DNA from: Solirubrobacterales bacterium
GTDB taxonomy: Bacteria > Actinomycetota > Thermoleophilia > Solirubrobacterales > 70-9
Direction: 5' to 3'
NCBI GenBank assembly: GCA_023958085.1
Contig: JAMLGI010000004.1
Coordinates: 1-64,000 of the forward strand
Length of the DNA stretch: 64,000 bases
Shown here piece after piece: positions 1 to 64,000 of the stretch. The notes under the pieces are model-generated. The model saw only the letters and a list, made by a program, of their open reading frames with translations, did no database searches and was not told the DNA's origin. A program made the translations under genes and the position numbers. The first letter of the stretch is position 1, and every line of letters starts with the position of its first letter.

Positions 1-149
1 TCCTGCTCGGGCTCGACCCAGCCCGGATCACCGAGATCCCCGGCATCCTCGAGGGCTACGCCGCCCGCCCCGGAGGACCACCAACCCCACCCCCACTCTG
101 GGACGGCCAGGCCGCCGCCCGCATCGCAGACCTGCTCGCCAACGCCTGA
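1..149 (+). CDS. wecB: UDP-N-acetylglucosamine 2-epimerase, C-terminal end (partial)
   Basis: Only the last 48 codons are present; the gene enters from the left edge and stops with TGA at 147-149. The fragment carries PPLWDGQAAARIADLL, which matches the C-terminal P-x-LWDGkAaeRI motif of non-hydrolysing UDP-GlcNAc 2-epimerases. These interconvert UDP-GlcNAc and UDP-ManNAc for cell-envelope polysaccharide synthesis. It converges on infC, separated by a hairpin. The call rests on the short tail alone, so a related nucleotide-sugar epimerase is possible. Confidence 0.7.
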   Translation, partial: LLGLDPARITEIPGILEGYAARPGGPPTPPPLWDGQAAARIADLLANA

Positions 150-186
150 ACCTCGCGCCACGCCTTCGCCCGGCCTGGCGACCGCC

Positions 187-233
187 GCGAGATCCCTGAG
201 ATCAGCGCACAGCGCTGACCGATGGGATCTCGC
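187..233. terminator. Hairpin between convergent wecB and infC
   Basis: Inverted repeat with a 10-bp outer stem (187-196 with 224-233), a 5x5 internal loop and a 7-bp inner stem (202-208 with 212-218) around a 3-nt loop. It sits between two convergent genes, so a bidirectional terminator is the natural reading. No long T-run follows it on either strand. Confidence 0.5.
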
Positions 234-278
234 GATGGCTCCGGCGATCCGGACATCCCGGCCCGATGGACGGGGCGA

Positions 279-1031
279 CTACTCGGAGTCGGGCTGGACG
301 GCGTTCGGGTGGTCCGGGACCGCGTCGGGTGCTACCGCGTTGGGATGATCCGGAACCGCGTCCGGGGCAACCGCGTTGGGGTGATCCGGGACCGCGTTGG
401 GATGGTCGTTGGCCGGAGCCTCTTCCCGTCTGCCCCTGCCCTTGGCCTTTTTCGCCTGGCGGGCTGCCTCGGCGTCCTTGGCGGCTTCCTTGGAGGGACC
501 AAGCAGCATGCTCATGTTGCGACCCTCCTGGAGCGGCTTCGACTCGATCGTCGCCAGCCCTTCCAGATCCTCGTAGAGCCGGTAGAGCAGGTCGCGTCCC
601 CGCTCGGGATGGGCCTGCTCGCGACCACGGAACATGATCGTGACCTTGACCTTGTCGCCGGCGGTCAGGAATCGGGTTACGTGACCCTTCTTGGTGTTGT
701 AGTCGTGGTCGGCGATCTTCGGGCGCAGCTTGATCTCGCGGATGTTGACCTGGGTCTGATGCTTGCGGGCTGCCTTCTGCTTCTGCTCCTGCTCGTACTT
801 GTATTTCGAGTAGTCGAGCAGGCGACAGACCGGCGGCTTGGCCCGGGCGGCGACCTCGACCAGGTCGAGTTCGGCCTCACGGGCCATGCGACGGGCATCG
901 TCGGTGGCGACGATCCCGACCTGCTCACCGTCGGCACCGATCAGGCGCACCTTGGGCACGCGGATCCGCTCGTTTATGCGAGTGGTGTCCCGGTCGGGGG
1001 GACGGCGATCAAACCGGCGCGGAATCGGCAC
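279..1031 (-). CDS. infC: Translation initiation factor IF-3 with repetitive C-terminal tail
   Basis: IF-3 binds the 30S subunit, keeps it apart from 50S and proofreads initiator tRNA and start codon. The N domain starts at about residue 18 ([16 protein letters not shown]), followed by the usual linker ([14 protein letters not shown]) and the C domain ([12 protein letters not shown] to [11 protein letters not shown]). At 250 aa it is longer than the usual 170-200. The extra part is a basic linker followed by about 3.5 copies of a 12-residue [12 protein letters not shown] repeat. The start used is GTG at 1031; an ATT codon lies two codons inside, which is notable because infC often uses rare starts. 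It lies 95 nt downstream of thrS on the same strand. The usual rpmI-rplT partners do not follow. Confidence 0.95.
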
Positions 1032-1126
1032 TAGTGAAGAGCCAGCATCAAATCAGGCGGACAAAGACAGCTTCGGGAAGCACTCGAACGCACCGTGGTG
1101 CGGGCAGGGCTGTGTGCTTCGGAAGA

Positions 1127-3049
1127 TCAACTGGTCAGAAGTGTACAGAAATCGGCCACAGCCATCGACCCGAGTTCACCCTGCTCATGGGATCGCACCG
1201 CCACCTGGTCGGACTGGAGTTCACGATCCCCGACCACCAGCATGAACGGAAACCGGCCCAGTTCGGCAGCCCGGATCTTCTTGCTGACCGATTCGGACCG
1301 TTCCTCCACCGTCACCCGGGCCCCGGCGGCCCGCAGTTCGGATGCGACCTTCCGGGCATACTCGAGATGTCTGTCCGAGACCGGCACGATCCGGGCCTGG
1401 ACCGGGGCCAGCCAAGCCGGGAAACGGCCGGCGTAGTGCTCGATCAGGATCCCGGCGAACCGCTCCATCGACCCGAGCAGGGCACGGTGAATCATCACCG
1501 GACGCTGCCGCTCATCTTCGGCGTCGGTGAAGTCCAGTTCGAATCTCTCCGGCATCTGGAAGTCGAGCTGGCAGGTGCCGAGCTGCCAGGAACGACCGAG
1601 CGCATCGGTCACGTGAAAGTCGATCTTCGGGCCGTAGAACGCTCCGTCGCCGGGATTGACCTTGTACTCGCGGCCCTGCGAATCGAGGGCCGAGGTCAGC
1701 ATCGCGTCCGCCCGCTCCCAGAGCTCGTCGCTGCCCAGCGATTTTTCCGGCCGGGTGGAGAGCTCCACCTTGACCTGATCGAATCCGAATCGGGCATAGA
1801 GTTCATCGATCGCCCGGCAGATCGCGGTGACCTCGTCCTCGACCTGGTCGACCGTGCAGTAGACGTGGGCGTCGTCCTGGGTGAACGCCCGCACCCGGAG
1901 CAGTCCGTGGAGCACCCCTTCGCGTTCGTTTCTGGTCACCCGGCCAAACTCGGCCAGCCGGAGCGGCAGGTCCCGGTAGGAGTGGCGCTCGCGACCGTAA
2001 ACCAGGCAGGCCCCGGGGCAGTTCATGGGCCGCAGCGCGTACCGGCGCTCGTCGACCTCCATGAAGTACATGTCGTCCTTGTAGTTGTCCCAGTGACCGG
2101 AGCGATGCCAGAGCGCCTCGTCCATCACCTGCGGGGTAGCGATCTCCCGGTAGCCGCCCTTCGCCAGCTGCTCGCGGACCTCGGCCTCGATCAGTCCGAG
2201 CAACACGGTGCCGTTCGGCAGCCAGAACGGCATTCCGGGAGCCTCGTCGCGCAGCATGAAGAGATCCAGCTCCGGACCGAGTCGACGATGGTCACGGGCC
2301 TTTGCCTGCTCGATCCGTTCCAGATGTTCGGCCAGATCGTCCTTCGAGAAGAAGGCGGTGCCGTAGATCCGGGTCAGCATCTGACGGTTCTCGTCCCCGC
2401 GCCAGTAGGCCCCGGCGACCGAGCTCAGCTTGATCGCCTTGATCCGTTTGGTGCCGGGACCGTGCGGCCCGCGGCAGAGATCCTCGAACGGGCCGTTCCG
2501 GTAAAGCGAAACGGATTCGGCCCCCTCCTTCGTGATCAGGTCCTCGATCAGTTCGACCTTGTAGTCCTCGCCCTGCCCCCGGAAGTGCTCGATCGCCTCG
2601 GCCACCGGAAGATCACGCCGCGTGAAGTGTTCGTCTGCCTTGATGTGGCGGCGCATCGCGTCCTCGATCGCCGGCAGTTCGGCATCGGTGATCTTCACGT
2701 CCTCGGGGAAATCGAAGTCGTAGTAGAAGCCATCCTCGATCGCCGGGCCGATCGTCACCTTCGTCCCCGGGTAGAGCTCCTGAACGGCGGTCGCCATCAC
2801 GTGGGCCGCATCGTGTCGGATCAGTTCAAGGCCCTCCGGGTCACGGGCGGTGATGATCGCGATCTCCTCCCCGTCGATCAGCGGTGCGGTGAGGTCACGG
2901 ATTTCGTCATCGACCTTCAGAGCCAGTGCCGCCCGCGCCAGCCCGGCACCGATCGCGGCCGCCGCGTCGGACCCGCTGGCACCGGAATCAAGTTCCAGCG
3001 GGGTGCCGTCGGGCAGCGAAACGGTGATCTTCGAGGAGGCTTCCGGCAT
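1127..3049 (-). CDS. thrS: Threonyl-tRNA synthetase
   Basis: Class II aminoacyl-tRNA synthetase charging tRNA-Thr, 640 aa, the usual full length. Domain order is TGS (about 1-68), the editing/SAD domain with HDAAH near residue 78 and CRGPH near 193, the catalytic core with MNCPG and motif-3-like IHRALLGSMER, and an anticodon-binding domain from about 545. The start is ATG at 3049. A TACGAT hexamer ends 6 nt before it, so the mRNA may be leaderless, and no T-box leader fits in the 79 nt separating it from the divergent phosphodiesterase gene. infC follows downstream in the same direction. Confidence 0.97.
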   Translation of the reverse strand: MPEASSKITVSLPDGTPLELDSGASGSDAAAAIGAGLARAALALKVDDEIRDLTAPLIDGEEIAIITARDPEGLELIRHDAAHVMATAVQELYPGTKVTIGPAIEDGFYYDFDFPEDVKITDAELPAIEDAMRRHIKADEHFTRRDLPVAEAIEHFRGQGEDYKVELIEDLITKEGAESVSLYRNGPFEDLCRGPHGPGTKRIKAIKLSSVAGAYWRGDENRQMLTRIYGTAFFSKDDLAEHLERIEQAKARDHRRLGPELDLFMLRDEAPGMPFWLPNGTVLLGLIEAEVREQLAKGGYREIATPQVMDEALWHRSGHWDNYKDDMYFMEVDERRYALRPMNCPGACLVYGRERHSYRDLPLRLAEFGRVTRNEREGVLHGLLRVRAFTQDDAHVYCTVDQVEDEVTAICRAIDELYARFGFDQVKVELSTRPEKSLGSDELWERADAMLTSALDSQGREYKVNPGDGAFYGPKIDFHVTDALGRSWQLGTCQLDFQMPERFELDFTDAEDERQRPVMIHRALLGSMERFAGILIEHYAGRFPAWLAPVQARIVPVSDRHLEYARKVASELRAAGARVTVEERSESVSKKIRAAELGRFPFMLVVGDRELQSDQVAVRSHEQGELGSMAVADFCTLLTS

Positions 3050-3055
3050 CGGCTA

Positions 3056-3061
3056 ATCGTA
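3056..3061 (-). promoter_or_regulatory. Putative -10 box of thrS
   Basis: TACGAT on the minus strand, 6 nt upstream of the thrS ATG. It matches the actinobacterial TANNNT -10 pattern and would start transcription at or near the start codon. No convincing -35 is visible. Confidence 0.4.
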
Positions 3062-3128
3062 TTCAGATCAGGGAGCACCCGGAGCATGGTGGCGGCGCAA
3101 CCTGTTGGCGTCCGCGCGGTTAACTGGG

Positions 3129-4517
3129 ATGATGAGCGCAATGATCCGGAAATCAGTCGTCCCGTGGCGCACCGTGGCCATGACGGTCCTCACCCTGGCC
3201 CTCGCCATCGTGGCAACCGCTTCCACGGCCGCCGCCAACCGGGTGGCCCCGTGCAACGGGTCATCCGAGCTCTGCTCGCGGCCGTTCAACCAGGTCACCT
3301 TGCCGGGCAGCCACAACTCGATGTCGAACGCCGAGCAGAACTGGAACATGCCGAACCAGACCTTCACGATCCCCCATCAGCTCGAGCGCGGCGCCCGGGC
3401 GATGCTGATCGACGCCCACTACGGAAAGCCGGTGAACCTGCCCGGCGGCAAGACGGCCGTTGCGGACGTCAGCCAGGCGAACTACAACCCGGCTGCCGGT
3501 GACCGGCTCTACCTCTGCCACGCATCCTGCGGGATGGGTGCCTCCGACCTGATCGAAACCTTCGGGCAGATCGAGTCCTTCCTGACTGCCAACCCGCGCG
3601 AGGTGCTGCTGTTCGACGTCGAGGACGACGTCACGCCGGAAGACTTTGAGCAGGCGGCCGCAGCCGGTGGCCTCGACGGCCTGATCTATCGTGGGCCGAC
3701 CACCGAACCGGACGGCTGGCCGACCCTCGGCCAGATGATCGCTTCCGGCCAGCGGGTCGTCTTTCTCCACGAAAGCAACCGCCCGGCGGCCTCCTGGTAT
3801 CCCTACGCATACGGCGGAACGATGCAGGAAACCCCATACCAGTGGCCCCGGAACGCTCCGAACAACCCCGAGAACTACACCGGGGTCCAGTTCCTGACCG
3901 ATCCGGCCGCGCTTCCATCAAGCTGTGTCGCCGGCCGGGGTGGAACCACGGGACCGCTCTTCCTGATGAACCACTGGGTGAGCGGGGACGGCATCCCGGG
4001 GTCGCCGGACGGCACCGTCCCCAAGCCGGGGTTGGCGGATATCGTCAACACCAGGCAGGCTCTCGTCAACCGGGCTCGTGCCTGCGAGTCCGTGCGCGGG
4101 CTCAAGCCGACCATCCTGGCGGTCGACTTTTTCGGCACCGGTGATGTGGTCGGGGCCGCGCGTGAGTTGAACGGGGTGAAGGCAAGCCCTTACCTTGAGC
4201 TCAGGAAGCGCCCCAGGTCGACGACAGTCAAGGCGGGCAGGACTGCCATCTTTCGACTGACCCTTGCCAACCTTGGTGACCAGACCGCACGACCGCGAAT
4301 CTGTGCGACCCCGCCGAAGCGTCTTGCCGGCCGCAAGTGTGCCCCGGCCACCGTCACGACTGGCGGGACCAGGACGGTCACGATCAAGCTGAAGACACGG
4401 GCCCGCGCGAGGGGCCGTGGCCCGGTCAGCTTCCGGATCACCGGGGCGGGTGAACGGCTGACCGCCAAGGCGTCACTCCGGGTCAAGCCGAAATCGAGGT
4501 CTCGCAAACGTCGCTGA
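3129..4517 (+). CDS. Secreted PI-PLC-like phosphodiesterase
   Basis: Exported protein of about 462 aa. An N-terminal signal peptide (basic MIRKSVVPWR, hydrophobic MTVLTLALAIVATAS, then AAA) is followed by a PLC-like phosphodiesterase domain. LPGSHNSMS carries the expected first catalytic His, LIDAHYG the second, and EVLLFDVEDD fits the later strand. The substrate (phosphoinositide or another phosphodiester) cannot be told. The last ~130 residues form a separate beta-rich domain (VKAGRTAIFRLTLANLGDQTA) ending in a very basic KPKSRSRKRR tail. ATG 3129, 3132 or 3141 are possible starts and GTG 3105 opens the frame earlier; 3129 was chosen because the signal peptide follows. Confidence 0.8.
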   Translation: MMSAMIRKSVVPWRTVAMTVLTLALAIVATASTAAANRVAPCNGSSELCSRPFNQVTLPGSHNSMSNAEQNWNMPNQTFTIPHQLERGARAMLIDAHYGKPVNLPGGKTAVADVSQANYNPAAGDRLYLCHASCGMGASDLIETFGQIESFLTANPREVLLFDVEDDVTPEDFEQAAAAGGLDGLIYRGPTTEPDGWPTLGQMIASGQRVVFLHESNRPAASWYPYAYGGTMQETPYQWPRNAPNNPENYTGVQFLTDPAALPSSCVAGRGGTTGPLFLMNHWVSGDGIPGSPDGTVPKPGLADIVNTRQALVNRARACESVRGLKPTILAVDFFGTGDVVGAARELNGVKASPYLELRKRPRSTTVKAGRTAIFRLTLANLGDQTARPRICATPPKRLAGRKCAPATVTTGGTRTVTIKLKTRARARGRGPVSFRITGAGERLTAKASLRVKPKSRSRKRR

Positions 4518-4570
4518 CCCGGCCCGGGAAACACCGGTGCCGGCGACGCCCCCCAGCCCCGGAAAGCAGA

Positions 4571-4593
4571 AAACCCGCGTGGCTGGCGGGTTT
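4571..4593. terminator. Bidirectional intrinsic terminator
   Basis: Perfect 8-bp stem AAACCCGC/GCGGGTTT with a 7-nt loop, lying between the convergent phosphodiesterase gene and tRNA-Val. On the minus strand it runs into TTTTCTGC, a good rho-independent signature for the tRNA. On the plus strand it is followed by TTTCCTT. Confidence 0.8.
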
Positions 4594-4600
4594 CCTTGAG

Positions 4601-4673
4601 TGGGCACAACTGGGCTCGAACCAGTGACCTCCACCGTGTCGAGGTGGCGCTCTACCAACTGAGCTATGCGCCC
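4601..4673 (-). tRNA. tRNA-Val (GAC)
   Basis: Complete cloverleaf on the minus strand: acceptor GGGCGCA/TGTGCCC (one G-T pair), D arm GCTC/GAGC, anticodon stem CCACC/GGTGG, T arm ACTGG/CCAGT with TTCGAGC. The 7-nt loop TCGACAC gives anticodon GAC. Position 33 is C instead of the near-universal U. The discriminator is A and CCA is not encoded. Confidence 0.9.
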
Positions 4674-4816
4674 TTCAGGAAGCGGGAGATTACCAGCGTC
4701 ACCGCCCCTGCCGTTCCTCGGCCCGTTCCGGTCGGGTCGACTCTGCGACGAGCCTGCAGGTAACCGGCACCGGCGGTCCGCCCCCCGGGCCGACCCGGAT
4801 ATACTCATCCGACTTC

Positions 4817-4890
4817 GCGGCTGTAGCTCAGTTGGCTAGAGCGTCTGCTTGCCATGCAGAAGGTCGAGGGTTCGAATCCCTTCAGCCGCT
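4817..4890 (+). tRNA. tRNA-Gly (GCC)
   Basis: Complete cloverleaf: acceptor GCGGCTG/CAGCCGC, anticodon stem TCTGC/GCAGA, loop TTGCCAT giving GCC, T loop TTCGAAT. The discriminator is T and CCA is not encoded. It is followed 30 nt later by tRNA-Cys. Confidence 0.95.
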
Positions 4891-4920
4891 TCCGGGACCC
4901 CCTCGCGGCCAGTCCCGTCC

Positions 4921-4991
4921 GGCGCCTTGGCGGAGTGGCTACGCAGCGGCCTGCAAAGCCGTTTACACCAGTTCGATTCTGGTAGGCGCCT
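4921..4991 (+). tRNA. tRNA-Cys (GCA)
   Basis: Complete cloverleaf: acceptor GGCGCCT/AGGCGCC, anticodon stem GCGGC/GCCGT, loop CTGCAAA giving GCA, T loop TTCGATT. The discriminator T73 is the tRNA-Cys identity base. CCA is not encoded. Probably co-transcribed with tRNA-Gly. Confidence 0.95.
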
Positions 4992-5056
4992 TTCCGCACG
5001 ACCGGCGGCTTTCCCGCATGGTTACTGGGATCACGGAGCCCCCCCGCTCCCTCATT

Positions 5057-5099
5057 CTGGAGCCGGTTTGGGCCATATAGCATCCACTATCGGCTCCAG
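5057..5099. terminator. Inverted repeat between tRNA-Cys and DUF2510 gene
   Basis: Perfect 9-bp inverted repeat CTGGAGCCG/CGGCTCCAG around a 25-nt loop, between two convergent transcripts. No clear T-tract. The rest of the 228-nt gap (4992-5219) shows no gene. Confidence 0.35.
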
Positions 5100-5219
5100 A
5101 AGGGCTCAATCCCGCTGGGAGAACGATTGGCGGACGGGAGGCGCACGGACGGTCCAGCGGGACACCCTGCCGGGACTCGGCCAGGCTGTCCAGCTCGATC
5201 ACTGCCGGCGGTCTGGGGC

Positions 5220-5555
5220 TCAGGTAGTCCCGGAGGAAAAGATAGCCCTGAAAATCAGGGCGGGGACCAACGCCCAGGCCAAGGTCATCACAATTGACCA
5301 GACGATGACCCGAACCGCTCGGTCTGACCCGCGGGCTATCAACGCGAGACCAACCCAGAATCCGAGGGGCGGCAGCAGAAAGGCGAGCCACATCCCCAGC
5401 AGTTCGGAGGAATCGGAGCGGGCCGGGGGTTCGCCCGTTCCCGCGGCCGCCCGATCCAGAAACTGGCAGCCGTCCCACCAACGGACCGTTCCGGTGCCGT
5501 CGTCGTACCATCCCGGCGGAACAGAAGCCCCGAAACCGCCCCCTTCCGATCCCAT
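5220..5555 (-). CDS. DUF2510 domain-containing membrane protein
   Basis: Small protein of 111 aa. The N-terminal PPGWYDDGTGTVRWWDG is the DUF2510 signature, a short Trp-rich cytoplasmic motif common in actinobacterial membrane proteins. It is followed by two hydrophobic segments (LLGMWLAFLLPPLGFWVGLALIA and VIVWSIVMTLAWALVPALIF). The function is unknown. The ATG at 5555 is chosen over a TTG one codon earlier because AGGA sits 7 nt before it. It lies upstream of, and probably not co-regulated with, the tRNA genes it faces. Confidence 0.75.
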   Translation of the reverse strand: MGSEGGGFGASVPPGWYDDGTGTVRWWDGCQFLDRAAAGTGEPPARSDSSELLGMWLAFLLPPLGFWVGLALIARGSDRAVRVIVWSIVMTLAWALVPALIFRAIFSSGTT

Positions 5556-5605
5556 CAATCCATCCTGCTTCCCGGTTCCGGCGGCCAGGATTCCACCCAG
5601 CCGGT

Positions 5606-6001
5606 TCAGGTGTCGAGGGCCTGGTTCACCAGGGCGTCCGCTTCGGAATTCTGTTCCCGTCGGACGTGACGGATCGACCAGGCCGTGAAGCCGGCCAGGG
5701 CGGATTTCGCCTCGGCGTGGAGCGGCTTCATCCCGGCATTCTTCACCTTGTACTGGCCGAGGACCTGTTTCACGATCAGCTCCGAGTCGCCGATCAGTTC
5801 CACCTCGTCCGCCCCGAGGGCCCGGGCGCGTTCGATCCCGGCGATCAGGGCGCGGTACTCGGCGACGTTGTTGGTCGCGTCGCCGATCCGTTCACCGATC
5901 TCGTCCAGCACCTTGCCGGACTGATCCCGGACGACCACACCGATCGCGGCGGGCCCGGGGTTGCCGCGGGCTCCCCCGTCAACGTTCACGGTCAGTTTCA
6001 T
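5606..6001 (-). CDS. rnhA: Ribonuclease HI family protein
   Basis: 131 aa. The RNase H fold is visible as MKLTVNVDGGARGNPGPAAIG (first catalytic Asp), NNVAEYRALIAGIE (catalytic Glu), ELIGDSELIV (Asp) and the C-terminal EADALVNQAL (Asp). It degrades RNA in RNA:DNA hybrids. The ATG at 6001 gives the normal family start; the open frame runs further upstream but that part is antisense shadow of the recombinase gene. It lies 16 nt downstream of the Xer-family gene, probably one transcript. Confidence 0.9.
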   Translation of the reverse strand: MKLTVNVDGGARGNPGPAAIGVVVRDQSGKVLDEIGERIGDATNNVAEYRALIAGIERARALGADEVELIGDSELIVKQVLGQYKVKNAGMKPLHAEAKSALAGFTAWSIRHVRREQNSEADALVNQALDT

Positions 6002-6017
6002 CGGGTGATTCTCCCAG

Positions 6018-6965
6018 TCAGGCCCGCGGATGGCTGCCCGCGTAGGCATCCCGCAACCGGGCCGCATCGAGATGCGTGTAGATCTGGGTGGTCGAAATCG
6101 AGGAATGGCCGAGCAGCTCCTGGATGGTGCGGAGATCGGCCCCGCCTTCGAGCAGGTGGGTGGCGAAGGAGTGGCGCAGGGCGTGCGGGGAGATCCCTCC
6201 GGCCTGGGCCGCGTCCCGAACCCGGATCGCAAGCCTCCGGGAAACATCCGAGGTGGAAAGCCGACGGCCGTTCCGGGAGAGAAAGAGTGCGGGCTCGGCC
6301 GGGTCGGAGACCAGCGACGGGCGGGCCCTGGCCAGATACCGTTCCAGCGCCCGACGGGCCGGTTCGCCGAGGGGTAGCCGGCGGAACCGGCTGCCCTTGC
6401 CGACCACATCCACCTGGTCGTCATCGAAGTCGATCGAGTCGGTCCGGAGGGACACGACCTCCTCCGCACGGAGTCCGCAGGAGTAGGCCAGCTCCAGCAT
6501 CGCCTTGTCCCGGATCTCGAGTGGGGTCGAAGCCGGAGCCCGGTCCAGCAGGTCGGCCATCTGTTCGACCGTCAGGACGGTCGGCAGGCGACTCTCCCGT
6601 TTCGGGGAGGCGACCAGCTCGGCCGGGTTCGCACCGACCCTTCCGGTCCGGAGCAGATACGCATAGAAGCTGCGGATCGCGGCCAGCTTGCGGGCCACGG
6701 TCGAGGGAGCATTCCCGGCGGCGGTGAGTGAGGCGGCGTACCGGCGGAGGTCGCGATGACCGATCGTGATCGGGGTCAGCCCGCGGACGCTCGCCCAGTC
6801 GGCCAGCTGGCGCAGATCGTGACGGTATGCCTGCGTGGTTCGCGAGGCCGCCCCGAGTCCGGTCAGACTCGATTCGAAGCGGGTGAGGTCTTCAGACCAG
6901 GCGGGATCGAGCGCCCGGTCGGTGGCCGGACCGGAATCAGCCGATGTAGATCGGGGTGCCGACAT
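6018..6965 (-). CDS. xerD: Xer-family tyrosine recombinase
   Basis: 315 aa, two-domain tyrosine recombinase. The N-terminal SAM-like core-binding domain spans about 25-110. The catalytic domain holds Arg in [11 protein letters not shown], Lys in VVGKGSRFR, HxxR in [13 protein letters not shown], the second His in [12 protein letters not shown] and the Tyr nucleophile in IYTHL. XerC/XerD resolve chromosome dimers at dif; which of the two this is cannot be fixed here. The start overlaps the end of the L,D-transpeptidase gene by 29 nt, and RNase HI follows. There is no adjacent integrase context, so a housekeeping role is likely. Confidence 0.85.
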
Positions 6966-7977
6966 CGACCTGGTCGTAGAGATCGATCACGTCAGGTATC
7001 GCCATCCGCACGCAGCCGTGGGATGCTGCCGACCCGAGCGAGTAGGTCTCGGAGGTGCCGTGGATCCCGGCCCCGTCGTAGATCCCCATCCAGCGTGCCT
7101 TGAGCGGGTTCTCCGGCGTACCCCCGGGAACGACCTGTCCCGCCTGGTCGCCAGCCCAGGCCGAGTTGGGGACGGTCCAGACCGGATCGACCGCCTTGTT
7201 CTGGATCGAGTAGAGACCGGCCGGGGTGTCGAGCCCTACCTGGCCGACCGCGACCGTGTAAGTCTTGGCCAGTTTCAGGTTCTTCCAGAGGCGGAGCTGG
7301 AAGGTGGAGCGGTTCAGGGTCAGGTAGGTCGGGTACTCGGAGGCGACATCCTTCCTGGTCACCTTCGGCTTCAGCACCCGCACGTTGGCGGTCAGGGTCC
7401 GGCTGCCGCGGCCGGATTCAAGGATCGAGGTGATGCGCCTGGTCAGCATGTTCTCGCGCAGCCGGTGCCCCTCCCTGCCGTCCACGACACCCAGCGAGTC
7501 ACCGGTGGCAGAAACCGTCGCGTCAACCGGGTCGACCCGGACGCCGTCTGCCACTTCTCCGACAAAGCGGTTGACGGCCCGCTTCGAGTACGCCACCTTG
7601 GCCGGAATCGCAGCCTGGAGTTCACCCCCGGTCAGCTCCCGGACCACCCGGGTTGGAAGACTGCCGGAACGGCTCTCTTCGAAGGCACGGTCGACGGCCC
7701 CGTTGATGTCCGCGCGGATCTTGAGTTTGCGGGCCTGAAGCTTGAACTTCTCCTTCTTGAAGCGCACCGTGAGCGGCTTGCGCTGCGGGGCCAGGAGCCG
7801 GTTGCGGACCGTTTCCGAAGCCTGTTCACGGGTCATCCCGCCGACGTCGATTCCGCCGATCGTCACGCCCCGGGCGATCTCCGCCTTCTGGGATCCGTCA
7901 TAGGCGTAGGCGCCGGCGGCCAAGGCAACCAGTCCCACCACCGCCACGACAATCGCAATCTGTGTCTTTCTGCCCAT
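6937..7977 (-). CDS. L,D-transpeptidase with VanW-type peptidoglycan-binding domain
   Basis: 346 aa. An N-terminal membrane anchor or signal ([19 protein letters not shown]) is followed by a putative peptidoglycan-binding region ([21 protein letters not shown]) and a C-terminal YkuD domain ending with the active-site block SHGCVRM. L,D-transpeptidases make 3-3 peptidoglycan cross-links or attach proteins to peptidoglycan. This one is only distantly similar to the two short L,D-transpeptidases at 54.3 and 61 kb. The ATG at 7977 follows a 42-nt leader if the TACAAT box is used. It overlaps the downstream recombinase gene. Confidence 0.88.
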
Positions 7978-8026
7978 GCTCCGGTCCTGAAGAGATGTAC
8001 GGGACGGTCCGCCCCGCGCTGTTCAC

Positions 8027-8032
8027 ATTGTA
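8027..8032 (-). promoter_or_regulatory. Putative -10 box of the L,D-transpeptidase gene
   Basis: TACAAT on the minus strand, about 50 nt upstream of the ATG at 7977. It is a near-consensus -10. No matching TTGACA-like box at 16-18 nt was found. Confidence 0.4.
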
Positions 8033-8054
8033 GATACGCCGCCAGATCGGTTCA

Positions 8055-8073
8055 TTCCTTTTCCGGCAAGGAA
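8055..8073 (-). terminator. Short hairpin downstream of the epimerase gene
   Basis: 6-bp stem TTCCTT/AAGGAA with a 7-nt loop in the 193-nt gap after the epimerase stop, within a T- and A-rich patch. It may end the epimerase transcript, but the stem is weak. Confidence 0.3.
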
Positions 8074-8170
8074 AACCCCGTTGCACCGGCGGGATTCCTT
8101 CCCCAACCCGGTTCGGCTCCACCCGTTGCGGTCCAACGGCCGCGCGGAAAGGCCGGGCAGCCGCCTGCGG

Positions 8171-9301
8171 TCAGCCCGAGGCCGGCGGCGAGGGGTCGAA
8201 CATGGCGGCATCCTCCCGGCCCACTGCCTCCTCGTCCCGGATCACATTCGGACTTCGCTTCAGAAACTCCTCTACCGCCGGTTCGTAACGGTAACGGGGA
8301 GATCCCGGGTTCCCGAGGGGTTCGAGGCGGAGCCGCTCCCCGAGGTGGAGCACGCTCTCCCGGGAGGTAAAACGAAAATGGAATCCGGTCCTCTTGAAGG
8401 CCCGGTTGTCCATGCCGCGGCCGAACCGAAGCTGGCCCAGCATCTCCTCCGGCAGTTCCCAGCCCAGTCTTCGCGCTGCCGCCACCGCCAGTCCGGTTCC
8501 CCAGGGCGGAATCACCGGCAGCGGGCGGTGACCGAGCAGCGAGATGGTCTCACTCAGGGTCAGAACACCGTCGGCAGCCACGTTGAACGCGCCGTCGAGG
8601 CGGTTGGTGGTCGCGTGTTCGAGCGCGTTGACCACATCGATCTCGTCCACGAACTGGTAGCGCGGATCAAAGCCGGCGATCATCGGAACCAGCGGCAGGG
8701 CAAAGAGCCGGATGTGGGAGGTGTCCACCTCGGCCCCGAGTACGTTGGCGAAACGGAGCACGGTGGTGGTCGCCTCCGGGCGAAGCGAACTGAACCGGGC
8801 CACCGCCGCCTCGGCCTCGACCACGTCCCGTTCGATCCTGGTACGCGGTTCGTGACGTCTCGTCATCGACTCGGTGAAGTAGGCGGGATCGTCCTGCGCA
8901 CAGCCGTAGTAGTGCCCGGAACTCTTGAAAACCAGCTTCCTGACCGGTGATCCGCCCTCGGAGCAGGCGGCGAGGATGTTGAGGGTGCCGATCACGTTGG
9001 TCTCATGGGTCGAGTCCGGACGTTCCCCGCCGGGTCCGCGCACCGAGTCCGCGAGCAGGCGGGCGTCGACAACCGTGTCGATCCTCGCCGCACGCACGAT
9101 CCGGCCGATCGCGTTGTGTTCAGCCCCGACCCGCACAAACTCGGTGCGGGAAAGTTCGCGACTGGGATCATCCGAGTCGACTCCGATCACCGCCTCGATC
9201 TCCCGGTTTGCCTCCAGGGCGGCGGCCAGTCGCCCTCCCCAGTAGGTGGACAACCCGGTAACCAGTACCCGGCGGGTCTGCTCGTCCTCTTCCTCAACCA
9301 T
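8171..9301 (-). CDS. NAD-dependent epimerase/dehydratase (extended SDR)
   Basis: About 376 aa. The Rossmann N-terminus is RRVLVTGLSTYWGGRLAAAL, a degenerate TGxxGxxG. The active-site region is VFKSSGHYYGCAQDDPAYF; the Y-x3-K motif is not clean. FANVLGAEVD and YQFVDEIDVVNAL are typical extended-SDR segments. The substrate is unknown, with a nucleotide sugar or steroid-like compound possible. The ATG at 9301 is preferred to starts further upstream because those would overlap the divergent hydrolase promoter. It is divergent from the alpha/beta hydrolase with 67 nt between starts. Confidence 0.75.
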   Translation of the reverse strand: MVEEEDEQTRRVLVTGLSTYWGGRLAAALEANREIEAVIGVDSDDPSRELSRTEFVRVGAEHNAIGRIVRAARIDTVVDARLLADSVRGPGGERPDSTHETNVIGTLNILAACSEGGSPVRKLVFKSSGHYYGCAQDDPAYFTESMTRRHEPRTRIERDVVEAEAAVARFSSLRPEATTTVLRFANVLGAEVDTSHIRLFALPLVPMIAGFDPRYQFVDEIDVVNALEHATTNRLDGAFNVAADGVLTLSETISLLGHRPLPVIPPWGTGLAVAAARRLGWELPEEMLGQLRFGRGMDNRAFKRTGFHFRFTSRESVLHLGERLRLEPLGNPGSPRYRYEPAVEEFLKRSPNVIRDEEAVGREDAAMFDPSPPASG

Positions 9302-9354
9302 CACGGCCCATTCTCGCACGGCCGTGAGCAAGGGATCAATCGAGCGCCTCGATG

Positions 9355-9360
9355 TAGAGT
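9355..9360 (+). promoter_or_regulatory. Putative -10 box of the alpha/beta hydrolase gene
   Basis: TAGAGT 8 nt before the ATG at 9369. It fits TANNNT and implies a leaderless or near-leaderless mRNA; no Shine-Dalgarno sequence is visible. Confidence 0.35.
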
Positions 9361-9368
9361 CGCTGACG

Positions 9369-10322
9369 ATGAGTAAACCGGAACCACTGATCGGAGTCAC
9401 CTACGAGCAGGCGCCCCCGCCCCGGCATGATGACTACGGGCGCTCGGACGGTCGGTGGCTGGAAATCGAGTGGCGTCGGCATCTGCGCCAGGTGACGATC
9501 GACTCGGCGCTGGGCCAGACCCCGGTCAGCTACGTCGAGATCGGCGAAGGTCCACCCGTCCTTTTCGTTCACGGACTCGGCGGCTCCTGGCGCAACTGGC
9601 TGGAGAACATTCCGCACTTCGCCGATCGTCACCGGGTGGTCGCGATCGACCTGCCCGGTTTCGGGCTCTCCCCCGCGCCCCCGGAGCCGGTCAGCATGGC
9701 CTCCTACGGGAGCTTTCTGCTGAGGTTCGCCAACGCGGTCGGGCTGTCCTCCGAGACCGCCCTGATCGGCCACTCGATGGGTGGTTTCATCTCGACCGAA
9801 GCGGTGCTCGAAGACCCGGGCCGTTTTCGCTGTCTGGTTCTGGCCTCCGCGGCCGGGGTGAGTTTCGCCACGATGCGGGACTCCCGAAAGGCGGCCCTCG
9901 GTCTGCTGATTCGCCTGATACTCCCGATCGCCAACCAGCGGGTCGAACGCAACCTGGGCCGCCAGCGACTACGTACCGCATCCTTTGCCGGGGTGATCGC
10001 CCATCCGAACCTGATCCGGCGGGAGATCCTGTGGGAGCTCGGCAGCTACGCGGTGAACTCGCCTTCGCTGATCGAGGCGGCCTACGCCTTGGCCGGCTAC
10101 GACACCCGGGAGCAGCTGCCGAAGATCGACCTGCCGACCCTGATTGTGTGGGGAGAACAGGACCGGCTGGTGCCGGTAAACGCAGCCTGGGAGTACAACC
10201 GGCGCATCGCCGGATCCGAACTTTCGATCATCCACGACTGCGGCCACATGGTTGAGCTGGAACGCCCCGCCCGCTTCAACAGCGAGGTCGAGCAGTTCAT
10301 ACACACCGTGGTTGCAGGCTGA
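9369..10322 (+). CDS. Alpha/beta hydrolase
   Basis: 317 aa alpha/beta-hydrolase fold: oxyanion-hole region VLFVHGLGGSWRNW, nucleophile elbow LIGHSMGGFIS (Ser), acid in IVWGEQDRLVP (Asp), and catalytic His in IHDCGHMVELERP. The triad is complete. The closest general families are epoxide-hydrolase or carboxylesterase-like proteins, and the substrate is not predictable. The ATG at 9369 gives a natural N-terminus; the frame is open upstream into the epimerase gene. A palindromic repeat follows the stop and separates it from the convergent DUF3089 gene. Confidence 0.85.
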   Translation: MSKPEPLIGVTYEQAPPPRHDDYGRSDGRWLEIEWRRHLRQVTIDSALGQTPVSYVEIGEGPPVLFVHGLGGSWRNWLENIPHFADRHRVVAIDLPGFGLSPAPPEPVSMASYGSFLLRFANAVGLSSETALIGHSMGGFISTEAVLEDPGRFRCLVLASAAGVSFATMRDSRKAALGLLIRLILPIANQRVERNLGRQRLRTASFAGVIAHPNLIRREILWELGSYAVNSPSLIEAAYALAGYDTREQLPKIDLPTLIVWGEQDRLVPVNAAWEYNRRIAGSELSIIHDCGHMVELERPARFNSEVEQFIHTVVAG

Positions 10323-10363
10323 AGGCGCCTGCCGACGCTGACTGGCCCCCGATTCCTCGCCCT

Positions 10364-10410
10364 CCGGTGGGGCCCTCAGATATCCCCGGGGATACCCGTT
10401 GGCCCCACCC
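10364..10410. repeat. Palindromic intergenic repeat, copy 1
   Basis: Nested palindromes: outer arms GGTGGGGCC/GGCCCCACC and an inner perfect palindrome TATCCCCGGGGATA. The first 33 nt are identical to a second copy at 17822. Both copies lie between convergent genes, so a bidirectional terminator or a REP-like element is likely. Confidence 0.8.
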
Positions 10411-10422
10411 GCAGAAGGAGGG

Positions 10423-11829
10423 CTAGCCCAGCTTTCCGAGCTGCCGCTGAACCCTCGTCAGCTGCGTCCCGGTCTTCTTCACCATCTTCTTCAGCTGTCC
10501 GGCCTTGCGGCAGTTCACCCGCTTCGCCTTTGACCCCCGCTTCGCCTTGCGGCACTGCTTTTTGGCCTTGGCAGCCTTCCTCTTCAGCTGCTTCAGGGAC
10601 TTCTTCAGCTGCTTCTGCTGCTTGAGCAGCTTGCTGCGCGTGGCGTCCTTCTTGAGCCAGGCAGCCGACTGGGTGCCGGCCAGGGCGACCAGATTGTCGA
10701 GCGCGAGGTTGACATCGGCAACGTGAAGGTTTCCGTGCGGATCACTGCCGTTGGATGACGCCGCCTGACTCAGGAGCATGTCCAGTTCCGGGTTGGACTG
10801 GCCCGGCACCGGCTCGCCCTGGAGCCAGCTGGCTCCGTTCTCGTTTTTGCAGCTTGCCGTGTAGAAGCCGTCGTACCGTTTCCACGGCGCCGCCGGCTGG
10901 GGTGCGCCGGGGCTCAGGAAGGCCGGGATGTCGGCCATGACCCGGGCTCGGCCGTCGTCACCGTTGAAACCGGCCGGGTTGACGCAGAGGATCTCGTCGG
11001 TGGCCGGATTCGGGGCCGGATGCGGGTTGATCCAGTAGCCGATCCCGGCCCGCCCGAAGTCCGAGTCCGCAGCCGGCTCCTCAAGGTAGGTCGAGTAGGC
11101 GACGACACAGCCGGTCTCGCTGCCCGAGGTGCAGGCCGGAATGTGTTTGAACTGGCCGCCGACCAGCTTCCCCTTTGGCACGTACACGTTGCCGCCGATC
11201 AGGTAGGCACCGATTACCTTGCGGCGCACAGCGGGGTTGCTGTCAACCTGATTCTGCAACAGCCAACCGAGGTGCATGCTGCCCTGGGAGTGGCCGAGAA
11301 TGATCACGCCGCGGCCCCGGTTGTACTTCTTCAGATAGGTGTCCCAGGCCGCCTTGACGTCGTTGAAGGCGAGATCACGAACCTCGGGGGTGATCTCCTC
11401 GGGGTGACTCAGGGCCCACTGGGTGTACTGCCGGTAGACCGGGGCAAACACCCGGCACTGCCGGGAAAACTGGGTCGCCTGGTTGATCGTGGGCCGCAGG
11501 AGTTCCGGGTCCTTCGCGAAGTTCGCGTTCGGTGTCTGCTGCTCGCTCTGGGTCGGGTAGACGTAGAAGCAGTCCACCTTGGGATTCGTGGCTGCCCGGT
11601 AACCGAGCGTCTGCCCGGGCGGCGGGATCTCCGGTGAGATCAGCTTGCCTTCGACCGGACCGGCGCAGGGATTAGGGGTGTCACCCGGACGACAGAGCCA
11701 GTGGGCACTGTCGTCCTGCCAGCCTTCGTCCGCGCTGGCAACCGGGGCCGACGCAGCCGCGAGCAGAACAGCCATCAGGAACAGGCCGGCGAGTGCGGGC
11801 CACTGAAAACGAACGGAAACTCTCGGCAC
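10423..11829 (-). CDS. Secreted DUF3089 alpha/beta-hydrolase-like protein
   Basis: 468 aa. The signal peptide is about 1-33 (basic start, LAGLFLMAVLLAAASAPVASA). The DUF3089 lipase-like domain shows VDCFYVYPT, the nucleophile elbow ILGHSQGSMHLGWLL and YWINPHPAPNP. The last ~90 residues are an exceptionally Lys-rich coiled-coil-like tail (KKSLKQLKRKAAKAKKQ), which may bind anionic wall polymers or DNA. The GTG start at 11829 is backed by a strong GGGAGG about 9 nt upstream. A possible 8-codon leader ORF ends 2 nt before the GTG. It is probably a secreted esterase. Confidence 0.8.
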   Translation of the reverse strand: MPRVSVRFQWPALAGLFLMAVLLAAASAPVASADEGWQDDSAHWLCRPGDTPNPCAGPVEGKLISPEIPPPGQTLGYRAATNPKVDCFYVYPTQSEQQTPNANFAKDPELLRPTINQATQFSRQCRVFAPVYRQYTQWALSHPEEITPEVRDLAFNDVKAAWDTYLKKYNRGRGVIILGHSQGSMHLGWLLQNQVDSNPAVRRKVIGAYLIGGNVYVPKGKLVGGQFKHIPACTSGSETGCVVAYSTYLEEPAADSDFGRAGIGYWINPHPAPNPATDEILCVNPAGFNGDDGRARVMADIPAFLSPGAPQPAAPWKRYDGFYTASCKNENGASWLQGEPVPGQSNPELDMLLSQAASSNGSDPHGNLHVADVNLALDNLVALAGTQSAAWLKKDATRSKLLKQQKQLKKSLKQLKRKAAKAKKQCRKAKRGSKAKRVNCRKAGQLKKMVKKTGTQLTRVQRQLGKLG

Positions 11830-11831
11830 GG

Positions 11832-11858
11832 TCAGGTTCCTCCCTGTTTGATCAACAT
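11832..11858 (-). CDS. Possible 8-residue leader ORF (MLIKQGGT)
   Basis: ATG at 11858, eight codons, TGA at 11832-11834, ending 2 nt before the GTG of the DUF3089 gene. It has its own GGAG 8-10 nt upstream, and its last codons contain the ribosome-binding site of the main gene. Such an arrangement could couple or regulate translation. It is too short for coding statistics. Confidence 0.25.
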   Translation of the reverse strand: MLIKQGGT

Positions 11859-11870
11859 GCGCCTCTCCAG

Positions 11871-11892
11871 ACTGAACACGACGTGTGTCAGT
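11871..11892. promoter_or_regulatory. Imperfect palindrome upstream of the DUF3089 gene
   Basis: Arms ACTGAACACG and CGTGTGTCAGT, complementary except for one extra base, separated by one A. Size and symmetry are typical of TetR/GntR-type operators. It lies 42 nt upstream of the GTG. Confidence 0.35.
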
Positions 11893-11968
11893 TTGACGCG
11901 GTCAGAGTACCAACCATTGTGGCTGACGCCCGGGCCTCAGCCGCCCGGGCTTTCGCGCCGCCGCGTGT

Positions 11969-13672
11969 TCAGGTGATTGCGCCCTCGGCAGCCGAACCGA
12001 CCGTACGGGCGTACTTGGTCATCACGCCACGGTCGAACATCGGCTCCGGCGCCCGATACTCCTTCAGGCGTTCGGCGATCTGCTCCGGACCGAGATCCAC
12101 GTTGAGCGCACGGCTGTCGATGTCGACGGTGATCTCGTCCCCGTCACGGATCGCACCGATCGGACCCCCCTTGACCGCCTCCGGTGCCACGTGTCCGATC
12201 ATCAGGCCACGAGTGGCGCCGGAGAAACGCCCGTCGGTGAGCAGGGCGACATGCTCGCCCATACCCTCACCGACCAGGGCGGCCGTGACCTGCAGCATCT
12301 CCCGCATCCCGGGGCCACCGGCCGGACCTTCGTTCCTGATCACGATCACGTCGCCCTTCTCGATCTGCTTGGCCCGGACCGCGGCAAAGCAGTCCTCCTC
12401 GCAGTCGAACACCCGGGCCGGGCCGACGTGGCGGGTGCGTTCGGTGCCGGCCACCTTGACCACCGACCCGTCGGGGCAGATGTTGCCCTTGAGGATCGCG
12501 AGGCCGCCGTGTGCCTTGATCGGGCTGTCGGCCGGCAGCACAACGTCCTGCCCCGGCTCCTCCTCCGCGGTGGCACACTCCTCGCCGATCGTGCGTCCGG
12601 TGACGGTCATCTCGTCCTCGTGAAGCAGACCACCCTCCTTCAGCTTGCGCAGGATCAGCGGGGCGCCTCCCGCCCGGTAGAGGTCGGTGGCGACGTATCT
12701 GCCTCCCGGCTTGAGGTCGGCCAGGAGCGGGGTGCGACGGGAGACCTCCTCGAACACGTCGATGTCGAGTTCCACCCCGGCTTCACGGGCGACCGCCAGC
12801 AGGTGAAGCACGCCGTTGGTGGATCCGCCCGAGGCGCAGACCATGGCGATCGCGTTCTCCAGCGACTTGCGGGTGATGATCCGACTGGGTCGCAGGTCGT
12901 CCCTCAGCACGTTGATGATCATCTCGCCGATCCGTTCGGCAACCACGTTCTTCTCCGAGTCTTCGGCCGGAACCATTGCCGAGAAGGCGGGTGAGATCCC
13001 GAGAGCTTCGAAGGCGCAAGCCATCGTGTTGGCGGTGAACTGGCCGCCGCAGGCACCGAATCCGGGGCTGGCGACATCCTCGATCTCGGTCAGTTCCTGG
13101 TCGGTGATGTTGCCGGCGATCCGGGCCCCGATCGCCTCGAAGACCTCAAGGATCGAGACGTCCCTGCCGTGATACTGGCCCGGTTTGATCGAACCTCCGT
13201 AGAGCACGATCGAGGGCACGTCGAGCCGGGTGACACCCATGACGGCACCGGGAATGGTCTTGTCGCAGGCGGCCAGGGCGATCACCGCGTCGAACTGGTA
13301 GCCGCGGGCCATCAGTTCGATCGAGTCGGCCACCACCTCGCGACTGACCAGGGAGGATTTCATTCCCTGGGTTCCCATCGTGATCCCGTCGGAAACCGCG
13401 ACCGTGTTGAACTCGAACGGCGTTCCGCCGGCCGCCCGGACACCCTCCTTGACGTACTCGGCCAGGTCGCGAAGCCCGAAATTGCAGGGCATTGCGTCGG
13501 TCCAGGTGTTGGCGATCCCGATGGTCGGCTTGCTCAGATCCTCGTCGGTGAGCCCGATCCCCTTCATGTAGGCCCGGGCGGCAGCCCGGTCGGGACCGTC
13601 AAATACCGCCGATGAGCGGGGTCGGGGGATGCCGGACGCTGAAGGGGAACCGTTGGACGACATGCGGGACAT
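11969..13672 (-). CDS. ilvD: Dihydroxy-acid dehydratase
   Basis: 567 aa. Dehydrates 2,3-dihydroxy-isovalerate and 2,3-dihydroxy-3-methylvalerate in valine, leucine and isoleucine synthesis. Cluster ligands are visible in AMPCN (Cys), AACDKTIPG (Cys) and [17 protein letters not shown] (Cys), the pattern of the [2Fe-2S] class. [13 protein letters not shown] marks the C-terminal active-site region. ATG at 13672 opens the frame, but a TAAGAT hexamer overlaps that codon, and the ATG three codons later (13663) could be the start of a leaderless mRNA. No other ilv gene is nearby. Confidence 0.97.
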
Positions 13673-13676
13673 CTTA
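13671..13676 (-). promoter_or_regulatory. Putative -10 box of ilvD
   Basis: TAAGAT on the minus strand, 7 nt before the second in-frame ATG of ilvD. GTGACC 16 nt upstream could be the -35. If correct, translation starts at 13663 on a leaderless mRNA. Confidence 0.4.
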
Positions 13677-13776
13677 GGACCTCCGCTCGCCGGGTCACGG
13701 GCAGAAGTCCCCGCCCCGGAACCATCGCCGGCCGACGGGATCGCCGGTCGTCGAGGTTCGGCGGATCCCGCCGGGC

Positions 13777-14610
13777 TCAGCCGCCGCTCAGGCCCAGCAC
13801 GTCGACCGGCCCCGGGCCACGGCCGATCGAGTCGAGACCTCCCGCGACCGCCTCCGCAGCGATCCGGCGGGCGGCCCGGGCGGATTCGAGCCGGTCGAAC
13901 CCGAGGGCCAGATGAGCAGCCAGAACCGAGGAATGGGTGCAGCCGGAACCGTGACTGGAGGTTGCCCTGTGGCGGGGTCCTTCGATCGCGACCGCGTTCC
14001 GTCCGTCGAAGAGAAGATCGGTCAGGCCCTCGCTGTGACCACCGGTGACCACCACCGCCCGCGGTCCCATCTCGAAGATCCTCCGGGCCAGTTCCTCCTG
14101 ACCGGCCGAGTCATCGAGCCCCGTGAGGGCCTGTGCCTCCGGGATATTCGGGGTGAGCACTTCGGCCCTGGGCAGGATCAGCTCGATCATCGCATCACGG
14201 GCCTCCGGCAGCAGCAGGTCGGCACCACTTTCGGACACCATCACCGGGTCCACGACCACCGCTGCCTCTCCGGTCAGCTCCAGCGCTTTCGCCACCGCCT
14301 CGATCGTTTCGACCGTTCCCAGCATCCCGATCTTGACCGCATCCACCCCGATGTCCTCGGTCACGGCCTCGACCTGGGCGATGATCATGGCCGGGGACAC
14401 CGGCTCGATCGCATCGACCCCGACCGTGTTCTGGGCGGTGATCGCGGTGATCGCGGTCATCCCGTGGACCCCGCAGCGGGCAAAGGCCTTCAGGTCGGCC
14501 TGAATTCCGGCGCCCCCTCCCGAATCGGAACCGGCGATCGAGAGCACCGACCGGATCCCCTCCGCTCGCGGTTTCGTGTCCGTGGTCGCCCGATCCGAGT
14601 TCTCAGCCAT
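13777..14610 (-). CDS. thiD: Hydroxymethylpyrimidine (phosphate) kinase
   Basis: 277 aa ribokinase-fold kinase of thiamine synthesis, phosphorylating HMP and HMP-P. Family signatures are [20 protein letters not shown] at the N-terminus, [14 protein letters not shown] in the middle, and the catalytic-Asp region [11 protein letters not shown]; the usual GTGC reads GSGC. The start is a non-ATG or ATG near 14610 overlapping the end of dprA by 8 nt, so the two are probably co-transcribed. There is no TPP riboswitch, as there is no leader space. Confidence 0.93.
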
Positions 14611-15766
14611 GGTCCGCCGGAGGATATGGCGCGGTCAGGCAGGTACGTTGCCAGATCCCCGCCGGAGTTCCGCGGATGTAGCCCATCAACTCCAGGCGAG
14701 TCAGGTCCAGGGTCACATCCTCCGCCCTCCGGCCGGTCTCCGCAGCCACCGCATCCACCGTCTGGCTGCCCCGCTCGATCGATTCCAGAACCCGGCTCGC
14801 CCCTGGACCCGGGTCCGGTCCGAAGAGGGGCTTCGAGACCGCCCCGACCCCGAGCATGCGGTCAAGCACGTCCTGGCCGCCCCGGACCACCGCCGCACCA
14901 CTGGCGATCAGTTCGTTGGTCCCGGACGAGGTACGAGCGGTAACCGGGCCGGGAACCGCGCCCACCTCACGTCCGGCGTCGGAGGCCATTTCCGCCGTGA
15001 TCAGGGATCCGGAGTGGCGACGGGCCTCGACCACCACGGTCATTCCGGAGAGCGCCGCCATGATCCGGTTGCGGGCCGGGAAGCACCAGCGCCGGACCTC
15101 GGCGCCGGGAGGCTGCTCGGAGAGGATCAGTCCGTCTTCCAGAATCCGCCGATAGAGCCGACGGTGGGTGCTCGGGTACGGTCGGTCGGGTCCACAGCCG
15201 AGAACGGCCACCGTCGGGCCGGCCTCGAGCGCCCCGCGGTGGGCCGATCCGTCGATCCCGAGCGCCATCCCGCTGACCACGGTGAGGCCACCCGCCGCAA
15301 GCTCCCGGGCCAGGTTGGCCGCCACCTCCAGGCCGTAACCGGTGGCGCGGCGGGCTCCGACCACGGTCACGCAGGAATCCGGGGCCAACTCGCCGAGCGG
15401 CACACCCCGGCCCCGTCCGATCAGCGCCGGGGGTGCGTCGGCACCGTCCCGGAGCCCCGGGGGGAACTCGTCGCCGTGGCGACACACCGCCCAGCAGTCC
15501 GCCCGTTCCAGGGCGGTGCGCATCTCGCCTTCGTCGAGGCTGTCGGCCCAGGCGAGGAACTCGTCCGCCCGGGCCGGGACGATCGCGTTCAGCAGCTCTT
15601 CGTTGCCGAGCCGGAGCAGCTCCGGTGTGCGCCGTCCGGGCCGATCGTCGCAGGCAGTCTCGATGAACGGCCCGAGTCGGCCGATCAGCCAGGAGCGTCT
15701 GAGGCAGTCGGAGCAGGCCGACTCTGGCAGCCCGATGGCGACGGTGGCAGTCCCACCGCCGGTCAC
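14603..15766 (-). CDS. dprA: DNA processing protein DprA
   Basis: 387 aa. Loads RecA on incoming single-stranded DNA in natural transformation. The Rossmann-like DprA core is evident: CVTVVGARRATGYGLEVA, VVSGMALGIDGSAHRGAL, TVAVLGCGPDRPYPSTHRRLY, FPARNRIMAALS and VVVEARRHSGSLITAEMA. The N-terminal ~100 residues are SAM-like and the C-terminal ~65 a winged-helix-like region. It overlaps comM by 4 nt upstream and thiD by 8 nt downstream. The comM-dprA pairing is conserved. Confidence 0.95.
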   Translation of the reverse strand: MTGGGTATVAIGLPESACSDCLRRSWLIGRLGPFIETACDDRPGRRTPELLRLGNEELLNAIVPARADEFLAWADSLDEGEMRTALERADCWAVCRHGDEFPPGLRDGADAPPALIGRGRGVPLGELAPDSCVTVVGARRATGYGLEVAANLARELAAGGLTVVSGMALGIDGSAHRGALEAGPTVAVLGCGPDRPYPSTHRRLYRRILEDGLILSEQPPGAEVRRWCFPARNRIMAALSGMTVVVEARRHSGSLITAEMASDAGREVGAVPGPVTARTSSGTNELIASGAAVVRGGQDVLDRMLGVGAVSKPLFGPDPGPGASRVLESIERGSQTVDAVAAETGRRAEDVTLDLTRLELMGYIRGTPAGIWQRTCLTAPYPPADHG

Positions 15767-17250
15767 GCTGCCTCCCTCCGTCGAAACTGAAGGGCCGCCG
15801 CCATATGTCCTTCCGCGACCGTTTCACTCAGTTCGAGATCGGCGATGGTACGGGCAACCCGCATCACCCGATCGTGTCCGCGTCCGCTCATCCGTTCCTT
15901 TCGGTGGGTCGCCGCCAGCAGGGACCGGGCCTCGGATCCGACTTCGAATCGGTCCAGCCCGGCCGTCTTCACCTCGGCGTTGGTCCGCCCTGGACCCAGC
16001 CGGTTTTCCATCAATCCACGGGCCGCGATCACCCGGTCGCGCACCGCAGCCGAACTCTCCCCCGGCTCGGCCTGGAGTTCAGCCGCGCCCGGCTGGGTGA
16101 CCGCAACAACCAGGTCGATCCGGTCAACCAGGGCGCCGCTCAGGGCCGCCCGGTACCGACGGGCCGCCGCAACCGAGCATTCGCAGTCTGGGTCGTTCTC
16201 GCCACGGCCGCAGGGGCAGGGGTTGGCGGCCGCGACCAGGGTGAAACTGGCCGGGAGAGTGCGGGTCCCGTGAGCCCGGGAGATGGTCACCTCCCCGGCT
16301 TCCATCGGCTCCCTCAGCGCTTCCAGCGCCGGCCGCTGGAACTCGCAGAGCTCATCCAGGAATAGCACCCCGCGGTGGGCGAGGGTGATCTCGCCCGGCC
16401 GGGGTGGACTGCCTCCCCCGACCAGTCCGGCAGCGGAGACGGTGTGATGCGGGGCCCGGAACGGACGGGTGGCGCTGAGGCGGCCACCGAGACCGCAGGC
16501 CGAGGCGATCCGGGCGGCCTCGAGGAACTCCTCGCCGACCAGCGGCGGCAGGACCGAGGGCAGACGCCTCGCGGCAAGAGACTTGCCCGCTCCCGGGGGA
16601 CCGATGATCAGCAGCCCGTGTCCGCCGGCGGCGGCGATCTCGATCGCCCGGCGCAGATGCCCCTGGCCGCGAAGATCTGCCAGATCGGGACCGTCGATCT
16701 CCCCTCCCACCTTCATCGGTTCCGGACGCCTTCCGGGGACGCAGCCCTCCCCCAGGTCACGGAACTCGGCCACGTTGCCGATCGTGCGGACCTCGACCCC
16801 TTCGGCCAGCGCTGCCTCCGGACCGTTCTCCGGTGGCACCAGGATGCCACGTCCGCCGTCCCGGCTGACGGCTTCAGCCATCGCCAGGGCACCTCGTACC
16901 GGGCGGACGGTTCCATCCAGGGCGAGCTCTCCGACAAGGGACCATCCTTCGAGCGGCGTCAGCGGCAGCTCACCCGCCGCGCCGAGCAGTCCCGCGGCGA
17001 TCGCCAGGTCCAGCCCCGGGCCGGCCTTTCGCAGGTCGGCCGGGGCCAGGTTCACGGTGATCCTGCGCAGCGGGAACTCGAAGCCACAGTTGACCAGGGC
17101 GGCCCGGACCCGCTCCCGAGCCTCCCGTACCGCCGGGTCGGGCAGCCCGACCACCTGAAAGGTCGGCAGGCCGCGATGGACATCGACCTCGACCCGAACC
17201 GGCACGGCACTGATCCCGTCAAGGGTGAAGGTGGTTGCTTCGGCGAGCAT
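15763..17250 (-). CDS. comM: YifB/ComM family Mg-chelatase-like AAA+ ATPase
   Basis: 495 aa. ComM is a hexameric helicase promoting branch migration during transformation. An N-terminal ChlI-type domain (FTLDGISAVPVRVEVDVHRGLPTF) precedes the AAA+ core with Walker A IIGPPGAGKSLAARRLP and Walker B GVLFLDELCEF, then ANPCPCG and the C-terminal Mg-chelatase domain. The ATG at 17250 is the family start (MLAEATTFTL); the frame is open further but those residues are not family-like. It is divergent from yraN with 170 nt between starts, a gap with no clear promoter. Confidence 0.95.
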   Translation of the reverse strand: MLAEATTFTLDGISAVPVRVEVDVHRGLPTFQVVGLPDPAVREARERVRAALVNCGFEFPLRRITVNLAPADLRKAGPGLDLAIAAGLLGAAGELPLTPLEGWSLVGELALDGTVRPVRGALAMAEAVSRDGGRGILVPPENGPEAALAEGVEVRTIGNVAEFRDLGEGCVPGRRPEPMKVGGEIDGPDLADLRGQGHLRRAIEIAAAGGHGLLIIGPPGAGKSLAARRLPSVLPPLVGEEFLEAARIASACGLGGRLSATRPFRAPHHTVSAAGLVGGGSPPRPGEITLAHRGVLFLDELCEFQRPALEALREPMEAGEVTISRAHGTRTLPASFTLVAAANPCPCGRGENDPDCECSVAAARRYRAALSGALVDRIDLVVAVTQPGAAELQAEPGESSAAVRDRVIAARGLMENRLGPGRTNAEVKTAGLDRFEVGSEARSLLAATHRKERMSGRGHDRVMRVARTIADLELSETVAEGHMAAALQFRRREAA

Positions 17251-17420
17251 GACCCGAAGCCTGCGGACGGCTGGCTCACAGGTGGCGCGCAGGGAGCAAC
17301 AAGTCTCCGACGGAAGTGTGCCTGAAGCGACAATTTCAGCTCTCCAGAGCGGATCTCCGCCTACCGTGGGGTCACGGCCCGAGGTCTCCCGGCCGCCATC
17401 CAACCCCGGACCCTTCAACC

Positions 17421-17798
17421 GTGACCCACTCAAGACTCAAGACCGGCAGGCTTGCCGAGGACATCTGTGCCGAACGGATCCGGAGCCGTGGATGGCAGAT
17501 CCTCGGCCGGAACTGGCGGATCAGGGCCGGGGAACTGGATCTGATCGCACGCGATCGCGGCACCGTTGTCGTGATCGAGGTGAAGGGGACCCACTCCGGC
17601 ATTCGAACCGGGCCTTCGTCCCCGGTCCTGGCGGTCGGTCCGGAAAAGCAGCGTCGCATCAGGCGCCTGACCTCGGCCTGGCTCGCGGGCCCCGGTCGCC
17701 GCGTCCGGTTCAGGGACGTGCGCTTCGATGTGGTCGGGGTCGAGTTCGATCGAACCGGTGGGATCACCTCGTACGACCACATCGAAAACGCTTTCTGA
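17421..17798 (+). CDS. yraN: UPF0102 (YraN) endonuclease-like protein
   Basis: 125 aa. The PD-(D/E)XK-like fold of UPF0102 is visible as GRLAEDICAERIRSRGWQILGRNWRIRAGELDLIARDRGTVVVIEVKGT (E...D...EvK). The biochemical role is not established; the family travels with rnhB, comM and dprA. Here it is on the opposite strand from all three. GTG 17421 is chosen because the family homology begins there; an earlier GTG is unlikely. The stop is followed by the second palindromic repeat. Confidence 0.88.
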   Translation: MTHSRLKTGRLAEDICAERIRSRGWQILGRNWRIRAGELDLIARDRGTVVVIEVKGTHSGIRTGPSSPVLAVGPEKQRRIRRLTSAWLAGPGRRVRFRDVRFDVVGVEFDRTGGITSYDHIENAF

Positions 17799-17821
17799 CC
17801 CCTACCCTCAGGGTTGATTCC

Positions 17822-17870
17822 CCGGTGGGGCCCTCAGATATCCCCGGGGATACCGGTCGGCCCCACCCCC
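17822..17870. repeat. Palindromic intergenic repeat, copy 2
   Basis: Second copy of the element at 10364: 33 identical nt, then GGTCGGCCCCACCCC with small changes that keep the outer stem. It lies between the convergent yraN and rnhB genes. Confidence 0.8.
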
Positions 17871-17885
17871 ACACTTCGGGCGGTG

Positions 17886-18566
17886 TCAGCGGTTGTAGGC
17901 GCTTGAATCGAAGGAGAGGCGATGGATCGGCGAGGGGCCGAGTTCAATGATTGCCTCGCGATGGGCCGCGCTGGCGTAGCCCTTGTGGCCCTCGAATCCG
18001 TAGCCCGGGTGAATCCCTCCCGCCCGGATCATCAGGCGGTCGCGGGTCACCTTGGCGATCACCGAGGCCGCTGCCACGGCGGCGCTGGTGGCGTCCCCCT
18101 TGATCAGGCGCCGATGTTCCAGATCCCATCCCTTCAACTCGAATCCGTCGACCAGCCTCAGCGGAACCAGCTGATCACCCGTAGCCGCCAGCCCCGCCAT
18201 CGCCCCGGCGAGGCACTCGTTGTTGGCTCGCTGCAGACCGTGGGTGTCGATGTATCGGGCCGACCGCAATGCCACCGACGTTCGCACCGCACAGTCCAGG
18301 ATCGCCGGAAAGAGGCGTTCCCTTGCCTTTGCGGTGAGCTTCTTCGAGTCATGAAGACCCTCCAGCAGACCCCCGCCCCGCCCGCTCAGGCATTCCCGGT
18401 CGAGCACCACCGCCGCCCCGACGATCGGACCGGCCAGACAGCCACGGCCGGCCTCGTCGGCACCGGCGACCCACTCGGCGCCGAGCGCCAGATCGTGCTC
18501 GAAGATCAGTCCGTCGTTCCGGGACTTCCGGCCCGGGCCGGACCGCGGTGGAGGCTCAGAGCCCAC
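17886..18566 (-). CDS. rnhB: Ribonuclease HII
   Basis: About 226 aa. Cleaves RNA in RNA:DNA hybrids and single ribonucleotides in DNA. VAGADEAGRGCLAGPIVGAAVVL carries the DEAGRG catalytic pair, LHDSKKLTAKARERLFP and VDGFELKG follow, and ASVIAKVTRDRLM and GYGFEGHKGYASAAH close the domain. GTG 18566 overlaps the lepB stop by 11 nt, consistent with coupled translation; TTG 18596 is the alternative. It follows lepB as in many actinobacteria. Confidence 0.95.
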   Translation of the reverse strand: MGSEPPPRSGPGRKSRNDGLIFEHDLALGAEWVAGADEAGRGCLAGPIVGAAVVLDRECLSGRGGGLLEGLHDSKKLTAKARERLFPAILDCAVRTSVALRSARYIDTHGLQRANNECLAGAMAGLAATGDQLVPLRLVDGFELKGWDLEHRRLIKGDATSAAVAAASVIAKVTRDRLMIRAGGIHPGYGFEGHKGYASAAHREAIIELGPSPIHRLSFDSSAYNR

Positions 18567-19128
18567 CGATGCGATTCGGTGGCCAGTAGGTGGCAAAGGC
18601 CTTTCCGATCAGCCACTCTTCGGGCAGCGGCCCCCAGAAGCGACTGTCGTCGCTCTCACCCCGGTTGTCACCCATCATGAAGAAGTGACCCTTGGGAATG
18701 GTGATCTCCCGGGGCAGGTTGCAGGCGGCTCCGCCGATGCTGCAGGGGTTGATGCTGTAGCCGTTGGGCTTCACGATCTGACCGTTCACAACCGGCAGCC
18801 CGGCCCGGATCGAGACCGTGTCCCCCGGACCGGCAACGATCCGCTTGATGAAGGTCTCGCTCGACTTCTCCCGGGTTGGCGCCGGGCAGGGTTGGCCGGC
18901 AGCCTGCGGAGCTCCGCATTCAGCCCCGCCGTTGCTGGCCCCGGCAGGGGGATGGAAGACGACCACGTCGCCCGGCTTGGGATCGTTGAAGTGGTAGATG
19001 AACCGGTTGACCAGCACTCGCTGGCCGATGTCCAGGGTCGGCTCCATCGACCCGGACGGGATCTTGTAAGGCTTGATCAGGAATGCCTGGATCAGCACCG
19101 CGAGCCCGAGGGCCAGCGCCACGATCAC
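18556..19128 (-). CDS. lepB: Signal peptidase I
   Basis: 190 aa with one N-terminal membrane segment (IVALALGLAVLIQAFLI). Catalytic Ser is in YKIPSGSMEPTL and Lys in FIKRIVAGPGD; MMGDNRGESDDSRFWG is box E. It removes signal peptides of exported proteins such as those elsewhere in this window. The start is uncertain: GTG 19128 is the first usable codon, yet the preceding in-frame residues (KPKSAGGSFVELVV) look like the usual cytoplasmic lead-in and have no ATG, GTG or TTG before them. rplS lies 53 nt upstream. Confidence 0.92.
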   Translation of the reverse strand: MIVALALGLAVLIQAFLIKPYKIPSGSMEPTLDIGQRVLVNRFIYHFNDPKPGDVVVFHPPAGASNGGAECGAPQAAGQPCPAPTREKSSETFIKRIVAGPGDTVSIRAGLPVVNGQIVKPNGYSINPCSIGGAACNLPREITIPKGHFFMMGDNRGESDDSRFWGPLPEEWLIGKAFATYWPPNRIGGL

Positions 19129-19181
19129 GACCAGTTCGACAAAACTACCCCCGGCCGACTTCGGCTTGGGTAGCTGCGAGC

Positions 19182-19844
19182 TCAGGCTTCTTCCTTCTCG
19201 CCTTCGGCGGAATCCTCGTCCGCCGCAGCTTGATCAGCCGAGGTCTCCTCGACCGGCTCCGCTTCAGCTTCGGGGGCCGCCTCGGCGGCTTCCCCGGCTT
19301 CGGGTGCAGTCTCGGTTGCTTCGGCTTCGGGTGCCTCGGGGGCTTCCCCATCGGGGGCGGATGCTGCTTCCTCACCGGTGGTATCGGCTTCGGCGGGCTC
19401 GGTCGCCTCGTCGGCCACCACCGGCTCCTCGGCCGGCGCCAGACTCTCACCGGCAGCGTCGACCGCTTCCGAGGTGCCGACCATGTCCTCATCGATGCCC
19501 CAGCGACGTTCCGCGACCCGGGCGGCCTTGCCGACCCGTCCCCGCAGGTAGTAGAGCTTCGCCCGTCGGACCCGGCCGCGGGAAGCCACTTCGAGCTTCT
19601 CGATCTTCGGCGAGTGCAGCGGGAAGGTCCGTTCCACCCCGACCCCGAAGGACTGTTTGCGGACGGTGAAGGTCTCGCGTGCTCCGGACCCCTGGCGTTT
19701 GATCACCACGCCCTCGAATACCTGCGGGCGCTTGCGATTTCCCTCGATCACGAGGAAGTGAACGCGAACGCGGTCTCCCGGGGCAAAGGACGGAAGTCCC
19801 TGCCTCAGCTGGCTGCTCTCAATGTCCTGGATTACGGTGCTCAT
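19182..19844 (-). CDS. rplS: 50S ribosomal protein L19 with long acidic tail
   Basis: 220 aa against the usual ~115. Residues 1-117 are ordinary L19 ([52 protein letters not shown]). Residues ~118-220 are almost entirely Ala, Glu, Pro, Asp, Thr and Ser with no predicted fold. The ATG at 19844 is preceded by an intrinsic-terminator-like hairpin and T-run ending 5 nt upstream, suggesting attenuation. It sits downstream of trmD in the standard rpsP-trmD-rplS order. Confidence 0.96.
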
Positions 19845-19849
19845 GGCTC

Positions 19850-19873
19850 AAAAAGACGGGCCGGGTGGCCCGT
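19850..19873 (-). terminator. Intrinsic terminator or attenuator directly before rplS
   Basis: On the minus strand a 7-bp stem ACGGGCC/GGCCCGT with a 4-nt loop is followed by C and five T residues, then GAGCC and the rplS ATG. It would terminate trmD transcripts or any transcript started at the TAGGAT upstream, so rplS expression should depend on readthrough or a competing structure. Confidence 0.65.
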
Positions 19874-19882
19874 GGACGCGCA

Positions 19883-19888
19883 ATCCTA
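19883..19888 (-). promoter_or_regulatory. Putative -10 box before the rplS attenuator
   Basis: TAGGAT on the minus strand between trmD and rplS, upstream of the terminator hairpin. It could produce a short leader RNA carrying the hairpin. Confidence 0.3.
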
Positions 19889-19908
19889 CCGCAGGCGATC
19901 CGCGAGCG

Positions 19909-20580
19909 TCACTCCGAGTCCGGGTCCCGACCGCGAAGGTGGCTCTGCTCACGCCGCCACTCACGGACCCGGCTGTGGTCACCCGAGGTCAGAACGTCGG
20001 GGACGGCCCAGCCGCGGTACTCCGCCGGGCGGGTGTAGTGCGGGTACTCCGGCTGTCCCTCAAGCGCCTCGCTCCAGGACTCTTCTACTGCACTCTCCTC
20101 GTCCCCCAGCGCTCCCGGCTGGCGACGCATCAGGGTGTCGGCGACCACCATCGCCGGCAGTTCACCCCCGGCGAGCACGTAACGGCCGATCGAGAGTTCA
20201 TCGTCGGCGAGATGATCGTGAACCCGATGGTCGAACCCCTCGTAGCGTCCGCTGAGCAGGGCCAGCCGGGGTTCCGCCGCGAGTTCGGCGACCAGCTGCT
20301 CGTCCAGGATCCGGCCAGCCGGGCTGAGCACCACGGTGCGCGGCCGGGGCTCCTCGCCGTAGACCCCGCGAAGGGCCGCGTCAACCACGTCGACACGCAA
20401 CACCATCCCGGCTCCACCGCCGTACGGTGCTCCGTCGACCCTGCCACCCTTGAGCGGGGTCCAGTCACGGTAGTCCCGCAGGTTGAGTGTCGATCCGGAC
20501 TCGACCGCCTTGCGGACCTGGCGCTGCTCCCGGAACCAGTCGAAGGCCTCGGGGAAGAGCGTGAAGATGTCGAGATTCAC
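19909..20580 (-). CDS. trmD: tRNA (guanine-N1)-methyltransferase TrmD
   Basis: 223 aa SPOUT methyltransferase making m1G37 in tRNAs reading CNN codons. MNLDIFTLFPEAFDWF, GGGAGMVLRVDVVDAAL, LLSGRYEGFDHRV and the knot motif LSIGRYVLAGGELPAMVVAD are all present. GTG start at 20580. It lies 34 nt after khpA. rimM, normally the gene between them, is absent here. Confidence 0.96.
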   Translation of the reverse strand: MNLDIFTLFPEAFDWFREQRQVRKAVESGSTLNLRDYRDWTPLKGGRVDGAPYGGGAGMVLRVDVVDAALRGVYGEEPRPRTVVLSPAGRILDEQLVAELAAEPRLALLSGRYEGFDHRVHDHLADDELSIGRYVLAGGELPAMVVADTLMRRQPGALGDEESAVEESWSEALEGQPEYPHYTRPAEYRGWAVPDVLTSGDHSRVREWRREQSHLRGRDPDSE

Positions 20581-20613
20581 GGCTCCGGTCCCTGCCGAAC
20601 GGGGTTCGTCCGC

Positions 20614-20844
20614 TCAGTCGAGGATGTCGACCACGACCCGGCGTTCCTCACGCACGGCGGCCGCCCTGGCGACGGCCCGGATCGCGTTGGCGGTGCGACC
20701 GCCCCGGCCGATCACCCGGCCGAGATCGGTTTCGCCGACCGTGATCTCGAAGACCAGGTCACCGTCTTCCTCGAACTCCTCGACCTCGACTGCGTCCCGG
20801 TCCTCGACCAGCGCCCGGGTCAGCGTGAGGAGCAGCTCGCGCAC
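20614..20844 (-). CDS. khpA: KH-domain RNA-binding protein KhpA
   Basis: 76 aa. A single KH domain with the GxxG loop in DLGRVIGRGGRTANAIRAVARAAA. KhpA, usually with KhpB, binds RNA and affects cell division in Gram-positive bacteria. GTG start at 20844, only 3 nt after the rpsP stop, so translation is coupled. Confidence 0.92.
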   Translation of the reverse strand: MRELLLTLTRALVEDRDAVEVEEFEEDGDLVFEITVGETDLGRVIGRGGRTANAIRAVARAAAVREERRVVVDILD

Positions 20845-20847
20845 CGG

Positions 20848-21102
20848 TCAGCTACCGGTGGCCTTGATGCCCTTGATGCGGAGCAGTCCGGCGACCTTCT
20901 CCGAAGGCTGGGCGCCCTTTTCGAGCCAGTAGTTGGCCCGTTCCTCGTCAATTTCGATGATCGAAGGGTCGGTCTGCGCGTTGTAGCGACCGATCGTCTC
21001 GATCGAACGGCCATCGCGGGGGGAGCGCTTGTCGGCGACGACGATTCGCCAGATCGGGTTCTTCTTGGAACCAACTCTTCTAAGTCTGATGCGGACTGCC
21101 AT
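20848..21102 (-). CDS. rpsP: 30S ribosomal protein S16
   Basis: 84 aa, full length. [40 protein letters not shown] is the S16 signature. ATG at 21102. A TAGGAT box ends 10 nt upstream and lies between rpsP and ffh, so the rpsP-khpA-trmD group probably has its own promoter. Confidence 0.97.
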
Positions 21103-21112
21103 TGGACGCGGG

Positions 21113-21118
21113 ATCCTA
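21113..21118 (-). promoter_or_regulatory. Putative -10 box of rpsP
   Basis: TAGGAT 10 nt before the rpsP ATG, giving a leader of only a few nucleotides. The same spacing occurs at rpmF, rpmB and the sepIVA-like gene. AGGA could alternatively be read as a distant Shine-Dalgarno sequence. Confidence 0.4.
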
Positions 21119-21125
21119 CAGGTTC

Positions 21126-22502
21126 TCAGCGTCGCTTGATCCGGGGCCGGGGTGCCTTTGGCGCCTTCCCGGCCTGGATCCGGGCAAGCTGCTGCGGGTC
21201 CGGCATCTGCCCCTTGGCCATCTGCTTCATCAGGCGGCGCATCTGGTCGAACTGCTTGACCAGGTTGTTGACCTGCTGGATTTTCGTCCCCGAGCCCTCG
21301 GCGATCCGACGTCGGCGCGATCCCTTGATCAGCTCCGGCGTCATCCGTTCCCGCGGGGTCATCGAGAGGATGATCGCCTCGACCCGGTCGAGCTCTCCCT
21401 CGTCCACATCGACATCCTTGAGCTGCTTCATCGCACCCATACCGGGCATCATCCCGAGCAGGTTGCCGAGCGGGCCCATCTTCCTCACCTGGCGCATCTG
21501 CTTGAGGAAGTCCTCCAGAGTGAACTGGTTGGAGGCCATCTTGCGCTGCAGCTCCTCGGCCTCTTCCTCGGAGACCTGGGCCTCGGCCTTCTCGATCAGG
21601 CTGAGGACATCGCCCATGCCGAGGATCCGGGAGGACATCCGGTCCGGATGGAAGCGTTCAAAATCGCCGAGCTTCTCGCCGGTCGAGGCGAAGATGACCG
21701 GCTTGCCGGTGACCGCCTTGACCGAGAGAGCCGCGCCACCGCGGGCGTCACCGTCCAGTTTGGAGATGATCACCCCGTCGAACTCGGCCGCCTCCCGGAA
21801 GGACTCGGCCACCCCGACCGCGTCCTGGCCGGTCATCGCGTCGACCACGAGCAGCACGTTGTGCGGCTTGACCTTCTTGCGGATCTTCGCCAGCTCGTCC
21901 ATCAACTCGCTGTCGATGTGGAGGCGGCCGGCAGTGTCGACGATCAGCACGTCGCGGTTTTCCTCGCGGGCCTTGTCCAGGGCCCAGGCGGCGATCTCGA
22001 CCGGGTCGGCCCCGGTGCCCTGCTGGTAGACCACGGCCCCGGCCCGGCGGCCGACCGTTTCCAGCTGCTCGATCGCGGCCGGCCGGTACACGTCACAGGC
22101 CGCCAACGCGACCCGCTTGCCCTCGTCGGTGAGCAGTTTCGCCAGCTTCGCGGTGGCGGTGGTCTTGCCGGATCCCTGCAGGCCGGCCATCAGGATGACG
22201 GTCGGTCCCTTGCTTGAGAAGACCAGGTCGCGACCGGCCCCGCCCATCAGCTCGGTCAACTCCTCGTTGACGATCTTCACGACCTGCTGACCCGGGTTGA
22301 GCGAACCGAGCACGTCGGCGCCGAGGCAACGCTCCTTGACCTTCGCGGTGAAGGACTTGACCACCTTGAAGTTCACGTCCGCTTCGAGCAGGGCGAGGCG
22401 GATCTCCCGCATCGCCTTGTCGACGTCGGCCTCGGTCAGCTTCCCCCGGTTGCGGACATCCGAAAGCGTCGCCTGAAGCCGGTCTGAAAGCTGGTCAAAC
22501 AT
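21126..22502 (-). CDS. ffh: Signal recognition particle protein Ffh
   Basis: 458 aa. The N domain (1-~90) and G domain carry [18 protein letters not shown] (G1), [20 protein letters not shown] and [14 protein letters not shown]; the Met-rich M domain (~330-440) binds 4.5S RNA and signal sequences. It targets nascent membrane proteins to SecYEG with FtsY, encoded just upstream. ATG at 22502; TAGGGT sits 9 nt upstream. Confidence 0.97.
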
Positions 22503-22511
22503 GGATCGTCA

Positions 22512-22517
22512 ACCCTA
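22512..22517 (-). promoter_or_regulatory. Putative -10 box of ffh
   Basis: TAGGGT on the minus strand, 9 nt before the ffh ATG, in the 97-nt gap after ftsY. It fits TANNNT. Confidence 0.35.
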
Positions 22518-22599
22518 CCGGCAGCGAACCCCCGCCGCCCCGGCCTTCGAGGGGAGCCTTGTCCGCCTCATGGTGCGAGAAACCTGCTGCCGACGGGTT

Positions 22600-23610
22600 C
22601 TACTCCTCATCCAGCAGGGCTCTGGCGAAGTCTTCCGGGTCGAACGGGCGGAGGTCCTCGATCTTCTCGCCGGTCCCGATCAGTTTGACCGGGATGCCGA
22701 GCTCGTCGGCGATCGCGAGGGTGATCCCGCCCTTGGCGGTGCCGTCCAGCTTGGTCAGGACCACGCCGTCCACATCGGTGGCTTCGGCGAAGGCCTTGGC
22801 CTGGCGCAGACCGTTCTGGCCGGTGGTCGCGTCGATCGAGATCAGGACCTCGTGGGGGGCGCCCGGGATCTGCTTCTCGATCACCCGGCGGACCTTGCCC
22901 AGTTCCTCCATCAGGTTGGTCTGGGTGTGGAGCCGGCCGGCGGTGTCGATGATCACCACGTCGCAGCCGCGGGCCCGGGCGGCGTCGATCGCGTCGTAGG
23001 CGACCGAGCCGGGGTCGGCACCCTCGTTCGAGCGGACCAGTTCGGCGCCGGAGCGTTCCGCCCAGGTGGTCAGCTGCTCGGCCGCGGCAGCCCGGTAGGT
23101 GTCGGCCGCGCCGAGCAGCACCGAGAGCCCGAACTCGTTTTTCAGATGCCAGGCGATCTTGCCGATCGAGGTGGTCTTGCCGGTGCCGTTCACCCCGGTC
23201 ATCAGCAGCACGGCCGGTTCAGGGGAGAGATCGATCGGCCGACGGTTGGTCGAGGCGATCTCGGCGAGGATCCCGATCAGCCGCTCCCGGACCGCCGCTC
23301 CGTCCGGGGCGACCGTCCCGGCGTCAACCTCGTGCTCGAGCCGTTCGACCACCTTGGCGGTCGTGCTCGCCCCGGCATCGGCCAGGATCAACGCCTCCTC
23401 GAGCCGCTCCCAGGTCTCCTCGTCGATCCGGTCGAACAGGGTCGAGCCGATCTCCTCGGACAGGGCCCGGCGGCTCTTGGCGAGGCTCTCCCTGAGGCGG
23501 CGGAAGGCACCGCGTTTCTTCGGGGTGTCCGACTCCGGTTCGGCGGCAACGGCAGCTGCCGGGATCGCACGGTCGCCGAGATCGAGGATGTCGTTCCAGG
23601 TGGTTGACAT
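22600..23610 (-). CDS. ftsY: Signal recognition particle receptor FtsY
   Basis: 336 aa. A short acidic/basic N-terminal region is followed by the NG domain: MTGVNGTGKTTSIGKIAWHL (G1), GAADTYRAAAAEQL, IIDTAGRLHTQ, TKLDGTAKGG, and the C-terminal IGTGEKIEDLRPFDPEDFA. It is the SRP receptor partner of Ffh. The ATG at 23610 starts MSTTWNDILDLG; the longer open frame runs into the smc stop and is unlikely. The short A domain is typical of actinobacteria. Confidence 0.96.
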   Translation of the reverse strand: MSTTWNDILDLGDRAIPAAAVAAEPESDTPKKRGAFRRLRESLAKSRRALSEEIGSTLFDRIDEETWERLEEALILADAGASTTAKVVERLEHEVDAGTVAPDGAAVRERLIGILAEIASTNRRPIDLSPEPAVLLMTGVNGTGKTTSIGKIAWHLKNEFGLSVLLGAADTYRAAAAEQLTTWAERSGAELVRSNEGADPGSVAYDAIDAARARGCDVVIIDTAGRLHTQTNLMEELGKVRRVIEKQIPGAPHEVLISIDATTGQNGLRQAKAFAEATDVDGVVLTKLDGTAKGGITLAIADELGIPVKLIGTGEKIEDLRPFDPEDFARALLDEE

Positions 23611-23618
23611 GGCCGCGA

Positions 23619-23624
23619 AGCCTA
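23619..23624 (-). promoter_or_regulatory. Putative -10 box of ftsY
   Basis: TAGGCT 8 nt before the ftsY ATG, within the 19-nt gap after smc. Confidence 0.3.
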
Positions 23625-23629
23625 ATTCT

Positions 23630-25990
23630 TCAGGCGACTTCTTCGAGCACCGGGTTGCGTTCACCGTCGACCGGAGGGAGTCGACGGGAAACGACCCTGG
23701 TCACACCGTCACCACCCATGCTCACCCCGTAGAGCACGTCGGCGGCGTCCATGGTCAGCTTCTGGTGGGTCACGATCACGAACTGGGTCTGACCGGAGTA
23801 GAGCCGGACCAGTTCGAGGAAGCGGTTGATGTTGGTGTCGTCCAGGGCTGCCTCGACCTCGTCCAGAATGTAGAACGGGCAGGGACGGGCGAGGAAGACC
23901 GCAAAAACGAAGGCGAGCGCGGTCATCGCCTTCTCACCGCCGGAAAGCAGGCTCATCTTGCGCATCCGCTTGCCCTTCGGGTTGACCTCGAGTTCCACCC
24001 CGAAATCAACCGGGGATGGCGGCCCGGGCTCCGTTTCCTCCGTACCGTCGCTCTCGGCTGAGTCCGCAGACTCCTCCGGAGAGTCGGGGGTCTGATCGAC
24101 CGGGTCGGGGACCGGGCGCAGGTCAACCGAACGCAGTCGGCCGGAACCGCCGGGAAAGAGCCGGGCGATCATCTCCTCGAAGTTGGTGGCGGTCGCGGCG
24201 AAGGTTTCGTCAAAGGAACGCTTGATCTCGGCATCGATGTCCCGGATGACCCCTTCCAGTTCCCGCATCCCGCGTTCCGCGTCCTCCCGCTGCGCGACCA
24301 GCTGTTCGACGTGATCCACCGCCTCCTCGTACTCCTTGGCGGCGAGGGGGTTCACCGGGCCGATCCGTTCCCGACGCATCCGCAGATTGTGAAGCCGACG
24401 CTCGATCCCGGCCCGTTCCTCGTCGCCGAGCGGCTCCTCGGCAGTCGGGATCTCCTCACCCAGGGTTTCAGCGATCCGGCCAAGCTCGGCCGCCGCCTCG
24501 GAGCGTCGGTCGCCGAGGTGGGCCGCCTCGACCTCGGCCCGGGTGACCTCCTCGGCGATCGCGCGGGACTCGGTCTGGATCTCGGCCTCGAGCGCCGAGC
24601 ATCGCTTGAGCTCGGCCGCGATCTCGTCGCCGCCGCCCGGCCCACCGATCACTTCGCGTTCGGCCCGGGACACCCGCTCCCGGACCGCTTCACCGGCTCC
24701 GTCCGCTACCTGCGCGACCGCGGCCACCGCGGCAGCGAGCTGTTCGGCCGCCGCCAGTTTCGCGCGCAGTCGCTCGCGTTGATGCTCGCCCAGCAGACCC
24801 TCCGCCCGCCGGGCGTGCCGGGTTGCCCGTTCGGCCCCGGCGTGAACCTCGGCCAGGGCGGCCAGCCGCTCGGCTTCGGATCCTTCGGCGCGGGCCACCC
24901 GCAGGCCCTCCGAGGCGCCTTCGAGTCCGGAGCGGACCTCGTCCAGTTCGACGGCGAGCCTTCTGGACCGGTCACTTGAGGATCCGGCCTCGGCGATGTC
25001 GAGGGTGAGTGGCGCCAGCTCCAGCCGAAGCTCCTCCAGGCGGACTTCGAGTCGACCGGACCGTTCCGCCAGTGTGTTTGAACCGAGGGTGATCTTCTCC
25101 TGGCCGGACCGCAGCGAGTTGAGTCGGCCCCAGGCCTCGGTCCGCACCCGGTCGCGCTCGGCGAACTGCTCCTCGGCGGCGCTTCGCCGTTTCGAGACTT
25201 CGGACAGACGCCGTTCGAGCCGGTCACGCTTCTGGCGGGCCTCTTCGGCACGCTTCCGGGCCGCTTCGAGGCGGGATTCACCGAAACGCAGCTCTTCCGC
25301 GACCAGTTTCGACTTGAGCCCCAGTTCCTCCCGTTCGATCCGGGCCCCGATCTCGGCCGCGTTGGCCTGCTGTTTCAGCGGCCGGAGCTGACGGCGGGCC
25401 TCCCGCTCGACATCGAGCGCCCGGTCGAGGTTCTCCCGGGTCGTCATCAGTTTCAGTTCGGCCCGTCGGCGACGCTTGCGGAACTTGCCGAGCCCGGCTG
25501 CCTCCTCGATCAGCAGCCGCCGCTCACGGGGCTTCGAATGAACCACCGAGTCGACCCGGCCCTGGCTGATCACGGAGTGCATCTGACGCCCGAGATTGGC
25601 GTCCGAGAGCAGCTCCTGGATGTCGGTGAGCCGACAGCGCGCACCGTTCAGGCGGTACTCGCCTTCACCGTTGCGGTCCAGCTTCCGGGTGATCGCGATC
25701 TCGGTGAACTCGTCTCCGAGCCGACCCTCGGAGTTGTCGATCACCACCTCCACTTCGGCCTCGGAGCGCGCCCCGACCTTGCTGCCTCCGACCGAGATCA
25801 CGTCCTGCATCGAGGAGCCGCGGATCGCCCCCGGGCTCTGCTCGCCGAGCGCCCAGAGGACCGCGTCGGTGATGTTCGACTTGCCGGATCCGTTCGGGCC
25901 GACCACGACACTCACCCCGGGGGCGAAATCGAGGACGGTCTTCTCGGGGAAGGACTTGAAACCCCTCATCGTCACGGAACGGAGATACAT
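23630..25990 (-). CDS. smc: Short SMC-family chromosome protein lacking an evident hinge
   Basis: About 786 aa, compared with ~1,150-1,200 for bacterial SMC. The N-terminal head is complete: MYLRSVTMRGFKSF, Walker A VVVGPNGSGKSNITDAVLWALGEQ, and VISQGRVDSVV. The C-terminal head has the signature LLSGGEKAMTALAFVFA and Walker B FYILDEVEAALDD. The ~400 residues between heads are Arg/Glu/Ala-rich coiled coil; no globular hinge with its usual glycine motifs is seen, only a GGPGGG near residue 455. A ~35-residue acidic Pro/Ser/Glu insert precedes the signature motif. The ATG at 25990 gives the canonical SMC start. It lies between rnc and ftsY, the standard smc locus. Confidence 0.9.
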   Translation of the reverse strand: MYLRSVTMRGFKSFPEKTVLDFAPGVSVVVGPNGSGKSNITDAVLWALGEQSPGAIRGSSMQDVISVGGSKVGARSEAEVEVVIDNSEGRLGDEFTEIAITRKLDRNGEGEYRLNGARCRLTDIQELLSDANLGRQMHSVISQGRVDSVVHSKPRERRLLIEEAAGLGKFRKRRRRAELKLMTTRENLDRALDVEREARRQLRPLKQQANAAEIGARIEREELGLKSKLVAEELRFGESRLEAARKRAEEARQKRDRLERRLSEVSKRRSAAEEQFAERDRVRTEAWGRLNSLRSGQEKITLGSNTLAERSGRLEVRLEELRLELAPLTLDIAEAGSSSDRSRRLAVELDEVRSGLEGASEGLRVARAEGSEAERLAALAEVHAGAERATRHARRAEGLLGEHQRERLRAKLAAAEQLAAAVAAVAQVADGAGEAVRERVSRAEREVIGGPGGGDEIAAELKRCSALEAEIQTESRAIAEEVTRAEVEAAHLGDRRSEAAAELGRIAETLGEEIPTAEEPLGDEERAGIERRLHNLRMRRERIGPVNPLAAKEYEEAVDHVEQLVAQREDAERGMRELEGVIRDIDAEIKRSFDETFAATATNFEEMIARLFPGGSGRLRSVDLRPVPDPVDQTPDSPEESADSAESDGTEETEPGPPSPVDFGVELEVNPKGKRMRKMSLLSGGEKAMTALAFVFAVFLARPCPFYILDEVEAALDDTNINRFLELVRLYSGQTQFVIVTHQKLTMDAADVLYGVSMGGDGVTRVVSRRLPPVDGERNPVLEEVA

Positions 25991-26112
25991 ATGCACCAAA
26001 GAGTGCCGGGTCCACCGGACGGACGCGGTCCGGATCCCGGGTCAACCGATCCGTCGCTCCGCAATTTGCGGGAATCGGATTTCCCGCCGTTCGGAAATGT
26101 CGCTCGGGAACC

Positions 26113-26847
26113 TCAGACGTGAGGGTCGCGGCCGGCCATCGCGTCGGCCGCCGCCGCCTGGCCGGCGGCCTTCTTCGAGCGCCCCTCTCCCGTTCCGGCC
26201 GGAGCGTCGCCGACCAGGACGGTGACCGTGTAGACCCGATCGTGGGCCGGGCCCGAGGCCGAGTCAACCCGGTAGCTCACCTCCATGCCCTCACAAGCCG
26301 CCAGCTCCTGGAGGGCGGACTTGAAATCGGCCCGCTGGTGCCGGGCGCGTTCGATCTCCTCCCGGAAAGCGGCGACCACCGCGGCGGAAGTCCGGACGAA
26401 CCCGAACTCCAGGTAGCAGGCGCCGATCATCGCTTCGGTCATCTCCGGCAAGGGACGTGACCCCTCCAGCAGCAGCCTTGCCGGGGTGCGGTTGCCGTCA
26501 CCGGTGTCCGGTTCGACCGCCAGCAGCAGTTCCGGGATCCCGATCGCCCGGCCGACGGTCGCGCAGGAGGTTCCGCTCACGGTCTGGTTGAGGATCTTGG
26601 TCAGGTTGCCGGCGTGCTCGCCGGGAAGCGACCGGTAGAGCTCGTCCGCGATCGCGAGCCCCAGCACCGAGTCGCCGAGCAGGGCGAGACGCTCGTAGGA
26701 ACCGATCCGGTCGCCGGACCAGGAGGTATGGGTGAGCGCTGCGCGTCGGGACGACTCGGGCAGTTCGCCGATCAGAGCCCGGAGTTCAGCGGTGCCACCG
26801 GCGCCGCTGCGCCGCTCACGAACCCGTCTTAGCCAGGACAAAGTCAA
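26113..26847 (-). CDS. rnc: Ribonuclease III with altered catalytic positions
   Basis: 244 aa: an RNase III domain (~20-165), then a dsRNA-binding domain (DFKSALQELAACEGMEVSY, GEGRSKKAAGQAAAADAM). RNase III cuts double-stranded RNA in rRNA and mRNA processing. The signature reads ERLALLGDS instead of ERLEFLGDS, the EGxLS segment reads AGNLT, and the D-x-x-E segment reads EMTE. By alignment to E. coli, E38, D45 and E117 are kept, E41 and E65 are Ala, and D114 is Glu. The start is TTG 26847 or 26841, overlapping acpP by about 30 nt. Position upstream of smc is standard. Confidence 0.88.
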   Translation of the reverse strand: MTLSWLRRVRERRSGAGGTAELRALIGELPESSRRAALTHTSWSGDRIGSYERLALLGDSVLGLAIADELYRSLPGEHAGNLTKILNQTVSGTSCATVGRAIGIPELLLAVEPDTGDGNRTPARLLLEGSRPLPEMTEAMIGACYLEFGFVRTSAAVVAAFREEIERARHQRADFKSALQELAACEGMEVSYRVDSASGPAHDRVYTVTVLVGDAPAGTGEGRSKKAAGQAAAADAMAGRDPHV

Positions 26848-27082
26848 CCGCGTCTCCGACCGTGGATATCCGGCCGGCCTCCTGTTCGGTTACCGATATG
26901 CCGTATCGATCCTCGAGCTCCATCACGAGTTCGTAGAGATCCAGCGAGTCTGCGTCGAAGTCCTCCTTGAAGCGGGCGGACTCGACTACCTGGTCCGGCT
27001 CCAGCTCCAGTTCGGACACCAGGTGGCCCCGGACGAGACTCATGACTTCTGCACGATCCATCAACGGTTTCCTATCAGACAC
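26816..27082 (-). CDS. acpP: Acyl carrier protein
   Basis: 88 aa. DFDADSLDLYELVMELEDRYGISV contains the DSL motif whose Ser carries 4'-phosphopantetheine; it shuttles acyl chains in fatty-acid synthesis. GTG 27082 has a GGAGG 7 nt upstream; ATG 27061 with AGGAAA is an alternative giving 81 aa. It precedes rnc with overlap and follows the aspartate decarboxylase gene; plsX is further upstream. Confidence 0.95.
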   Translation of the reverse strand: MSDRKPLMDRAEVMSLVRGHLVSELELEPDQVVESARFKEDFDADSLDLYELVMELEDRYGISVTEQEAGRISTVGDAVDFVLAKTGS

Positions 27083-27122
27083 CCGCCGTCCTCCGACCGG
27101 TGGCCCGGCGACCGGAACCGAC

Positions 27123-28775
27123 TCACCCGGCCGGGCCCGGAGCTGCGTCCTCGGCGCGATGCCACTCCTCTACGTACTCCTCCCCGACCCGGCGGATCGC
27201 CTCGCCGATCGTGCGGTAGTCGGCTTCGTCGAGGTTGGCCAGCGACAGCCGGATCGACCAGGGTGGCCCGTCGAAACCGGAACCGTTGAGCGCGACGACC
27301 TCGCTCTGGGCCGCCAGCCGGAAGAGAATGTCCGCCGGTTCGTACTGTCGTTCGAGGAAGGCGGCGAACTCCGGTGGATAGCGGCGCTGCACGTGAAGCA
27401 TGAAGTCAAACTCGAGGTAGTAGCCGACGCGCAGCGGATCCTCCGGCAGGGTGATGCGCAGGCCGCCGAGCAGGGCTTCGAGCCGGTCGGCGATCAGCTT
27501 CATCGCCGCCTTGCGGTAGGCCCGCTCCTCGTCCAGCAGGTCGAACAGCGCGAACAGGGCCAGCTGGATCTGCTGCGGCTGGGAGAGTCCGGCGGTGTGG
27601 GTGAGGGCGACATCCCGCGAGTCGGCCACGAGACGCTCGGCGAAGGTGAGGCCAGGCACATCCTCGGTCAGCGACCTGTAGCGCTTCTCGAGCCGCTGTT
27701 TCGCCTGCTGCGGCAAGTCCGCCAGGGCCCGGTCAAGGACTGTGTTTCGCGAGGTGGCGATCAGTCCCTGCCGCCATCCGGTTGCACCGAAATACTTCGA
27801 CAGCGAGTAGACCAGAATCGTGTTGTCCGGAACCACCGCCGACAGGGAGCGGAACCCGTCGATGAAGGTGGCGTACACATCGTCGGTGATGATGATCAGC
27901 CCGGGGTTGTCGGTACGAACGATCTCGGCGATCCGAACGATGGTTTCGTCCTTGATCCGGACCGATGGCGGGTTGGTCGGGTTCACACAGATCAGCATCT
28001 TCACGGCAGGGTCACGGAGCCGTTCGAGCTCTTCCGGAGTGAACTGCCAGGAGTGCGATCCGTCCGGGAAGGTCCCGTTCGCCTCGATCAGCAACTGCTT
28101 CAGCGAGTACTCCGGGAGCGCCGCTATCTCGAGATACGGGGTGAAGACCGGCGTCATGATCGCGACGGTGTCCCCGGGCGACAGCAGCTCGTTGGCGAAC
28201 AGCGTGTCGAAGATGTAACACATCGCGGCGGTGCCGCCTTCGGTCGCGAAGACATCGATCTCGTCCGGGTCGGGGAACCCCTCGCCCATGATCGATGCCA
28301 GGTAGCGGGCGGCGATTTTCGCACAGTGCGAGAGCATCGCGGGCGGGTCCATGTAGTGGGCGCCGAGGACCCCGTCGACCAGCTCGTGGACAAAGTCGTC
28401 CGGATCCCAGCCCTGCCCGGCAGCCCAGTCCGTCACCGATCCGAGCAGGGCGATTCCCGGTTCGCCCGGCCTCGCGGCGAGCCACGTTTCGAACCGCCGG
28501 GCGATCTCGTGCTTCGCCGGCTGCGCCACGAGATCGCTGCCCCAGGATCCCGCGGCGCGGGCTTCGGCGACCGCGAACAGGCCGAGCTGGAAGAAGGCTT
28601 CACGGGGTGCTGCGGCGAGGAAGTTGGGGGTTCCCCGCCCGGCTTTGAGCAGCGGGCGTGCGGTGCGGCGCTGCTCCTCGGTCCCCAGCGAGATCAGAGT
28701 CTCCCGCAGCTCGAAAGGGGACAGTCTCTCGAGTTCCCGGATCCGGCTGCGACCCGGAATCGCCGGCGTGTCGCT
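27123..28775 (-). CDS. asdA: Aspartate 4-decarboxylase (bifunctional aspartate aminotransferase type)
   Basis: About 550 aa fold-type I PLP enzyme. The start LSPFELRETLI, LLKAGRGTPNFLAAAPREAFFQLGLFA and DGVLGAHYMDPPAML match L-aspartate beta-decarboxylases, which make alanine and CO2 from aspartate and retain transaminase activity. PLP-site landmarks are CVNPTNPP, ITDDVYATF and the Schiff-base Lys in VYSLSKYFGATGWRQG. GTG 28775 starts close to the homologous region; GTG 28826 would add a Cys-rich stretch that looks spurious. It sits between plsX and acpP, where fab genes are often found. A different subgroup of large class I aminotransferases is possible. Confidence 0.85.
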   Translation of the reverse strand, partial: SDTPAIPGRSRIRELERLSPFELRETLISLGTEEQRRTARPLLKAGRGTPNFLAAAPREAFFQLGLFAVAEARAAGSWGSDLVAQPAKHEIARRFETWLAARPGEPGIALLGSVTDWAAGQGWDPDDFVHELVDGVLGAHYMDPPAMLSHCAKIAARYLASIMGEGFPDPDEIDVFATEGGTAAMCYIFDTLFANELLSPGDTVAIMTPVFTPYLEIAALPEYSLKQLLIEANGTFPDGSHSWQFTPEELERLRDPAVKMLICVNPTNPPSVRIKDETIVRIAEIVRTDNPGLIIITDDVYATFIDGFRSLSAVVPDNTILVYSLSKYFGATGWRQGLIATSRNTVLDRALADLPQQAKQRLEKRYRSLTEDVPGLTFAERLVADSRDVALTHTAGLSQPQQIQLALFALFDLLDEERAYRKAAMKLIADRLEALLGGLRITLPEDPLRVGYYLEFDFMLHVQRRYPPEFAAFLERQYEPADILFRLAAQSEVVALNGSGFDGPPWSIRLSLANLDEADYRTIGEAIRRVGEEYVEEWHRAEDAAPGPAG

Positions 28776-28880
28776 CACCGCGAAATCACCACAGATCCCG
28801 CAGCCGGATGCGAAAAACCCGAGCACGTTGCCATAGCCCGATGCTACCGTGCCGGTCGGGGCGGCCCCGGCCGGTTCCGG

Positions 28881-29909
28881 TCAGGTAACGGTTCCGTCGC
28901 TGCCGATCGACCGGCGGTCGGCTCCCCCCTGGCGGAGCATCGCTTCGGTCCGGGACGGCACCCCGGTCTCGACCGCCCTGGCGGCAACCCGGATCGCGTT
29001 GGCCACCCCTTCCGGGCCGGAGTTTCCGTGCCCGACGACCGCTACCTGCCGCAGTCCGAGCATGATCGCCCCGCCGGTCGAGTCGGGGTTCAGTTCCTTC
29101 CTGAGGCCCTTCAGCGAGGGCTTCATCAACAGTCCGCCGAGCGCCGACAACGGGTTCGAACGGGCGGCGGCGGAGACTGCCGAGGCCACCACCCGGGCGG
29201 TTCCCTCCAGGGTTTTCAGGGCGATGTTGCCGGTGAACCCGTCGGTCACTACGACGTCGGCCACCGCTTCTGGCAGGTCCCTGCCCTCGACGTTGCCGAT
29301 GAAGTTGAGTCCCTCCGCCCCGGACAGGGTGGCGTTCGCCTCGACCACCGAGTCGCGGCCCTTGCCGGCCTCCTCCCCGACCGAGAGCAGGGCGACGGTG
29401 GGGTTCGCGAGATCCATGACCGATCGGGCGAAGGCCGCCCCCAGCCAGGCGAACTGGACCAGGTGCCGGGCCTGCAGGTCGGAGTTTGCCCCGACGTCGA
29501 GGAAGAGGGTTTCGCCCTTCGGCAGTAGCAACCTGACCGCCAGCGCCGGCCGCTTCACCCCGCGCAGGCGCTTCAGGCCGAAGGTCGCTGCCGCCATCGT
29601 CGCGCCGGTTGAACCGAGGCTGACCACCGCGCCGGATCTACCTTCCGCGACGTCGGCCACCGCCCGGACGACCGAGGCTTCCGGCCGGCTCCTGACCGCC
29701 GCCACCGGTGACTCCCGGTTGGTGATCAGATCCCGGGTGTCGACGACTTCGCAGCCCGGAACTCCGTCGAGGCGCAGCTCGTCACGGGGACCGAACACCC
29801 GCAGGGAGATTCCGTCGGCCGCGGCAAGCCTGGCCCCGGCAGCAAGCGTGTCCGGTCCGGCTTCCACTCCGAGGCCGTCGAGTGCGACTGTGACCCCGCC
29901 TGCGTTCAA
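28881..29909 (-). CDS. plsX: Phosphate acyltransferase PlsX
   Basis: 342 aa. Converts acyl-ACP to acyl-phosphate for phospholipid synthesis. The fold is recognisable from VTVALDGLGVEAGPD (a variant of the usual aMGGD), GAVVSLGSTGATMAAATF, FLDVGANSDLQARHLVQFAWLG, VGEEAGKG and VVVTDGFTGNIALKTLEG. TTG start at 29909. rpmF lies 36 nt upstream in the usual rpmF-plsX order. Confidence 0.95.
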   Translation of the reverse strand: MNAGGVTVALDGLGVEAGPDTLAAGARLAAADGISLRVFGPRDELRLDGVPGCEVVDTRDLITNRESPVAAVRSRPEASVVRAVADVAEGRSGAVVSLGSTGATMAAATFGLKRLRGVKRPALAVRLLLPKGETLFLDVGANSDLQARHLVQFAWLGAAFARSVMDLANPTVALLSVGEEAGKGRDSVVEANATLSGAEGLNFIGNVEGRDLPEAVADVVVTDGFTGNIALKTLEGTARVVASAVSAAARSNPLSALGGLLMKPSLKGLRKELNPDSTGGAIMLGLRQVAVVGHGNSGPEGVANAIRVAARAVETGVPSRTEAMLRQGGADRRSIGSDGTVT

Positions 29910-29945
29910 GTCCGCCCCAGCAGAGTGTTGCGGCAGACTGTCCGG

Positions 29946-30152
29946 CTACTCCGGGGCGACGGTACCGAAGGGCTCGGCCTTCGGGGCGACGACCTCACGC
30001 CCGGCATAGTGACCGCACTCGGGGCAGACCCGATGGGGCAGCCGGGGCGAGTGGCACTGCTGGCAGTAGTTCACCCGCGCCTTGGCGGCCTTGTGGGTGG
30101 CGCGGCGCTTGTCGCGGCGGGTGCGAGAGGTTCGTTTCTTCGGAACGGCCAT
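29946..30152 (-). CDS. rpmF: 50S ribosomal protein L32 (zinc-binding form)
   Basis: 68 aa. AVPKKRTSRTRRDKRRATHKA is the L32 N-terminus; CQQC and CPEC form a zinc ribbon, so this is the C+ form. ATG at 30152 with TAGAAT 10 nt upstream. It follows the DUF177 gene, as in most bacteria. Confidence 0.97.
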   Translation of the reverse strand: MAVPKKRTSRTRRDKRRATHKAAKARVNYCQQCHSPRLPHRVCPECGHYAGREVVAPKAEPFGTVAPE

Positions 30153-30162
30153 AAGGAACGGG

Positions 30163-30168
30163 ATTCTA
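30163..30168 (-). promoter_or_regulatory. Putative -10 box of rpmF
   Basis: TAGAAT 10 nt before the rpmF ATG. It shares the TAGRATNC-N8-ATG layout with rpsP and rpmB. Confidence 0.4.
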
Positions 30169-30173
30169 GGGAT

Positions 30174-30767
30174 TTAGCCGAGGTCGCGAAGCTTCGCCCA
30201 CCGGGGGTCCAGGTTCTGGCCGTGATCGTGGTCGGCGGGATCGGCTCCGTTCAGGTTTTCGCCGCACCAGGAGCAGAGCCCGCGACAGTCCTCGCGGCAG
30301 AGGATCTGGTTCGGCAGAGCGAGGATCAGGGCGTCCCGGGCCCAGGCGGAGAGCCGCAGCTGACCGCCCTCGACGTACGGGCTTTCCAGCTCCGTTTCTC
30401 CGGGGTCGGGCTCCTGGTCATCCGGACCCTGGTCGCCCGGCCGTGCTCCGGGGATCTCGGCGGCAACCGATTCGACCGGCTGATCGACCTCACGGACATC
30501 GACCGCGATCCGGTGCGAAGCCGGTTCGAGACAGCGGAAGCAGGGGCCTCCCAGCGCCACGTCGAACCTCAGGCGGAGGGCGTACCCGGAGGTGGTGCGG
30601 GAAACATCGACCCTCGCGGTCGGAACGCTCGGCTCGGGACGGTACTCCTGCCCGCCGAGAGTCACCTCGTCCAGGGCCACTGGAACGTCCAGCCGGGTGG
30701 CATCTCCATGGCTCAGCCCGAGCCCGTCAAGGTCGACCAGTCCGTTTTCTTCGGCTTCCGGTTCCAC
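30174..30767 (-). CDS. DUF177 (YceD-like) protein
   Basis: 197 aa. GGPCFRCLEPASHRIAVDVREV is the conserved first Cys pair and CREDCRGLCSWCGENLN the C-terminal Cys cluster of DUF177/YceD. The family is linked to rRNA maturation and always neighbours rpmF. A variable acidic insert lies at about 110-135. GTG start at 30767. Confidence 0.9.
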   Translation of the reverse strand: MEPEAEENGLVDLDGLGLSHGDATRLDVPVALDEVTLGGQEYRPEPSVPTARVDVSRTTSGYALRLRFDVALGGPCFRCLEPASHRIAVDVREVDQPVESVAAEIPGARPGDQGPDDQEPDPGETELESPYVEGGQLRLSAWARDALILALPNQILCREDCRGLCSWCGENLNGADPADHDHGQNLDPRWAKLRDLG

Positions 30768-30826
30768 GAGTCCAGCTTGACAGACCGGAGGTCCCGAGCC
30801 TCAGCCCGGTCCCGGCAAGGGTGGAG

Positions 30827-31300
30827 CTACTCCTCGATGTCGCCGAGCGGTTCCTCGTCGCGGCCGGCCAGTCGGTCCCGGCCGCGCTGCACCGCCGCGG
30901 TGAACTTCTGCAGGTTGACCTCGAGCGTGTTCAGGATCTCGTCTGCGTAGTCCTCGGCGCCGAGGCGGATCTCCCGCTCGCGCGAACGGGCGTCCTCGAC
31001 GATCTCGTCGGCGGCACGCTCGGCCTGTTTGGTCACCTCTTCATCGGAGATCAGGCGGGCCTGCTGCTCACGCGCCTCACGGATTACCCGCTCGGATTCA
31101 CGCCGCGCTTCCTCGAGCATCTCCTGACGCTCCTTGACGATCCAGCGGGCCTGCTTGATCTCCTCGGGGATCGTCGCCCGCATCTGGTCGAGCAGGTCGT
31201 AGATCTCCTCGCGATCGACCCTCACCTGATCGGTCAGGGGCACCGGCCGCGCATTGTGGACCAGATCATCGAGCTTGTCTATGAGAACCAGGACGTCCAT
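30827..31300 (-). CDS. sepIVA: SepIVA-like DivIVA-family coiled-coil protein
   Basis: 157 aa, mostly one long charged coiled coil (about 25-140: IKQARWIVKERQEMLEEARRESERVIREAREQQARLISDEE). It has the size, composition and location of the mycobacterial septation factor SepIVA (Rv2927c), which lies beside a DUF177 gene and rnc. The N-terminal MDVLVLIDKLDDLVHNAR is conserved in that group. Expected at the inner membrane or septum in cell growth and division. It may also be annotated as ATP synthase subunit B-like from the coiled coil alone. Confidence 0.75.
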   Translation of the reverse strand: MDVLVLIDKLDDLVHNARPVPLTDQVRVDREEIYDLLDQMRATIPEEIKQARWIVKERQEMLEEARRESERVIREAREQQARLISDEEVTKQAERAADEIVEDARSREREIRLGAEDYADEILNTLEVNLQKFTAAVQRGRDRLAGRDEEPLGDIEE

Positions 31301-31310
31301 TTCTCAGGGA

Positions 31311-31316
31311 ACCCTA
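31311..31316 (-). promoter_or_regulatory. Putative -10 box of the sepIVA-like gene
   Basis: TAGGGT 10 nt before the ATG at 31300, in the 102-nt gap after coaD. Confidence 0.35.
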
Positions 31317-31402
31317 TGCGTCTCCGCGGATCTGGGGTGGATTCGGAACATCTGGGTGCTTATTCTGCAACTGATCGCCCATTCCTGTTTCCGGCCGCAA
31401 AC

Positions 31403-31906
31403 TTACTCTCGGCCCAGTCTATCGCCGAGAGCGGCGGCCACCGGGGCGGGAACGAGGTCCCCGACGTCGGCGTTGAAGGTGGCCATCTCCTTCACTCCGG
31501 TGGAGGAAAGGAAGCTGTACTCGGGGTGGGCAAACACGTAGACCGACTCGACCCCGGGGTCGAGCTTGTAGTTGAGCTGGGCCATCTCGTTTTCGTACTC
31601 GAAGTCGGAGATCGCCCGGAGTCCCTTGACCACGGCGCTCGCCCCGACATCCCGGGCGAACTCGACCAGCAGGTCGGAGAACACCTGTACCTCGACGTTT
31701 TCGAGACCGGCGGTGGCATCCTCGATGAAGACCTGCCGCTCGGCTGCGGTGAACAGGGTCTTCTTCTTCCGGATCGGCTGGTTGACCACCCCCACGACCA
31801 CCCGGTCAAAGATCCGGGAGGCTCGGGAGATGATGTCGAGATGGCCGTTGGTGACCGGGTCGTAGCTTCCGGGACAGATTGCGGTTCGGTGAGTTTTTGC
31901 GTTCAT
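31403..31906 (-). CDS. coaD: Phosphopantetheine adenylyltransferase
   Basis: 167 aa. Adenylates 4'-phosphopantetheine in CoA synthesis. The N-terminal TAICPGSYDPVTNGHLDII holds the nucleotidyltransferase HxGH-type motif (NGH), RAISDFEYENEMAQLN binds substrate, and FLSSTGVKEMATF is the C-terminal ISSTxVRE element. ATG at 31906 overlaps the rsmD stop by 4 nt (ATGA). Confidence 0.96.
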   Translation of the reverse strand: MNAKTHRTAICPGSYDPVTNGHLDIISRASRIFDRVVVGVVNQPIRKKKTLFTAAERQVFIEDATAGLENVEVQVFSDLLVEFARDVGASAVVKGLRAISDFEYENEMAQLNYKLDPGVESVYVFAHPEYSFLSSTGVKEMATFNADVGDLVPAPVAAALGDRLGRE

Positions 31907-32445
31907 CTGGACGAGTCGGGTTCGATTGACCGGAAGAATGTAACCAGGGTCCGGCCGTAACGCCGTTCCCGGACGGCATCCAGGGAAGGAAATCCCAGAG
32001 GACGGCGGGCTTCGCACTCGAGGATCACCCGGCCGTCGGGGGCGAGCACCCCGGGCAGCACCCGGTCCAGCCTGGCCGCCTCGGCTGGATCCAGGCGGTA
32101 GGGCGGGTCGGCAAAGACAAGGTCGAACCGGCCGGTGGACGAGGCGAGCCAGGTCGGGGCCTCACCCCGAACCAGCTCCGCCCGGTCGGCGAGACCGAGG
32201 TTGATCACGTTGCCGGTGGCCGGACGGGTGTCGCGATCGACCAGGGTCGCATGCGCCGCGCCGCGCGAGAGGGCCTCGATTCCGAGCGCCCCGGTCCCGC
32301 AATAGAGGTCGGCCACCCGCATTCCGGAAATGTCACCGAGGGCGGAGAAGATCGCCTCCCGCACCCGCTCCGGGGTGGGGCGTACCTTCCAGCCCTTCGG
32401 GGCCAGCAGCTGCCGTCCGCCCAGATCTCCCCCGATCACTCTCAC
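31903..32445 (-). CDS. rsmD: 16S rRNA (guanine966-N2)-methyltransferase RsmD
   Basis: 180 aa. MRVIGGDLGGRQLLAPKGWKVRPTPERVREAIFSAL, SAM-binding VADLYCGTGALGIEALSRGA and the NPPY-class motif in LVFADPPY. GTG start overlaps the recG stop (GTGA). The recG-rsmD-coaD order is widespread. Confidence 0.95.
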   Translation of the reverse strand: MRVIGGDLGGRQLLAPKGWKVRPTPERVREAIFSALGDISGMRVADLYCGTGALGIEALSRGAAHATLVDRDTRPATGNVINLGLADRAELVRGEAPTWLASSTGRFDLVFADPPYRLDPAEAARLDRVLPGVLAPDGRVILECEARRPLGFPSLDAVRERRYGRTLVTFFRSIEPDSSR

Positions 32446-34673
32446 CGCTCCGTTCCTTCTCCTCCGGACCGATCCGACCTCCCGACCCGGCCGAAGCGGG
32501 CTTCCCCGGCAGCGGCCAGCAGCTCCGCATCGGGGCCCTCACCGAGTCGTGCGAGATCGCCACAGGCCGCCTCGAGCAGCTCACCGTCCCGGGGCAGAGA
32601 TGCAGCCCGGAACCGGGGCACGCCGTGCTGGCGGGTTCCCGTGATCTCCCCCTCCCCCCTCATCTCCAGGTCCAGTTCGGCCAGCCGGAAGCCGTCGCTC
32701 TCACGGGTCAGCTCGGCCAGTCGGCGTCGAGCCATTGCGCCACCGCCGCCCGGCAGGAGGAAGCAGGTTCCGCCGTGCTCACCCCGGCCGATCCGGCCGC
32801 GCAGCTGGTGGATCTGGGAGAGTCCGAACCGTTCCGCTCCCTCGATCACCATCACGGTCGCGTTCGGAACGTCGATCCCGACCTCGATCACGGTGGTCGA
32901 GACCAGTATCCGGGTCCGCCCGTCGGCGAAGGCGGCCATCGCCCTCTCCTTTTCGCCCGGCTTCATCCGTCCGTGGACCAGGCCGACCTCGTATCCGGCC
33001 AGCTCCGCCTCGGCCAGCCGCTCGGCCTCGGATGCGGCAGCCCGCGCCTCGAGTTCCTCCGACTCCTCGATCAGGGAGCAGACCACAAACGCCTGGCGGC
33101 CCCGGTCCAGCTCATCACGGACCCGGGCGAACACCGAGGTCCGATCCGTCTCCCGGGCAAGCTCGGTCCGGACCGGGCCGCGTCCGGAGGGAAGCTCCCG
33201 CAGGGTGGTCACGTCGAGGTCGCCGTAGAGGGTGAGCGACAGGGTCCGGGGGATCGGGGTCGCCGAGAGGTGAAGCAGGTGGGCACTCTCCCCGGACGAC
33301 GCCTTGGCCTCGAGCCGGGCTCGTTGCCGCACCCCGAACCGGTGCTCCTCATCGACGATCGCGAGCGCAAGGCGGCGAAACCGGACCTCGGGTTCCAGGA
33401 GCGCGTGGGTGCCGACCAGAAGGTCGAGTTCACCGCCGGCGGCTGCGTCCAGGACCATCTTCCGGGCCGATCCCGTGGTGGCCCCAGTGAGCAGGCCGAC
33501 CCGGACCCCGGTGCCGTCGAGCAGCCGGTCGATACTGCCCGCATGCTGTTCGGCCAGCACTCCGGTCGGTGCCATCAGGGCAGTCTGGGCATCCGACTCC
33601 GCCGCCCGGAGCGCCGCCGCCAGGGCGACCACGGTCTTGCCCGATCCAACCTCGCCCATCAGCAGGCGGCGCATCGGCGCGGTCCCGGCCAGCTCAACCC
33701 TGATCCCGGCTATCGCCCGGGCCTGGTCCTCGGTCAGGTTGAAGGGAAGCCGCTCAAGCCAGGCCGTGCCGACCCGGTCCGGGCCGTCCAGCGGAACCGC
33801 CGGGCCGCTTGCGTCCCGCTCGCGGCGGCGACGGTTTTCGATCGCCGCCCGGTAGAGCAGCAACTCCTCCCAGGCGAGCCGTTTCAGGGCCAGTCCCGCC
33901 CGCTCTTCGTTTTCGGGGAAGTGGATCTCGCGAAACGCGGCGGCGCTGACCGGCAGGCCCCGGGCGGTCAACAGTTCCGCCGGAACCGGATCAGCGGCCA
34001 GCGCGGCCAGACGGCAGGCCTCGAAGACCCAGCGACGCCAGCGGGCCGGACCGATCTCGGCGCCGCCCGGCCGGCTTACCCGCGGGGCATCGGAGGAAAG
34101 CTGCGACGGCAGTTCCGTATCGGGGCGATCCCATCGGATCGACCCCCCGGCCGGACCGACCGTGACCGCGCCCCCGAGGGGTTCGGAAGCGGAAACGGTG
34201 AAGCCTTTGGGTCCGAGCCGCCCCTCCAGAAGGAATCGGCTTCCGGGCATCAGCCTTTCCGCCAGCCAGGGCTGGTTGAACCAGGTTGCCTTGACCGCGC
34301 CCGAACTGTCGGCAACTCGCGCCTCGATCACACTGAGACCCCGCTTTCTGGTGCGGACCCGGCGGGACCGCTCGATCTCGACCGCAAGGATCGTGACCTC
34401 CCCGGGTTCCAGTTCCTCGATCAGGCGGGTTCCGGGAGGGGCATCGAGGGCTCTCGGTACGCGCCAGAGCAGGTCCGTGACCGTTTCCACCCCGGTCTCG
34501 GCGGCCCGGCCGGAGAGTGCCGGACCGATCCCGGGCAGGTTCGAGATCGGAGCCTCGAGTCTCTGCGGCTGCGGCCAGCGGACCGGAGCCTGAAGCAGGG
34601 TCCGCCACCCCGGAATCGAGTCGCGGGCCTGACCGAAGCCCGGCGGTGCTACTGGCTTGCGAGCAGCCACCAC
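32442..34673 (-). CDS. recG: ATP-dependent DNA helicase RecG
   Basis: 743 aa. Remodels stalled forks and branched DNA. The N-terminal wedge/OB region (about 60-200) precedes the SF2 core: Walker A LLMGEVGSGKTVVALAAAL, motif II AIVDEEHRFGVRQR, motif III HLSATPIPRTL, motif V LVSTTVIEVGIDVPNA and motif VI QLRGRIGRGEHGG. GTG 34673 overlaps the fakA-like gene by 25 nt, indicating coupling. Confidence 0.96.
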   Translation of the reverse strand: MVAARKPVAPPGFGQARDSIPGWRTLLQAPVRWPQPQRLEAPISNLPGIGPALSGRAAETGVETVTDLLWRVPRALDAPPGTRLIEELEPGEVTILAVEIERSRRVRTRKRGLSVIEARVADSSGAVKATWFNQPWLAERLMPGSRFLLEGRLGPKGFTVSASEPLGGAVTVGPAGGSIRWDRPDTELPSQLSSDAPRVSRPGGAEIGPARWRRWVFEACRLAALAADPVPAELLTARGLPVSAAAFREIHFPENEERAGLALKRLAWEELLLYRAAIENRRRRERDASGPAVPLDGPDRVGTAWLERLPFNLTEDQARAIAGIRVELAGTAPMRRLLMGEVGSGKTVVALAAALRAAESDAQTALMAPTGVLAEQHAGSIDRLLDGTGVRVGLLTGATTGSARKMVLDAAAGGELDLLVGTHALLEPEVRFRRLALAIVDEEHRFGVRQRARLEAKASSGESAHLLHLSATPIPRTLSLTLYGDLDVTTLRELPSGRGPVRTELARETDRTSVFARVRDELDRGRQAFVVCSLIEESEELEARAAASEAERLAEAELAGYEVGLVHGRMKPGEKERAMAAFADGRTRILVSTTVIEVGIDVPNATVMVIEGAERFGLSQIHQLRGRIGRGEHGGTCFLLPGGGGAMARRRLAELTRESDGFRLAELDLEMRGEGEITGTRQHGVPRFRAASLPRDGELLEAACGDLARLGEGPDAELLAAAGEARFGRVGRSDRSGGEGTER

Positions 34674-36289
34674 CAGCTCGGCTGGCCACCCTCGTGGAGA
34701 TCCAGCTCAATCCCGTCCGGGGCGTGGCTTTCGATCTCGGTCAACGGAAACGGTGCTCCCTCGCCGGAGATCACGGTGACCAGCTCGGCACCCTCCTCGC
34801 AGAGCAGCTCGACGGTCCGAATCAAGGCGGATCCGGCCCCGCCCCAGGCGACGATCTCGCCGTCGATGAAACCGACCGCATCCCCCAGCCGGAATCGGCC
34901 CTGGGCATCGTTGCGGGCTGCCGGGGCAACCCCGCCGGTGTGGATCCGGTCGAGCTCACCCTCGATCAGCTCCCGGTTGGCCTCCAGTTCGGCTGCCGGG
35001 TCAAACCCGATCAGGGCCAGCAGACCGGCCTGCTGGGTCTCGGTCGGGATCACCACTGCCTCACGGTCGGCAATCGAACAGGCCTTCTCGGCAGCCATGA
35101 TCACGTTGGACGAGTTCGGCAGCACGATCACCGACTCGGCCCGGGAGGCCTCGATCGCAGCCAGGATTTCGGAGGTGGAGGGGTTCAGCGTCTCGCCGCC
35201 ATCGACCACCTCCGCCCCGCTCCGGCCGAACAGTCCGGCCAGCCCGTCACCGCTGGCCACCGCGATTACAGCGGTCTTTTTCCCACCGTCAAGCCGGGCC
35301 TCGCGTTCAGCCACCTGGGCGTGCATGTCGGCGACGTCGAGATCGGAAACCTCGCCCTCCCCGTCGAACACGGCAACCGCCCGATCGGGGTCGTCGGTGT
35401 GAACATGCACCTTCAGGGTGGTCGGATCTCCGACCACCAGCACCGAGTCACCAAGCCGCTCCAGCCGCGGAATGAAGCCACGCGAGGAAAGGTCGCTGCC
35501 GGAGACCATGAAGTTCGTGCAGTAACGGAACCGGCTGTCCTCACGGTGGGTGTGGACCGGTCGGCCCGCGGTCTGATGGGCGATCTCGGGAAGTTCTGCG
35601 TCCTCGCCGCGAAGCGCAGCAAGAACCCCGGCGAGAATCAGCACCAGGCCGTAGCCGCCGGCGTCGACCACGCCCGAGTCGGCCAGCACGTCGAGCTGTT
35701 CCGGGGTCCGCTTGACCGCCCGTTCACCATCCTCGATCGCCCGTTCGAGCACCTCGGCCAGCAGCGCATCCTGCTCGACGGCAGTGGCTTCCGGGCCGAG
35801 CCGCTGCCGTTCCGGTTCGATGTGGGCGAGCTGGCGGGAGATCGAGTGGGCCATCTCGCGGAACACGGTCAGCATGGTGCCCTCGGCCGGTTCACGAACC
35901 GAGGCGTAGGCGGCGTCGGCGGCATTTGCGAAAGCGGAGGCGACCAGCACCGGATCGACCAGCTCTCCCGGTCGGGAGGCCAACTCCTCGGCAGCCCCGC
36001 GGACGATCTGACTGAGGATCACGCCGGAGTTGCCACGGGCGCCGAGCAGGGCCGCCCGGGCCAGAGCGGAAACCAGTTCGGTGCGACCGATCTCGTCGAC
36101 CGACTGGTCGTCGTCGAGGCGGTCGAGCTCCTCCATCACGGCCCGCATGGTCATCGCCATGTTGTCGCCGGTGTCGCCGTCGGCGACCGGGAAGACGTTG
36201 AGGTCGTTGACCTCCTGCCGTCGGGCTTCGAGGTAACCGTAAGCGGACGCGACAACGCGCCTGAACCGTTCGATCGATGGGTCAGCCAC
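34649..36289 (-). CDS. fakA: DAK1/DegV-type kinase (FakA/YloV family)
   Basis: 546 aa. The N-terminal DhaL domain has NVFPVADGDTGDNMAMTMRAV (Mg-ATP-binding Asp residues) and LLGARGNSGVILSQIVRG. A middle domain and a C-terminal DegV-like domain follow. FakA phosphorylates fatty acids bound to FakB for phospholipid synthesis; no FakB gene is in the window. GTG start at 36289 with TAGGGT 8 nt upstream. rpmB-fakA-recG is a conserved order. Confidence 0.92.
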   Translation of the reverse strand: MADPSIERFRRVVASAYGYLEARRQEVNDLNVFPVADGDTGDNMAMTMRAVMEELDRLDDDQSVDEIGRTELVSALARAALLGARGNSGVILSQIVRGAAEELASRPGELVDPVLVASAFANAADAAYASVREPAEGTMLTVFREMAHSISRQLAHIEPERQRLGPEATAVEQDALLAEVLERAIEDGERAVKRTPEQLDVLADSGVVDAGGYGLVLILAGVLAALRGEDAELPEIAHQTAGRPVHTHREDSRFRYCTNFMVSGSDLSSRGFIPRLERLGDSVLVVGDPTTLKVHVHTDDPDRAVAVFDGEGEVSDLDVADMHAQVAEREARLDGGKKTAVIAVASGDGLAGLFGRSGAEVVDGGETLNPSTSEILAAIEASRAESVIVLPNSSNVIMAAEKACSIADREAVVIPTETQQAGLLALIGFDPAAELEANRELIEGELDRIHTGGVAPAARNDAQGRFRLGDAVGFIDGEIVAWGGAGSALIRTVELLCEEGAELVTVISGEGAPFPLTEIESHAPDGIELDLHEGGQPSWWWLLASQ

Positions 36290-36297
36290 GGCGAATC

Positions 36298-36303
36298 ACC
36301 CTA
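36298..36303 (-). promoter_or_regulatory. Putative -10 box of the fakA-like gene
   Basis: TAGGGT 8 nt before the GTG at 36289, directly after the rpmB terminator hairpin. Confidence 0.4.
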
Positions 36304-36322
36304 TAGAAAGGGAACCCGGAAA

Positions 36323-36348
36323 GCGGACCGCGCAAACGCCCGGTCCGC
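36323..36348 (-). terminator. Terminator of rpmB
   Basis: Perfect 8-bp stem GCGGACCG/CGGTCCGC with a 10-nt loop, followed on the minus strand by TTTCCGGGTTCCCTTTC. It separates rpmB from the fakA-like gene. Confidence 0.6.
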
Positions 36349-36354
36349 GCCGAA

Positions 36355-36546
36355 TCAGGCCGACTTGGCGACCTTGTTCGCCTTGAGACAACGGGTGCAG
36401 ACGTTGACCCGCTTCTTCACGCCGCCTTCGACGATCCGGATCTTCTGCAGGTTCGCGTTGAAGCGGCGCCGGGTGGCGACCATCGAGTGGCTCCGGTTGT
36501 TACCGAAGGCGGGACCTTTTCCACAGGAGTGACATACGCGAGCCAT
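36355..36546 (-). CDS. rpmB: 50S ribosomal protein L28 (zinc-binding form)
   Basis: 63 aa. [21 protein letters not shown], then [12 protein letters not shown] and CTRCLK. The CHSC and CTRC pairs mark the zinc-binding form, matching the C+ L32. ATG 36546 is the family start; a frame-extending ATG four codons earlier is unlikely because TAGGAT ends 10 nt before 36546. Confidence 0.97.
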
Positions 36547-36556
36547 AAGAAGCAGC

Positions 36557-36562
36557 ATCCTA
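36557..36562 (-). promoter_or_regulatory. Putative -10 box of rpmB
   Basis: TAGGAT 10 nt before the rpmB ATG, the same spacing as at rpsP and rpmF. It overlaps the alternative upstream ATG. Confidence 0.4.
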
Positions 36563-36623
36563 GACGATCGGCCGCCTCCCCGTCCCTCCGGGGAGCTCGG
36601 ACAGGCAGCGTCCCGGAACGGGG

Positions 36624-37061
36624 TCAGGCCCTCAGTTCAGCCCGGATTTCGTTCATCCTGAGAACCGCCCGGGCGGCGGAGGCCCCCTGGTCGCGCTTGC
36701 CGCCACCGGTGCGGGCCAGGGCCTGCTCCATGCTGTCGACCGTCAGCACCCCGAAGCCGCATGGCACCCCGGTTTCAAGCTGGACGTCCTGGATTCCCCG
36801 GGCCGCCTCGGCACAGACAAAGTCGTAGTGGTCGGTTTCGCCGCGGATCACCGCCCCGAGGCAGGCCACCCCCGCGAACCGCCCGGAGCGGGCACAGTAG
36901 CTGGCCGCCAGCGGCAGTTCAAAGGCGCCGGGAATCTCGAAAACGGTGATCCGCTCCGGACCGACCCCGGCCGCCGTGAACTCCTCCCGGGCTCCGTGGA
37001 TCAGCCGTTCCGCGAGGTCGGTGTAGAAGCTGCCGACACAGATTGCGTACCGGTCAGGCAT
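36624..37061 (-). CDS. ribH: 6,7-dimethyl-8-ribityllumazine synthase
   Basis: 145 aa. Penultimate step of riboflavin synthesis. [29 protein letters not shown] (catalytic His region) and [19 protein letters not shown] are canonical. ATG 37061 overlaps the ribBA stop by 8 nt, so it is translationally coupled. Last gene of the rib operon. Confidence 0.96.
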
Positions 37062-38369
37062 TCCGCCCGGCCTCCGATGCCGCCCTGGGGCCGGCCTCAC
37101 GCCGTTCCCGATCGTGTTCCTTCTCGTCGTGGAGCATCTCCTCGTCGAGGGCGAGTCCCTGGTGATGGAGGATGTGGCCCATCCGGTCCCGCTTGGTCCG
37201 CAGGTAGTCCTCGTTGTGGAGATTCGGCGGCGCCTCGATCTTGATCTGTTCGGTCACCTCGAGGCCGTGGCCCTCCAGCCCGATGATCTTCTTCGGGTTG
37301 TTGGTCAGGATCCGGATCCTTCTCAGGCCGAGGTCGCGCAGGATCTGGGCACCGATGCCGTAATCCCTGAGATCGGCGGGAAGGCCGAGCTGAAGGTTGG
37401 CATCGACCGTGTCCAGTCCCTCCTCCTGCAGCTTGTAGGCCCGCAACTTGTTCAGCAGGCCGATACCGCGACCCTCCTGGGAGAGATAGAGCAGCACCCC
37501 TTTGCCTTCCTGCTCGATCATCGCCAGGGCAGCGGCGAGCTGTTCACCGCAGTCGCAGCGCATGCTGTGGAAGACGTCTCCGGTCAGGCACTCGCTGTGA
37601 ACCCGGACCAGCACCGGCTCGCCGTCGTCGACCTCACCCTTGACCATCGCGATGTGGTGCTTGTCGTCGACCAGGGAGCGGAAACCGACCGCGGTGAAAT
37701 CACCGAAACTGGTCGGCAGGGCGGTCGACACCACCCGTTCGATCAGCTTCTCGTTCTCGCGGCGGTAGGCGATCAGGTCGGCGATCGTGATCATCTTCAG
37801 GCTGTGCCGTTCGGCGTAGCCGGTGAGATCGGAGATTCGGGCCATGGTGCCGTCCTCGTTCATCACCTCGCAGATCACTCCGGCCGGACCGAGCCCTGCC
37901 ATCCGGGCCAGGTCGACCGCCGCCTCGGTGTGGCCGGTGCGTTCCAGCACGCCGCCGTCCTTGGCCCGCAGCGGGAAGACATGGCCGGGCACGACGATGT
38001 CGCGCGGTGTGGCGTTCGGCTCGATCGCGACCTGGACGGTCCGGGCCCGGTCGTGGGCCGAGATCCCGGTGGTGACCCCTTCGGCCGCCTCGATCGAGAC
38101 CGTGAAGGCGGTCTCCAGCGGTGCCTCGTTCTTGGCGGTCATCAGCGAAAGTCCGAGCTGGTCGCAGCGCTCCCCGGTCAAGGCCAGACAGACCAGGCCA
38201 CGGGCCTCCTTGACCATGAAGTTGATCGCCTCCGGAGTCGCGAACTGGGCCGCCATCACCAGGTCGCCCTCGTTCTCACGATCCTCGTCGTCGGTGACGA
38301 TCACCATGCGGCCCTCACGGATCTCCTCCAGGGCCTCTTCGATGGTCGCGAAAGGTTCTGTGCCAGGCA

Positions 38370-38370
<1 letters not shown>
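37054..38370 (-). CDS. ribBA: Bifunctional DHBP synthase / GTP cyclohydrolase II
   Basis: 438 aa fusion. RibB domain (1-~205): [28 protein letters not shown] and [27 protein letters not shown]. RibA domain (~210-405): [24 protein letters not shown] with zinc Cys residues, then [15 protein letters not shown]. It feeds both branches of riboflavin synthesis. The stop-start overlap with ribE is 1 nt. Confidence 0.97.
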
Positions 38371-39005
<635 letters not shown>

Positions 39006-39009
39006 TCGC

Positions 39010-40158
39010 TCACCAGAGGTTGATCCGTGCGCTCATGTGGACATCTTGACCGACCCGGCTGATTCGCAGATCCTCGGCCCGGGTCGCCTCGGAGATCAGG
39101 TCCGGCCCCTCCCCGGCGATCGCCGGCATCCCGCCTCCGAGCAGCAGCGGGGCGACGAAGATCTCGGCCCGGTCGACCTCGCCGGCGGCGAGGGCCGCCC
39201 CGGCCAGGGTCGGTCCGCCTTCCAGCAGGACCGAGGCGATCCTCTTCTCTCCGAGGCGGTCGAGCGCCTCCCGGAAGCGTTCGGCCGGGGTTCCGACCCC
39301 GGTGCGGATCACGGTGGCGCCCGCCCCTTCGAGTTCGGCCGACCGCTCTGGGTCGGCCGACGGCTTGGTGACGATCACCAGCGGGGCGGTCTCGATGTCG
39401 TCGAACAGGGCCGCATCCGGGGTGACGACCGGTCCGGAGTCGAACAGGACCCGGGTCGGCTGGCGGAGTTCGCTGTCGGCAGCGGCATCGGGATGTTCTT
39501 CCGGGCGAACGGTCAACCGTGGGTCGTCGCCGGAAAATGTTCCGGAGCCGACCGCCACCGCGTCGCAGTGCGCCCGCAAGCGGTGAACCACCGTCCGGGC
39601 TTCCGGTCCGGTGATCCAGCGGGAGTCGCCGGTCCGGGTCGCGACCCGGCCGTCGAGGGTCATCGCCAGCTTCAGCAGGACCAGCGGCCGGCCGGTCGCC
39701 GCCATCTTGCGGAAGTCCTGCACCAGCCCGCGGCAGCGATCGGCTGCCTCGTCGTCGGCCCGACGCACCGTGATCCCGGCCTGCTCGAGTTGCCGTGGTC
39801 CGATCCCGGCGGTCTTTTCGGTCGGATCGTCGCTGCCGATCACCACCTCGGCGATCCCCGCCTCGATCAGCGCCTCGGAGCAGGGGGGCTGGCTGCCGTG
39901 ATGGGCGCAGGGCTCGAGGGTGACGTACATGGCCGCCCCGGCGGGGTCCTCGCCCCGGACCCGGGCGTCGGCCAGCGCCTCACGTTCGGCGTGGAGTCCG
40001 CCGCGCCTCCGATGCCAGCCCTCGCCGATCAGACGGCCGTCCCGGACCAGCACCGCCCCGACGCAGGGGTTGGGGCTGGCGTGCCCCCGTCCCCGTTCGG
40101 CCAGCTCGACTGCCCTGTCCCAGATCTCGGTGTCGTCGACGAATTGAATGGCGGTCAT
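39010..40158 (-). CDS. ribD: Bifunctional riboflavin deaminase-reductase RibD
   Basis: 382 aa. Deaminase domain: ASPNPCVGAVLVRDG, GGLHAEREAL (HAE) and VTLEPCAHHGSQPPC (PCxxxxxxPC zinc site). Reductase domain from about 160: LLKLAMTLDGRVATRTGDSRWITG and VLLEGGPTLAGAAL. First gene of the operon ribD-ribE-ribBA-ribH. ATG 40158 is preferred because the longer frame overlaps the divergent glycosyltransferase. No FMN riboswitch can fit in the 16-nt gap. Confidence 0.95.
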   Translation of the reverse strand: MTAIQFVDDTEIWDRAVELAERGRGHASPNPCVGAVLVRDGRLIGEGWHRRRGGLHAEREALADARVRGEDPAGAAMYVTLEPCAHHGSQPPCSEALIEAGIAEVVIGSDDPTEKTAGIGPRQLEQAGITVRRADDEAADRCRGLVQDFRKMAATGRPLVLLKLAMTLDGRVATRTGDSRWITGPEARTVVHRLRAHCDAVAVGSGTFSGDDPRLTVRPEEHPDAAADSELRQPTRVLFDSGPVVTPDAALFDDIETAPLVIVTKPSADPERSAELEGAGATVIRTGVGTPAERFREALDRLGEKRIASVLLEGGPTLAGAALAAGEVDRAEIFVAPLLLGGGMPAIAGEGPDLISEATRAEDLRISRVGQDVHMSARINLW

Positions 40159-40174
40159 GGGAGAATCTTGACGC

Positions 40175-41209
40175 GTGACGAAGGCAATCATCCAGATCCC
40201 CTGTCTCAACGAGGAGGAAACCCTCCCCGCAACCCTCGCCGATCTCCCGGATTCGATCGCGGGAGTCGACCTGATCGAGACCCTGATCATCGATGACGGT
40301 TCGACCGACCGTACCGTTCAGGTGGCGATCGAGCACGGGGTTGATCACATCGTGAAACTGCCCAACAACCGGGGTCTCGCTACCGGTTTCCAGGCCGGAC
40401 TGGATGCCTGCCTGAAACTCGGGGCCGACGTCATCGTCAACACCGACGCGGACAACCAGTACTCGGGCGAAGACATCCCGAAGCTGGTCGCCCCGATCCT
40501 TGCCGGCGAGGCCGAGATGGTGGTCGGCGACCGGGATGTGGCGGCGATCGAGCACTTCTCGCCCTCGAAGAAGGCGCTGCAGAAGTTCGGTAGCTGGGTG
40601 GTGCGGCAGCTTTCCGACACCGAGATCACGGACGCCACCTCCGGTTTCCGGGCCTACAACCGGGAGGCGGCGCTGCAGCTCCTGGTGGTGGACAACTTCA
40701 CCTACACGCTCGAGAGCCTGATCCAGGCCGGCAAGGGGCGGGTGGCGGTCGACGAGGTCGAGATCGCCACCAACGAGAAGCTGCGCGAGTCCCGGCTGTT
40801 CGGTTCGACCTCTGCCTACGTGAGACGGAACGCCCTGGCGATCCTCAGGATCTACACCCGGTACGAACCGCTCAAGGTGTTCACGGCGCTGGCCGCGCTG
40901 GCCGGGATCCTGGCCCTCGCCGCCTGGATGCCCTTCCTGGTCGACTGGATCGTTCACGGCGACCGCAGCGGCCACATCCAGTCGCTGCTGCTCGGATCGA
41001 TGCTGTTCATCATCGCGGTTCAGCTACTGGCGCTCGGGGTGATCGGTGACATCCTCGCCGGCCAGCGGGTGATGACCCAGCGGGTGTTCGAGCGGGTCCG
41101 GCGGATCGAGCTCCAGCTGGGGGTCGAACCGACCCACCGGTTCGAAGCCGAGGCTGGACAGTCCGCGGAAACCGCGGTCGGAGCGACCACCCCGGCAGGT
41201 CGGGACTGA
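40175..41209 (+). CDS. Family 2 glycosyltransferase, membrane-anchored
   Basis: 344 aa. The GT-A domain (1-~230) has IIQIPCLNEEETLPATLADLP, TLIIDDGSTDRT and VNTDADNQYSGEDIP (D-x-D-like), and SGFRAYNREAAL as in dolichyl-phosphate mannosyltransferase-like enzymes. Two C-terminal membrane helices follow (VFTALAALAGILALAAWMPFL, LLLGSMLFIIAVQLLALGVIG). It probably makes a polyprenyl-phosphate sugar. GTG start, 16 nt from the divergent ribD start. The flippase gene starts 4 nt after its stop, so the pair likely acts in one envelope-glycan pathway. Confidence 0.85.
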   Translation: MTKAIIQIPCLNEEETLPATLADLPDSIAGVDLIETLIIDDGSTDRTVQVAIEHGVDHIVKLPNNRGLATGFQAGLDACLKLGADVIVNTDADNQYSGEDIPKLVAPILAGEAEMVVGDRDVAAIEHFSPSKKALQKFGSWVVRQLSDTEITDATSGFRAYNREAALQLLVVDNFTYTLESLIQAGKGRVAVDEVEIATNEKLRESRLFGSTSAYVRRNALAILRIYTRYEPLKVFTALAALAGILALAAWMPFLVDWIVHGDRSGHIQSLLLGSMLFIIAVQLLALGVIGDILAGQRVMTQRVFERVRRIELQLGVEPTHRFEAEAGQSAETAVGATTPAGRD

Positions 41210-41213
41210 TCCC

Positions 41214-42647
41214 TTGAATCCCGCCGAGGGACAGGAAACCCTTCCCCCTGCCCCGGAGTCTGAAGCGGGTGGCCGCGGCCGCAACTACGGACGGACCGCC
41301 GGCTTCCTCACGATCGGGGTCGGACTCACCGGGCTGCTCACCTACGCCTACTTTTTCATTGCCGCGCACACCCTCGGCAAGGACGACTACGGCGAGATCA
41401 CGGTGCTCTGGTCGGCGGTCTTCATCACCGTCTCCACGCTCTACCGCCCGATCGACCAGCTGCTTTCCCGCCACATCTCGGATCACCTCGAACGCGGTGA
41501 GTCCGATTCCGCCCCGGTCCGGGTCGCGGCCCGGATCCAGTTCTTTCTGGCGGTCGCCTTCGCGATCGTCGCCCTGATCTTCAAAGGTCCGCTGGAGAAC
41601 GGGCTGCTGTCGGGAAACTCGACGCTCTACTGGGTCTACTTCGGCGCCTCGCTCTTTTACGCGGCGAGCTACTACGCCCGCGGCTATCTGGCCGGGCATC
41701 AGCAGTTCGGTCTGTTCACCGCCCTGATCCTCTCCGAGTCGCTTTTTCGCACCCTGTTTGCGGTGCTGGTCGCGGTCGGTCTGCTTGCGGGCCAGTCGAT
41801 GGTCGCGATCGGGATCGTCGCCGCGCCGCTGCTCAGCCTGATCGTGGTGCCGCCGGCGATCACCCGGCGGCGGCGCCGGGAGCTGGAGACCGAAAATGTG
41901 GCCCCCGCCCAGGCCGACGGCGAAGCCGGCGAGCGGGAGGACTTCTCCCTGGCCAACGGGGCCGGGTTTGTCGGCTCCGTCTTCCTGATCATGTTCTCGG
42001 AGCAGGTCTTCCTCAACGCCGGTCCGTTGGTGGTCAAGTCGATCGAGGGGGTGGCCGCGGCCGGTTTCATCTTCAACGTGCTGATGATCGCCCGCGCCCC
42101 GCTCCAGCTCTTCCAGGCGGTCTCAACCTCGATCCTCCCCCACCTCACCTCACTTCACACCAGCACCGAACCGGACTCCGAGAGGCAGTTCCACCGCTCG
42201 GTCAACATGGTCCTGCTGGGCCTTGCGGCCTTCACCCTCGTTTCGGCCCTGGTGATGGCGATCGCCGGGCCGCAGCTCATGCAGCTCGCCTTCTCCGACA
42301 AGTTCACCTACGACCGGCTCGACCTGCTGATCGTGGTCGCCGGGATGGGCCTTTACCTTTCGGCGGTGACCGTGAACCAGGCCTCGCTGGCCCAGGGGCA
42401 GGCCCGCCGGGCCGGATTCCGCTGGATCGCCTGTGCGGTCTTCTTTCTCGTCTGGACGCTCCTGCCGCTGATCGAGAACGGCAACCTGCGGGTCGAGATC
42501 GGCTTCACCCTGACCGCCCTGATCCTCTTCACCTCACTGTTCTGGATCTACCGACGCCCCCGGGGAATCGAGGCCGACGTCCCCCGGGAGGGCAGCAGCG
42601 AGGAAATCGAAACCCGCCTTGCCGGTTATGAAGAGGGCAACCTCTAG
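41214..42647 (+). CDS. Polysaccharide flippase-like membrane protein
   Basis: 477 aa with about 12 hydrophobic segments, the layout of MOP-superfamily (Wzx/MurJ-like) lipid-linked sugar flippases. YFFIAAHTLGKDDYGEITVLWSAVF near the N-terminus and SIEGVAAAGFIFNVLMIARAPLQLFQAVSTSILPHL in the second half are typical. A hydrophilic loop at ~220-245 splits the two bundles. TTG start at 41214. The TAG stop is also the first triplet of a ~135-bp repeat. Confidence 0.83.
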   Translation: MNPAEGQETLPPAPESEAGGRGRNYGRTAGFLTIGVGLTGLLTYAYFFIAAHTLGKDDYGEITVLWSAVFITVSTLYRPIDQLLSRHISDHLERGESDSAPVRVAARIQFFLAVAFAIVALIFKGPLENGLLSGNSTLYWVYFGASLFYAASYYARGYLAGHQQFGLFTALILSESLFRTLFAVLVAVGLLAGQSMVAIGIVAAPLLSLIVVPPAITRRRRRELETENVAPAQADGEAGEREDFSLANGAGFVGSVFLIMFSEQVFLNAGPLVVKSIEGVAAAGFIFNVLMIARAPLQLFQAVSTSILPHLTSLHTSTEPDSERQFHRSVNMVLLGLAAFTLVSALVMAIAGPQLMQLAFSDKFTYDRLDLLIVVAGMGLYLSAVTVNQASLAQGQARRAGFRWIACAVFFLVWTLLPLIENGNLRVEIGFTLTALILFTSLFWIYRRPRGIEADVPREGSSEEIETRLAGYEEGNL

Positions 42648-42780
42648 CGGGCGGCCCGCAGGAACCACCAGAGCGGTGTCTGCGGCGTCATCGGCCTCGC
42701 GCGGTTGCTCACGTACCTGAGTACGTTCGCGGCCCGCGCTCGGCTGATTCCTTGCATCCATCCGCTCTGGATGGCCCCTG
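42645..42780 (+). repeat. Stop-codon-anchored intergenic repeat, copy A
   Basis: A 136-bp noncoding element starting at the TAG stop of the flippase gene. Shared words with copy B (47017-47150, opposite strand), in order: TAGCGGG, AGGWACCACCAG, GCGGCGTCA, TCACGTACC-NN-AGTACG, GCTGANTCCTT, GGCCCCTG. It contains a CGTAC/GTACG hairpin whose stem is conserved and whose loop (CTGA here, CGAA in B) varies. Confidence 0.8.
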
Positions 42781-42868
42781 CGAACCACCCGCGAAGTTGG
42801 GGCGGCCCGCAGGAGCCACCCGCGAAGTTGGGCGACCGGCAGGAGCCACCCGCGAAGTTGGGGCGGCC
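42781..42868. repeat. Three tandem ~30-bp repeats
   Basis: Units of 31, 30 and 27 nt built on CCACCCGCGAAGTTGGG followed by a variable GC-rich half. They lie directly after repeat A and end 3 nt before the rpe stop. A partial similar word (CGGCCCGCAGGAACCACC) occurs at 42653. No spacers, so not CRISPR. Confidence 0.8.
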
Positions 42869-42871
42869 GTC

Positions 42872-43579
42872 TCAGCGGCCGTTTTCGGCGGCTGCGAGGA
42901 TCTCGCTGTAGGCCCGGGCCGGGTCGTCAGCTCCGAAGACCGCGGAGCCGGCGACCATCAGGGTGGCTCCCGCGGCGGCCATCGGACCGGCGGTGGCCGT
43001 GCCGATCCCGCCGTCGATCTCGATCAGGGTGTCCGGGCCGACCAGTTCACGTAGCCGGCGAACCTTGTCGGGCGAGGTATCAATGAAGGGCTGGCCACCC
43101 CAGCCGGGGTTGACCGTCATCGCGAGGATCATGTCGGCGACTCCGCCGAGGCCGGAGACCGCCTCTACCGGAGTCCCGGGGTTGATCGCCACGCCGGCCA
43201 GACACCCGAGCTCCCGGATCGCCCCGCAGGCCCGGTGGGCATGCGGGGTCGCCTCGGCGTGGAAGGTGATCGCATCCGCCCCTGCCCTGGCGAAGTCCTC
43301 GAACTGCCGGTCCGGGTTTTCGATCATCAGGTGGACGTCCACCACCCCGCCGGCGTCATGAACCTGATCGGCGATCGCCGAGAGCACCAGCGGTCCGATC
43401 GTGATCGGCGGCACGAACTGGCCGTCCATCACGTCGAAATGGATCACCCTGGCTCCGGCATCCATCACCTCGCCGATCGCTGCGCCCAGCCGGGCGAAGT
43501 CGGCGGAGAGGATCGAGGGGGCGATCCGGATGCCGGTGAACGGCTCGGGCAGGTCGGTGGAGGCGGTTTCGGGGCTCAT
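42872..43579 (-). CDS. rpe: Ribulose-phosphate 3-epimerase
   Basis: 235 aa TIM barrel of the pentose phosphate pathway. IAPSILSADFARLG, VIHFDVMDGQFVPPITIGP (Asp/His metal ligands), VDVHLMIENPD, MTVNPGWGGQPFI and IEIDGGIG are all canonical. ATG at 43579 with GAGGAAG upstream. It functionally links to tkt at 49.9 kb. Confidence 0.97.
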   Translation of the reverse strand: MSPETASTDLPEPFTGIRIAPSILSADFARLGAAIGEVMDAGARVIHFDVMDGQFVPPITIGPLVLSAIADQVHDAGGVVDVHLMIENPDRQFEDFARAGADAITFHAEATPHAHRACGAIRELGCLAGVAINPGTPVEAVSGLGGVADMILAMTVNPGWGGQPFIDTSPDKVRRLRELVGPDTLIEIDGGIGTATAGPMAAAGATLMVAGSAVFGADDPARAYSEILAAAENGR

Positions 43580-43617
43580 CGTCTTCCTCGGGGTCGGGGC
43601 GGGCTGCCGGGATCGAA

Positions 43618-43863
43618 TCAGATCGCCCGCAGCATCGAGCCGCCGCAGCTCTGGCAGGTCATGTCCTCGGTGGTGCTCATTCTGGCGATCGTCTGGTGTT
43701 CACCGCAGTCCGGACACTGGGAGACCAGCTCGTAGCGGGTCAGGCAGTAGACGCAGCGGAACCGCCCGGGCAGCTGGGTCGGTCTGAGCCAGGGCTCACT
43801 GCAGCCGGGGCAGACCGGCCGCTTCTTCAACCCGACGGGCTCGATCTCCGGTTCTGTCGCCAC
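43618..43863 (-). CDS. Zinc-ribbon protein (YfgJ-like)
   Basis: 81 aa with four CxxC pairs: CPGCSEPW, CVYC, CPDCGEHQ, CQSCGG. Spacing and flanking residues match the YfgJ zinc-ribbon family, which has no established function. GTG 43863 or TTG 43884 start. It lies between rpe and rsmB in the same direction. Confidence 0.75.
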   Translation of the reverse strand: MATEPEIEPVGLKKRPVCPGCSEPWLRPTQLPGRFRCVYCLTRYELVSQCPDCGEHQTIARMSTTEDMTCQSCGGSMLRAI

Positions 43864-43908
43864 GGGGGGATTATCCCGCCTCAACCGGCGGCCGTCATCC
43901 GAGCAAGG

Positions 43909-45267
43909 TCAGAACCGGTCCGGGCAGACGAAACGGGCGATGAAGAAACCGGTGGTGCGGTCCCGGTCCGGCATCAGCTGAAGATAGCGCGGGTCGTTCG
44001 GATCGGCCAGGTGCGGTGCGCGGTCGCCGAGGTCGTCGATCTCGAGGTCGTTTCGTTCGGCCAGGGCGGTGGCCTGATCGGCGTTCTCCCGGCGGCTGAT
44101 GGTGCAGGTCGAGTAGATCAGGCTGCCACCCGGCTCGAGCAGGGTCGCGGCCCGGTCGAGGATCTCCCTCTGCAGGGTTGTGACCCGTTCGATCAGGGCC
44201 GGGGACTTGCGCCAGCGGGCGTCCGGACGGGAGGCGAGGGCGCCCAGGTCGGAGCAGGGTGCATCTACCAGGATCCGCTGGAAGCCCCGCAGGAGCTCGC
44301 CGTCCCGGGCGTCGGCCTCGATCACGATCCCGTTGTGGAAACCGAGCCGTTCGAGCTGGGCGGCAACCTCGTCGGCCCGGTCGGCCGAGGGTTCGACCGC
44401 ACAGAGATCCCCCTGGCGCCCGACCCGGGCGGCGATCTGGCCGCTCTTGATTCCGGGGCCGGAACAGAGATCGAGAATCCGCTCGCCAGGCTGCGGGTCG
44501 AGCACCTCGACCACCGCGGCCGAACCGGCCGACTGGGACACGACCAGTCCCTCCCGGGCTGCCGCCTCGATCGCCGCGAGGCTGCCCCTGGCGGTGAGCA
44601 GGTCCTCCGGGGCGAGCGGCCACCCGGCCTCGGGGACCGTCAGTTCCAGCTCCGGTCCGGAGAGCCGTTCGATCGCCTGCTCGCGACCGAGCCGCCCGGG
44701 GTTGACCCGAACCGCCCGCACCGGCGGCCGGTTGGAGGCGGCGAGGAGCGCCCGGGCCCGCTCCGGGCCGAGTTCCTCGAACCACATCCGGGCCAGCCAC
44801 TCGGGGGCCGAGTGGGCGACCGCCGCCTTCTCCGGAGTCGAGTCGTCGGCGAGCTGCCGCTCGATCGAACCCCGTTCACGAAGGGTCCGACGCAGCAGGG
44901 CGTTGACAAAACCGGCCGCGTGGGCGGCGCCGGCACCACGGACCAGCTCGACCGCCTGGCTCACCACGGCATGATCCGGGGTCGCGTCGGCGAAAAGCAG
45001 CTCGAAGATCCCGAGCCGGAGGCCGGCGAGTACCGCCGGGTCGGGGCGCCGTCCGCCCTTCTTCGAGAATCGGTCCACGATCCAGTCGGCGGTGCCGCGC
45101 CGCTGGACCGAGCCGTAGGCGAGCCGCTGGGCCTGGGCACGGGAGCGTCCGGCCAGGCCGCGGACTTCGGCCTCTTCCCGGAAAGCGGTTTCGGTGTGGG
45201 CTTCCTCCTCGAAGGTCCGGCGGAGCACCGCGTAGGCGACAGCCCGTTCGGGGGTCGGCCCGTTCAA
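43909..45267 (-). CDS. rsmB: 16S rRNA (cytosine967-C5)-methyltransferase RsmB
   Basis: 452 aa. The N-terminal NusB-like RNA-binding domain (~1-140) is followed by the methyltransferase: ILDLCSGPGIKSGQIA (SAM), LVDAPCSDLGALASRPDARW (PC motif) and SLIYSTCTISRREN (catalytic TC). Start chosen as TTG 45267 because it overlaps the fmt stop as TTGA; the frame continues 31 codons upstream inside fmt. Confidence 0.94.
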   Translation of the reverse strand: MNGPTPERAVAYAVLRRTFEEEAHTETAFREEAEVRGLAGRSRAQAQRLAYGSVQRRGTADWIVDRFSKKGGRRPDPAVLAGLRLGIFELLFADATPDHAVVSQAVELVRGAGAAHAAGFVNALLRRTLRERGSIERQLADDSTPEKAAVAHSAPEWLARMWFEELGPERARALLAASNRPPVRAVRVNPGRLGREQAIERLSGPELELTVPEAGWPLAPEDLLTARGSLAAIEAAAREGLVVSQSAGSAAVVEVLDPQPGERILDLCSGPGIKSGQIAARVGRQGDLCAVEPSADRADEVAAQLERLGFHNGIVIEADARDGELLRGFQRILVDAPCSDLGALASRPDARWRKSPALIERVTTLQREILDRAATLLEPGGSLIYSTCTISRRENADQATALAERNDLEIDDLGDRAPHLADPNDPRYLQLMPDRDRTTGFFIARFVCPDRF

Positions 45268-46175
45268 GGCAGCCCGTGGCCGCGCAGCCAGTCGGCCCCG
45301 TCCATTGGCTTCCCGCCGGGCGGCTGGACCTGCGCGAGCCAGACCGCCCCGTCGGCGCAACCGAGTACCGGCCTGCCGTTTCGCTCGGTCAGCTCACCCG
45401 GGGCGAGGCCGATGACCTCCGGAGCCGGAGCTGTCTGCCTGATGCCGAGGCGCCGTTCGCCACCGAGGTCAAGCCATGCCCCGATGTGCGGGTTGAGTGC
45501 CCGGACCAGACTGTGGACCCGCCCGGAAGGCTGTTCAGGATCGATCCGGCGTTCGGCCGACTCGATCTTCTCGGCGTAGGTGGCAGCGTCGTCGTCCTGC
45601 TCGGTCCACTCGATCTCGCCGTCCGCCGCGGCCGTGAGGGTTGCGACGAGCAGACGGCCGCCGGTCCGGGCAAGCCGCGGGGCGAGTTCTCCGTAGCTTT
45701 CGTCCGGGCCGATCGGGACCCGCTCGACCGCGGCCACCGGACCGGAGTCGAGCCCGGCGACCAGGCGCATCACGGCCACCCCGGTTTCCGGGTCACCGGC
45801 CATGATCGCCCGTTCAACCGGAGCTGCCCCGCGCCAGCGCGGGAGCAGAGACGGGTGCACGTTCAGCATCGGCACCTCGGAAAGCAGCGGTTCCCTGATC
45901 AGCTGGCCGAAGGCGCAGATCGAGGCCCAGCCGGTTGCCGCCGTGGCTTTCGCGATCCGCTCACGGTCGGCTTCCTCGTTCACGTTTCCCGACTTCAGCA
46001 GCTCTATCTCCAGCTCCTCGGCCTTGAGGGCGACCGGTGACGGCTGCTCCCGGCGGCCCCGACCGCGACGGCGGTCCGGCAGGGTGACCGCCAGTGAGGG
46101 CCTCCGGTCGGAAGCGGCAAGGATCTCGAGCACGGTTGCGGCGAAGTCCGAGGTGCCGAGAAAGGCGCCGCTCAC
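45264..46175 (-). CDS. fmt: Methionyl-tRNA formyltransferase
   Basis: About 303 aa. Formylates initiator Met-tRNA. GAFLGTSDFAATVLEIL at the start, NVHPSLLPRWRGAAPVERAIMAGD with the SLLPxWRGAAP signature, LDSGPVAA, then a C-terminal OB-like domain. GTG 46175 is preferred, with TGAGGA 7 nt upstream and the def stop inside it; ATG 46214 and 46220 would overlap def. Confidence 0.95.
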   Translation of the reverse strand: MSGAFLGTSDFAATVLEILAASDRRPSLAVTLPDRRRGRGRREQPSPVALKAEELEIELLKSGNVNEEADRERIAKATAATGWASICAFGQLIREPLLSEVPMLNVHPSLLPRWRGAAPVERAIMAGDPETGVAVMRLVAGLDSGPVAAVERVPIGPDESYGELAPRLARTGGRLLVATLTAAADGEIEWTEQDDDAATYAEKIESAERRIDPEQPSGRVHSLVRALNPHIGAWLDLGGERRLGIRQTAPAPEVIGLAPGELTERNGRPVLGCADGAVWLAQVQPPGGKPMDGADWLRGHGLP

Positions 46176-46185
46176 CGGCCGGTCC

Positions 46186-46869
46186 TCACTCGCCGTCCGC
46201 TTCCGAATCGCCATCCCCATCCGGGTCGATCGGCGAAAAGCTCTCGCCTCGTCGCAGCGCCTTGAGTGCCGCCCGGCGCTGGGGCCTTTCGGTCCGGTCG
46301 AGGATCAGGATCCCGTTCAGGTGATCGATCTCGTGCTGCAGTACCCGGGCCTCGAAGCCGGATGCCTCCAACACCACCTCCGCCCCGCGCCGGTCCTGTC
46401 CCCTGACCCGGGCGAAGACAGGTCTTTCGACCTCGACCAGCACCCGCGGGATCGAGAGGCAACCCTCGATGGCGATATCGGCCTCGTCGGAAAGCCACTC
46501 GATCTCGGGGTTGATCAGCTCCCGCGGTTCGACGTCGGGATTCGACTGAAAGACCAGCAGACGGCGGAGCTTGCCCACCTGGGGGGCAGCCAGGCCGACC
46601 CCGAGTGCCTCGTTCATGAGTTCCGCCATCGACTCGATCTCATCGGCCAGCGCCCCGTTGAACTCGCTTATGGCGGAGGCCTTGCTCTTCAGCACCGGGT
46701 CGCCGAACTGGACGATCCGGGCCAGCGCTGCCTCGCGCCGACGCATCCTTTCCTCGTCGATCTCGCGGTCAGGGGGACCCTCAACCGGCTCCGCTTCCTC
46801 GATCATTTCGTCCGGGTCAAGCTCCTGTTCGAGCTCATCGGTTTCGGCGGTTTTCCCGACATCAGCCAT
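46186..46869 (-). CDS. def: Peptide deformylase
   Basis: 227 aa. Motif 1 GVGLAAPQVG, motif 2 EGCLSIP (Cys metal ligand) and motif 3 LQHEIDHLNG (HExxH) are intact. An acidic N-terminal extension of ~50 residues and an acidic C-tail (DPDGDGDSEADGE) exceed the usual 150-190 aa. It acts after Fmt on formyl-methionine. ATG at 46869, TACACT 8 nt upstream. Confidence 0.96.
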   Translation of the reverse strand: MADVGKTAETDELEQELDPDEMIEEAEPVEGPPDREIDEERMRRREAALARIVQFGDPVLKSKASAISEFNGALADEIESMAELMNEALGVGLAAPQVGKLRRLLVFQSNPDVEPRELINPEIEWLSDEADIAIEGCLSIPRVLVEVERPVFARVRGQDRRGAEVVLEASGFEARVLQHEIDHLNGILILDRTERPQRRAALKALRRGESFSPIDPDGDGDSEADGE

Positions 46870-46877
46870 GAAGGCCG

Positions 46878-46883
46878 AGTGTA
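46878..46883 (-). promoter_or_regulatory. Putative -10 box of def
   Basis: TACACT 8 nt before the def ATG, in the 278-nt gap after priA. It suggests that def-fmt-rsmB has a promoter separate from priA. Confidence 0.4.
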
Positions 46884-46935
46884 TCTGCCCCCAGTCCCCC
46901 GCCGGTCCTGATTCATTCGGCTCGGGCGATGAGGC

Positions 46936-46993
46936 CGGGTGATGGGGTCTTGTTGCCCTTCCCCATCCACACCGCCAAAACCCCCATCACCCG
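46936..46993. repeat. Long-loop inverted repeat between priA and def
   Basis: Perfect 12-bp arms CGGGTGATGGGG/CCCCATCACCCG separated by 34 nt. It lies between repeat B and the def promoter. It may be a terminator for priA or a regulatory structure. Confidence 0.5.
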
Positions 46994-47016
46994 ACCTTCA
47001 ACAGGAAGGTGGAGCT

Positions 47017-47150
47017 CAGGGGCCTCCAGCCGCTCGCTCGTAAGGATTCAGCTGAGAGAAAGCGGTGAGCGTACTTCGGTACGTGATCCGCTTTTTCGAA
47101 GCTGCTGACGCCGCGAGCGTGTGGCTGGTGGTACCTGAGCCCACCCGCTA
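47017..47150 (-). repeat. Stop-codon-anchored intergenic repeat, copy B
   Basis: A 134-bp element on the minus strand, beginning with the TAG stop codon of priA and colinear with copy A (42645-42780). The central hairpin is CGTAC-CGAA-GTACG. The two copies are inverted relative to each other and bracket rpe to def. Confidence 0.8.
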
Positions 47151-49325
47151 CTGGGGGTCCACGTCAATTGAGAGATTGATCCGGTTGAAGGCCCTGTCGC
47201 GGACCAGGCTCTCGATCTCCCGCTGAACCGCCTCGGCGGCGGGTCGACGCTCCTTTGACTTGATGAGGATGCGCCGCCGGAAGCGGTTTCTGGCCCGGAA
47301 CATCGGGGCCGGACCGAGCAGCATCGAACCCTCCGGCAGGGTCGGTCCGAGCCGGTCGACGACCAGATCCGCGGCCCGGTCGAGGGCGGTCTCGTCCTCG
47401 GCTGCCAACTGGATCCGGATCAGGTGGGAGAACGGCGGGTACTCCAGCGTCTCGCGGCGGGAAAGCTCCCCGGACAGAAACCCGGGCGAGTCGTGCCGGG
47501 CTGCGGCGGCAATCGAGGGGGCTTCCGGGGTGAGGGTCTGGACGATCACCCGGCCTCCCGCCTCACCCCGGCCGCTGCGGCCGGCGAGTTGGGTGACCAG
47601 CGAGAAGGTGCGTTCCTCGGCCCGGAAGTCGGGGAAGCGCAGGGTGGCATCGGCGTCGAGGATCGCGCTGAGGGTGACCTCCGGGAAGTCATGTCCCTTG
47701 GCCACCATCTGGGTGCCGACCAGAACCGCGCTATCGGCCCGGTCGAACTCGGCCAGGATGCGTCCGTGGCCGCCGGGGCCGCCGGAGGTGTCGGCGTCGA
47801 GCCGGATCACCGGCATCGGGGCGAGACTTTCGGCCAGCAGCCGCTCGATCCGCTGGGTCCCGGCGCCCGACTGGGCCAGGGTGGTGCCGCCACAGTCACA
47901 GGCTCGCGGCAGGACCTGGGCGTGGTTGCAGTGGTGGCAGATCAGCTGACCGGACTCGCGGTGGACGATCAGCGAGACATCGCAGTTGGGGCAGCCCCAG
48001 GTGTGGCCGCAGGTCTGGCAGATCAGCCACGGGGCGAAGCCACGGCGATTGATCATCACGATCGCTTTCTCGCCCCGCTCCCGGACCTCGGCCAGGGCGG
48101 CCATCGTCTGGCTGTGGACCGGCCCTTCGCGGGGGTCGGATCCCCGCATGTCGACCAGCTCGACCGGCGGCATTCCCTGCCCGTCCACCCGTTCCGGCAG
48201 GTCGATCCGCTGGAACTCACGCCAGGTCTCCGGCCGCGGGGTCGCGGTCCCGGCGATCAGCAGCGCCCGGTTCGACCGGGCCCGGCGCCGGGCCACGTCG
48301 CGGGCGTCGTAGCGCGGGTCGCTCTCCTGCTTGTAGGAAGGATCGTGCTCCTCGTCGATCACGACCAGGCCGAGATCCGTGACCGGGGCGAACACCGCCG
48401 AACGTGGGCCGACGCAGACCCTGGCCTCACCGGAGCGAAGGCGATGCCACTCGTCAAATCGCTGTCCGGCCGAGAGGGCCGAGTGAAGGACCGCCACCCG
48501 ATCCCCGAACCGGGCCTCGAATCGACTGACCGCCTGCGGGGTGAGACCGATCTCCGGCACCAGCACGATCGCGCTGCTGCCGTTGGCGAGTGCCGACTCG
48601 ACCAGGGCCAGGTAGACCTCGGTCTTACCGGAGCCGGTCACCCCGTTCAGCAGAATCTCGCCGCCCGACCCAAGCATCCCGGTGAGTTCCCGAACCGCCC
48701 CCGCCTGGGCGGCGGTCAGGTCGGGGGCACTCCTCGCAGCCGTCCCGACCGTCGTCCCCGCCGGGCGGCGGCGGACCTTCACCCTTTCCCGTTCGATCCA
48801 GCCGCGTTCCTCGAGGCGCTTGAGCACGGCGCTGTCGGCACCCGCCCGGGACAGCAGCTCCCGTCCGGTCAGATCACCCTCCAGCAGAGATCGCAGCGCC
48901 GCCTCCTGGCGCTTGCCGAGCCTGCTGGCCTGCTCCAGGACAGCCCGGCCCTGCTCCGTGATCCGGGAGCGCTTCTCGGTCCGGACCCGGGTCCGCTCAC
49001 CACCGGTGCCGGTCCCGGGAGGCAGCATCAGCCCGAGGCCACGGGCCGGGGTCGAGCAGTACTCGGCCCCGATCCAGAGGCCGAGCTCGATCAGCTCCGG
49101 AGTGGTGCCTTCACCGATGACCCTCCGGGGTCGCGCCAGTTTCTCCTCGGGCAGTTCCGAGTTCTCCGCGAGCTCGGTCACGACCCCGGTGACGCGGCGG
49201 CGTCCGAACGGAACCTCGAGTACGGATCCGACCTCGATCCCGTCCATTCCCTCCGGAACCAGATAGTCGAACGGTCCCCGCAGGGCGCGGGCCAAGGTCA
49301 GCGGTTCGACTCTGGCGATGGACAC
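47148..49325 (-). CDS. priA: Primosomal protein N' (PriA-type helicase)
   Basis: 725 aa. The N-terminal DNA-binding domain starts VSIARVEPLTLARALRGPFDYLVP. The helicase core has Walker A LNGVTGSGKTEVYLALV and VVIDEEHDPSYKQ (motif II). The Cys-rich zinc region runs CQTCGHTWGCPNCD, CHHC, CDCGG. QLAGRSGRGEAGG is motif VI. It restarts stalled replication forks. In many actinobacteria the protein lacks an intact helicase; here the motifs look intact. GTG 49325, divergent from the PH-domain gene. Confidence 0.94.
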   Translation of the reverse strand: MSIARVEPLTLARALRGPFDYLVPEGMDGIEVGSVLEVPFGRRRVTGVVTELAENSELPEEKLARPRRVIGEGTTPELIELGLWIGAEYCSTPARGLGLMLPPGTGTGGERTRVRTEKRSRITEQGRAVLEQASRLGKRQEAALRSLLEGDLTGRELLSRAGADSAVLKRLEERGWIERERVKVRRRPAGTTVGTAARSAPDLTAAQAGAVRELTGMLGSGGEILLNGVTGSGKTEVYLALVESALANGSSAIVLVPEIGLTPQAVSRFEARFGDRVAVLHSALSAGQRFDEWHRLRSGEARVCVGPRSAVFAPVTDLGLVVIDEEHDPSYKQESDPRYDARDVARRRARSNRALLIAGTATPRPETWREFQRIDLPERVDGQGMPPVELVDMRGSDPREGPVHSQTMAALAEVRERGEKAIVMINRRGFAPWLICQTCGHTWGCPNCDVSLIVHRESGQLICHHCNHAQVLPRACDCGGTTLAQSGAGTQRIERLLAESLAPMPVIRLDADTSGGPGGHGRILAEFDRADSAVLVGTQMVAKGHDFPEVTLSAILDADATLRFPDFRAEERTFSLVTQLAGRSGRGEAGGRVIVQTLTPEAPSIAAAARHDSPGFLSGELSRRETLEYPPFSHLIRIQLAAEDETALDRAADLVVDRLGPTLPEGSMLLGPAPMFRARNRFRRRILIKSKERRPAAEAVQREIESLVRDRAFNRINLSIDVDPQ

Positions 49326-49331
49326 CGGCCC

Positions 49332-49337
49332 ACGGTA
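49332..49337 (-). promoter_or_regulatory. Putative -10 box of priA
   Basis: TACCGT on the minus strand, 6 nt before the priA GTG. It implies a leaderless mRNA. Confidence 0.35.
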
Positions 49338-49364
49338 TATGAGGCCGTCGGCCGAAATACCGTT

Positions 49365-49370
49365 TATGCT
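49365..49370 (+). promoter_or_regulatory. Putative -10 box of the PH-domain gene
   Basis: TATGCT 6 nt before the GTG at 49377. With the priA box it forms a compact divergent, apparently leaderless promoter pair in 51 nt. Confidence 0.4.
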
Positions 49371-49376
49371 CGCCCC

Positions 49377-49883
49377 GTGAGTTTCACCCCCAGCCCCGGC
49401 GAACGCGTCATCTTTCAGGGCCACCCATCGTGGCGCTCGATCATGGCCTTCTACCTCAAGGGCCTGCTGATCGGGGTCGTGATCGCGATCATCGCCAAGC
49501 TGATCGGCCGCGGTTTCGGCACGGTGTTCCTGATCGTCCTGATCGCTCTCGGCGTGGCGGTGTTGATCGGCTTCGTCCGCCGGATGGCGACCGTCTACAC
49601 GATCACCGACCGCCGACTGAACATCCGTCGCGGGATCATCGCCCGGGACATCCAGGAGACCCGCCTGGAACGGGTCCAGGCGGTGAACTACAGCCAGTCA
49701 CCGATCGAACGGATGCTGAGGATCGGCGATGTGGACTTCGACACCGCGGCAACCGACGTCGAAAACCAGTTCTGTTTCGCCGGGGTTGCGGAGCCCGCCG
49801 AGGTGGTCACCGAGGTCGATCGGGCGACCTCTGCCGGAGCCGCCGGCAGCCACGGTCTGGGTGAGCCGGACTCCCGATACTGA
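49377..49883 (+). CDS. PH domain-containing membrane protein (YdbS/DUF304-like)
   Basis: 168 aa. Two adjacent membrane segments (MAFYLKGLLIGVVIAIIAKLIG, TVFLIVLIALGVAVLIGFV) are followed by a bacterial PH domain: YTITDRRLNIRRGIIARDIQETRLERVQAVNYSQSPIERML, then IGDVDFDTAA. The family function is unknown. It lies just upstream of tkt in the same direction, 23 nt apart. Confidence 0.82.
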   Translation: MSFTPSPGERVIFQGHPSWRSIMAFYLKGLLIGVVIAIIAKLIGRGFGTVFLIVLIALGVAVLIGFVRRMATVYTITDRRLNIRRGIIARDIQETRLERVQAVNYSQSPIERMLRIGDVDFDTAATDVENQFCFAGVAEPAEVVTEVDRATSAGAAGSHGLGEPDSRY

Positions 49884-49902
49884 TCGAGAGCGGTGCAGTC
49901 AA

Positions 49903-49908
49903 TAGGAT
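49903..49908 (+). promoter_or_regulatory. Putative -10 box (or SD) of tkt
   Basis: TAGGAT overlapping the first ATG (49907) and 7 nt before GTG 49916. As a -10 it would give a leaderless GTG start; as AGGA it could be the ribosome-binding site of that GTG. Either reading favours GTG 49916. Confidence 0.35.
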
Positions 49909-51958
49909 GGCGCTCGTGACCGAGAATCTCGCCTCCCAGCCGCCGGAACTCAAGTCGATCAACACGATCCGGACCCTCGCGATCGACGCGATCGACCGGG
50001 CCAACTCCGGGCATCCCGGTGCCGTGATGGCGCTGGCCCCGGTCGCCTACAAGCTCTGGCAGGACTATCTTCGCTACGACCCGGCCGATCCGACCTGGCC
50101 GAACCGGGACCGGTTCATCCTCTCGGCCGGTCACGCCTCGATGCTGATCTACTCGCTGCTTCACCTGGCCCGGGTGAAGCGGATCGGTCCGGACGGCAAG
50201 CCGACCGGCGAACCCTCGGTCAGCCTTCAGGACATCGAGGACTTCCGCCAGCTCGGCTCCCCCACCGCCGGCCATCCCGAGTCACATCTGACCACCGGGG
50301 TCGAGACCACCACCGGCCCGCTCGGCCAGGGAATTGCGACCAGCGTCGGCATGGCGATCGCGGCGCTCTGGAAGGGCGCCAACTACGGCAGCGAGATCTT
50401 CGATTACGACGTGTACGCGATCTGCGGTGACGGCGATCTGATGGAAGGTGTCTCCCAGGAGGCGGCCTCCCTTGCCGGCCACCAGAAACTGAGCAACCTC
50501 TGCTGGATCTACGACTCGAACCGGATCACGATCGACGGTTCGACCGACATCACCTTCACCGAGGACGTCGAGGCCCGCTTCAAGGCCAACGAGTGGGCGG
50601 TCCATCACGTCCGGGACGCCAACGATCTCGACGAGATCGGAGCCGCCCTTGAGAAGTTCAAGGCCGAGACCGGTCGCCCGACGATGATCATCGTCCACAG
50701 TCACATCGGGTACGGCTCCCCGAACCGGGTCGATACCGCGGACGTGCACGGCAACCCGCTCGGTGCCGACGAGACGAAACTGGCCAAGGCCGCCTACGGC
50801 TGGCCGGAGGATTCCGAGTTCCTGGTGCCGGACGGGGTCTACGAGGATTTCGCGGCCGGAATCGGCCGACGCGGTGCCGAGGCCAGTGCCGCCTGGCGGG
50901 AGCGTCTGGCCGCCGCCTCCGGGGAGACCCGCAACTCGGTCGAGACGATGCTGTCCCGGGATCTGCCCGACGACTGGGATGCCGACATTCCGGTCTTCGA
51001 GGCCGGGGAACAGGTCGCGACCCGCAAGGCCGCCCAGAAGACCCTGCAGGCGATCGCCCCGAAGGTGCCGTGGCTGATCAGCGGCTCGGCCGATCTGACC
51101 GGCTCCGCCTCGAGCGGACTGAAAGAGGATGTTTCCGGTGTGTTCAGCCCGGACAACCGGGCCGGCAGCGGCATCCACATCGGGGTCCGCGAACACGAGT
51201 CGGCGGCGATGTCGAACGGCCTCGCGCTCAGCGGCCTGCGTCCGGTCTGGTCGACCTACCTGATCTTCACCGACTACGCCCGGCCGGCGATCCGGCTTTC
51301 CGCACTGATGGAGCAACCGGTGATTCACTGGCTGACCCATGACTCGATCGGTCTCGGCGAGGACGGCCCCACCCATCAGCCGGTCGAGCAGCTCATGTCC
51401 TTGCGGGCGATGCCGAACCTGGATGTGATCCGCCCGGCCGATGCCAACGAGGTGGCGGAAGCCTGGCGGGTGATCATGGCCCGTCGCGACGAACCGATCG
51501 CCCTGGTCCTGACCCGCCAGAACGTGCCGGTGATCGACCGCGCGAAGTACGCGCCCGCGTCTGGACTGGCCCGGGGCGGATACATCCTGGCCGACTCCGA
51601 CGGCGAGCCGGAATTGATCCTGATCGCAACCGGCTCCGAGGTCGAGCTGGCGATCGAGGCGCATGAAGCCCTGGCCGCCGACGGGGTCCGCTCAAGGGTG
51701 GTCAGCCTGCCCTCGTGGAAGCTTTTCGAGGAGCAGGATGCCGGGTACCGTGAGTCCGTGCTGCCCGCTGCCGTCACCCGCCGAATCACGATCGAGGCCG
51801 GGGCGACGTTGGGCTGGGAGCGTTACGCCGGCAGTGAGGGCCGGATCATCGGGATGACCACCTTCGGCGCCTCCGCTCCGTTCAAGGACCTGAGAGAGCA
51901 TTTCGGTTTCACCGCTGAGCGGGTCGTGGCCGAAGCGCGGGAGCTGCTCGGAGACTGA
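49907..51958 (+). CDS. tkt: Transketolase
   Basis: 683 aa, TPP-dependent. [46 protein letters not shown] and the TPP motif [34 protein letters not shown]; the Pyr domain has [15 protein letters not shown] and [28 protein letters not shown]. Links glycolysis and the pentose phosphate pathway, next to pgi and with rpe in the same window. ATG 49907 or GTG 49916. Confidence 0.97.
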
Positions 51959-51959
51959 C

Positions 51960-53591
51960 ATGACGGCGCTGCGAGAGACCGCCGCCTGGGGGGATCTCGA
52001 ACGGCACCACGCACAGATCGGCGAACGGCACCTGCGGGAGCTGTTCGCCGACGATCCCGGACGCGGCACCGGCCTGAGTACCGAGGCCGCCGGGCTTTAC
52101 CTCGACTACTCGAAGAACCGGATCGATCGCGACACCCTCCCGCTGCTGGCCGCGTTGGCCCGGGAGCGCCGGGTCGAGCAGCTCCGTGACGCGATGTTCC
52201 GCGGTGAACGGATCAACGTCTCGGAAGACCGTTCCGCACTGCACGTGGCCCTGAGGATGCCGCGCCACCGTTCCCTGGTGGTCGACGGAACGGACGTTGT
52301 CAGGGAGGTGCACGGGGTGCTCGACCGGATGGCCTCATTCTCGGATGCGATCCGGTCCGGCGAGTGGACCGGCCACACCGGCAGACCGATCCGGAACGTG
52401 GTCAACATCGGGATCGGCGGCTCGGATCTCGGCCCGGTGATGGCCTGCGAGGCGCTGAAGCCGTACTCGCAGCGCGATCTCACTCTCCGTTTCGTCTCCA
52501 ATATCGACGGGGCTGATTTTCTCGAGAGGACCCGGGATCTCGATCCCGCGGAGACGCTCTTCATCGTCTCCTCGAAAACGTTCACGACCCTGGAGACGAT
52601 GACCAATGCCCACACCGCCCGAAGCTGGCTGCTCGATGGACTGGGCGGGGATGAGTCGGCGGTCGCTCGTCACTTCGTGGCGGTTTCAACCAACGGCGAA
52701 GGAGTGAGCGGGTTCGGAATCGATCCGGCGAACATGTTCGGTTTCTGGGACTGGGTCGGCGGCCGCTACTCGATGGACTCGGCGATCGGCCTTTCGACCA
52801 TGCTGGCGATCGGACCGGACCGCTTCGCCAATCTGCTGGACGGATTCCACCGGATGGACGAGCACTTCCTGACAGCCCGCCTGGAAGAAAACCTGCCCGC
52901 GATCCACGGTCTGCTGGCCGTCTGGTACCGGAACTTCTTCGGCGCCCAGACCCATGCGGTCCTCCCGTACAGCCAGTACCTGAACCGCTTTCCCGCCTAT
53001 CTGCAGCAGTTGACGATGGAGTCCAACGGCAAGCGGGTCACCGCCGAAGGCGTCCCGGTCGAGTACGCCACCGGGCCGGTCTTCTGGGGCGAGCCCGGAA
53101 CCAACGGCCAGCACTCCTTCTACCAGCTGCTTCATCAGGGCACGGAAATGATTCCGGCCGACTTCATCGGTTTCATCCGGCCGGTCGAACCGCTCGGGGA
53201 ACATCACGACCTGCTCAGCGCCAATGTGTTCGCCCAGACCCGGGCGCTGGCCTTCGGCAGGACCGCAGGAGAACTCGAGGCCGAGAGCGTTGATCCGGTG
53301 CTGATTCCCCATCGCACCTTTCCCGGCAACCGGCCGACCACCACGATCATGGCGGAGCGGCTGACTCCGGAAACCCTGGGGTCCCTGGTCGCCCTCTACG
53401 AGCATTCGACCTTCATCCAGGGGGCGATCTGGGGGATCGACTCGTTCGACCAGTGGGGGGTCGAGCTCGGCAAGGCCCTCGCCCGGGAGATCGCCCCCGA
53501 TCTCACCGCGGAAGCATCACCCGAACCCGGGCGGGACAGTTCCACCGACAACCTGGTCCGCCGGTACCGGTCGGGGAACGGTCGGGATTGA
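51960..53591 (+). CDS. pgi: Glucose-6-phosphate isomerase
   Basis: 543 aa. [21 protein letters not shown] (sugar-phosphate binding), [32 protein letters not shown], catalytic Glu in TMESNGKRV, His in [16 protein letters not shown] and Lys in [13 protein letters not shown]. The ATG lies 1 nt after the tkt stop. Confidence 0.97.
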
Positions 53592-54307
53592 ACCGGGTCC
53601 CGCCACCCGACGCCCCGATCGGGGCGGTGATCTTCGACATCGACGGCACCCTGATCACCACCGGCGGGGCGGGCGGCGTCGCCTGGCGGAAGGCCTTCGA
53701 GGAAGTTCACGGGGTGCCGGTCGATATCGCCAGGGTCACCGAGTCCGGCATGGTCGATCACGAGGTGGCGACCGTCGCCCTGGCGACCGTGCTGGACCGC
53801 CAGCCCAGCGAGCGCGAGGTGGCGGAGGTCACCGGCCCCTACCTGGAGCACCTGCCCGATGCGGTAGCCAGGTCCGAGGGATACCGGGTGAAACCCGGAA
53901 TTGTCGATCTGCTGGAACGACTGGCGGCCGCGGGGTATCCGCTGGGGATCACCAGCGGCAACATTGAGCCGGCCGCGAAGATCAAGCTGGAGCGTGGGGA
54001 TCTGAACCGGTTCTTCACCTTCGGCGGCTACGGTTCCGACTCGACCGACCGGACCGAGCTCACTCGTCGTGCCATTGAACGTGGCACTGTGGTCGCGGGC
54101 GAGGTGAACCGTCCGGGACGAGGCCCCGGCCTGCTCACCGCCGCCGAGTTCATCGCGGTCGGCGACACTCCCAGAGACGTCACCGCGGCTCACGGCGCCG
54201 GGATTCGGGTGGTCGCCGTCGCGACGGGACTCTTCGACCGGGAAACTCTGGGGGCCTCCGACCCCGAGTGGAACCTGCAGACGGTCGAGTCCGGCTTCCC
54301 GGTCTGA
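53588..54307 (+). CDS. HAD-family hydrolase
   Basis: 239 aa. Motif [15 protein letters not shown], a cap domain, motif II LGITSGN, and motif [26 protein letters not shown]. Phosphoglycolate-phosphatase-like layout; the substrate is unknown. TTG 53588 overlaps the pgi stop (TTGA), so it is probably translated with pgi. Convergent with the L,D-transpeptidase gene; the 15-nt gap holds no hairpin. Confidence 0.85.
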
Positions 54308-54322
54308 TCCGTCTCCGGGCGT

Positions 54323-55177
54323 TCAACGGTGGATGCGGACCGCTGTACCCAGTGAAACCCGGACTATCTGACGGATCCGCTTGTTGTTCATCCGCACGCA
54401 GCCGTGGGATCGGGCCGAACCGAGCGGGTCGTAGAGACTGGCCCCGTCCCGTCCGTGAAGCGCGACCAGGCCCGGACCGCCGTCAAAGCGTCGGAGCTTG
54501 TCCGAGTGTGCGGTCAGCGGCACCGCCCACGGACCGATGAACCCGTTCGGGTCGGCCTGCCGGACCCGGTCGTAGGTCGCGAACAGCCCGAGCGGAGTCG
54601 GGGTGCTCCGTTTGCCCACGACCACCTTGAACGAGGCCCGACGCCGTCCCCTGAGACCGAAGACGGTAAGCCTCCTCCGCGAACGGTCGATCACGATGTA
54701 CCTTGGGGAGTGCCTCAGCGTGACCCGGTCGCGGGGAATCCAGCCCTTGGATCCGTTCGGCCTGATCGGCAGTCGCACCTTCAGCCACTGCCGGCCCTTG
54801 CGGCGTCGGGAACCCAGCACCATCAGCCACTGGGTCCCTCCCGACCAGCGCGTGAACGCCCGGGCGACCCACTTCACCCGTCGACCGGCCGGTCGGCGCC
54901 TTACCGCGGTCCGGATCAGAACTCTCGCCGTGTAGGTGCCGGTTCGCCGGCCCGGCCGTGGCACCCTGGCTCCGGGCAGGCGGGAGAGATGGATCCCTCG
55001 GTCGGTCCCGGCACCAACCGTGTCGGGCACCGAAATCGCCGGGGCGGGTGCCGGCACAAACCGGGGGTCGGTCGGCGACGGCTGCCCCGGCTCCGGCGCA
55101 ATCGAGGCGGCTGCCGCACCGCACCAGATGAGAGCGACAAGCCCGGCGAGGAGGAATGCCCGGGACAGGCGGCCCAT
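54323..55177 (-). CDS. L,D-transpeptidase paired with VWA-DUF11 protein
   Basis: 284 aa. Signal peptide (RAFLLAGLVALIWCGAAAAS), a ~75-residue Pro-rich linker, an SH3-like region (WVARAFTRWSGGTQWLMVLGSRR to GWIPRDRVTLR), and a YkuD catalytic domain with VVVGKRSTPTPLGLF, LVALHGRDG and SHGCVRMNNKRI (catalytic Cys/His). It is nearly identical in the catalytic domain to the protein at 60984. Both follow a DUF11 protein gene, here after 36 nt. It makes 3-3 cross-links or attaches a protein to peptidoglycan; the target is inferred from the pairing. Confidence 0.9.
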   Translation of the reverse strand: MGRLSRAFLLAGLVALIWCGAAAASIAPEPGQPSPTDPRFVPAPAPAISVPDTVGAGTDRGIHLSRLPGARVPRPGRRTGTYTARVLIRTAVRRRPAGRRVKWVARAFTRWSGGTQWLMVLGSRRRKGRQWLKVRLPIRPNGSKGWIPRDRVTLRHSPRYIVIDRSRRRLTVFGLRGRRRASFKVVVGKRSTPTPLGLFATYDRVRQADPNGFIGPWAVPLTAHSDKLRRFDGGPGLVALHGRDGASLYDPLGSARSHGCVRMNNKRIRQIVRVSLGTAVRIHR

Positions 55178-55213
55178 GATGCTCCGCTCGGCCTAACCGG
55201 CACCGGTGACCGG

Positions 55214-58200
55214 CTACCCGGTCACCGGGGTGTGACGGACCCGGCGTGCCCTGACCGGCGGGCGCTTGACCCGCACGGTCCAGCGAGCCTCGAGGTTCCG
55301 GAGGGTGACCACGTTCCTCAGCCGCTCGCCGGCACCGGCATTGTCCGCAACCCTCGCCACGTAGTGGAACCTGGTCCACTTCTTCGAGCCCTCAAGCCGC
55401 GGAATGTTCCAGCAGAGAAGCCCGTCGGAGAACTTTCCGGTGCCGGGGTTGGTGACCGTCATGTGATCCGGGATCCGGTCACAGACGTCGAGATCGGTTG
55501 CCACCGAGTGCAGCTTGGTGTTCCGGACCAGGATCGTGTACCTGACCTTCTGACCCGGCAGCGCGACCCGCAGGTTTGCCTTCTTCCTCAGCTGGAGGTG
55601 CGGCTGGAAACAACCGGTCGTGGCGCTGTCACGGTCGCCGGGCGCGTTTTCGGCGGTTCCGGTGGCCACGTTCCTGATCGGCTCACAGACCGTGTTGTTC
55701 ATCCTGGCGTGGATCTTCACGGTCACCGATTCACCGGCGGCAAGGTCACCAATCTCGCAGTGGAGCCTGGGCCCGCCCTCGGCGCCGGCCCGCCGCACCT
55801 TGCCCGGCTTCCTTGCGCGGCTGGGGTTGGCACCCTGAATGTCGCAGTTGGCGCCCTTGGTCTCGGACCCGATCCGCCACGGACCGGCGAGGGTGCTGAG
55901 CGGATCATCGAGGACCACACCGCGGGCGGTGCCCGGACCCTGATTGCTCACCTTGATCGCGAACGACACGTCGTCACCGATCCCGGTACGCCCGCCATCG
56001 GTCTTGTTGACCACGATCTTCGGCTTCTGACACTCGACACTGGCGCTGTCGGCCGCATCCGGGGCGTTCCCGGACTTGGCGGTCGCGGTGTTGTCGTAGG
56101 TGGCACAGTTCTCGTAATCGGTCGGTGCCTTGATCGTCACCGGGACCTTTGCGCCCGCCACCAGATCACCGAATTCACAGGTGAGTTTGCCTTCCGACAG
56201 CTCACACGGGCTGCCATCAGGCTGCGACGAAATGGTCCAGGCGCCCGCCACCCCGCTCGGGACGGAATCGCTTAGGGTGACGTTCCTCGCGACGCCCGGA
56301 CCACCGTTGGCCACCTCAATGGTGAACACAACTTCGTCGCCGGCATTGACGGTACCGTTGCCGTTTTTCACGACCGTGAGATTCGGTCGTTCACACTCGA
56401 TGCTGGCCGAATCGGAGGCGTCGTGGGCGTTCTCGCCACTTGCCACCGCGGTGTTGTCCAGCTTCGAGCAATTTTCAAAGTTGGTCGGGGCGCTCACCGT
56501 CACCGAACGCGGTCCGTCTTCCTTGGTCAGATCCCCGAAGTTGCAGGTCAGGGTGTTGCCCACGATCTGGCAGGGAGGCTCTCCCTCGGACCCTGGCTGA
56601 TCGGTGATCGTCCAGGGGCCGGACACGCCACCGGTCGGCAGCGGATCCGAAAGGGTCACATCCTTGGCCGTACCGTCTCCGGTGTTCGACGTGACGATCG
56701 TGAAGACCGCGTCGTCACCGGCGTTGATCGTACCCTCAACCGCTGTCTTCAGGGTCGCCAGAGCGGGCTTCCTGCAGGTCACCATTGCCTCACCGGTTGC
56801 TTCCGGGGCGTTGGTGGCCTTCGCGGTCGCCTCGTTGTCGTACAGGGTGCAATTGTCCCGGTCGGTCGGAGCCTTGACCGTCACCGAGAAGGTTGCTTCG
56901 ACGCCGAGATCTCCGAGATTCGGGCATGAGAGGGTCTGCTGTTCGCCGGGATCCCCGACGATCGTGCAGGGTCCGTCCACCGGCGAGGTGATCACCCAGG
57001 ATCCGGACACCCCGGTCGGGAGTGGGTCAGTCAGGCTGACGCCCTTGGCGGTGCCGGGCCCGGAGTTCGAAACCTCGATCGTGAACTCGACATCCTCGCC
57101 GGCGTTGATCGTGTCGCTGGGAGTTGTCTTGAGTACGCTCAGGTTCGGCTTCTGGCAGTAGATCGTGGCATCGTCGGAGGCTTCCGGAGCGTTGGTCGAC
57201 TTGACGTGAGCCCAGTTGAGCAGCTCGGAGCAGTGATCGAAATCGGTCGGTGCGCTCACCGTCACCGACCGGGGACCATCCTGCTTGGTCAGATCCCCAA
57301 AGTCACACTTGAGGGTGTATCCGGTATTCGCGTCCCCGGTGATCTCGCAGGGGTCGCCCGCCGGTTGATCGGTGATCGTCCAGGGCCCGGACACGTCGGT
57401 GGGCAGCGGATCGTCCAGGGTCACACCCGTGGCCGTGCCGTCGCCCGTGTTCTCGGTTACGATCGTGAAGACGGCGTTATCGCCCGCATCGATCGTTCCG
57501 GTCACTGCGGTCTTCAACACACCCAGGTTGGGCGGCACGCAGGTGATCTTCCCGCCATCGGATGTTTCCGGGGCGTTCGTCGCGGAAGCCTTCGCCGCCG
57601 GATTGTCGTAGGTACCACACTTCTCAAACGTGGTGGTGGTCTTCACCTTCAACGTCGTGGTCTGACCCGCCCCCAAATTCGGAACACCGGTGCAGGTCAA
57701 CAAATTCGAACCATTCACCGAACACGTCCCACCACCCGTCGGCTGCTGCGAAACAGTCCACGGCGTGGCACCCGGCGCCGGCAACTGATCCGAAATCACC
57801 GGGTTCAGGGCTGTAACCGAACCCTCATTCTTCACCTGGATCGTGAACTCCGCATCACCACCAGGAGAAACCACACCCGCATCCGGCGTCTTCGTCACCT
57901 TCAGGGTGGTGTTCTGGGAGTTGGTGTAGGTGCAGTAGACGGAGTCACCCCGGTTCACCTGGAGACTGAAGTTCAGCCCGGTCTGGGTTCCGTTGACGAT
58001 CGTTCCGTTGTCGTAGTCACCGTTGCGGCAGACCACGCTGTCAAGGTTGAAGGTGCCCGCGGCCAGAGGCTGCCCGTTTGCGTTCTCGTTCACCTGAACG
58101 GTGGTCGGGGTCATCGGCAGCTTGGTGAAGAATGCTCCGGTCTGAACCACCGGAGGACTGCCGCTCGCATGGGTGGCGTTGTTGCCATCGAGGTAGGTGG

Positions 58201-59623
58201 GAGCGGGAGCACCAGGACGGGGGTCGACCGCGGTGTATTTCCAGTTTGGCTGGTTTGTTGCGTCGCCCTGGAGGCGCTTGCGGACGTACACCCGGGCGCC
58301 GCACTGTTTCGCCGCCAGTTCCCGCAGGAAGGACTTGAGCTGATCGAGACTCGGCACCGCGTAGTCGCCGTCAACGCCCTGGGTCGGACCGGAGACCGCC
58401 TTCAGGTTTGCCGCGGTCGGAGGGGTGCCGCCGGGGTTGGAAACCCCGATTGCGAGGATCCTGGAATTGAACCCGGCCCTCGCGCTGCGGGCCTTGATCG
58501 AGTTGGCCGAAGCCATGCCAGCGGTCAGATCGAACATCTGGGTTGAACCGCCGGTGCCGGGGACCACTGTCTGGTTCACGGTCGGGTTGCCATCGGTGAT
58601 GAACACGACCAGATCGGGCTTGTCGGTACGGCCGGCGGCGCCACCTTTGGGGTCAAATCCTGCGGCGATGGAGGCGTCTTTAAGCGCGATGTCCCAGTTC
58701 GTCCCCCCGGCCGGGTTGGCGTACACATCATCGATGGTGTCTTTCAATTGCTGGGAGGTGACCGGGTTGCCGGTTTCCAGGTCAACCGGGGCATGGTAGA
58801 AATCGCTGTCCCCCTGGCCTCCACCGGTGTACGAGTTGAGGGCGAAGTTTCCTTGATAGTTGCTGCTGAAGCTGGTGATGGCGATCTGGGTCGGCGTCCC
58901 GTCGAGCTGGGTTACGAACTCCTTGGCGGCTGCCGCGTATGCCGCCGGGTCACCGTCCTGTTCGATCGAACCGGAACGGTCGAGGACCAGCAGGATGTTG
59001 AGGCCGCAGACGTTCGGCAGGTCGCTGTTGTCACGAGCGTTGATGAACGGGGAGCCGTTGTTGGTCACGGACGGCCCCTGGCTCGGAGTCCAATCGTCAG
59101 GATCCTTGTCCGAGTTCGAGTGGGGGTAGGCGTAGGTGGTCTGGCCGTCCCGCACCTGTACCCGGGCAACGTACTGCTGCGGTGGACTCGAACCAAAGGA
59201 GAGTTCTTTTTGGGCTCCGAGGTCCCTGAATCCGAGGCCGGCGTCCTTCTCCCTCACGTAGTAGACCGTCCCGCTTCCGGAAGTGGCACCGGGAACCGAC
59301 GCGCTGGCCTGACCGTTGACCCCGGTCCGGCTCGGGAAGGCGGTCCAGACTGTGGCGAGAAGGGTCGGGTCCCCGGTTGTCCACTCGAAAAGGGCACCGT
59401 CGTTTGCGTTGGCCGATCCGACGGGGTCTGCATAGGTGGTCGCGCCGGAAACAGCGGTCGAGGCGCTCCTGTCACCCCCCTTGGTCGCGATGATGGTCCC
59501 GTTGGCGCTGGCAGAAGACACACCCCAGGCGCTGAAAGCGATCAGGAGCAGGGCAAGGGCCAGGATTCCCGTGGCCGGTCTGCCGAGAAGCCTTACCGGT
59601 TGATGCGATTCCGTCGAATTCAT
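55214..59623 (-). CDS. Large secreted VWA and DUF11-repeat surface protein
   Basis: 1,469 aa. Signal peptide (GILALALLLIAFSAWGVSSASA), a beta-rich N-terminal domain, then a von Willebrand A domain at about 207-390 with MIDAS DRSGS and a later VVFITDGNP. A prealbumin-like domain (RVYVRKRLQGD to VYCTYTN) leads into seven DUF11 repeats from about 568, roughly 125 aa each, most with four regularly placed Cys. The last repeat forms the C-terminal domain shared with the protein at 61839, ending in RRVRHTPVTG. No LPxTG sorting signal or C-terminal membrane helix. ATG 59623 has GGAGG 8 nt upstream. Probably an adhesin or wall-surface fibre. Confidence 0.88.
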   Translation of the reverse strand: MNSTESHQPVRLLGRPATGILALALLLIAFSAWGVSSASANGTIIATKGGDRSASTAVSGATTYADPVGSANANDGALFEWTTGDPTLLATVWTAFPSRTGVNGQASASVPGATSGSGTVYYVREKDAGLGFRDLGAQKELSFGSSPPQQYVARVQVRDGQTTYAYPHSNSDKDPDDWTPSQGPSVTNNGSPFINARDNSDLPNVCGLNILLVLDRSGSIEQDGDPAAYAAAAKEFVTQLDGTPTQIAITSFSSNYQGNFALNSYTGGGQGDSDFYHAPVDLETGNPVTSQQLKDTIDDVYANPAGGTNWDIALKDASIAAGFDPKGGAAGRTDKPDLVVFITDGNPTVNQTVVPGTGGSTQMFDLTAGMASANSIKARSARAGFNSRILAIGVSNPGGTPPTAANLKAVSGPTQGVDGDYAVPSLDQLKSFLRELAAKQCGARVYVRKRLQGDATNQPNWKYTAVDPRPGAPAPTYLDGNNATHASGSPPVVQTGAFFTKLPMTPTTVQVNENANGQPLAAGTFNLDSVVCRNGDYDNGTIVNGTQTGLNFSLQVNRGDSVYCTYTNSQNTTLKVTKTPDAGVVSPGGDAEFTIQVKNEGSVTALNPVISDQLPAPGATPWTVSQQPTGGGTCSVNGSNLLTCTGVPNLGAGQTTTLKVKTTTTFEKCGTYDNPAAKASATNAPETSDGGKITCVPPNLGVLKTAVTGTIDAGDNAVFTIVTENTGDGTATGVTLDDPLPTDVSGPWTITDQPAGDPCEITGDANTGYTLKCDFGDLTKQDGPRSVTVSAPTDFDHCSELLNWAHVKSTNAPEASDDATIYCQKPNLSVLKTTPSDTINAGEDVEFTIEVSNSGPGTAKGVSLTDPLPTGVSGSWVITSPVDGPCTIVGDPGEQQTLSCPNLGDLGVEATFSVTVKAPTDRDNCTLYDNEATAKATNAPEATGEAMVTCRKPALATLKTAVEGTINAGDDAVFTIVTSNTGDGTAKDVTLSDPLPTGGVSGPWTITDQPGSEGEPPCQIVGNTLTCNFGDLTKEDGPRSVTVSAPTNFENCSKLDNTAVASGENAHDASDSASIECERPNLTVVKNGNGTVNAGDEVVFTIEVANGGPGVARNVTLSDSVPSGVAGAWTISSQPDGSPCELSEGKLTCEFGDLVAGAKVPVTIKAPTDYENCATYDNTATAKSGNAPDAADSASVECQKPKIVVNKTDGGRTGIGDDVSFAIKVSNQGPGTARGVVLDDPLSTLAGPWRIGSETKGANCDIQGANPSRARKPGKVRRAGAEGGPRLHCEIGDLAAGESVTVKIHARMNNTVCEPIRNVATGTAENAPGDRDSATTGCFQPHLQLRKKANLRVALPGQKVRYTILVRNTKLHSVATDLDVCDRIPDHMTVTNPGTGKFSDGLLCWNIPRLEGSKKWTRFHYVARVADNAGAGERLRNVVTLRNLEARWTVRVKRPPVRARRVRHTPVTG
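57610..57905 (-). other. Segment of atypical codon use in the first DUF11 repeat
   Basis: Within the VWA-DUF11 gene the first DUF11 repeat uses mostly T- and G-ending codons (GGT, AAT, TTG, ACG, GTT, TCT, CCT), while the repeats on both sides prefer C-ending codons. It suggests a recently acquired or converted segment. Confidence 0.5.
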
Positions 59624-59937
59624 CGTTACTGCCTCCTTCGTCCGGCGTGGTGCCGGTCCGATCTGACCCGCCCGATTCCGAAGCGGGGGATCCGGTCCAG
59701 TCAACTCCCGACCGGGTCCGCAGCCATCAAAGGTGGAAGGAGTTCAGCCCACAAGCGATTTCTGCCCGGAGGAATAGGGATCGGCCGGCAATTACCACCT
59801 TGGAGGTACTTCTTTCGACCTAATTCACTCCCGAAAGCAACCTCGGCACCGAAACGGCCCGGATGCACAGACTCCGCGCCGGAGTCGGTCAAGCCCTGTG
59901 GCCGGTGCGCAGCAAGCCCCAAGCCGGGCGGGAATGC
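59624..59937. other. Intergenic region between LuxR gene and VWA-DUF11 gene
   Basis: 314 nt without a gene. The only structure seen is a short imperfect palindrome at 59793-59808 (TACCACC-TT-GGAGGTA) that could be an operator, and the GGAGG ribosome-binding site next to 59623. No match to a riboswitch class was recognised. Confidence 0.5.
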
Positions 59938-60852
59938 TCAGCCGTCGGCCAGCAGCAGGGAAAGATGGACCCGGGAGTGAATCCCGAGTTTGGAGTAGAT
60001 GCTCCGGACGTGGCACTTCACGGTGCCCACGGTGATGTGGAGGGTCTCGGCGATCTCCTCGTTCCGTTTCCCGGAGGCGACCATCCGGGCGATCTCCATC
60101 TCCCGGCGGGTCAGGACCAGCCCTGCCGAATCGGTCGACCTCTGGCTCGGTGAGCCGGTGGAAAGGCGCCTGTCTCGTTCCGCATCGATCACGCTCGCGA
60201 GAGACTGGGAGATCAGCGGCGCCCAGTGCCGCAGGAAGCCTTTCTCCCGCTCGGTGAACTCGCTCTGGCCGGACATTCTCAGCAGACTGATCACACAGGT
60301 TGCGCCGGGGTCGACCGGTCGGAGGATGAGCGAGATGATCGACTCGAGACCCCACGCCGGCATGAGCCGGTTCGCGAAGTCACTCTCCGAGAAGCCGAGG
60401 TCACGGTCGAGAGCAGCCCGGTCCATGACCAGGGACTGGCCGGCACCGCCGGGCAGTTCCGCAGTCGGCTCATCAGCCTCGATCGAGGCCACGCAGTCCC
60501 GCTCGAGCGCAGCCGGGTCCGGGGTCAGAATCGAGTCCACCTTGATCTCGGCCAGGGAGCAGGGCTGGCCGTCCCTGGCCAGCAGAAAGAGCGCCATCGG
60601 GGCGGCGACCATGCTGCCGGCGAACTCCAGCGCCAGCCCGCCGAGGCGGGCGACGGGATCGCGGGCACGGATTGCATCACGGTGATTCAGCGGGAACAAC
60701 GCAGGACCGGCCCCCGGTGGCCGTTCCGGCCGGATATCAGGCTTTCTCGAATTGACCCGTTCCGCCATGCCGTCCTGAATTTTTTCGACGCCGGCGGCCC
60801 TGGCCCGTCGGGCGATGATTTCGTGAAGCGAAGTCGGAATCGGTCTGATCAC
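59938..60852 (-). CDS. LuxR-type transcriptional regulator
   Basis: 304 aa. C-terminal LuxR HTH (about 238-300): LTRREMEIARMVASGKRNEEIAETLHITVGTVKCHVRSIYSKLGIHSRVHL. The N-terminal ~220 residues resemble a GAF-type sensor domain (LFLLARDGQPCSLAEIKVDS, ATCVISLLRMSGQSEFTEREKGFLRHWAPL); no receiver Asp motif is seen. GTG 60852 start. It is located between the two DUF11/L,D-transpeptidase modules, on the same strand, behind two tandem palindromic boxes. It likely controls the VWA-DUF11 module or itself. Confidence 0.88.
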   Translation of the reverse strand: MIRPIPTSLHEIIARRARAAGVEKIQDGMAERVNSRKPDIRPERPPGAGPALFPLNHRDAIRARDPVARLGGLALEFAGSMVAAPMALFLLARDGQPCSLAEIKVDSILTPDPAALERDCVASIEADEPTAELPGGAGQSLVMDRAALDRDLGFSESDFANRLMPAWGLESIISLILRPVDPGATCVISLLRMSGQSEFTEREKGFLRHWAPLISQSLASVIDAERDRRLSTGSPSQRSTDSAGLVLTRREMEIARMVASGKRNEEIAETLHITVGTVKCHVRSIYSKLGIHSRVHLSLLLADG

Positions 60853-60898
60853 CGACTACGTATTTCTCCACACTACTTCTCAGTAGATTTCCGCAGAC

Positions 60899-60904
60899 AT
60901 CTTA
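60899..60904 (-). promoter_or_regulatory. Putative -10 box of the LuxR gene
   Basis: TAAGAT on the minus strand, 46 nt before the GTG. Its -35 position falls at the proximal operator box, with no TTGACA match, so the promoter may need an activator. A GAGA-tetraloop hairpin (60873-60886) lies in the leader. Confidence 0.4.
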
Positions 60905-60916
60905 ACAGAAACTAAA

Positions 60917-60951
60917 CTGTTCACCGAACGGTTCGCGGCTGTTCACCGAAC
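60917..60951. promoter_or_regulatory. Two tandem GTTC-N3-GAAC operator-like boxes
   Basis: GTTCACCGAAC at 60919-60929 and again at 60941-60951; the repeated word is CTGTTCACCGAAC, 22 bp apart, about two helical turns. Each box is palindromic (GTTC/GAAC). They lie between the L,D-transpeptidase stop and the LuxR start, overlapping the -35 region. Confidence 0.65.
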
Positions 60952-60983
60952 CGGGCACGGTGATCGGACCGTGAGGGTGCCGG

Positions 60984-61820
60984 TCATCGACGAATACGAA
61001 CCGCGATCCCGAGCGGGAGTGCCACGAGCTGACGGATCCGCTTGTTGTTCATACGGACGCAGCCGTGGGATCGGGCCGAACCGAGCGGGTCGTACAGGCT
61101 GGCCCCGTCGCGGCCGTGGAAGGCGATCAGGCCCGGGCCACCGTCGTACCGCTTCAGCCTCTCGGAGTGAGCGGTGAGCGGCATCGCCCAGGGTCCGATG
61201 AAGCCGTCCGGGTTCCGCTGTCGCACCCGGTCGTAGGTCGCGAACAGGCCGAGCGGGGTCGGGGTGCTCCGTTTGCCCACGACAACCCGCCAGCGTGCCC
61301 TGCGCCAACCGTTCCGGAAAACGGTGAGTCTGCGCCGGGAGCGATCCAGCACCAGGTAGTACGGTGAGCGCCGGAGCGCCACCCGGTCCCGCGGCAGCCA
61401 TCCCGCCCTGCCGTTGGGACGGCCCGGAAGCCGGACCTTCAGCCACTGTCGGCGATCCGCGACCCGCGATCCGAGCACCATCAACTTCTGGCTGCCACCG
61501 GACCACTTCGCCCAGCCCCGCGCCACCCAGATGCGTCGGCCACCGGGTCGGCTGCGAACGGTGGTGCGAACCACGATCCGGGCAGTCCAGGTTCCGCGCT
61601 GGCGGCTCGGTGGCCGGACTCTGGTCGGCTGGATGGCAGAAATCCCGGTGGCTCGTCTGGTTTTCGAATCGAGCCGCTGCGGCACCGGTCGAGCAGGTCC
61701 CGCTGCAGGAGTGAACTCCGGGTCAGGCGAGACCGCCGGTGAGCCACCCGCGGCAGCCGGAAGCGAGCCGGCCACAGCGACCAGCCCTCCAACCAGCAGA
61801 GTCCGCAAACGGCGTCTCAT
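60984..61820 (-). CDS. L,D-transpeptidase paired with DUF11 protein
   Basis: 278 aa. Signal peptide (LLVGGLVAVAGSLPAAAGG), linker, SH3-like region (WVARGWAKWSGGSQKLMVLGSR) and a YkuD domain with VVVGKRSTPTPLGLF, LIAFHGRDG and SHGCVRMNNKRI. It is a paralogue of the protein at 54323; the two share long identical runs in the catalytic domain. It follows the DUF11 gene after 18 nt, so the two are almost certainly co-transcribed. Confidence 0.9.
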   Translation of the reverse strand: MRRRLRTLLVGGLVAVAGSLPAAAGGSPAVSPDPEFTPAAGPARPVPQRLDSKTRRATGISAIQPTRVRPPSRQRGTWTARIVVRTTVRSRPGGRRIWVARGWAKWSGGSQKLMVLGSRVADRRQWLKVRLPGRPNGRAGWLPRDRVALRRSPYYLVLDRSRRRLTVFRNGWRRARWRVVVGKRSTPTPLGLFATYDRVRQRNPDGFIGPWAMPLTAHSERLKRYDGGPGLIAFHGRDGASLYDPLGSARSHGCVRMNNKRIRQLVALPLGIAVRIRR

Positions 61821-61838
61821 CGATCCCCGGGCCGGACC

Positions 61839-63638
61839 CTACCCGGTCACCGGGGTCTTGCGCCCGGGCCTCCGCTTCTTCGCTGCCTTGATCTTCACGA
61901 CTGCATGAGCCTCAAGGTTCCCGACGCGGGCACCGTCCCTGGTCCGTTTTCCGTTCGGAGCGTTCAGGTCGACCCGGGTCGTGTAGTGGAACCTGATCCA
62001 GGGCGCTTTGCCCCGAAGTCGCCTGACGTTCCAGCAGATTCGTCCCCGGCTGAGCCGGCCGCCCCCCCGGTTTGTCACGACCATCCGTGGGGCGATCCGG
62101 TCACATACCCGCAGATTCTTCGCCACCGAGCCCTTCCTGCGATTGCGAACCGACACCGTCCATCGCACCCGCTGTCCCGGGCGGGCAACCGCACGGTTGG
62201 CTTTCACCCGGAGCTGCAGCTTCGGGGTCGGCTTCCGGCGTGGTTTCGTGACCGGTTTCTCGCCCGGGTTCGGCGCTGACCGCTGGCAGACCACCTGGGC
62301 AGTAGCCCGCAGCTCCTCGACGTCGATCGCCGACACGGCCGCGGTACTCAGGTAGGTGCCGCAGTCCTGCTCGGAGGTCGGGGCCCTGACGGTGACGCTG
62401 CGGAACTCACCCGGGCCCAGGTTCCCGTAGCTGCAAGTGAGGACTCCGCTCACGATCTGGCAGAAGCCGTCTCCCGCCTGGGTGCCGGTTGCGATCTGCC
62501 ACGGTCCGGCAGTCCCGTCCGGCAGTGGGTTGGTAAGGACCGGGCTCTTCACCCCGATGTCGCCGGGGTTCGAGGTCACGACCGTGAAGGAAACAGGCTC
62601 GCCGGGGTTGATCACGGGGTCTTGTGCGGTGTTGGTCAGTGCCAGGATGGGTGGCAGCTGCTGCCGGCAGGTGACGGTGGCTTCAGCCGTCGCGGCCGGT
62701 AGCGGGTCGCGCACCTCCTGGCTCTGGTAGACCTCGGCCGTGTTGTGGTAGGTGGAGCAGTGGTCCACGCTGGTCGGCGCCCGGACCGTCACCACGAACG
62801 ATTCGCCGGGAGCGAGATCTCCCAGCGGTCCGCAGCTGAGCTGGAGCTCTTCCCCCTCTGATTCGTAGATACCGCAGATCGGATTCCCTTCCCCATCCTC
62901 AGGTCCGTTGACGATCTCCCAGGGTGCAGCGGTGTCACCGGGCAGTTCGTCGATGAGATAGAGCGACGCCCAGATCGTCCCCGGATCGGGATCCTCACCG
63001 GACGGTGGAGTCGTGTTGGTGAAGGTCATCGTGAAGGTGACATCCTGGCCGGCCACCACAGTCTCGCTGCCCGGGATCTTGGTCAGTTCGATCTCGGGAC
63101 CATCGCAGTTGACCGTCGCCCCGTCGGTCAGCTCGACGGTTCCGGAGCCGTCGGTGGCGGTGACCGAAGCCTGGTTCGAATAGGTCGAGCAGCGCCCGAT
63201 CCCGGTCCACGCCCAGATGTTGACCATGACCGCTTCGCCGGCCGGGACCTGATCGAACTGGCAGGACAGGGACTGGGCACCACCCTCGCCGGTGATCTCG
63301 CACTCCTGGGGATCGGCATAGTCGTTCGGACTCCAGTCGACCTGCCAGTTAAGCTCGGCACCTCCCGGCAACGGATCACTGATCATGATGTCGGCCGGCA
63401 TGGAGCCGTTGTTTGTGGCCGAGATCGTGAACTCGGCCCGATCGCCGGCGTAGATCTCGAGGACCTCCGCGGAGCCGTCGCCGTAGCCGGCGACCTTGCT
63501 CAGGCTGACGTCGGGTGCGGCCGAAGCCTGCTCCGGCAGGGCCCCCAACATCCCCAGCAGCAACAGCAGCAGGACGAAGCCAGCTGCGCCGGAGAGAAGC
63601 GGCCTGCCGCCGCCGGCCGACTGCCTCAATGCACGCAT
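61839..63638 (-). CDS. Secreted DUF11-repeat surface protein
   Basis: 599 aa. Signal peptide (GAAGFVLLLLLLGMLGALPEQASA), then three DUF11-like repeats of ~120-140 aa, each with CxxxxxC and C(S/G)TY...C Cys pairs, then a terminal domain (LQLRVKANRAVARPGQRVRWTVSVRN, VCDRIAPRMVVTN, CWNVRRLRG, WIRFHYTTRV) shared with the VWA-DUF11 protein. It ends in RRPGRKTPVTG. ATG 63638 or an in-frame TTG two codons earlier, which is better spaced from GGAG. Downstream of metK on the same strand. Confidence 0.85.
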   Translation of the reverse strand: MRALRQSAGGGRPLLSGAAGFVLLLLLLGMLGALPEQASAAPDVSLSKVAGYGDGSAEVLEIYAGDRAEFTISATNNGSMPADIMISDPLPGGAELNWQVDWSPNDYADPQECEITGEGGAQSLSCQFDQVPAGEAVMVNIWAWTGIGRCSTYSNQASVTATDGSGTVELTDGATVNCDGPEIELTKIPGSETVVAGQDVTFTMTFTNTTPPSGEDPDPGTIWASLYLIDELPGDTAAPWEIVNGPEDGEGNPICGIYESEGEELQLSCGPLGDLAPGESFVVTVRAPTSVDHCSTYHNTAEVYQSQEVRDPLPAATAEATVTCRQQLPPILALTNTAQDPVINPGEPVSFTVVTSNPGDIGVKSPVLTNPLPDGTAGPWQIATGTQAGDGFCQIVSGVLTCSYGNLGPGEFRSVTVRAPTSEQDCGTYLSTAAVSAIDVEELRATAQVVCQRSAPNPGEKPVTKPRRKPTPKLQLRVKANRAVARPGQRVRWTVSVRNRRKGSVAKNLRVCDRIAPRMVVTNRGGGRLSRGRICWNVRRLRGKAPWIRFHYTTRVDLNAPNGKRTRDGARVGNLEAHAVVKIKAAKKRRPGRKTPVTG

Positions 63639-63878
63639 ATTCAAGAAGTTCTCCTCTGGACTGAGTTCTGGACTGTGACCGCACTCTAGCCCCGGAAGGG
63701 GGTCCCCGCACGGAGCCGTCTGATTAACCGGATCCCGCGACTCACTGTTCGCTGGCCGAGGGTGCTGTCGGGAGCAGCCTAACGCAGGGGCCGTTTGGCC
63801 CAACTCCGGGATTGCTCCCGCCGGACCTGGATCACCCCCCGGGGCCCGGACGGCTCCCGGGAGGGTCCTTGGCCCCGC
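63639..63878. other. Intergenic region between metK and DUF11 gene
   Basis: 240 nt without a gene. Contains a 5-bp hairpin GGGCC-GTTT-GGCCC at 63788-63801 and a direct repeat CTGGACTG at 63656 and 63668 close to the DUF11 start. No clear promoter; a weak TAGAGT lies on the minus strand near 63685. Confidence 0.45.
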
Positions 63879-64000
63879 CTAGAGCCCGGCGGCGTCCTTC
63901 AGCTGCTCGGCCCGGTCGGTGCGCTCCCAGGTGAAGTTCTCGTTGTTGCGCCCGAAATGCCCGTAGGCGGAGGTGTCCCTGTAGATCGGCCGGTGCAGAT
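63879..64000 (-). CDS. metK: S-adenosylmethionine synthetase, C-terminal end (partial)
   Basis: The last 39 codons: [19 protein letters not shown] then [18 protein letters not shown] and TAG. AYGHFGR and FTWE-TD are the conserved C-terminus of MetK, which makes SAM from methionine and ATP. The 5' part lies beyond the right edge. In actinobacteria metK usually precedes priA; here ~14.5 kb separate them. Confidence 0.92.

What the first reader, a model, noticed from the sequence alone, without database searches (positions are those of the whole stretch)
23630..25990. SMC protein about 400 residues short with no recognisable hinge
Both ATPase halves and all motifs are intact and the locus is the canonical smc position, yet only ~400 residues lie between the heads instead of ~850. 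That stretch reads as coiled coil throughout; the only break is a GGPGGG near residue 455. A hinge is normally needed for SMC dimerisation. Either the hinge is extremely reduced, dimerisation is by another route, or this lineage has a minimal SMC more like short-armed Rad50/SbcC relatives.
Basis: partly seen in the sequence, partly recalled or inferred. Interest (0 to 1): 0.62.

Follow-up and report, generated by a model that had tools for sequence, protein, structure and literature searches.

The report
Chromosome-folding SMC motor without its hinge
A family of uncultured soil and freshwater bacteria uses a shortened version of the chromosome-organising SMC protein that has lost the hinge domain thought to join two SMC molecules, yet keeps the usual partner proteins, so it offers a natural test of what the hinge is for.

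Summary
The gene at 23630-25990(-) is the only smc found in a Solirubrobacterales genome (genus of bacterium 67-14). It has intact heads and passes the curated Smc cut-off. No hinge is found by Pfam, a class-specific hinge profile, profile-profile comparison or AlphaFold; the same pipeline recovers the hinge in a full-length relative of the same family. It is not an assembly fault: 24 of 37 family genomes carry an intact short smc, one on a single 3.4 Mb contig; 4 of 37 keep a hinge form. Relative to these the gene lost the hinge plus about 65 residues per arm. The GGPGGG is an old arm break, not the turn. ScpA, ScpB and ParB are retained. Hinge loss recurs: two further Thermoleophilia lineages keep different hinge remnants, and four more Actinomycetota families look hinge-less. 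Best reading: a natural core-only SMC in a ParB-SMC-ScpAB system, dimerised by apical helices and kleisin (inferred). Prior art: oceanic hinge-less SMC (PMC12153180), without partners or genome context.

The parts
23630..25990 (-). smc, hinge-less, 786 aa from ATG (789 from TTG at 25999)
25505..25990 (-). N-terminal half of ATPase head (P0001 residues 4-165), with Walker A 25877-25900
   Evidence: model
24890..25489 (-). N-terminal arm, residues 171-370, helix with a break at 333-340
   Evidence: AlphaFold model
24878..24889 (-). likely apical turn, residues 371-374, which stands where the hinge would be
   Evidence: helix break in model; variable loop in alignment
24755..24844 (-). conserved apex-proximal element, residues 386-415 (core RRxExLLG, residues 397-404), no cysteine
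24158..24877 (-). C-terminal arm, residues 375-614
   Evidence: AlphaFold model
24629..24646 (-). GGPGGG, residues 452-457: arm break also present in full-length relatives, not the hinge
23672..24157 (-). C-terminal half of ATPase head, residues 615-776, with signature 23930-23950 and Walker B 23858-23875
22600..23664 (-). ftsY (ORF as listed from GTG; overlaps the smc end, true start probably lower)
21126..22502 (-). ffh
26113..26847 (-). rnc (ribonuclease III), upstream of smc

Best explanation
This is the orthologous, sole chromosomal SMC of the lineage, from which the hinge and the distal part of both arms were lost, leaving a core-only SMC: ATPase head, joint and a short arm that turns back on itself near residues 371-374. 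It works with ScpA, ScpB and ParB as a condensin. Shown: hinge absent; loss inside a family that still has hinge forms; partner genes retained; inter-head length held within 382-386 residues across 19 species. Inferred: the two SMC molecules are held together at the tip by helix-helix contacts of the apical hairpin (residues about 341-415, including the conserved RRxExLLG element), much as RecN dimerises through apical helices, and at the heads by ATP and ScpA. It would still extrude DNA loops but could not use a hinge channel to bypass obstacles.
For: No hinge: Pfam; genome-wide search, 0 hits at E<=0.1 in G000; class-specific profile, -0.4 bits against 160-211 for hinge forms of the order; hhalign probability 0.2%; AlphaFold shows helix and breaks only between residues 146 and 614, while the control L172 shows eight hinge strands at 451-570. 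Real and selected: 24 of 37 family genomes intact and short; head columns 78% pairwise identical on average across 10 diverse members; inter-head length 382-386 in 19 of 19. Loss: hinge forms in 4 of 37 family genomes and in outgroups; trees. Partners: ScpA 58 of 61 and ScpB 58 of 61 genomes, 33 of 35 each in a set nearly all hinge-less, ParB 15 of 16. Apex under constraint: identity 0.61/0.53 at 386-415 between 0.33 and 0.24. Precedents: Smc with a Rad50 zinc hook supports normal growth (PMC5344682 section 12); JetC with elbow-to-hinge replaced by a linker still works if the dimer is closed (PMC12647877 section 10); RecN apical-helix dimer (PMC4255302 legend).
Against: No evidence of tip dimerisation: no dimer model could be run, and the apex region 378-411 ranks only 36th of 291 windows of the arm for conservation. 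The model's global arrangement is uncertain (pTM 0.49), so the turn at 371-374 rests on a helix break, loop variability and arm register. Co-occurrence of ScpAB does not prove binding.
Confidence: 0.55

Rival explanations
1. There is no tip-tip contact. Two short SMC monomers are joined only at the heads by ScpA, the ScpB dimer and ATP, giving an open clamp or bridge instead of a closed ring, so the complex grips or bridges DNA but may not entrap or extrude it like a canonical SMC.
For: ScpA and ScpB are retained. The neck stretch 171-215 is among the most conserved parts of the arm (0.81). Apex conservation is modest.
Against: JetC without a hinge loses activity when the tip crosslink is reduced (PMC12647877 section 10). 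A fixed inter-head length suggests that arm geometry matters.
Confidence: 0.3
2. Another protein supplies the hinge in trans, or bridges the tips.
For: Nothing direct; not every protein of the genome was examined.
Against: No SMC_hinge match in G000 at E<=0.1, 4 candidates scored.
Confidence: 0.05
3. The protein left chromosome organisation and became a repair ATPase of the Rad50/SbcC or RecN kind.
For: Short arms and no hinge resemble those families.
Against: Smc heads are the best structural matches (4i99, Z 29.5, rmsd 2.9, 304 aligned); TIGR02168 passes its cut-off and Rad50 models do not; smc locus and ScpA, ScpB, ParB kept; no cysteine at the apex.
Confidence: 0.05
4. Assembly or annotation artefact.
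For: Many of these genomes are metagenome bins, and in 7 of 37 family genomes smc is cut by contig ends.
Against: 24 of 37 intact short copies, including a one-contig 3.4 Mb genome (G020) and a 5-contig genome (G018).
Confidence: 0.01

Closest known systems
Bacterial Smc of Smc-ScpAB (TIGR02168)
   Same: Head halves, all ABC ATPase motifs, neck, GPVNP stretch, locus next to ftsY, partner genes scpA, scpB, parB
   Different: No hinge; distal arm missing; about 400 aa shorter than B. subtilis Smc
Hinge-less SMC of oceanic Actinobacteria (PMC12153180, 2025; passages read)
   Same: SMC heads, coiled coil, no hinge, no CXXC
   Different: That clade is known from ocean metagenome genes; the paper's main text has no mention of ScpA or kleisin. 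Here: genome-resolved Thermoleophilia, canonical locus, partners, hinge-bearing sisters, repeated loss. Whether the oceanic clade is related could not be tested
ecJET core (engineered Wadjet JetC without elbow-to-hinge segment; PMC12647877)
   Same: Core SMC with distal arm and hinge removed
   Different: Engineered and held by a disulfide; here natural and without cysteine at the apex
RecN (PMC4255302, passages)
   Same: Short arm, no hinge, helical apex
   Different: RecN acts in repair without known accessory proteins; this has Smc heads and ScpAB in the genome
Rad50/SbcC
   Same: SMC-like heads, no SMC hinge
   Different: Zinc hook CXXC absent; Rad50 family models far below cut-off

Membership tests
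Bacterial Smc (TIGR02168, SMC-ScpAB) | Curated whole-protein score cut-off | tested here: met
   626.9 bits against 567.35
Bacterial Smc (TIGR02168, SMC-ScpAB) | Both head halves with Walker A, signature, Walker B | tested here: met
Bacterial Smc (TIGR02168, SMC-ScpAB) | Hinge dimerisation domain (PF06470) | tested here: not met
   control. Hence filed as a hinge-less Smc orthologue, not a canonical Smc
Bacterial Smc (TIGR02168, SMC-ScpAB) | Kleisin ScpA and Kite ScpB encoded in the genome | tested here: met
   stop-to-stop frames of 254 and 227 codons read
Bacterial Smc (TIGR02168, SMC-ScpAB) | Forms an SMC dimer and binds ScpA | not testable with these tools
   needs protein
Rad50/SbcC | Zinc hook CXXC at the coiled-coil apex | tested here: not met
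   no cysteine in residues 341-370 and 375-411 in 10 of 10 members
Rad50/SbcC | Family score cut-off | tested here: not met
   NF003034 88.2 against 700; NF002572 77.4 against 1087
Archaea-specific SMC-related protein (ASRP, NF045487) | Family score cut-off | tested here: not met
   68.3 against 300
Oceanic hinge-less SMC clade (PMC12153180) | SMC heads, coil, no hinge, no CXXC | tested here: met
Oceanic hinge-less SMC clade (PMC12153180) | Branches within that clade | not testable with these tools
RecN-like apical dimer | Dimer interface in apical helices | not testable with these tools
   no dimer prediction on hand; monomer model only

The most novel reading that the evidence does not exclude
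The SMC hinge has been lost at least three times in Thermoleophilia and probably more often across Actinomycetota, each time with ScpA, ScpB and ParB kept, leaving shorter or equal arms and different new helical apices. Natural SMC-ScpAB condensins can therefore work as core-only motors, so the hinge toroid and its obstacle-bypass channel are dispensable to whole lineages, and alternative apical dimerisation modules have evolved repeatedly. This runs against the pattern proposed from channel-less hinges, that loss of the channel goes with longer arms.
Probability: 0.6. Interest if true: 0.85.

Novelty: new variant of a known kind. Interest (0 to 1): 0.72.

Why it matters
The hinge is treated as a defining SMC part. 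Recent work with Wadjet proposes that the hinge is not needed for loop extrusion and that its conserved role is to let DNA-bound obstacles past (PMC12647877). A cell lineage that has discarded hinge and distal arm but kept ScpAB and ParB is a natural experiment on exactly that question. The three losses in one class, each with hinge-bearing sisters, give paired species for comparison, and the short proteins should be convenient for structural work on a whole SMC complex.

Tried and rejected
Hinge in trans: no match in G000. The one sub-threshold match in the genus, G005 E=0.003 in a 533-codon frame, was taken as chance and not followed. Hinge divergent beyond Pfam: rejected for the window by a class-specific profile and hhalign; the class-specific profile was built from 17 hinge forms that are among those scoring highest, so the low scores are the informative part. 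GGPGGG as the tip: rejected because full-length relatives have the same break.

Missing PF06470 alone is not proof of hinge loss. Of the 87 PF06470-negative class genomes I searched 58; 52 had some match to the window's protein, and many of these are cut by contig ends, are matches to other ATPases only, or have weak hinges (for example G182 and G085). In the phylum survey f13, f34 and f41 rest on two sequences read each, f16 on ten. In the f7 lineage hmmsearch with an f7 hinge profile did not recover the vestige; only profile-profile comparison did (86.6%). In g36 the remnant at the C-terminal end of the hinge is weak (10.8 bits for one of four, 21%) and rests mainly on the alignment with hinge-bearing sisters. 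Trees are quick searches with SH-aLRT only; a single origin of the f1 loss is weakly supported (31%), and one search leaves two losses open. Fold search mostly reports heads; nothing can be said from it about the apex.

Papers: a search for Solirubrobacter with SMC protein and chromosome segregation found nothing; statements on what is in print rest in an open-licence library.

Full report
WHAT IS THERE. The frame at window 23630-25999 on the minus strand encodes 789 residues (786 from the ATG at 25990). Its neighbours are rnc on one side and ftsY and ffh on the other. Pfam finds one split SMC_N match over residues 5-766 and no SMC_hinge at E<=1. The NCBIfam equivalog model for bacterial Smc scores 626.9 bits against a cut-off of 567.35, while Rad50 and ASRP models stay far below theirs. 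The best structural matches of the model are Smc heads, some of them solved with ScpA (4i99 Z 29.5, rmsd 2.9, 304 aligned; 5xns; 5h68). It is the only SMC of this genome in a search with SMC_N; the other hits over the cut-off lie in frames of 378, 567 and 439 codons, which from their size I take to be RecF, RecN and a further ATPase (not tested).

NO HINGE. Search of the whole genome with PF06470 gave no match at E<=0.1. A hinge profile made from 17 hinge-bearing relatives of the order gives 160-211 bits to hinge forms of the order and at most 0.8 bits to all f1 short forms, -0.4 to the window's (the high scores are partly circular). Profile-profile comparison of the middle of the short forms with hinge profiles gives 0.2%. 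AlphaFold with 28 sequences (mean pLDDT 78.3, pTM 0.49) predicts only helices and breaks between residues 146 and 614. The same method on a hinge-bearing member of the same family (L172, 1058 residues given, 24 sequences, pLDDT 75.4, pTM 0.41) predicts the hinge as an alpha/beta domain with eight strands between 451 and 570.

NOT AN ARTEFACT. Of 37 genomes of the window's family examined, 24 carry one open frame spanning the short protein, including G020 (one contig, 3.4 Mb) and G018 (5 contigs). In 7 smc is cut by contig ends (G008 and G012 were read and are short). 4 have a hinge-bearing gene (G019, G024, G026, G033; PF06470 over cut-off in these 4 of 37). 2 (G015, G030) have no smc match of note. 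Among named genomes the nearest relatives are Solirubrobacterales, Thermoleophilia and Actinomycetota bins, a few of them soil or freshwater by name. Contig lengths tie G010 to Solirubrobacterales bacterium 67-14, so the window belongs to that genus (inference).

WHAT WAS REMOVED. Between two fixed landmarks (EEAAG after the N-head, NPLA before the C-head) hinge-less f1 proteins have 382-386 residues in 19 of 19, hinge-bearing f1 proteins 668-671 (3), other hinge-bearing Solirubrobacterales 672-693 (34). Taking 158 residues for the hinge, each arm is about 65 residues shorter. The full-length model has a distal helix pair of 78 and 79 residues (362-439 and 578-656) between arm breaks and the hinge; the f1 form ends about where that pair begins (alignment, inference). 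The most likely turn is 371-374: a helix break in the model and the variable loop of the alignment. Next to it lies a conserved element, residues 386-415, with R397 R398 E400 L402 L403 G404 invariant in 10 diverse members; mean pairwise identity there is 0.61/0.53 against 0.33 and 0.24 on either side, though the window 378-411 ranks only 36th of 291 windows of the arm. There is no cysteine in 341-370 or 375-411 in 10 of 10.

PARTNERS KEPT. ScpA and ScpB were each found in 58 of 61 relatives, 43 of 43 near-complete ones. In the window's genome they lie side by side on the same contig, about 52 kb away and beyond the window, and read as full-length frames. In a set of 35 genomes, 34 taken as hinge-less and G089 with a reduced hinge, ScpA is in 33 and ScpB in 33; the misses are G099 and G362 (ScpA), G455 and G362 (ScpB). 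ParB was found in 15 of 16 genomes tested, three of which (G019, G024, G026) have a hinge; the miss is G001.

IT HAPPENED MORE THAN ONCE. In the class, 213 of 300 genomes have PF06470 at E<=0.001. Searching 58 of the 87 others with the window's protein showed two more lineages. In genus g36 of another Solirubrobacterales family four species have Smc of 893-943 residues without hinge (G248 is cut at its C-terminal end by the contig), while eight species of the same genus have 1092-1158 residues and a hinge of 159-174 bits. The g36 forms keep only the C-terminal end of the hinge, which now reads as part of a helical apex (weak in profile terms), and arms of about the ancestral length (264 against 261). 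In family f7 five genomes have about 720 residues (four complete) and keep a vestige of the N-terminal half of the hinge (86.6%; missed by hmmsearch), while two sisters, G104 and G089, have reduced hinges. On a tree of heads only, the hinge label needs at least 7 changes over 92 rows, 5 forced by starred branches; in the class-only tree of 67 rows hinge presence needs 4 changes, and the hinge group as labelled there 3, all forced. In the phylum, 338 of 396 genomes have PF06470. Of the 44 without it outside the class (searched with two others), 33 belong to four families in which no sampled genome showed a hinge: f13 (12), f16 (16), f34 (2), f41 (3). The 10 f16 proteins read have 737-791 residues and no hinge in the three tested by Pfam or in the local profile search; f13, f34 and f41 rest on two sequences each.

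HOW IT MAY WORK. Established: a B. subtilis Smc with its hinge replaced by a Rad50 zinc hook supports normal growth (PMC5344682, section 12 read); a Wadjet JetC whose elbow-to-hinge segment was replaced by nine residues still cleaves plasmid DNA, read as extrusion, if its tips are crosslinked, and not when the crosslink is reduced (PMC12647877, section 10 read); RecN dimerises through three apical helices (PMC4255302, passages read). By analogy the f1 protein is a natural core SMC whose tips must be joined, most likely by the apical hairpin, with ScpA and ATP joining the heads. The rival that only heads and kleisin hold the complex is not excluded. The hinge channel proposed as gate for obstacle bypass cannot exist here. 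That paper notes that SMCs with channel-less hinges tend to have longer arms (section 13 read); here arms are shorter or equal, and ParB is kept, whose loading role the same paper describes as an avoidance route.

KNOWN AND NEW. Hinge-less SMC has been described from ocean metagenome genes assigned to Actinobacteria, with absence of CXXC (PMC12153180, passages read); its main text has no mention of ScpA or kleisin. New here: genome context, partners, hinge-bearing sisters, and repeated loss with different remnants. I found no other report in the searches listed; the library holds open-licence papers only.

Noticed in passing
G181 and G182 (family f11, g98), contigs C16 and C5: A second, small SMC-like frame of 638-651 codons beside a full-length Smc frame of about 1210; 31-40% identity in the C-head. 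Possibly a paralogue.
   Followed up: no
L314 (G465), residues about 525-605: Smc of 1118 residues with an apical globular-looking segment that matches no hinge model.
   Followed up: partly
L257 (G104) and L245 (G089): Hinges reduced in the middle, intermediate between a full hinge and the vestige of their f7 sisters.
   Followed up: partly
window 55214-59704 (-): 1496-residue protein with seven DUF11 stretches and a VWA domain, likely a surface protein.
   Followed up: no
window 27123-28826 (-): 567-residue class I/II aminotransferase between rnc and plsX, an unexpected guest in this conserved cluster.
   Followed up: no

What the first reader, a model, noticed from the sequence alone, without database searches (positions are those of the whole stretch)
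54323..63638. Duplicated surface-protein plus L,D-transpeptidase modules around a LuxR regulator
Two same-strand modules each consist of a large secreted DUF11-repeat protein gene followed within 18-36 nt by a YkuD L,D-transpeptidase gene. The two transpeptidases are near-identical in their catalytic domains, while a third one at 6.9 kb is not. The two surface proteins share their last ~120 residues. A LuxR regulator with its own operator-like boxes separates the modules. Known precedent: L,D-transpeptidases attach Braun lipoprotein and some outer-membrane proteins to peptidoglycan. Inference: each enzyme is dedicated to anchoring or positioning its partner, giving a sortase-independent wall-display system. 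I do not know a described system with this exact layout.
Basis: partly seen in the sequence, partly recalled or inferred. Interest (0 to 1): 0.8.

Follow-up and report, generated by a model that had tools for sequence, protein, structure and literature searches.

The report
Transpeptidase paired with C-terminal TG-tailed proteins
In actinobacteria of the class Thermoleophilia and some relatives, many unrelated surface proteins end in the same three-residue tail (Phe/Val/Leu-Thr-Gly) and are encoded directly next to a wall-building L,D-transpeptidase, which suggests an undescribed, sortase-like way of bolting proteins to the bacterial cell wall.

Summary
The two modules are real. The shared ~120-residue domain is not the key. 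Both surface proteins end exactly in -TPVTG. In relatives the gene directly upstream of this SH3-YkuD L,D-transpeptidase (LDT) ends in [F/V/I/L]-[T/A]-G-COOH at 92 of 143 loci. Controls: 2/56 one gene further up, 2/50 just downstream, 0/30 upstream of a housekeeping LDT from the same genomes. The tail sits on unrelated proteins: DUF11, ice-binding, SpaA, choice-of-anchor A and D, trypsin, ferritin-like, NHL propeller. On the LDT tree the letter at position -3 (F, V or L) changes only 4 times among 103 loci (shuffled mean 37), the partner's domain class 9 times among 59. The tail therefore follows the enzyme, not the adhesin: DUF11 proteins carry VTG, FTG or LTG according to the LDT clade. All four Gly codons are used, so selection acts on the protein. 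The own genome has no sortase. Best reading: a C-terminal sorting signal whose Thr-Gly bond is opened by the paired LDT and the protein joined to peptidoglycan, a sortase-like reaction with the protein as donor, the reverse of Lpp attachment. Pairing and enzyme-tail covariation are shown; covalent linkage and polarity are inferred.

The parts
54323..55177 (-). LDT-A: secreted SH3-like + YkuD L,D-transpeptidase, partner of the large surface protein
   Evidence: PF03734 E 3.5e-17; HGR...SHGCVR motif; 65% identical to LDT-B
55214..59623 (-). Large secreted surface protein: signal peptide, VWA domain, 7 DUF11 repeats, ends TPVTG (ORF opens at 59704; likely ATG start 59623)
55217..55231 (-). C-terminal tail TPVTG-COOH of the large surface protein (stop codon 55214-55216)
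   Evidence: DNA read
59793..59808 (.). Near-palindrome TACCTCCAAGGTGGTA between the LuxR gene and the large surface-protein gene; possible operator
   Evidence: function untested
59938..60852 (-). LuxR/GerE-type regulator; a 41% identical homologue sits directly upstream of the single module in relative G012 (L035)
60917..60960 (.). Two copies of a 22-bp direct repeat upstream of the LuxR gene
   Evidence: function untested
60984..61820 (-). LDT-B: secreted SH3-like + YkuD L,D-transpeptidase, partner of the small surface protein; His235 and Cys254 catalytic
   Evidence: PF03734 E 2.6e-19; AlphaFold model, mostly pLDDT over 85 from residue 80 on; closest solved folds are LDTs
61839..63638 (-). 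Small secreted DUF11 surface protein, ends TPVTG
61842..61856 (-). C-terminal tail TPVTG-COOH of the small surface protein (stop codon 61839-61841)
   Evidence: DNA read

Best explanation
Each module is a substrate plus its own anchoring enzyme. The surface protein is exported by its signal peptide and carries at its extreme C-terminus a short signal: a basic, Pro/Ala/Arg-rich linker, then P-x-F-[TA]-G or GG/TP-V-T-G with a free carboxylate. The adjacent secreted SH3-YkuD LDT recognises this tail. The proposed chemistry is that its catalytic Cys attacks the L-Thr(or Ala)-Gly bond, releases the C-terminal Gly (the only genetically encoded residue without an L side chain, so the only one that could stand in for the D-Ala that LDTs normally expel), and transfers the protein's new C-terminal carbonyl to an amine of peptidoglycan, probably the free amine of diaminopimelate. 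The result would be a covalently wall-linked surface protein, as sortase makes at LPXT|G, but with an LDT. Shown: conserved gene pairing, tail conservation across unrelated proteins, tail letter tracking enzyme clade, intact catalytic motif and fold. Inferred: that the tail is the substrate, that Thr-Gly is cut, and the peptidoglycan linkage. In the window the module has been duplicated at a der - pgi - tkt locus where relative G012 has one copy behind the LuxR gene.
For: Tail next to LDT: 92/143 immediate same-strand upstream genes, against 2/56 at upstream-2 and 2/50 at downstream-1 (Fisher 9e-17 and 4e-15). Housekeeping LDT of the same genomes: 0/30 (Fisher 4e-12). After collapsing LDTs to about 50% identity: 19 of 31 loci. 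Partners recognised as DUF11, ice-binding, SpaA, choice-of-anchor A or NHL: 59 of 61 end so. In ice-binding genes of the order nearly every complete one ends in [FYL][TA]G and has the LDT just downstream; the one clear ice-binding gene without an LDT in its locus also lacks the tail. DUF11 proteins of the own genome that are not beside an LDT lack the tail. Letter at -3: 4 changes on the LDT tree against shuffled mean 36.9, minimum 31; within DUF11 partners alone 2 against mean 5.85, minimum 4. Codon diversity at the tail shows protein-level selection. The LDT positions that differ most between F- and V-type enzymes fall largely in the loop between catalytic His235 and Cys254 (237-250). Active-site residues invariant in 52 LDTs. 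LDTs need a tetrapeptide donor, expel its terminal residue, and accept Gly (PMC12729407). Partner domains choice_anch_A and choice_anch_D carry names given, to my knowledge, because such proteins use alternative C-terminal anchors.
Against: No biochemical evidence. Every protein attachment by an LDT in the 2025 review has the protein as acceptor (PMC12729407), so donor polarity would be unprecedented. About half of the LDTs on the tree (86 of 189) have no TG neighbour found; some are contig ends or gene-calling failures, some may do something else. Exceptions exist: a Miltoncostaea oceani DUF11-type partner ends PVPVTR and a SpaA-type partner ends TRCG. Enzyme-tail concordance is partly expected from inheritance of the pair as a unit, although the partner domain changed more often than the tail letter. 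The positions that differ between F- and V-type enzymes also carry plain phylogenetic signal.
Confidence: 0.62

Rival explanations
1. The LDT attaches the protein in the classical direction: a peptidoglycan tetrapeptide is the donor and an amine of the surface protein (N-terminal alpha-amine, as reported for Brucella outer-membrane proteins, or an internal Lys) is the acceptor. The C-terminal TG is only a docking tag for the enzyme.
For: All reported LDT protein attachments have this polarity (PMC12729407; PMC12274547). Many surface proteins have free N-termini after signal cleavage.
Against: No conserved Lys near the tail (8 of 90 in the last five residues). A rough scan shows no conserved residue after the signal peptide. 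The requirement for a free C-terminal Gly preceded by Thr or Ala looks like a leaving group rather than a tag.
Confidence: 0.15
2. The LDT does not modify the protein. It remodels peptidoglycan locally so that a large adhesin can pass or insert, and the TG tail serves non-covalent targeting or protection from carboxypeptidases.
For: LDTs mainly crosslink peptidoglycan. The linker before the tail is strongly basic (mean net charge +4.0 over 25 residues, against -0.2 in other genes), which could bind anionic wall polymers.
Against: The tail letter at -3 tracks the LDT clade across different partner domains (4 changes), which suggests direct recognition. Pairing also occurs with small partners such as a ferritin-like protein of 236 aa. 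The housekeeping LDT has no such partner.
Confidence: 0.15
3. The LDT polymerises the partner into fibres, joining the TG carboxyl of one subunit to an amine of the next, like class C sortases with SpaA pilins, and wall anchoring is secondary.
For: Some partners have SpaA prealbumin-like and SdrD_B domains. A TasA gene and a signal peptidase gene lie beside the pair in Miltoncostaea oceani.
Against: Most partners are single-gene adhesins or enzymes (ice-binding, trypsin, ferritin-like) without pilin features; no conserved acceptor Lys was seen near the tail.
Confidence: 0.05
4. Coincidence: adjacency and TG ends are inherited from one ancestral pair, without functional connection.
For: Many loci are related by descent.
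Against: At least eight unrelated partner folds; divergent and convergent neighbours with the tail as well; 19 of 31 loci after collapsing LDTs to about 50% identity; partner class changed 9 times with the tail kept.
Confidence: 0.03

Closest known systems
Sortase / LPXTG cell-wall anchoring (classes A-F, incl. class E LAXTG of actinobacteria)
   Same: Secreted Cys transpeptidase next to its substrates; C-terminal signal ending in Thr-Gly (or Ala-Gly); substrates are adhesins with SpaA, SdrD_B, VWA and DUF11 domains
   Different: Enzyme is a YkuD fold, not a sortase fold; no sortase PF04203 in this genome or in the own-genus genomes listed; TG is the very C-terminus, with no transmembrane segment and basic tail behind it; basic residues precede it
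LDT-mediated attachment of Braun lipoprotein and OutB (E. coli, Dickeya)
   Same: YkuD LDTs joining proteins to peptidoglycan through a short C-terminal box
   Different: There the C-terminal Lys amine is the acceptor and meso-DAP of the stem the donor (PMC12274547); here the tail has no conserved Lys and ends in Gly, and the host lineage is actinobacterial
LDT-mediated attachment of outer-membrane beta-barrels (Brucella, Coxiella, Agrobacterium)
   Same: Dedicated LDTs fix surface proteins
   Different: Attachment through the protein N-terminus in diderm Proteobacteria, as I recall the literature; here the conserved feature is C-terminal
Exosortase/PEP-CTERM and related CTERM sorting systems
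   Same: Many unrelated proteins share a short C-terminal signal; choice-of-anchor domains occur
   Different: CTERM signals include a transmembrane helix and basic end, and the enzyme is a membrane protein (own knowledge). No CTERM model in NCBIfam matched
YkuD L,D-transpeptidases YkuD (B. subtilis), LdtMt1/LdtMt2, Ldtfm
   Same: Same catalytic fold and SHGCxR motif
   Different: N-terminal SH3-like domain, clade-specific His-Cys loop, and operon pairing with TG-tailed proteins

Membership tests
YkuD L,D-transpeptidase | YkuD domain with conserved catalytic His and SHGC(V/I)R motif | tested here: met
   PF03734 in 52/52; H159, S175, G177, C178, R180 of the alignment invariant in 52 sequences
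YkuD L,D-transpeptidase | Fold of known LDTs | tested here: met
   B. subtilis YkuD 4a1i Z 17.1 over 136 residues; LdtMt1/LdtMt2 Z 14-15
YkuD L,D-transpeptidase | L,D-transpeptidase activity on tetrapeptide donors | not testable with these tools
   needs enzyme assay
Sortase / LPXTG system | Sortase-fold enzyme (PF04203) | tested here: not met
   0 matches in own genome and none in the own-genus genomes listed; 117/183 order genomes have one separately
Sortase / LPXTG system | LPXTG-type motif followed by hydrophobic helix and basic tail | tested here: not met
   tail ends the protein at TG; nothing follows
Sortase / LPXTG system | Cleavage between Thr and Gly and transfer to a wall amine | not testable with these tools
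   proposed, not shown
Lpp-type LDT attachment | C-terminal Lys as acceptor | tested here: not met
   last residue Gly; Lys in last five residues in 8/90
N-terminal (Brucella-type) LDT attachment | conserved mature N-terminus as acceptor | tested here: inconclusive
   rough signal-peptide scan shows no conserved first residue; start codons uncertain
PEP-CTERM / other CTERM sorting | C-terminal motif + transmembrane helix + basic end matched by a CTERM model | tested here: not met
   no CTERM model among NCBIfam hits of 19 proteins, 17 of them partners; no helix after the motif

The most novel reading that the evidence does not exclude
A protein-sorting pathway convergent with sortases: a YkuD L,D-transpeptidase uses the protein's own C-terminal L-Thr-Gly bond as acyl donor, with Gly replacing the D-Ala leaving group, and links the protein C-terminus to peptidoglycan. 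This would reverse the polarity of all reported LDT protein attachments and extend LDT-mediated protein anchoring to actinobacteria, with several specificity classes (FTG, VTG, LTG) set by the enzyme.
Probability: 0.55. Interest if true: 0.93.

Novelty: new variant of a known kind. Interest (0 to 1): 0.86.

Why it matters
Many adhesins of actinobacteria have no recognised anchor: a large survey found an anchor in only about half of its known fibrillar adhesins and suggested that unknown anchor motifs remain to be found (PMC9210967). The TG tail with its adjacent LDT is a concrete candidate that can be searched in any genome and tested with one enzyme and one peptide. If right, it gives a second enzyme family able to do sortase chemistry, predicts which proteins are wall-linked across a class that includes cultured species, explains why some genomes expand this LDT family (up to 10-11 copies), and offers a new peptide-ligation tool with a minimal C-terminal tag.

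Tried and rejected
DUF11 or the shared 120-residue domain as the defining partner feature: rejected, since partners are unrelated folds and other DUF11 proteins of the genome have neither LDT nor tail. Overlapping-gene artefact (GGATGA start-stop overlap forcing Gly): rejected, as all Gly codons and three stop codons are used and many pairs do not overlap. Sortase in the same genome: none found. General property of LDT neighbours: rejected by the PG_binding_4-YkuD control, 0/30. Thr hydroxyl as acceptor: disfavoured by Ala variants FAG/VAG (7 of 93). A literature search for sortase-independent plus D-transpeptidase found nothing, and searches with DUF11 or ice-binding plus D-transpeptidase returned nothing on this pairing. 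A genome-contig scan with the full LDT alignment failed because it was too divergent; the VTG subset was used instead. Whole-genome download was not available, so TG-tailed proteins far from any LDT could not be counted genome-wide. PLSDB held one plasmid match, Miltoncostaea oceani, whose partner is one of the exceptions.

Full report
What is in the window. Two minus-strand modules lie between a der-like GTPase gene and pgi/tkt. Each has a large secreted protein followed by an SH3-YkuD L,D-transpeptidase (LDT) gene, with gaps of 18 and 36 nt. The large protein (55214-59623) has a VWA domain and seven DUF11 repeats; the small one (61839-63638) at least two DUF11 repeats. The enzymes are 65% identical overall; the LDT at 6.9 kb is a PG_binding_4-YkuD enzyme of another type. 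A LuxR-type gene separates the modules. In relative G012 (locus L035) the same neighbourhood holds one LuxR - DUF11 - LDT module (LuxR 41% identical), so the window shows a module duplication. Both surface proteins end in the identical residues TPVTG.

The tail. Looking at relatives I noticed that the gene in front of this LDT ends in Thr-Gly even when it is not a DUF11 protein. I then fetched LDT loci across the order, the class, the phylum and named genomes. The upstream gene was chosen by coding score, without regard to its ending. Of 143 immediate same-strand upstream genes 92 end in a hydrophobic residue, then Thr or Ala, then Gly; at the second position upstream it is 2 of 56, and just downstream on the same strand 2 of 50. 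A further set of neighbours on the opposite strand carry the tail too. The tails are FTG 43, VTG 34, FAG 6, LTG 5, ITG 4, VAG 1. F tails mostly have Pro at -5 (PxFTG), V tails mostly Gly (GGVTG). The housekeeping LDT of the same genomes gives 0 of 30. After collapsing LDTs to about 50% identity, 19 of 31 loci still have the tail. Codons for the last residues vary, so this is protein-level conservation.

Partners are unrelated. Pfam and NCBIfam name DUF11 and SpaA folds, ice-binding PF11999, pAdhesive_15/choice-of-anchor A, choice-of-anchor D, SdrD_B, trypsin plus DUF11, ferritin-like, NHL propeller plus fn3 and Ig-like domains. Among partners in the main surface classes 59 of 61 end with the tail. 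Seen from the other side, nearly all complete ice-binding genes of the order that belong to the main group end in [FYL][TA]G and have the LDT just downstream; the clear ice-binding gene without an LDT in its locus (L195) also lacks the tail. DUF11 proteins elsewhere in the own genome have neither. The 25 residues before the tail are basic (mean net charge +4.0 against -0.2 in other genes).

The tail follows the enzyme. On a FastTree of 189 LDTs the letter at -3 (F/V/L) needs 4 changes among 103 TG loci (shuffled mean 36.9, minimum 31); the partner class needs 9 among 59 loci; DUF11 partners alone need 2 (shuffled mean 5.85, minimum 4). DUF11 partners have VTG with V-clade enzymes, FTG with F-clade ones and LTG with the L clade; choice-of-anchor A partners likewise occur as GGVTG and PHFTG. 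The positions that differ most between F- and V-type enzymes concentrate in residues 237-250, between catalytic His235 and Cys254, and in 194-216. This is what recognition of the tail by the enzyme would give, although plain phylogeny contributes.

Enzyme. The AlphaFold model is confident from about residue 80 on, apart from the 246-249 loop, and matches B. subtilis YkuD (Z 17) and mycobacterial LDTs (Z 14-15). Catalytic residues are invariant. Thirteen of 52 members also hit a bacterial SH3 domain model.

Mechanism. LDTs use a tetrapeptide donor, attack the L-centre of residue 3, expel the terminal D-Ala and pass the acyl group to an amine; Gly is a known acceptor, and in all reviewed protein attachments the protein is the acceptor (PMC12729407), for example through a C-terminal Lys in Lpp and OutB (PMC12274547). 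The tails here have no conserved Lys and few acidic residues. A C-terminal Gly behind L-Thr or L-Ala is the one encoded arrangement that could mimic L-residue-D-Ala. I therefore infer that the LDT opens the Thr-Gly bond and joins the protein to peptidoglycan. This step is inference; docking-only and remodelling models remain possible.

Distribution. Order-wide in the group of the window; in other families of the class; in several families outside the class within the phylum; in cultured Solirubrobacter soli, S. phytolaccae, S. deserti, Conexibacter arvalis and Patulibacter minatonensis. Sortase is absent from the own genome and from the own-genus genomes listed, while 117 of 183 genomes of the order have one, so the two systems can coexist.

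Novelty. No description was found in the searched papers and no NCBIfam C-terminal model matched. The system fails defining tests of sortase and of Lpp-type attachment, but it works like a sortase pair. I file it as a new variant of transpeptidase-based protein anchoring; if donor polarity is confirmed it would deserve a class of its own. Limits: gene calls by codon score, incomplete genomes, no experiment, and papers limited to an open-access library.

Noticed in passing
window 54323-63638 versus L035 (G012): The window has two surface-protein/LDT modules at the der - pgi - tkt locus where relative G012 has one with a LuxR gene; G005 and G002 also show tandem modules or LDTs.
   Followed up: partly
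window 60917-60960 and 59793-59808: 22-bp direct repeat before the LuxR gene and a 16-bp near-palindrome before the large surface-protein gene; possible autoregulatory operators.
   Followed up: partly
L042, L046, L047: A starred, deep LDT subclade (L042-L044, L046, L047) has no TG neighbour; in several of its loci the LDT follows a gene of about 200 aa ending e.g. SLYTAPLR. Possibly a different substrate type.
   Followed up: no
L446 1737-4690 (Miltoncostaea oceani plasmid): A TasA family gene and a signal peptidase I gene sit beside an SdrD_B protein/LDT pair whose protein ends PVPVTR instead of PVPVTG.
   Followed up: no
L374, L396, L398: MAG records titled Bifidobacterium breve hold loci of the Solirubrobacterales type; probably mislabelled bins.
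   Followed up: no
G068, G079 and other genomes: This LDT family expands to 10-11 copies in single genomes, which suggests one enzyme per substrate.
   Followed up: partly
L118, L144, L146, L137, L161 and others: TG-tailed genes also occur next to the LDT on the opposite strand, divergent or convergent.
   Followed up: partly
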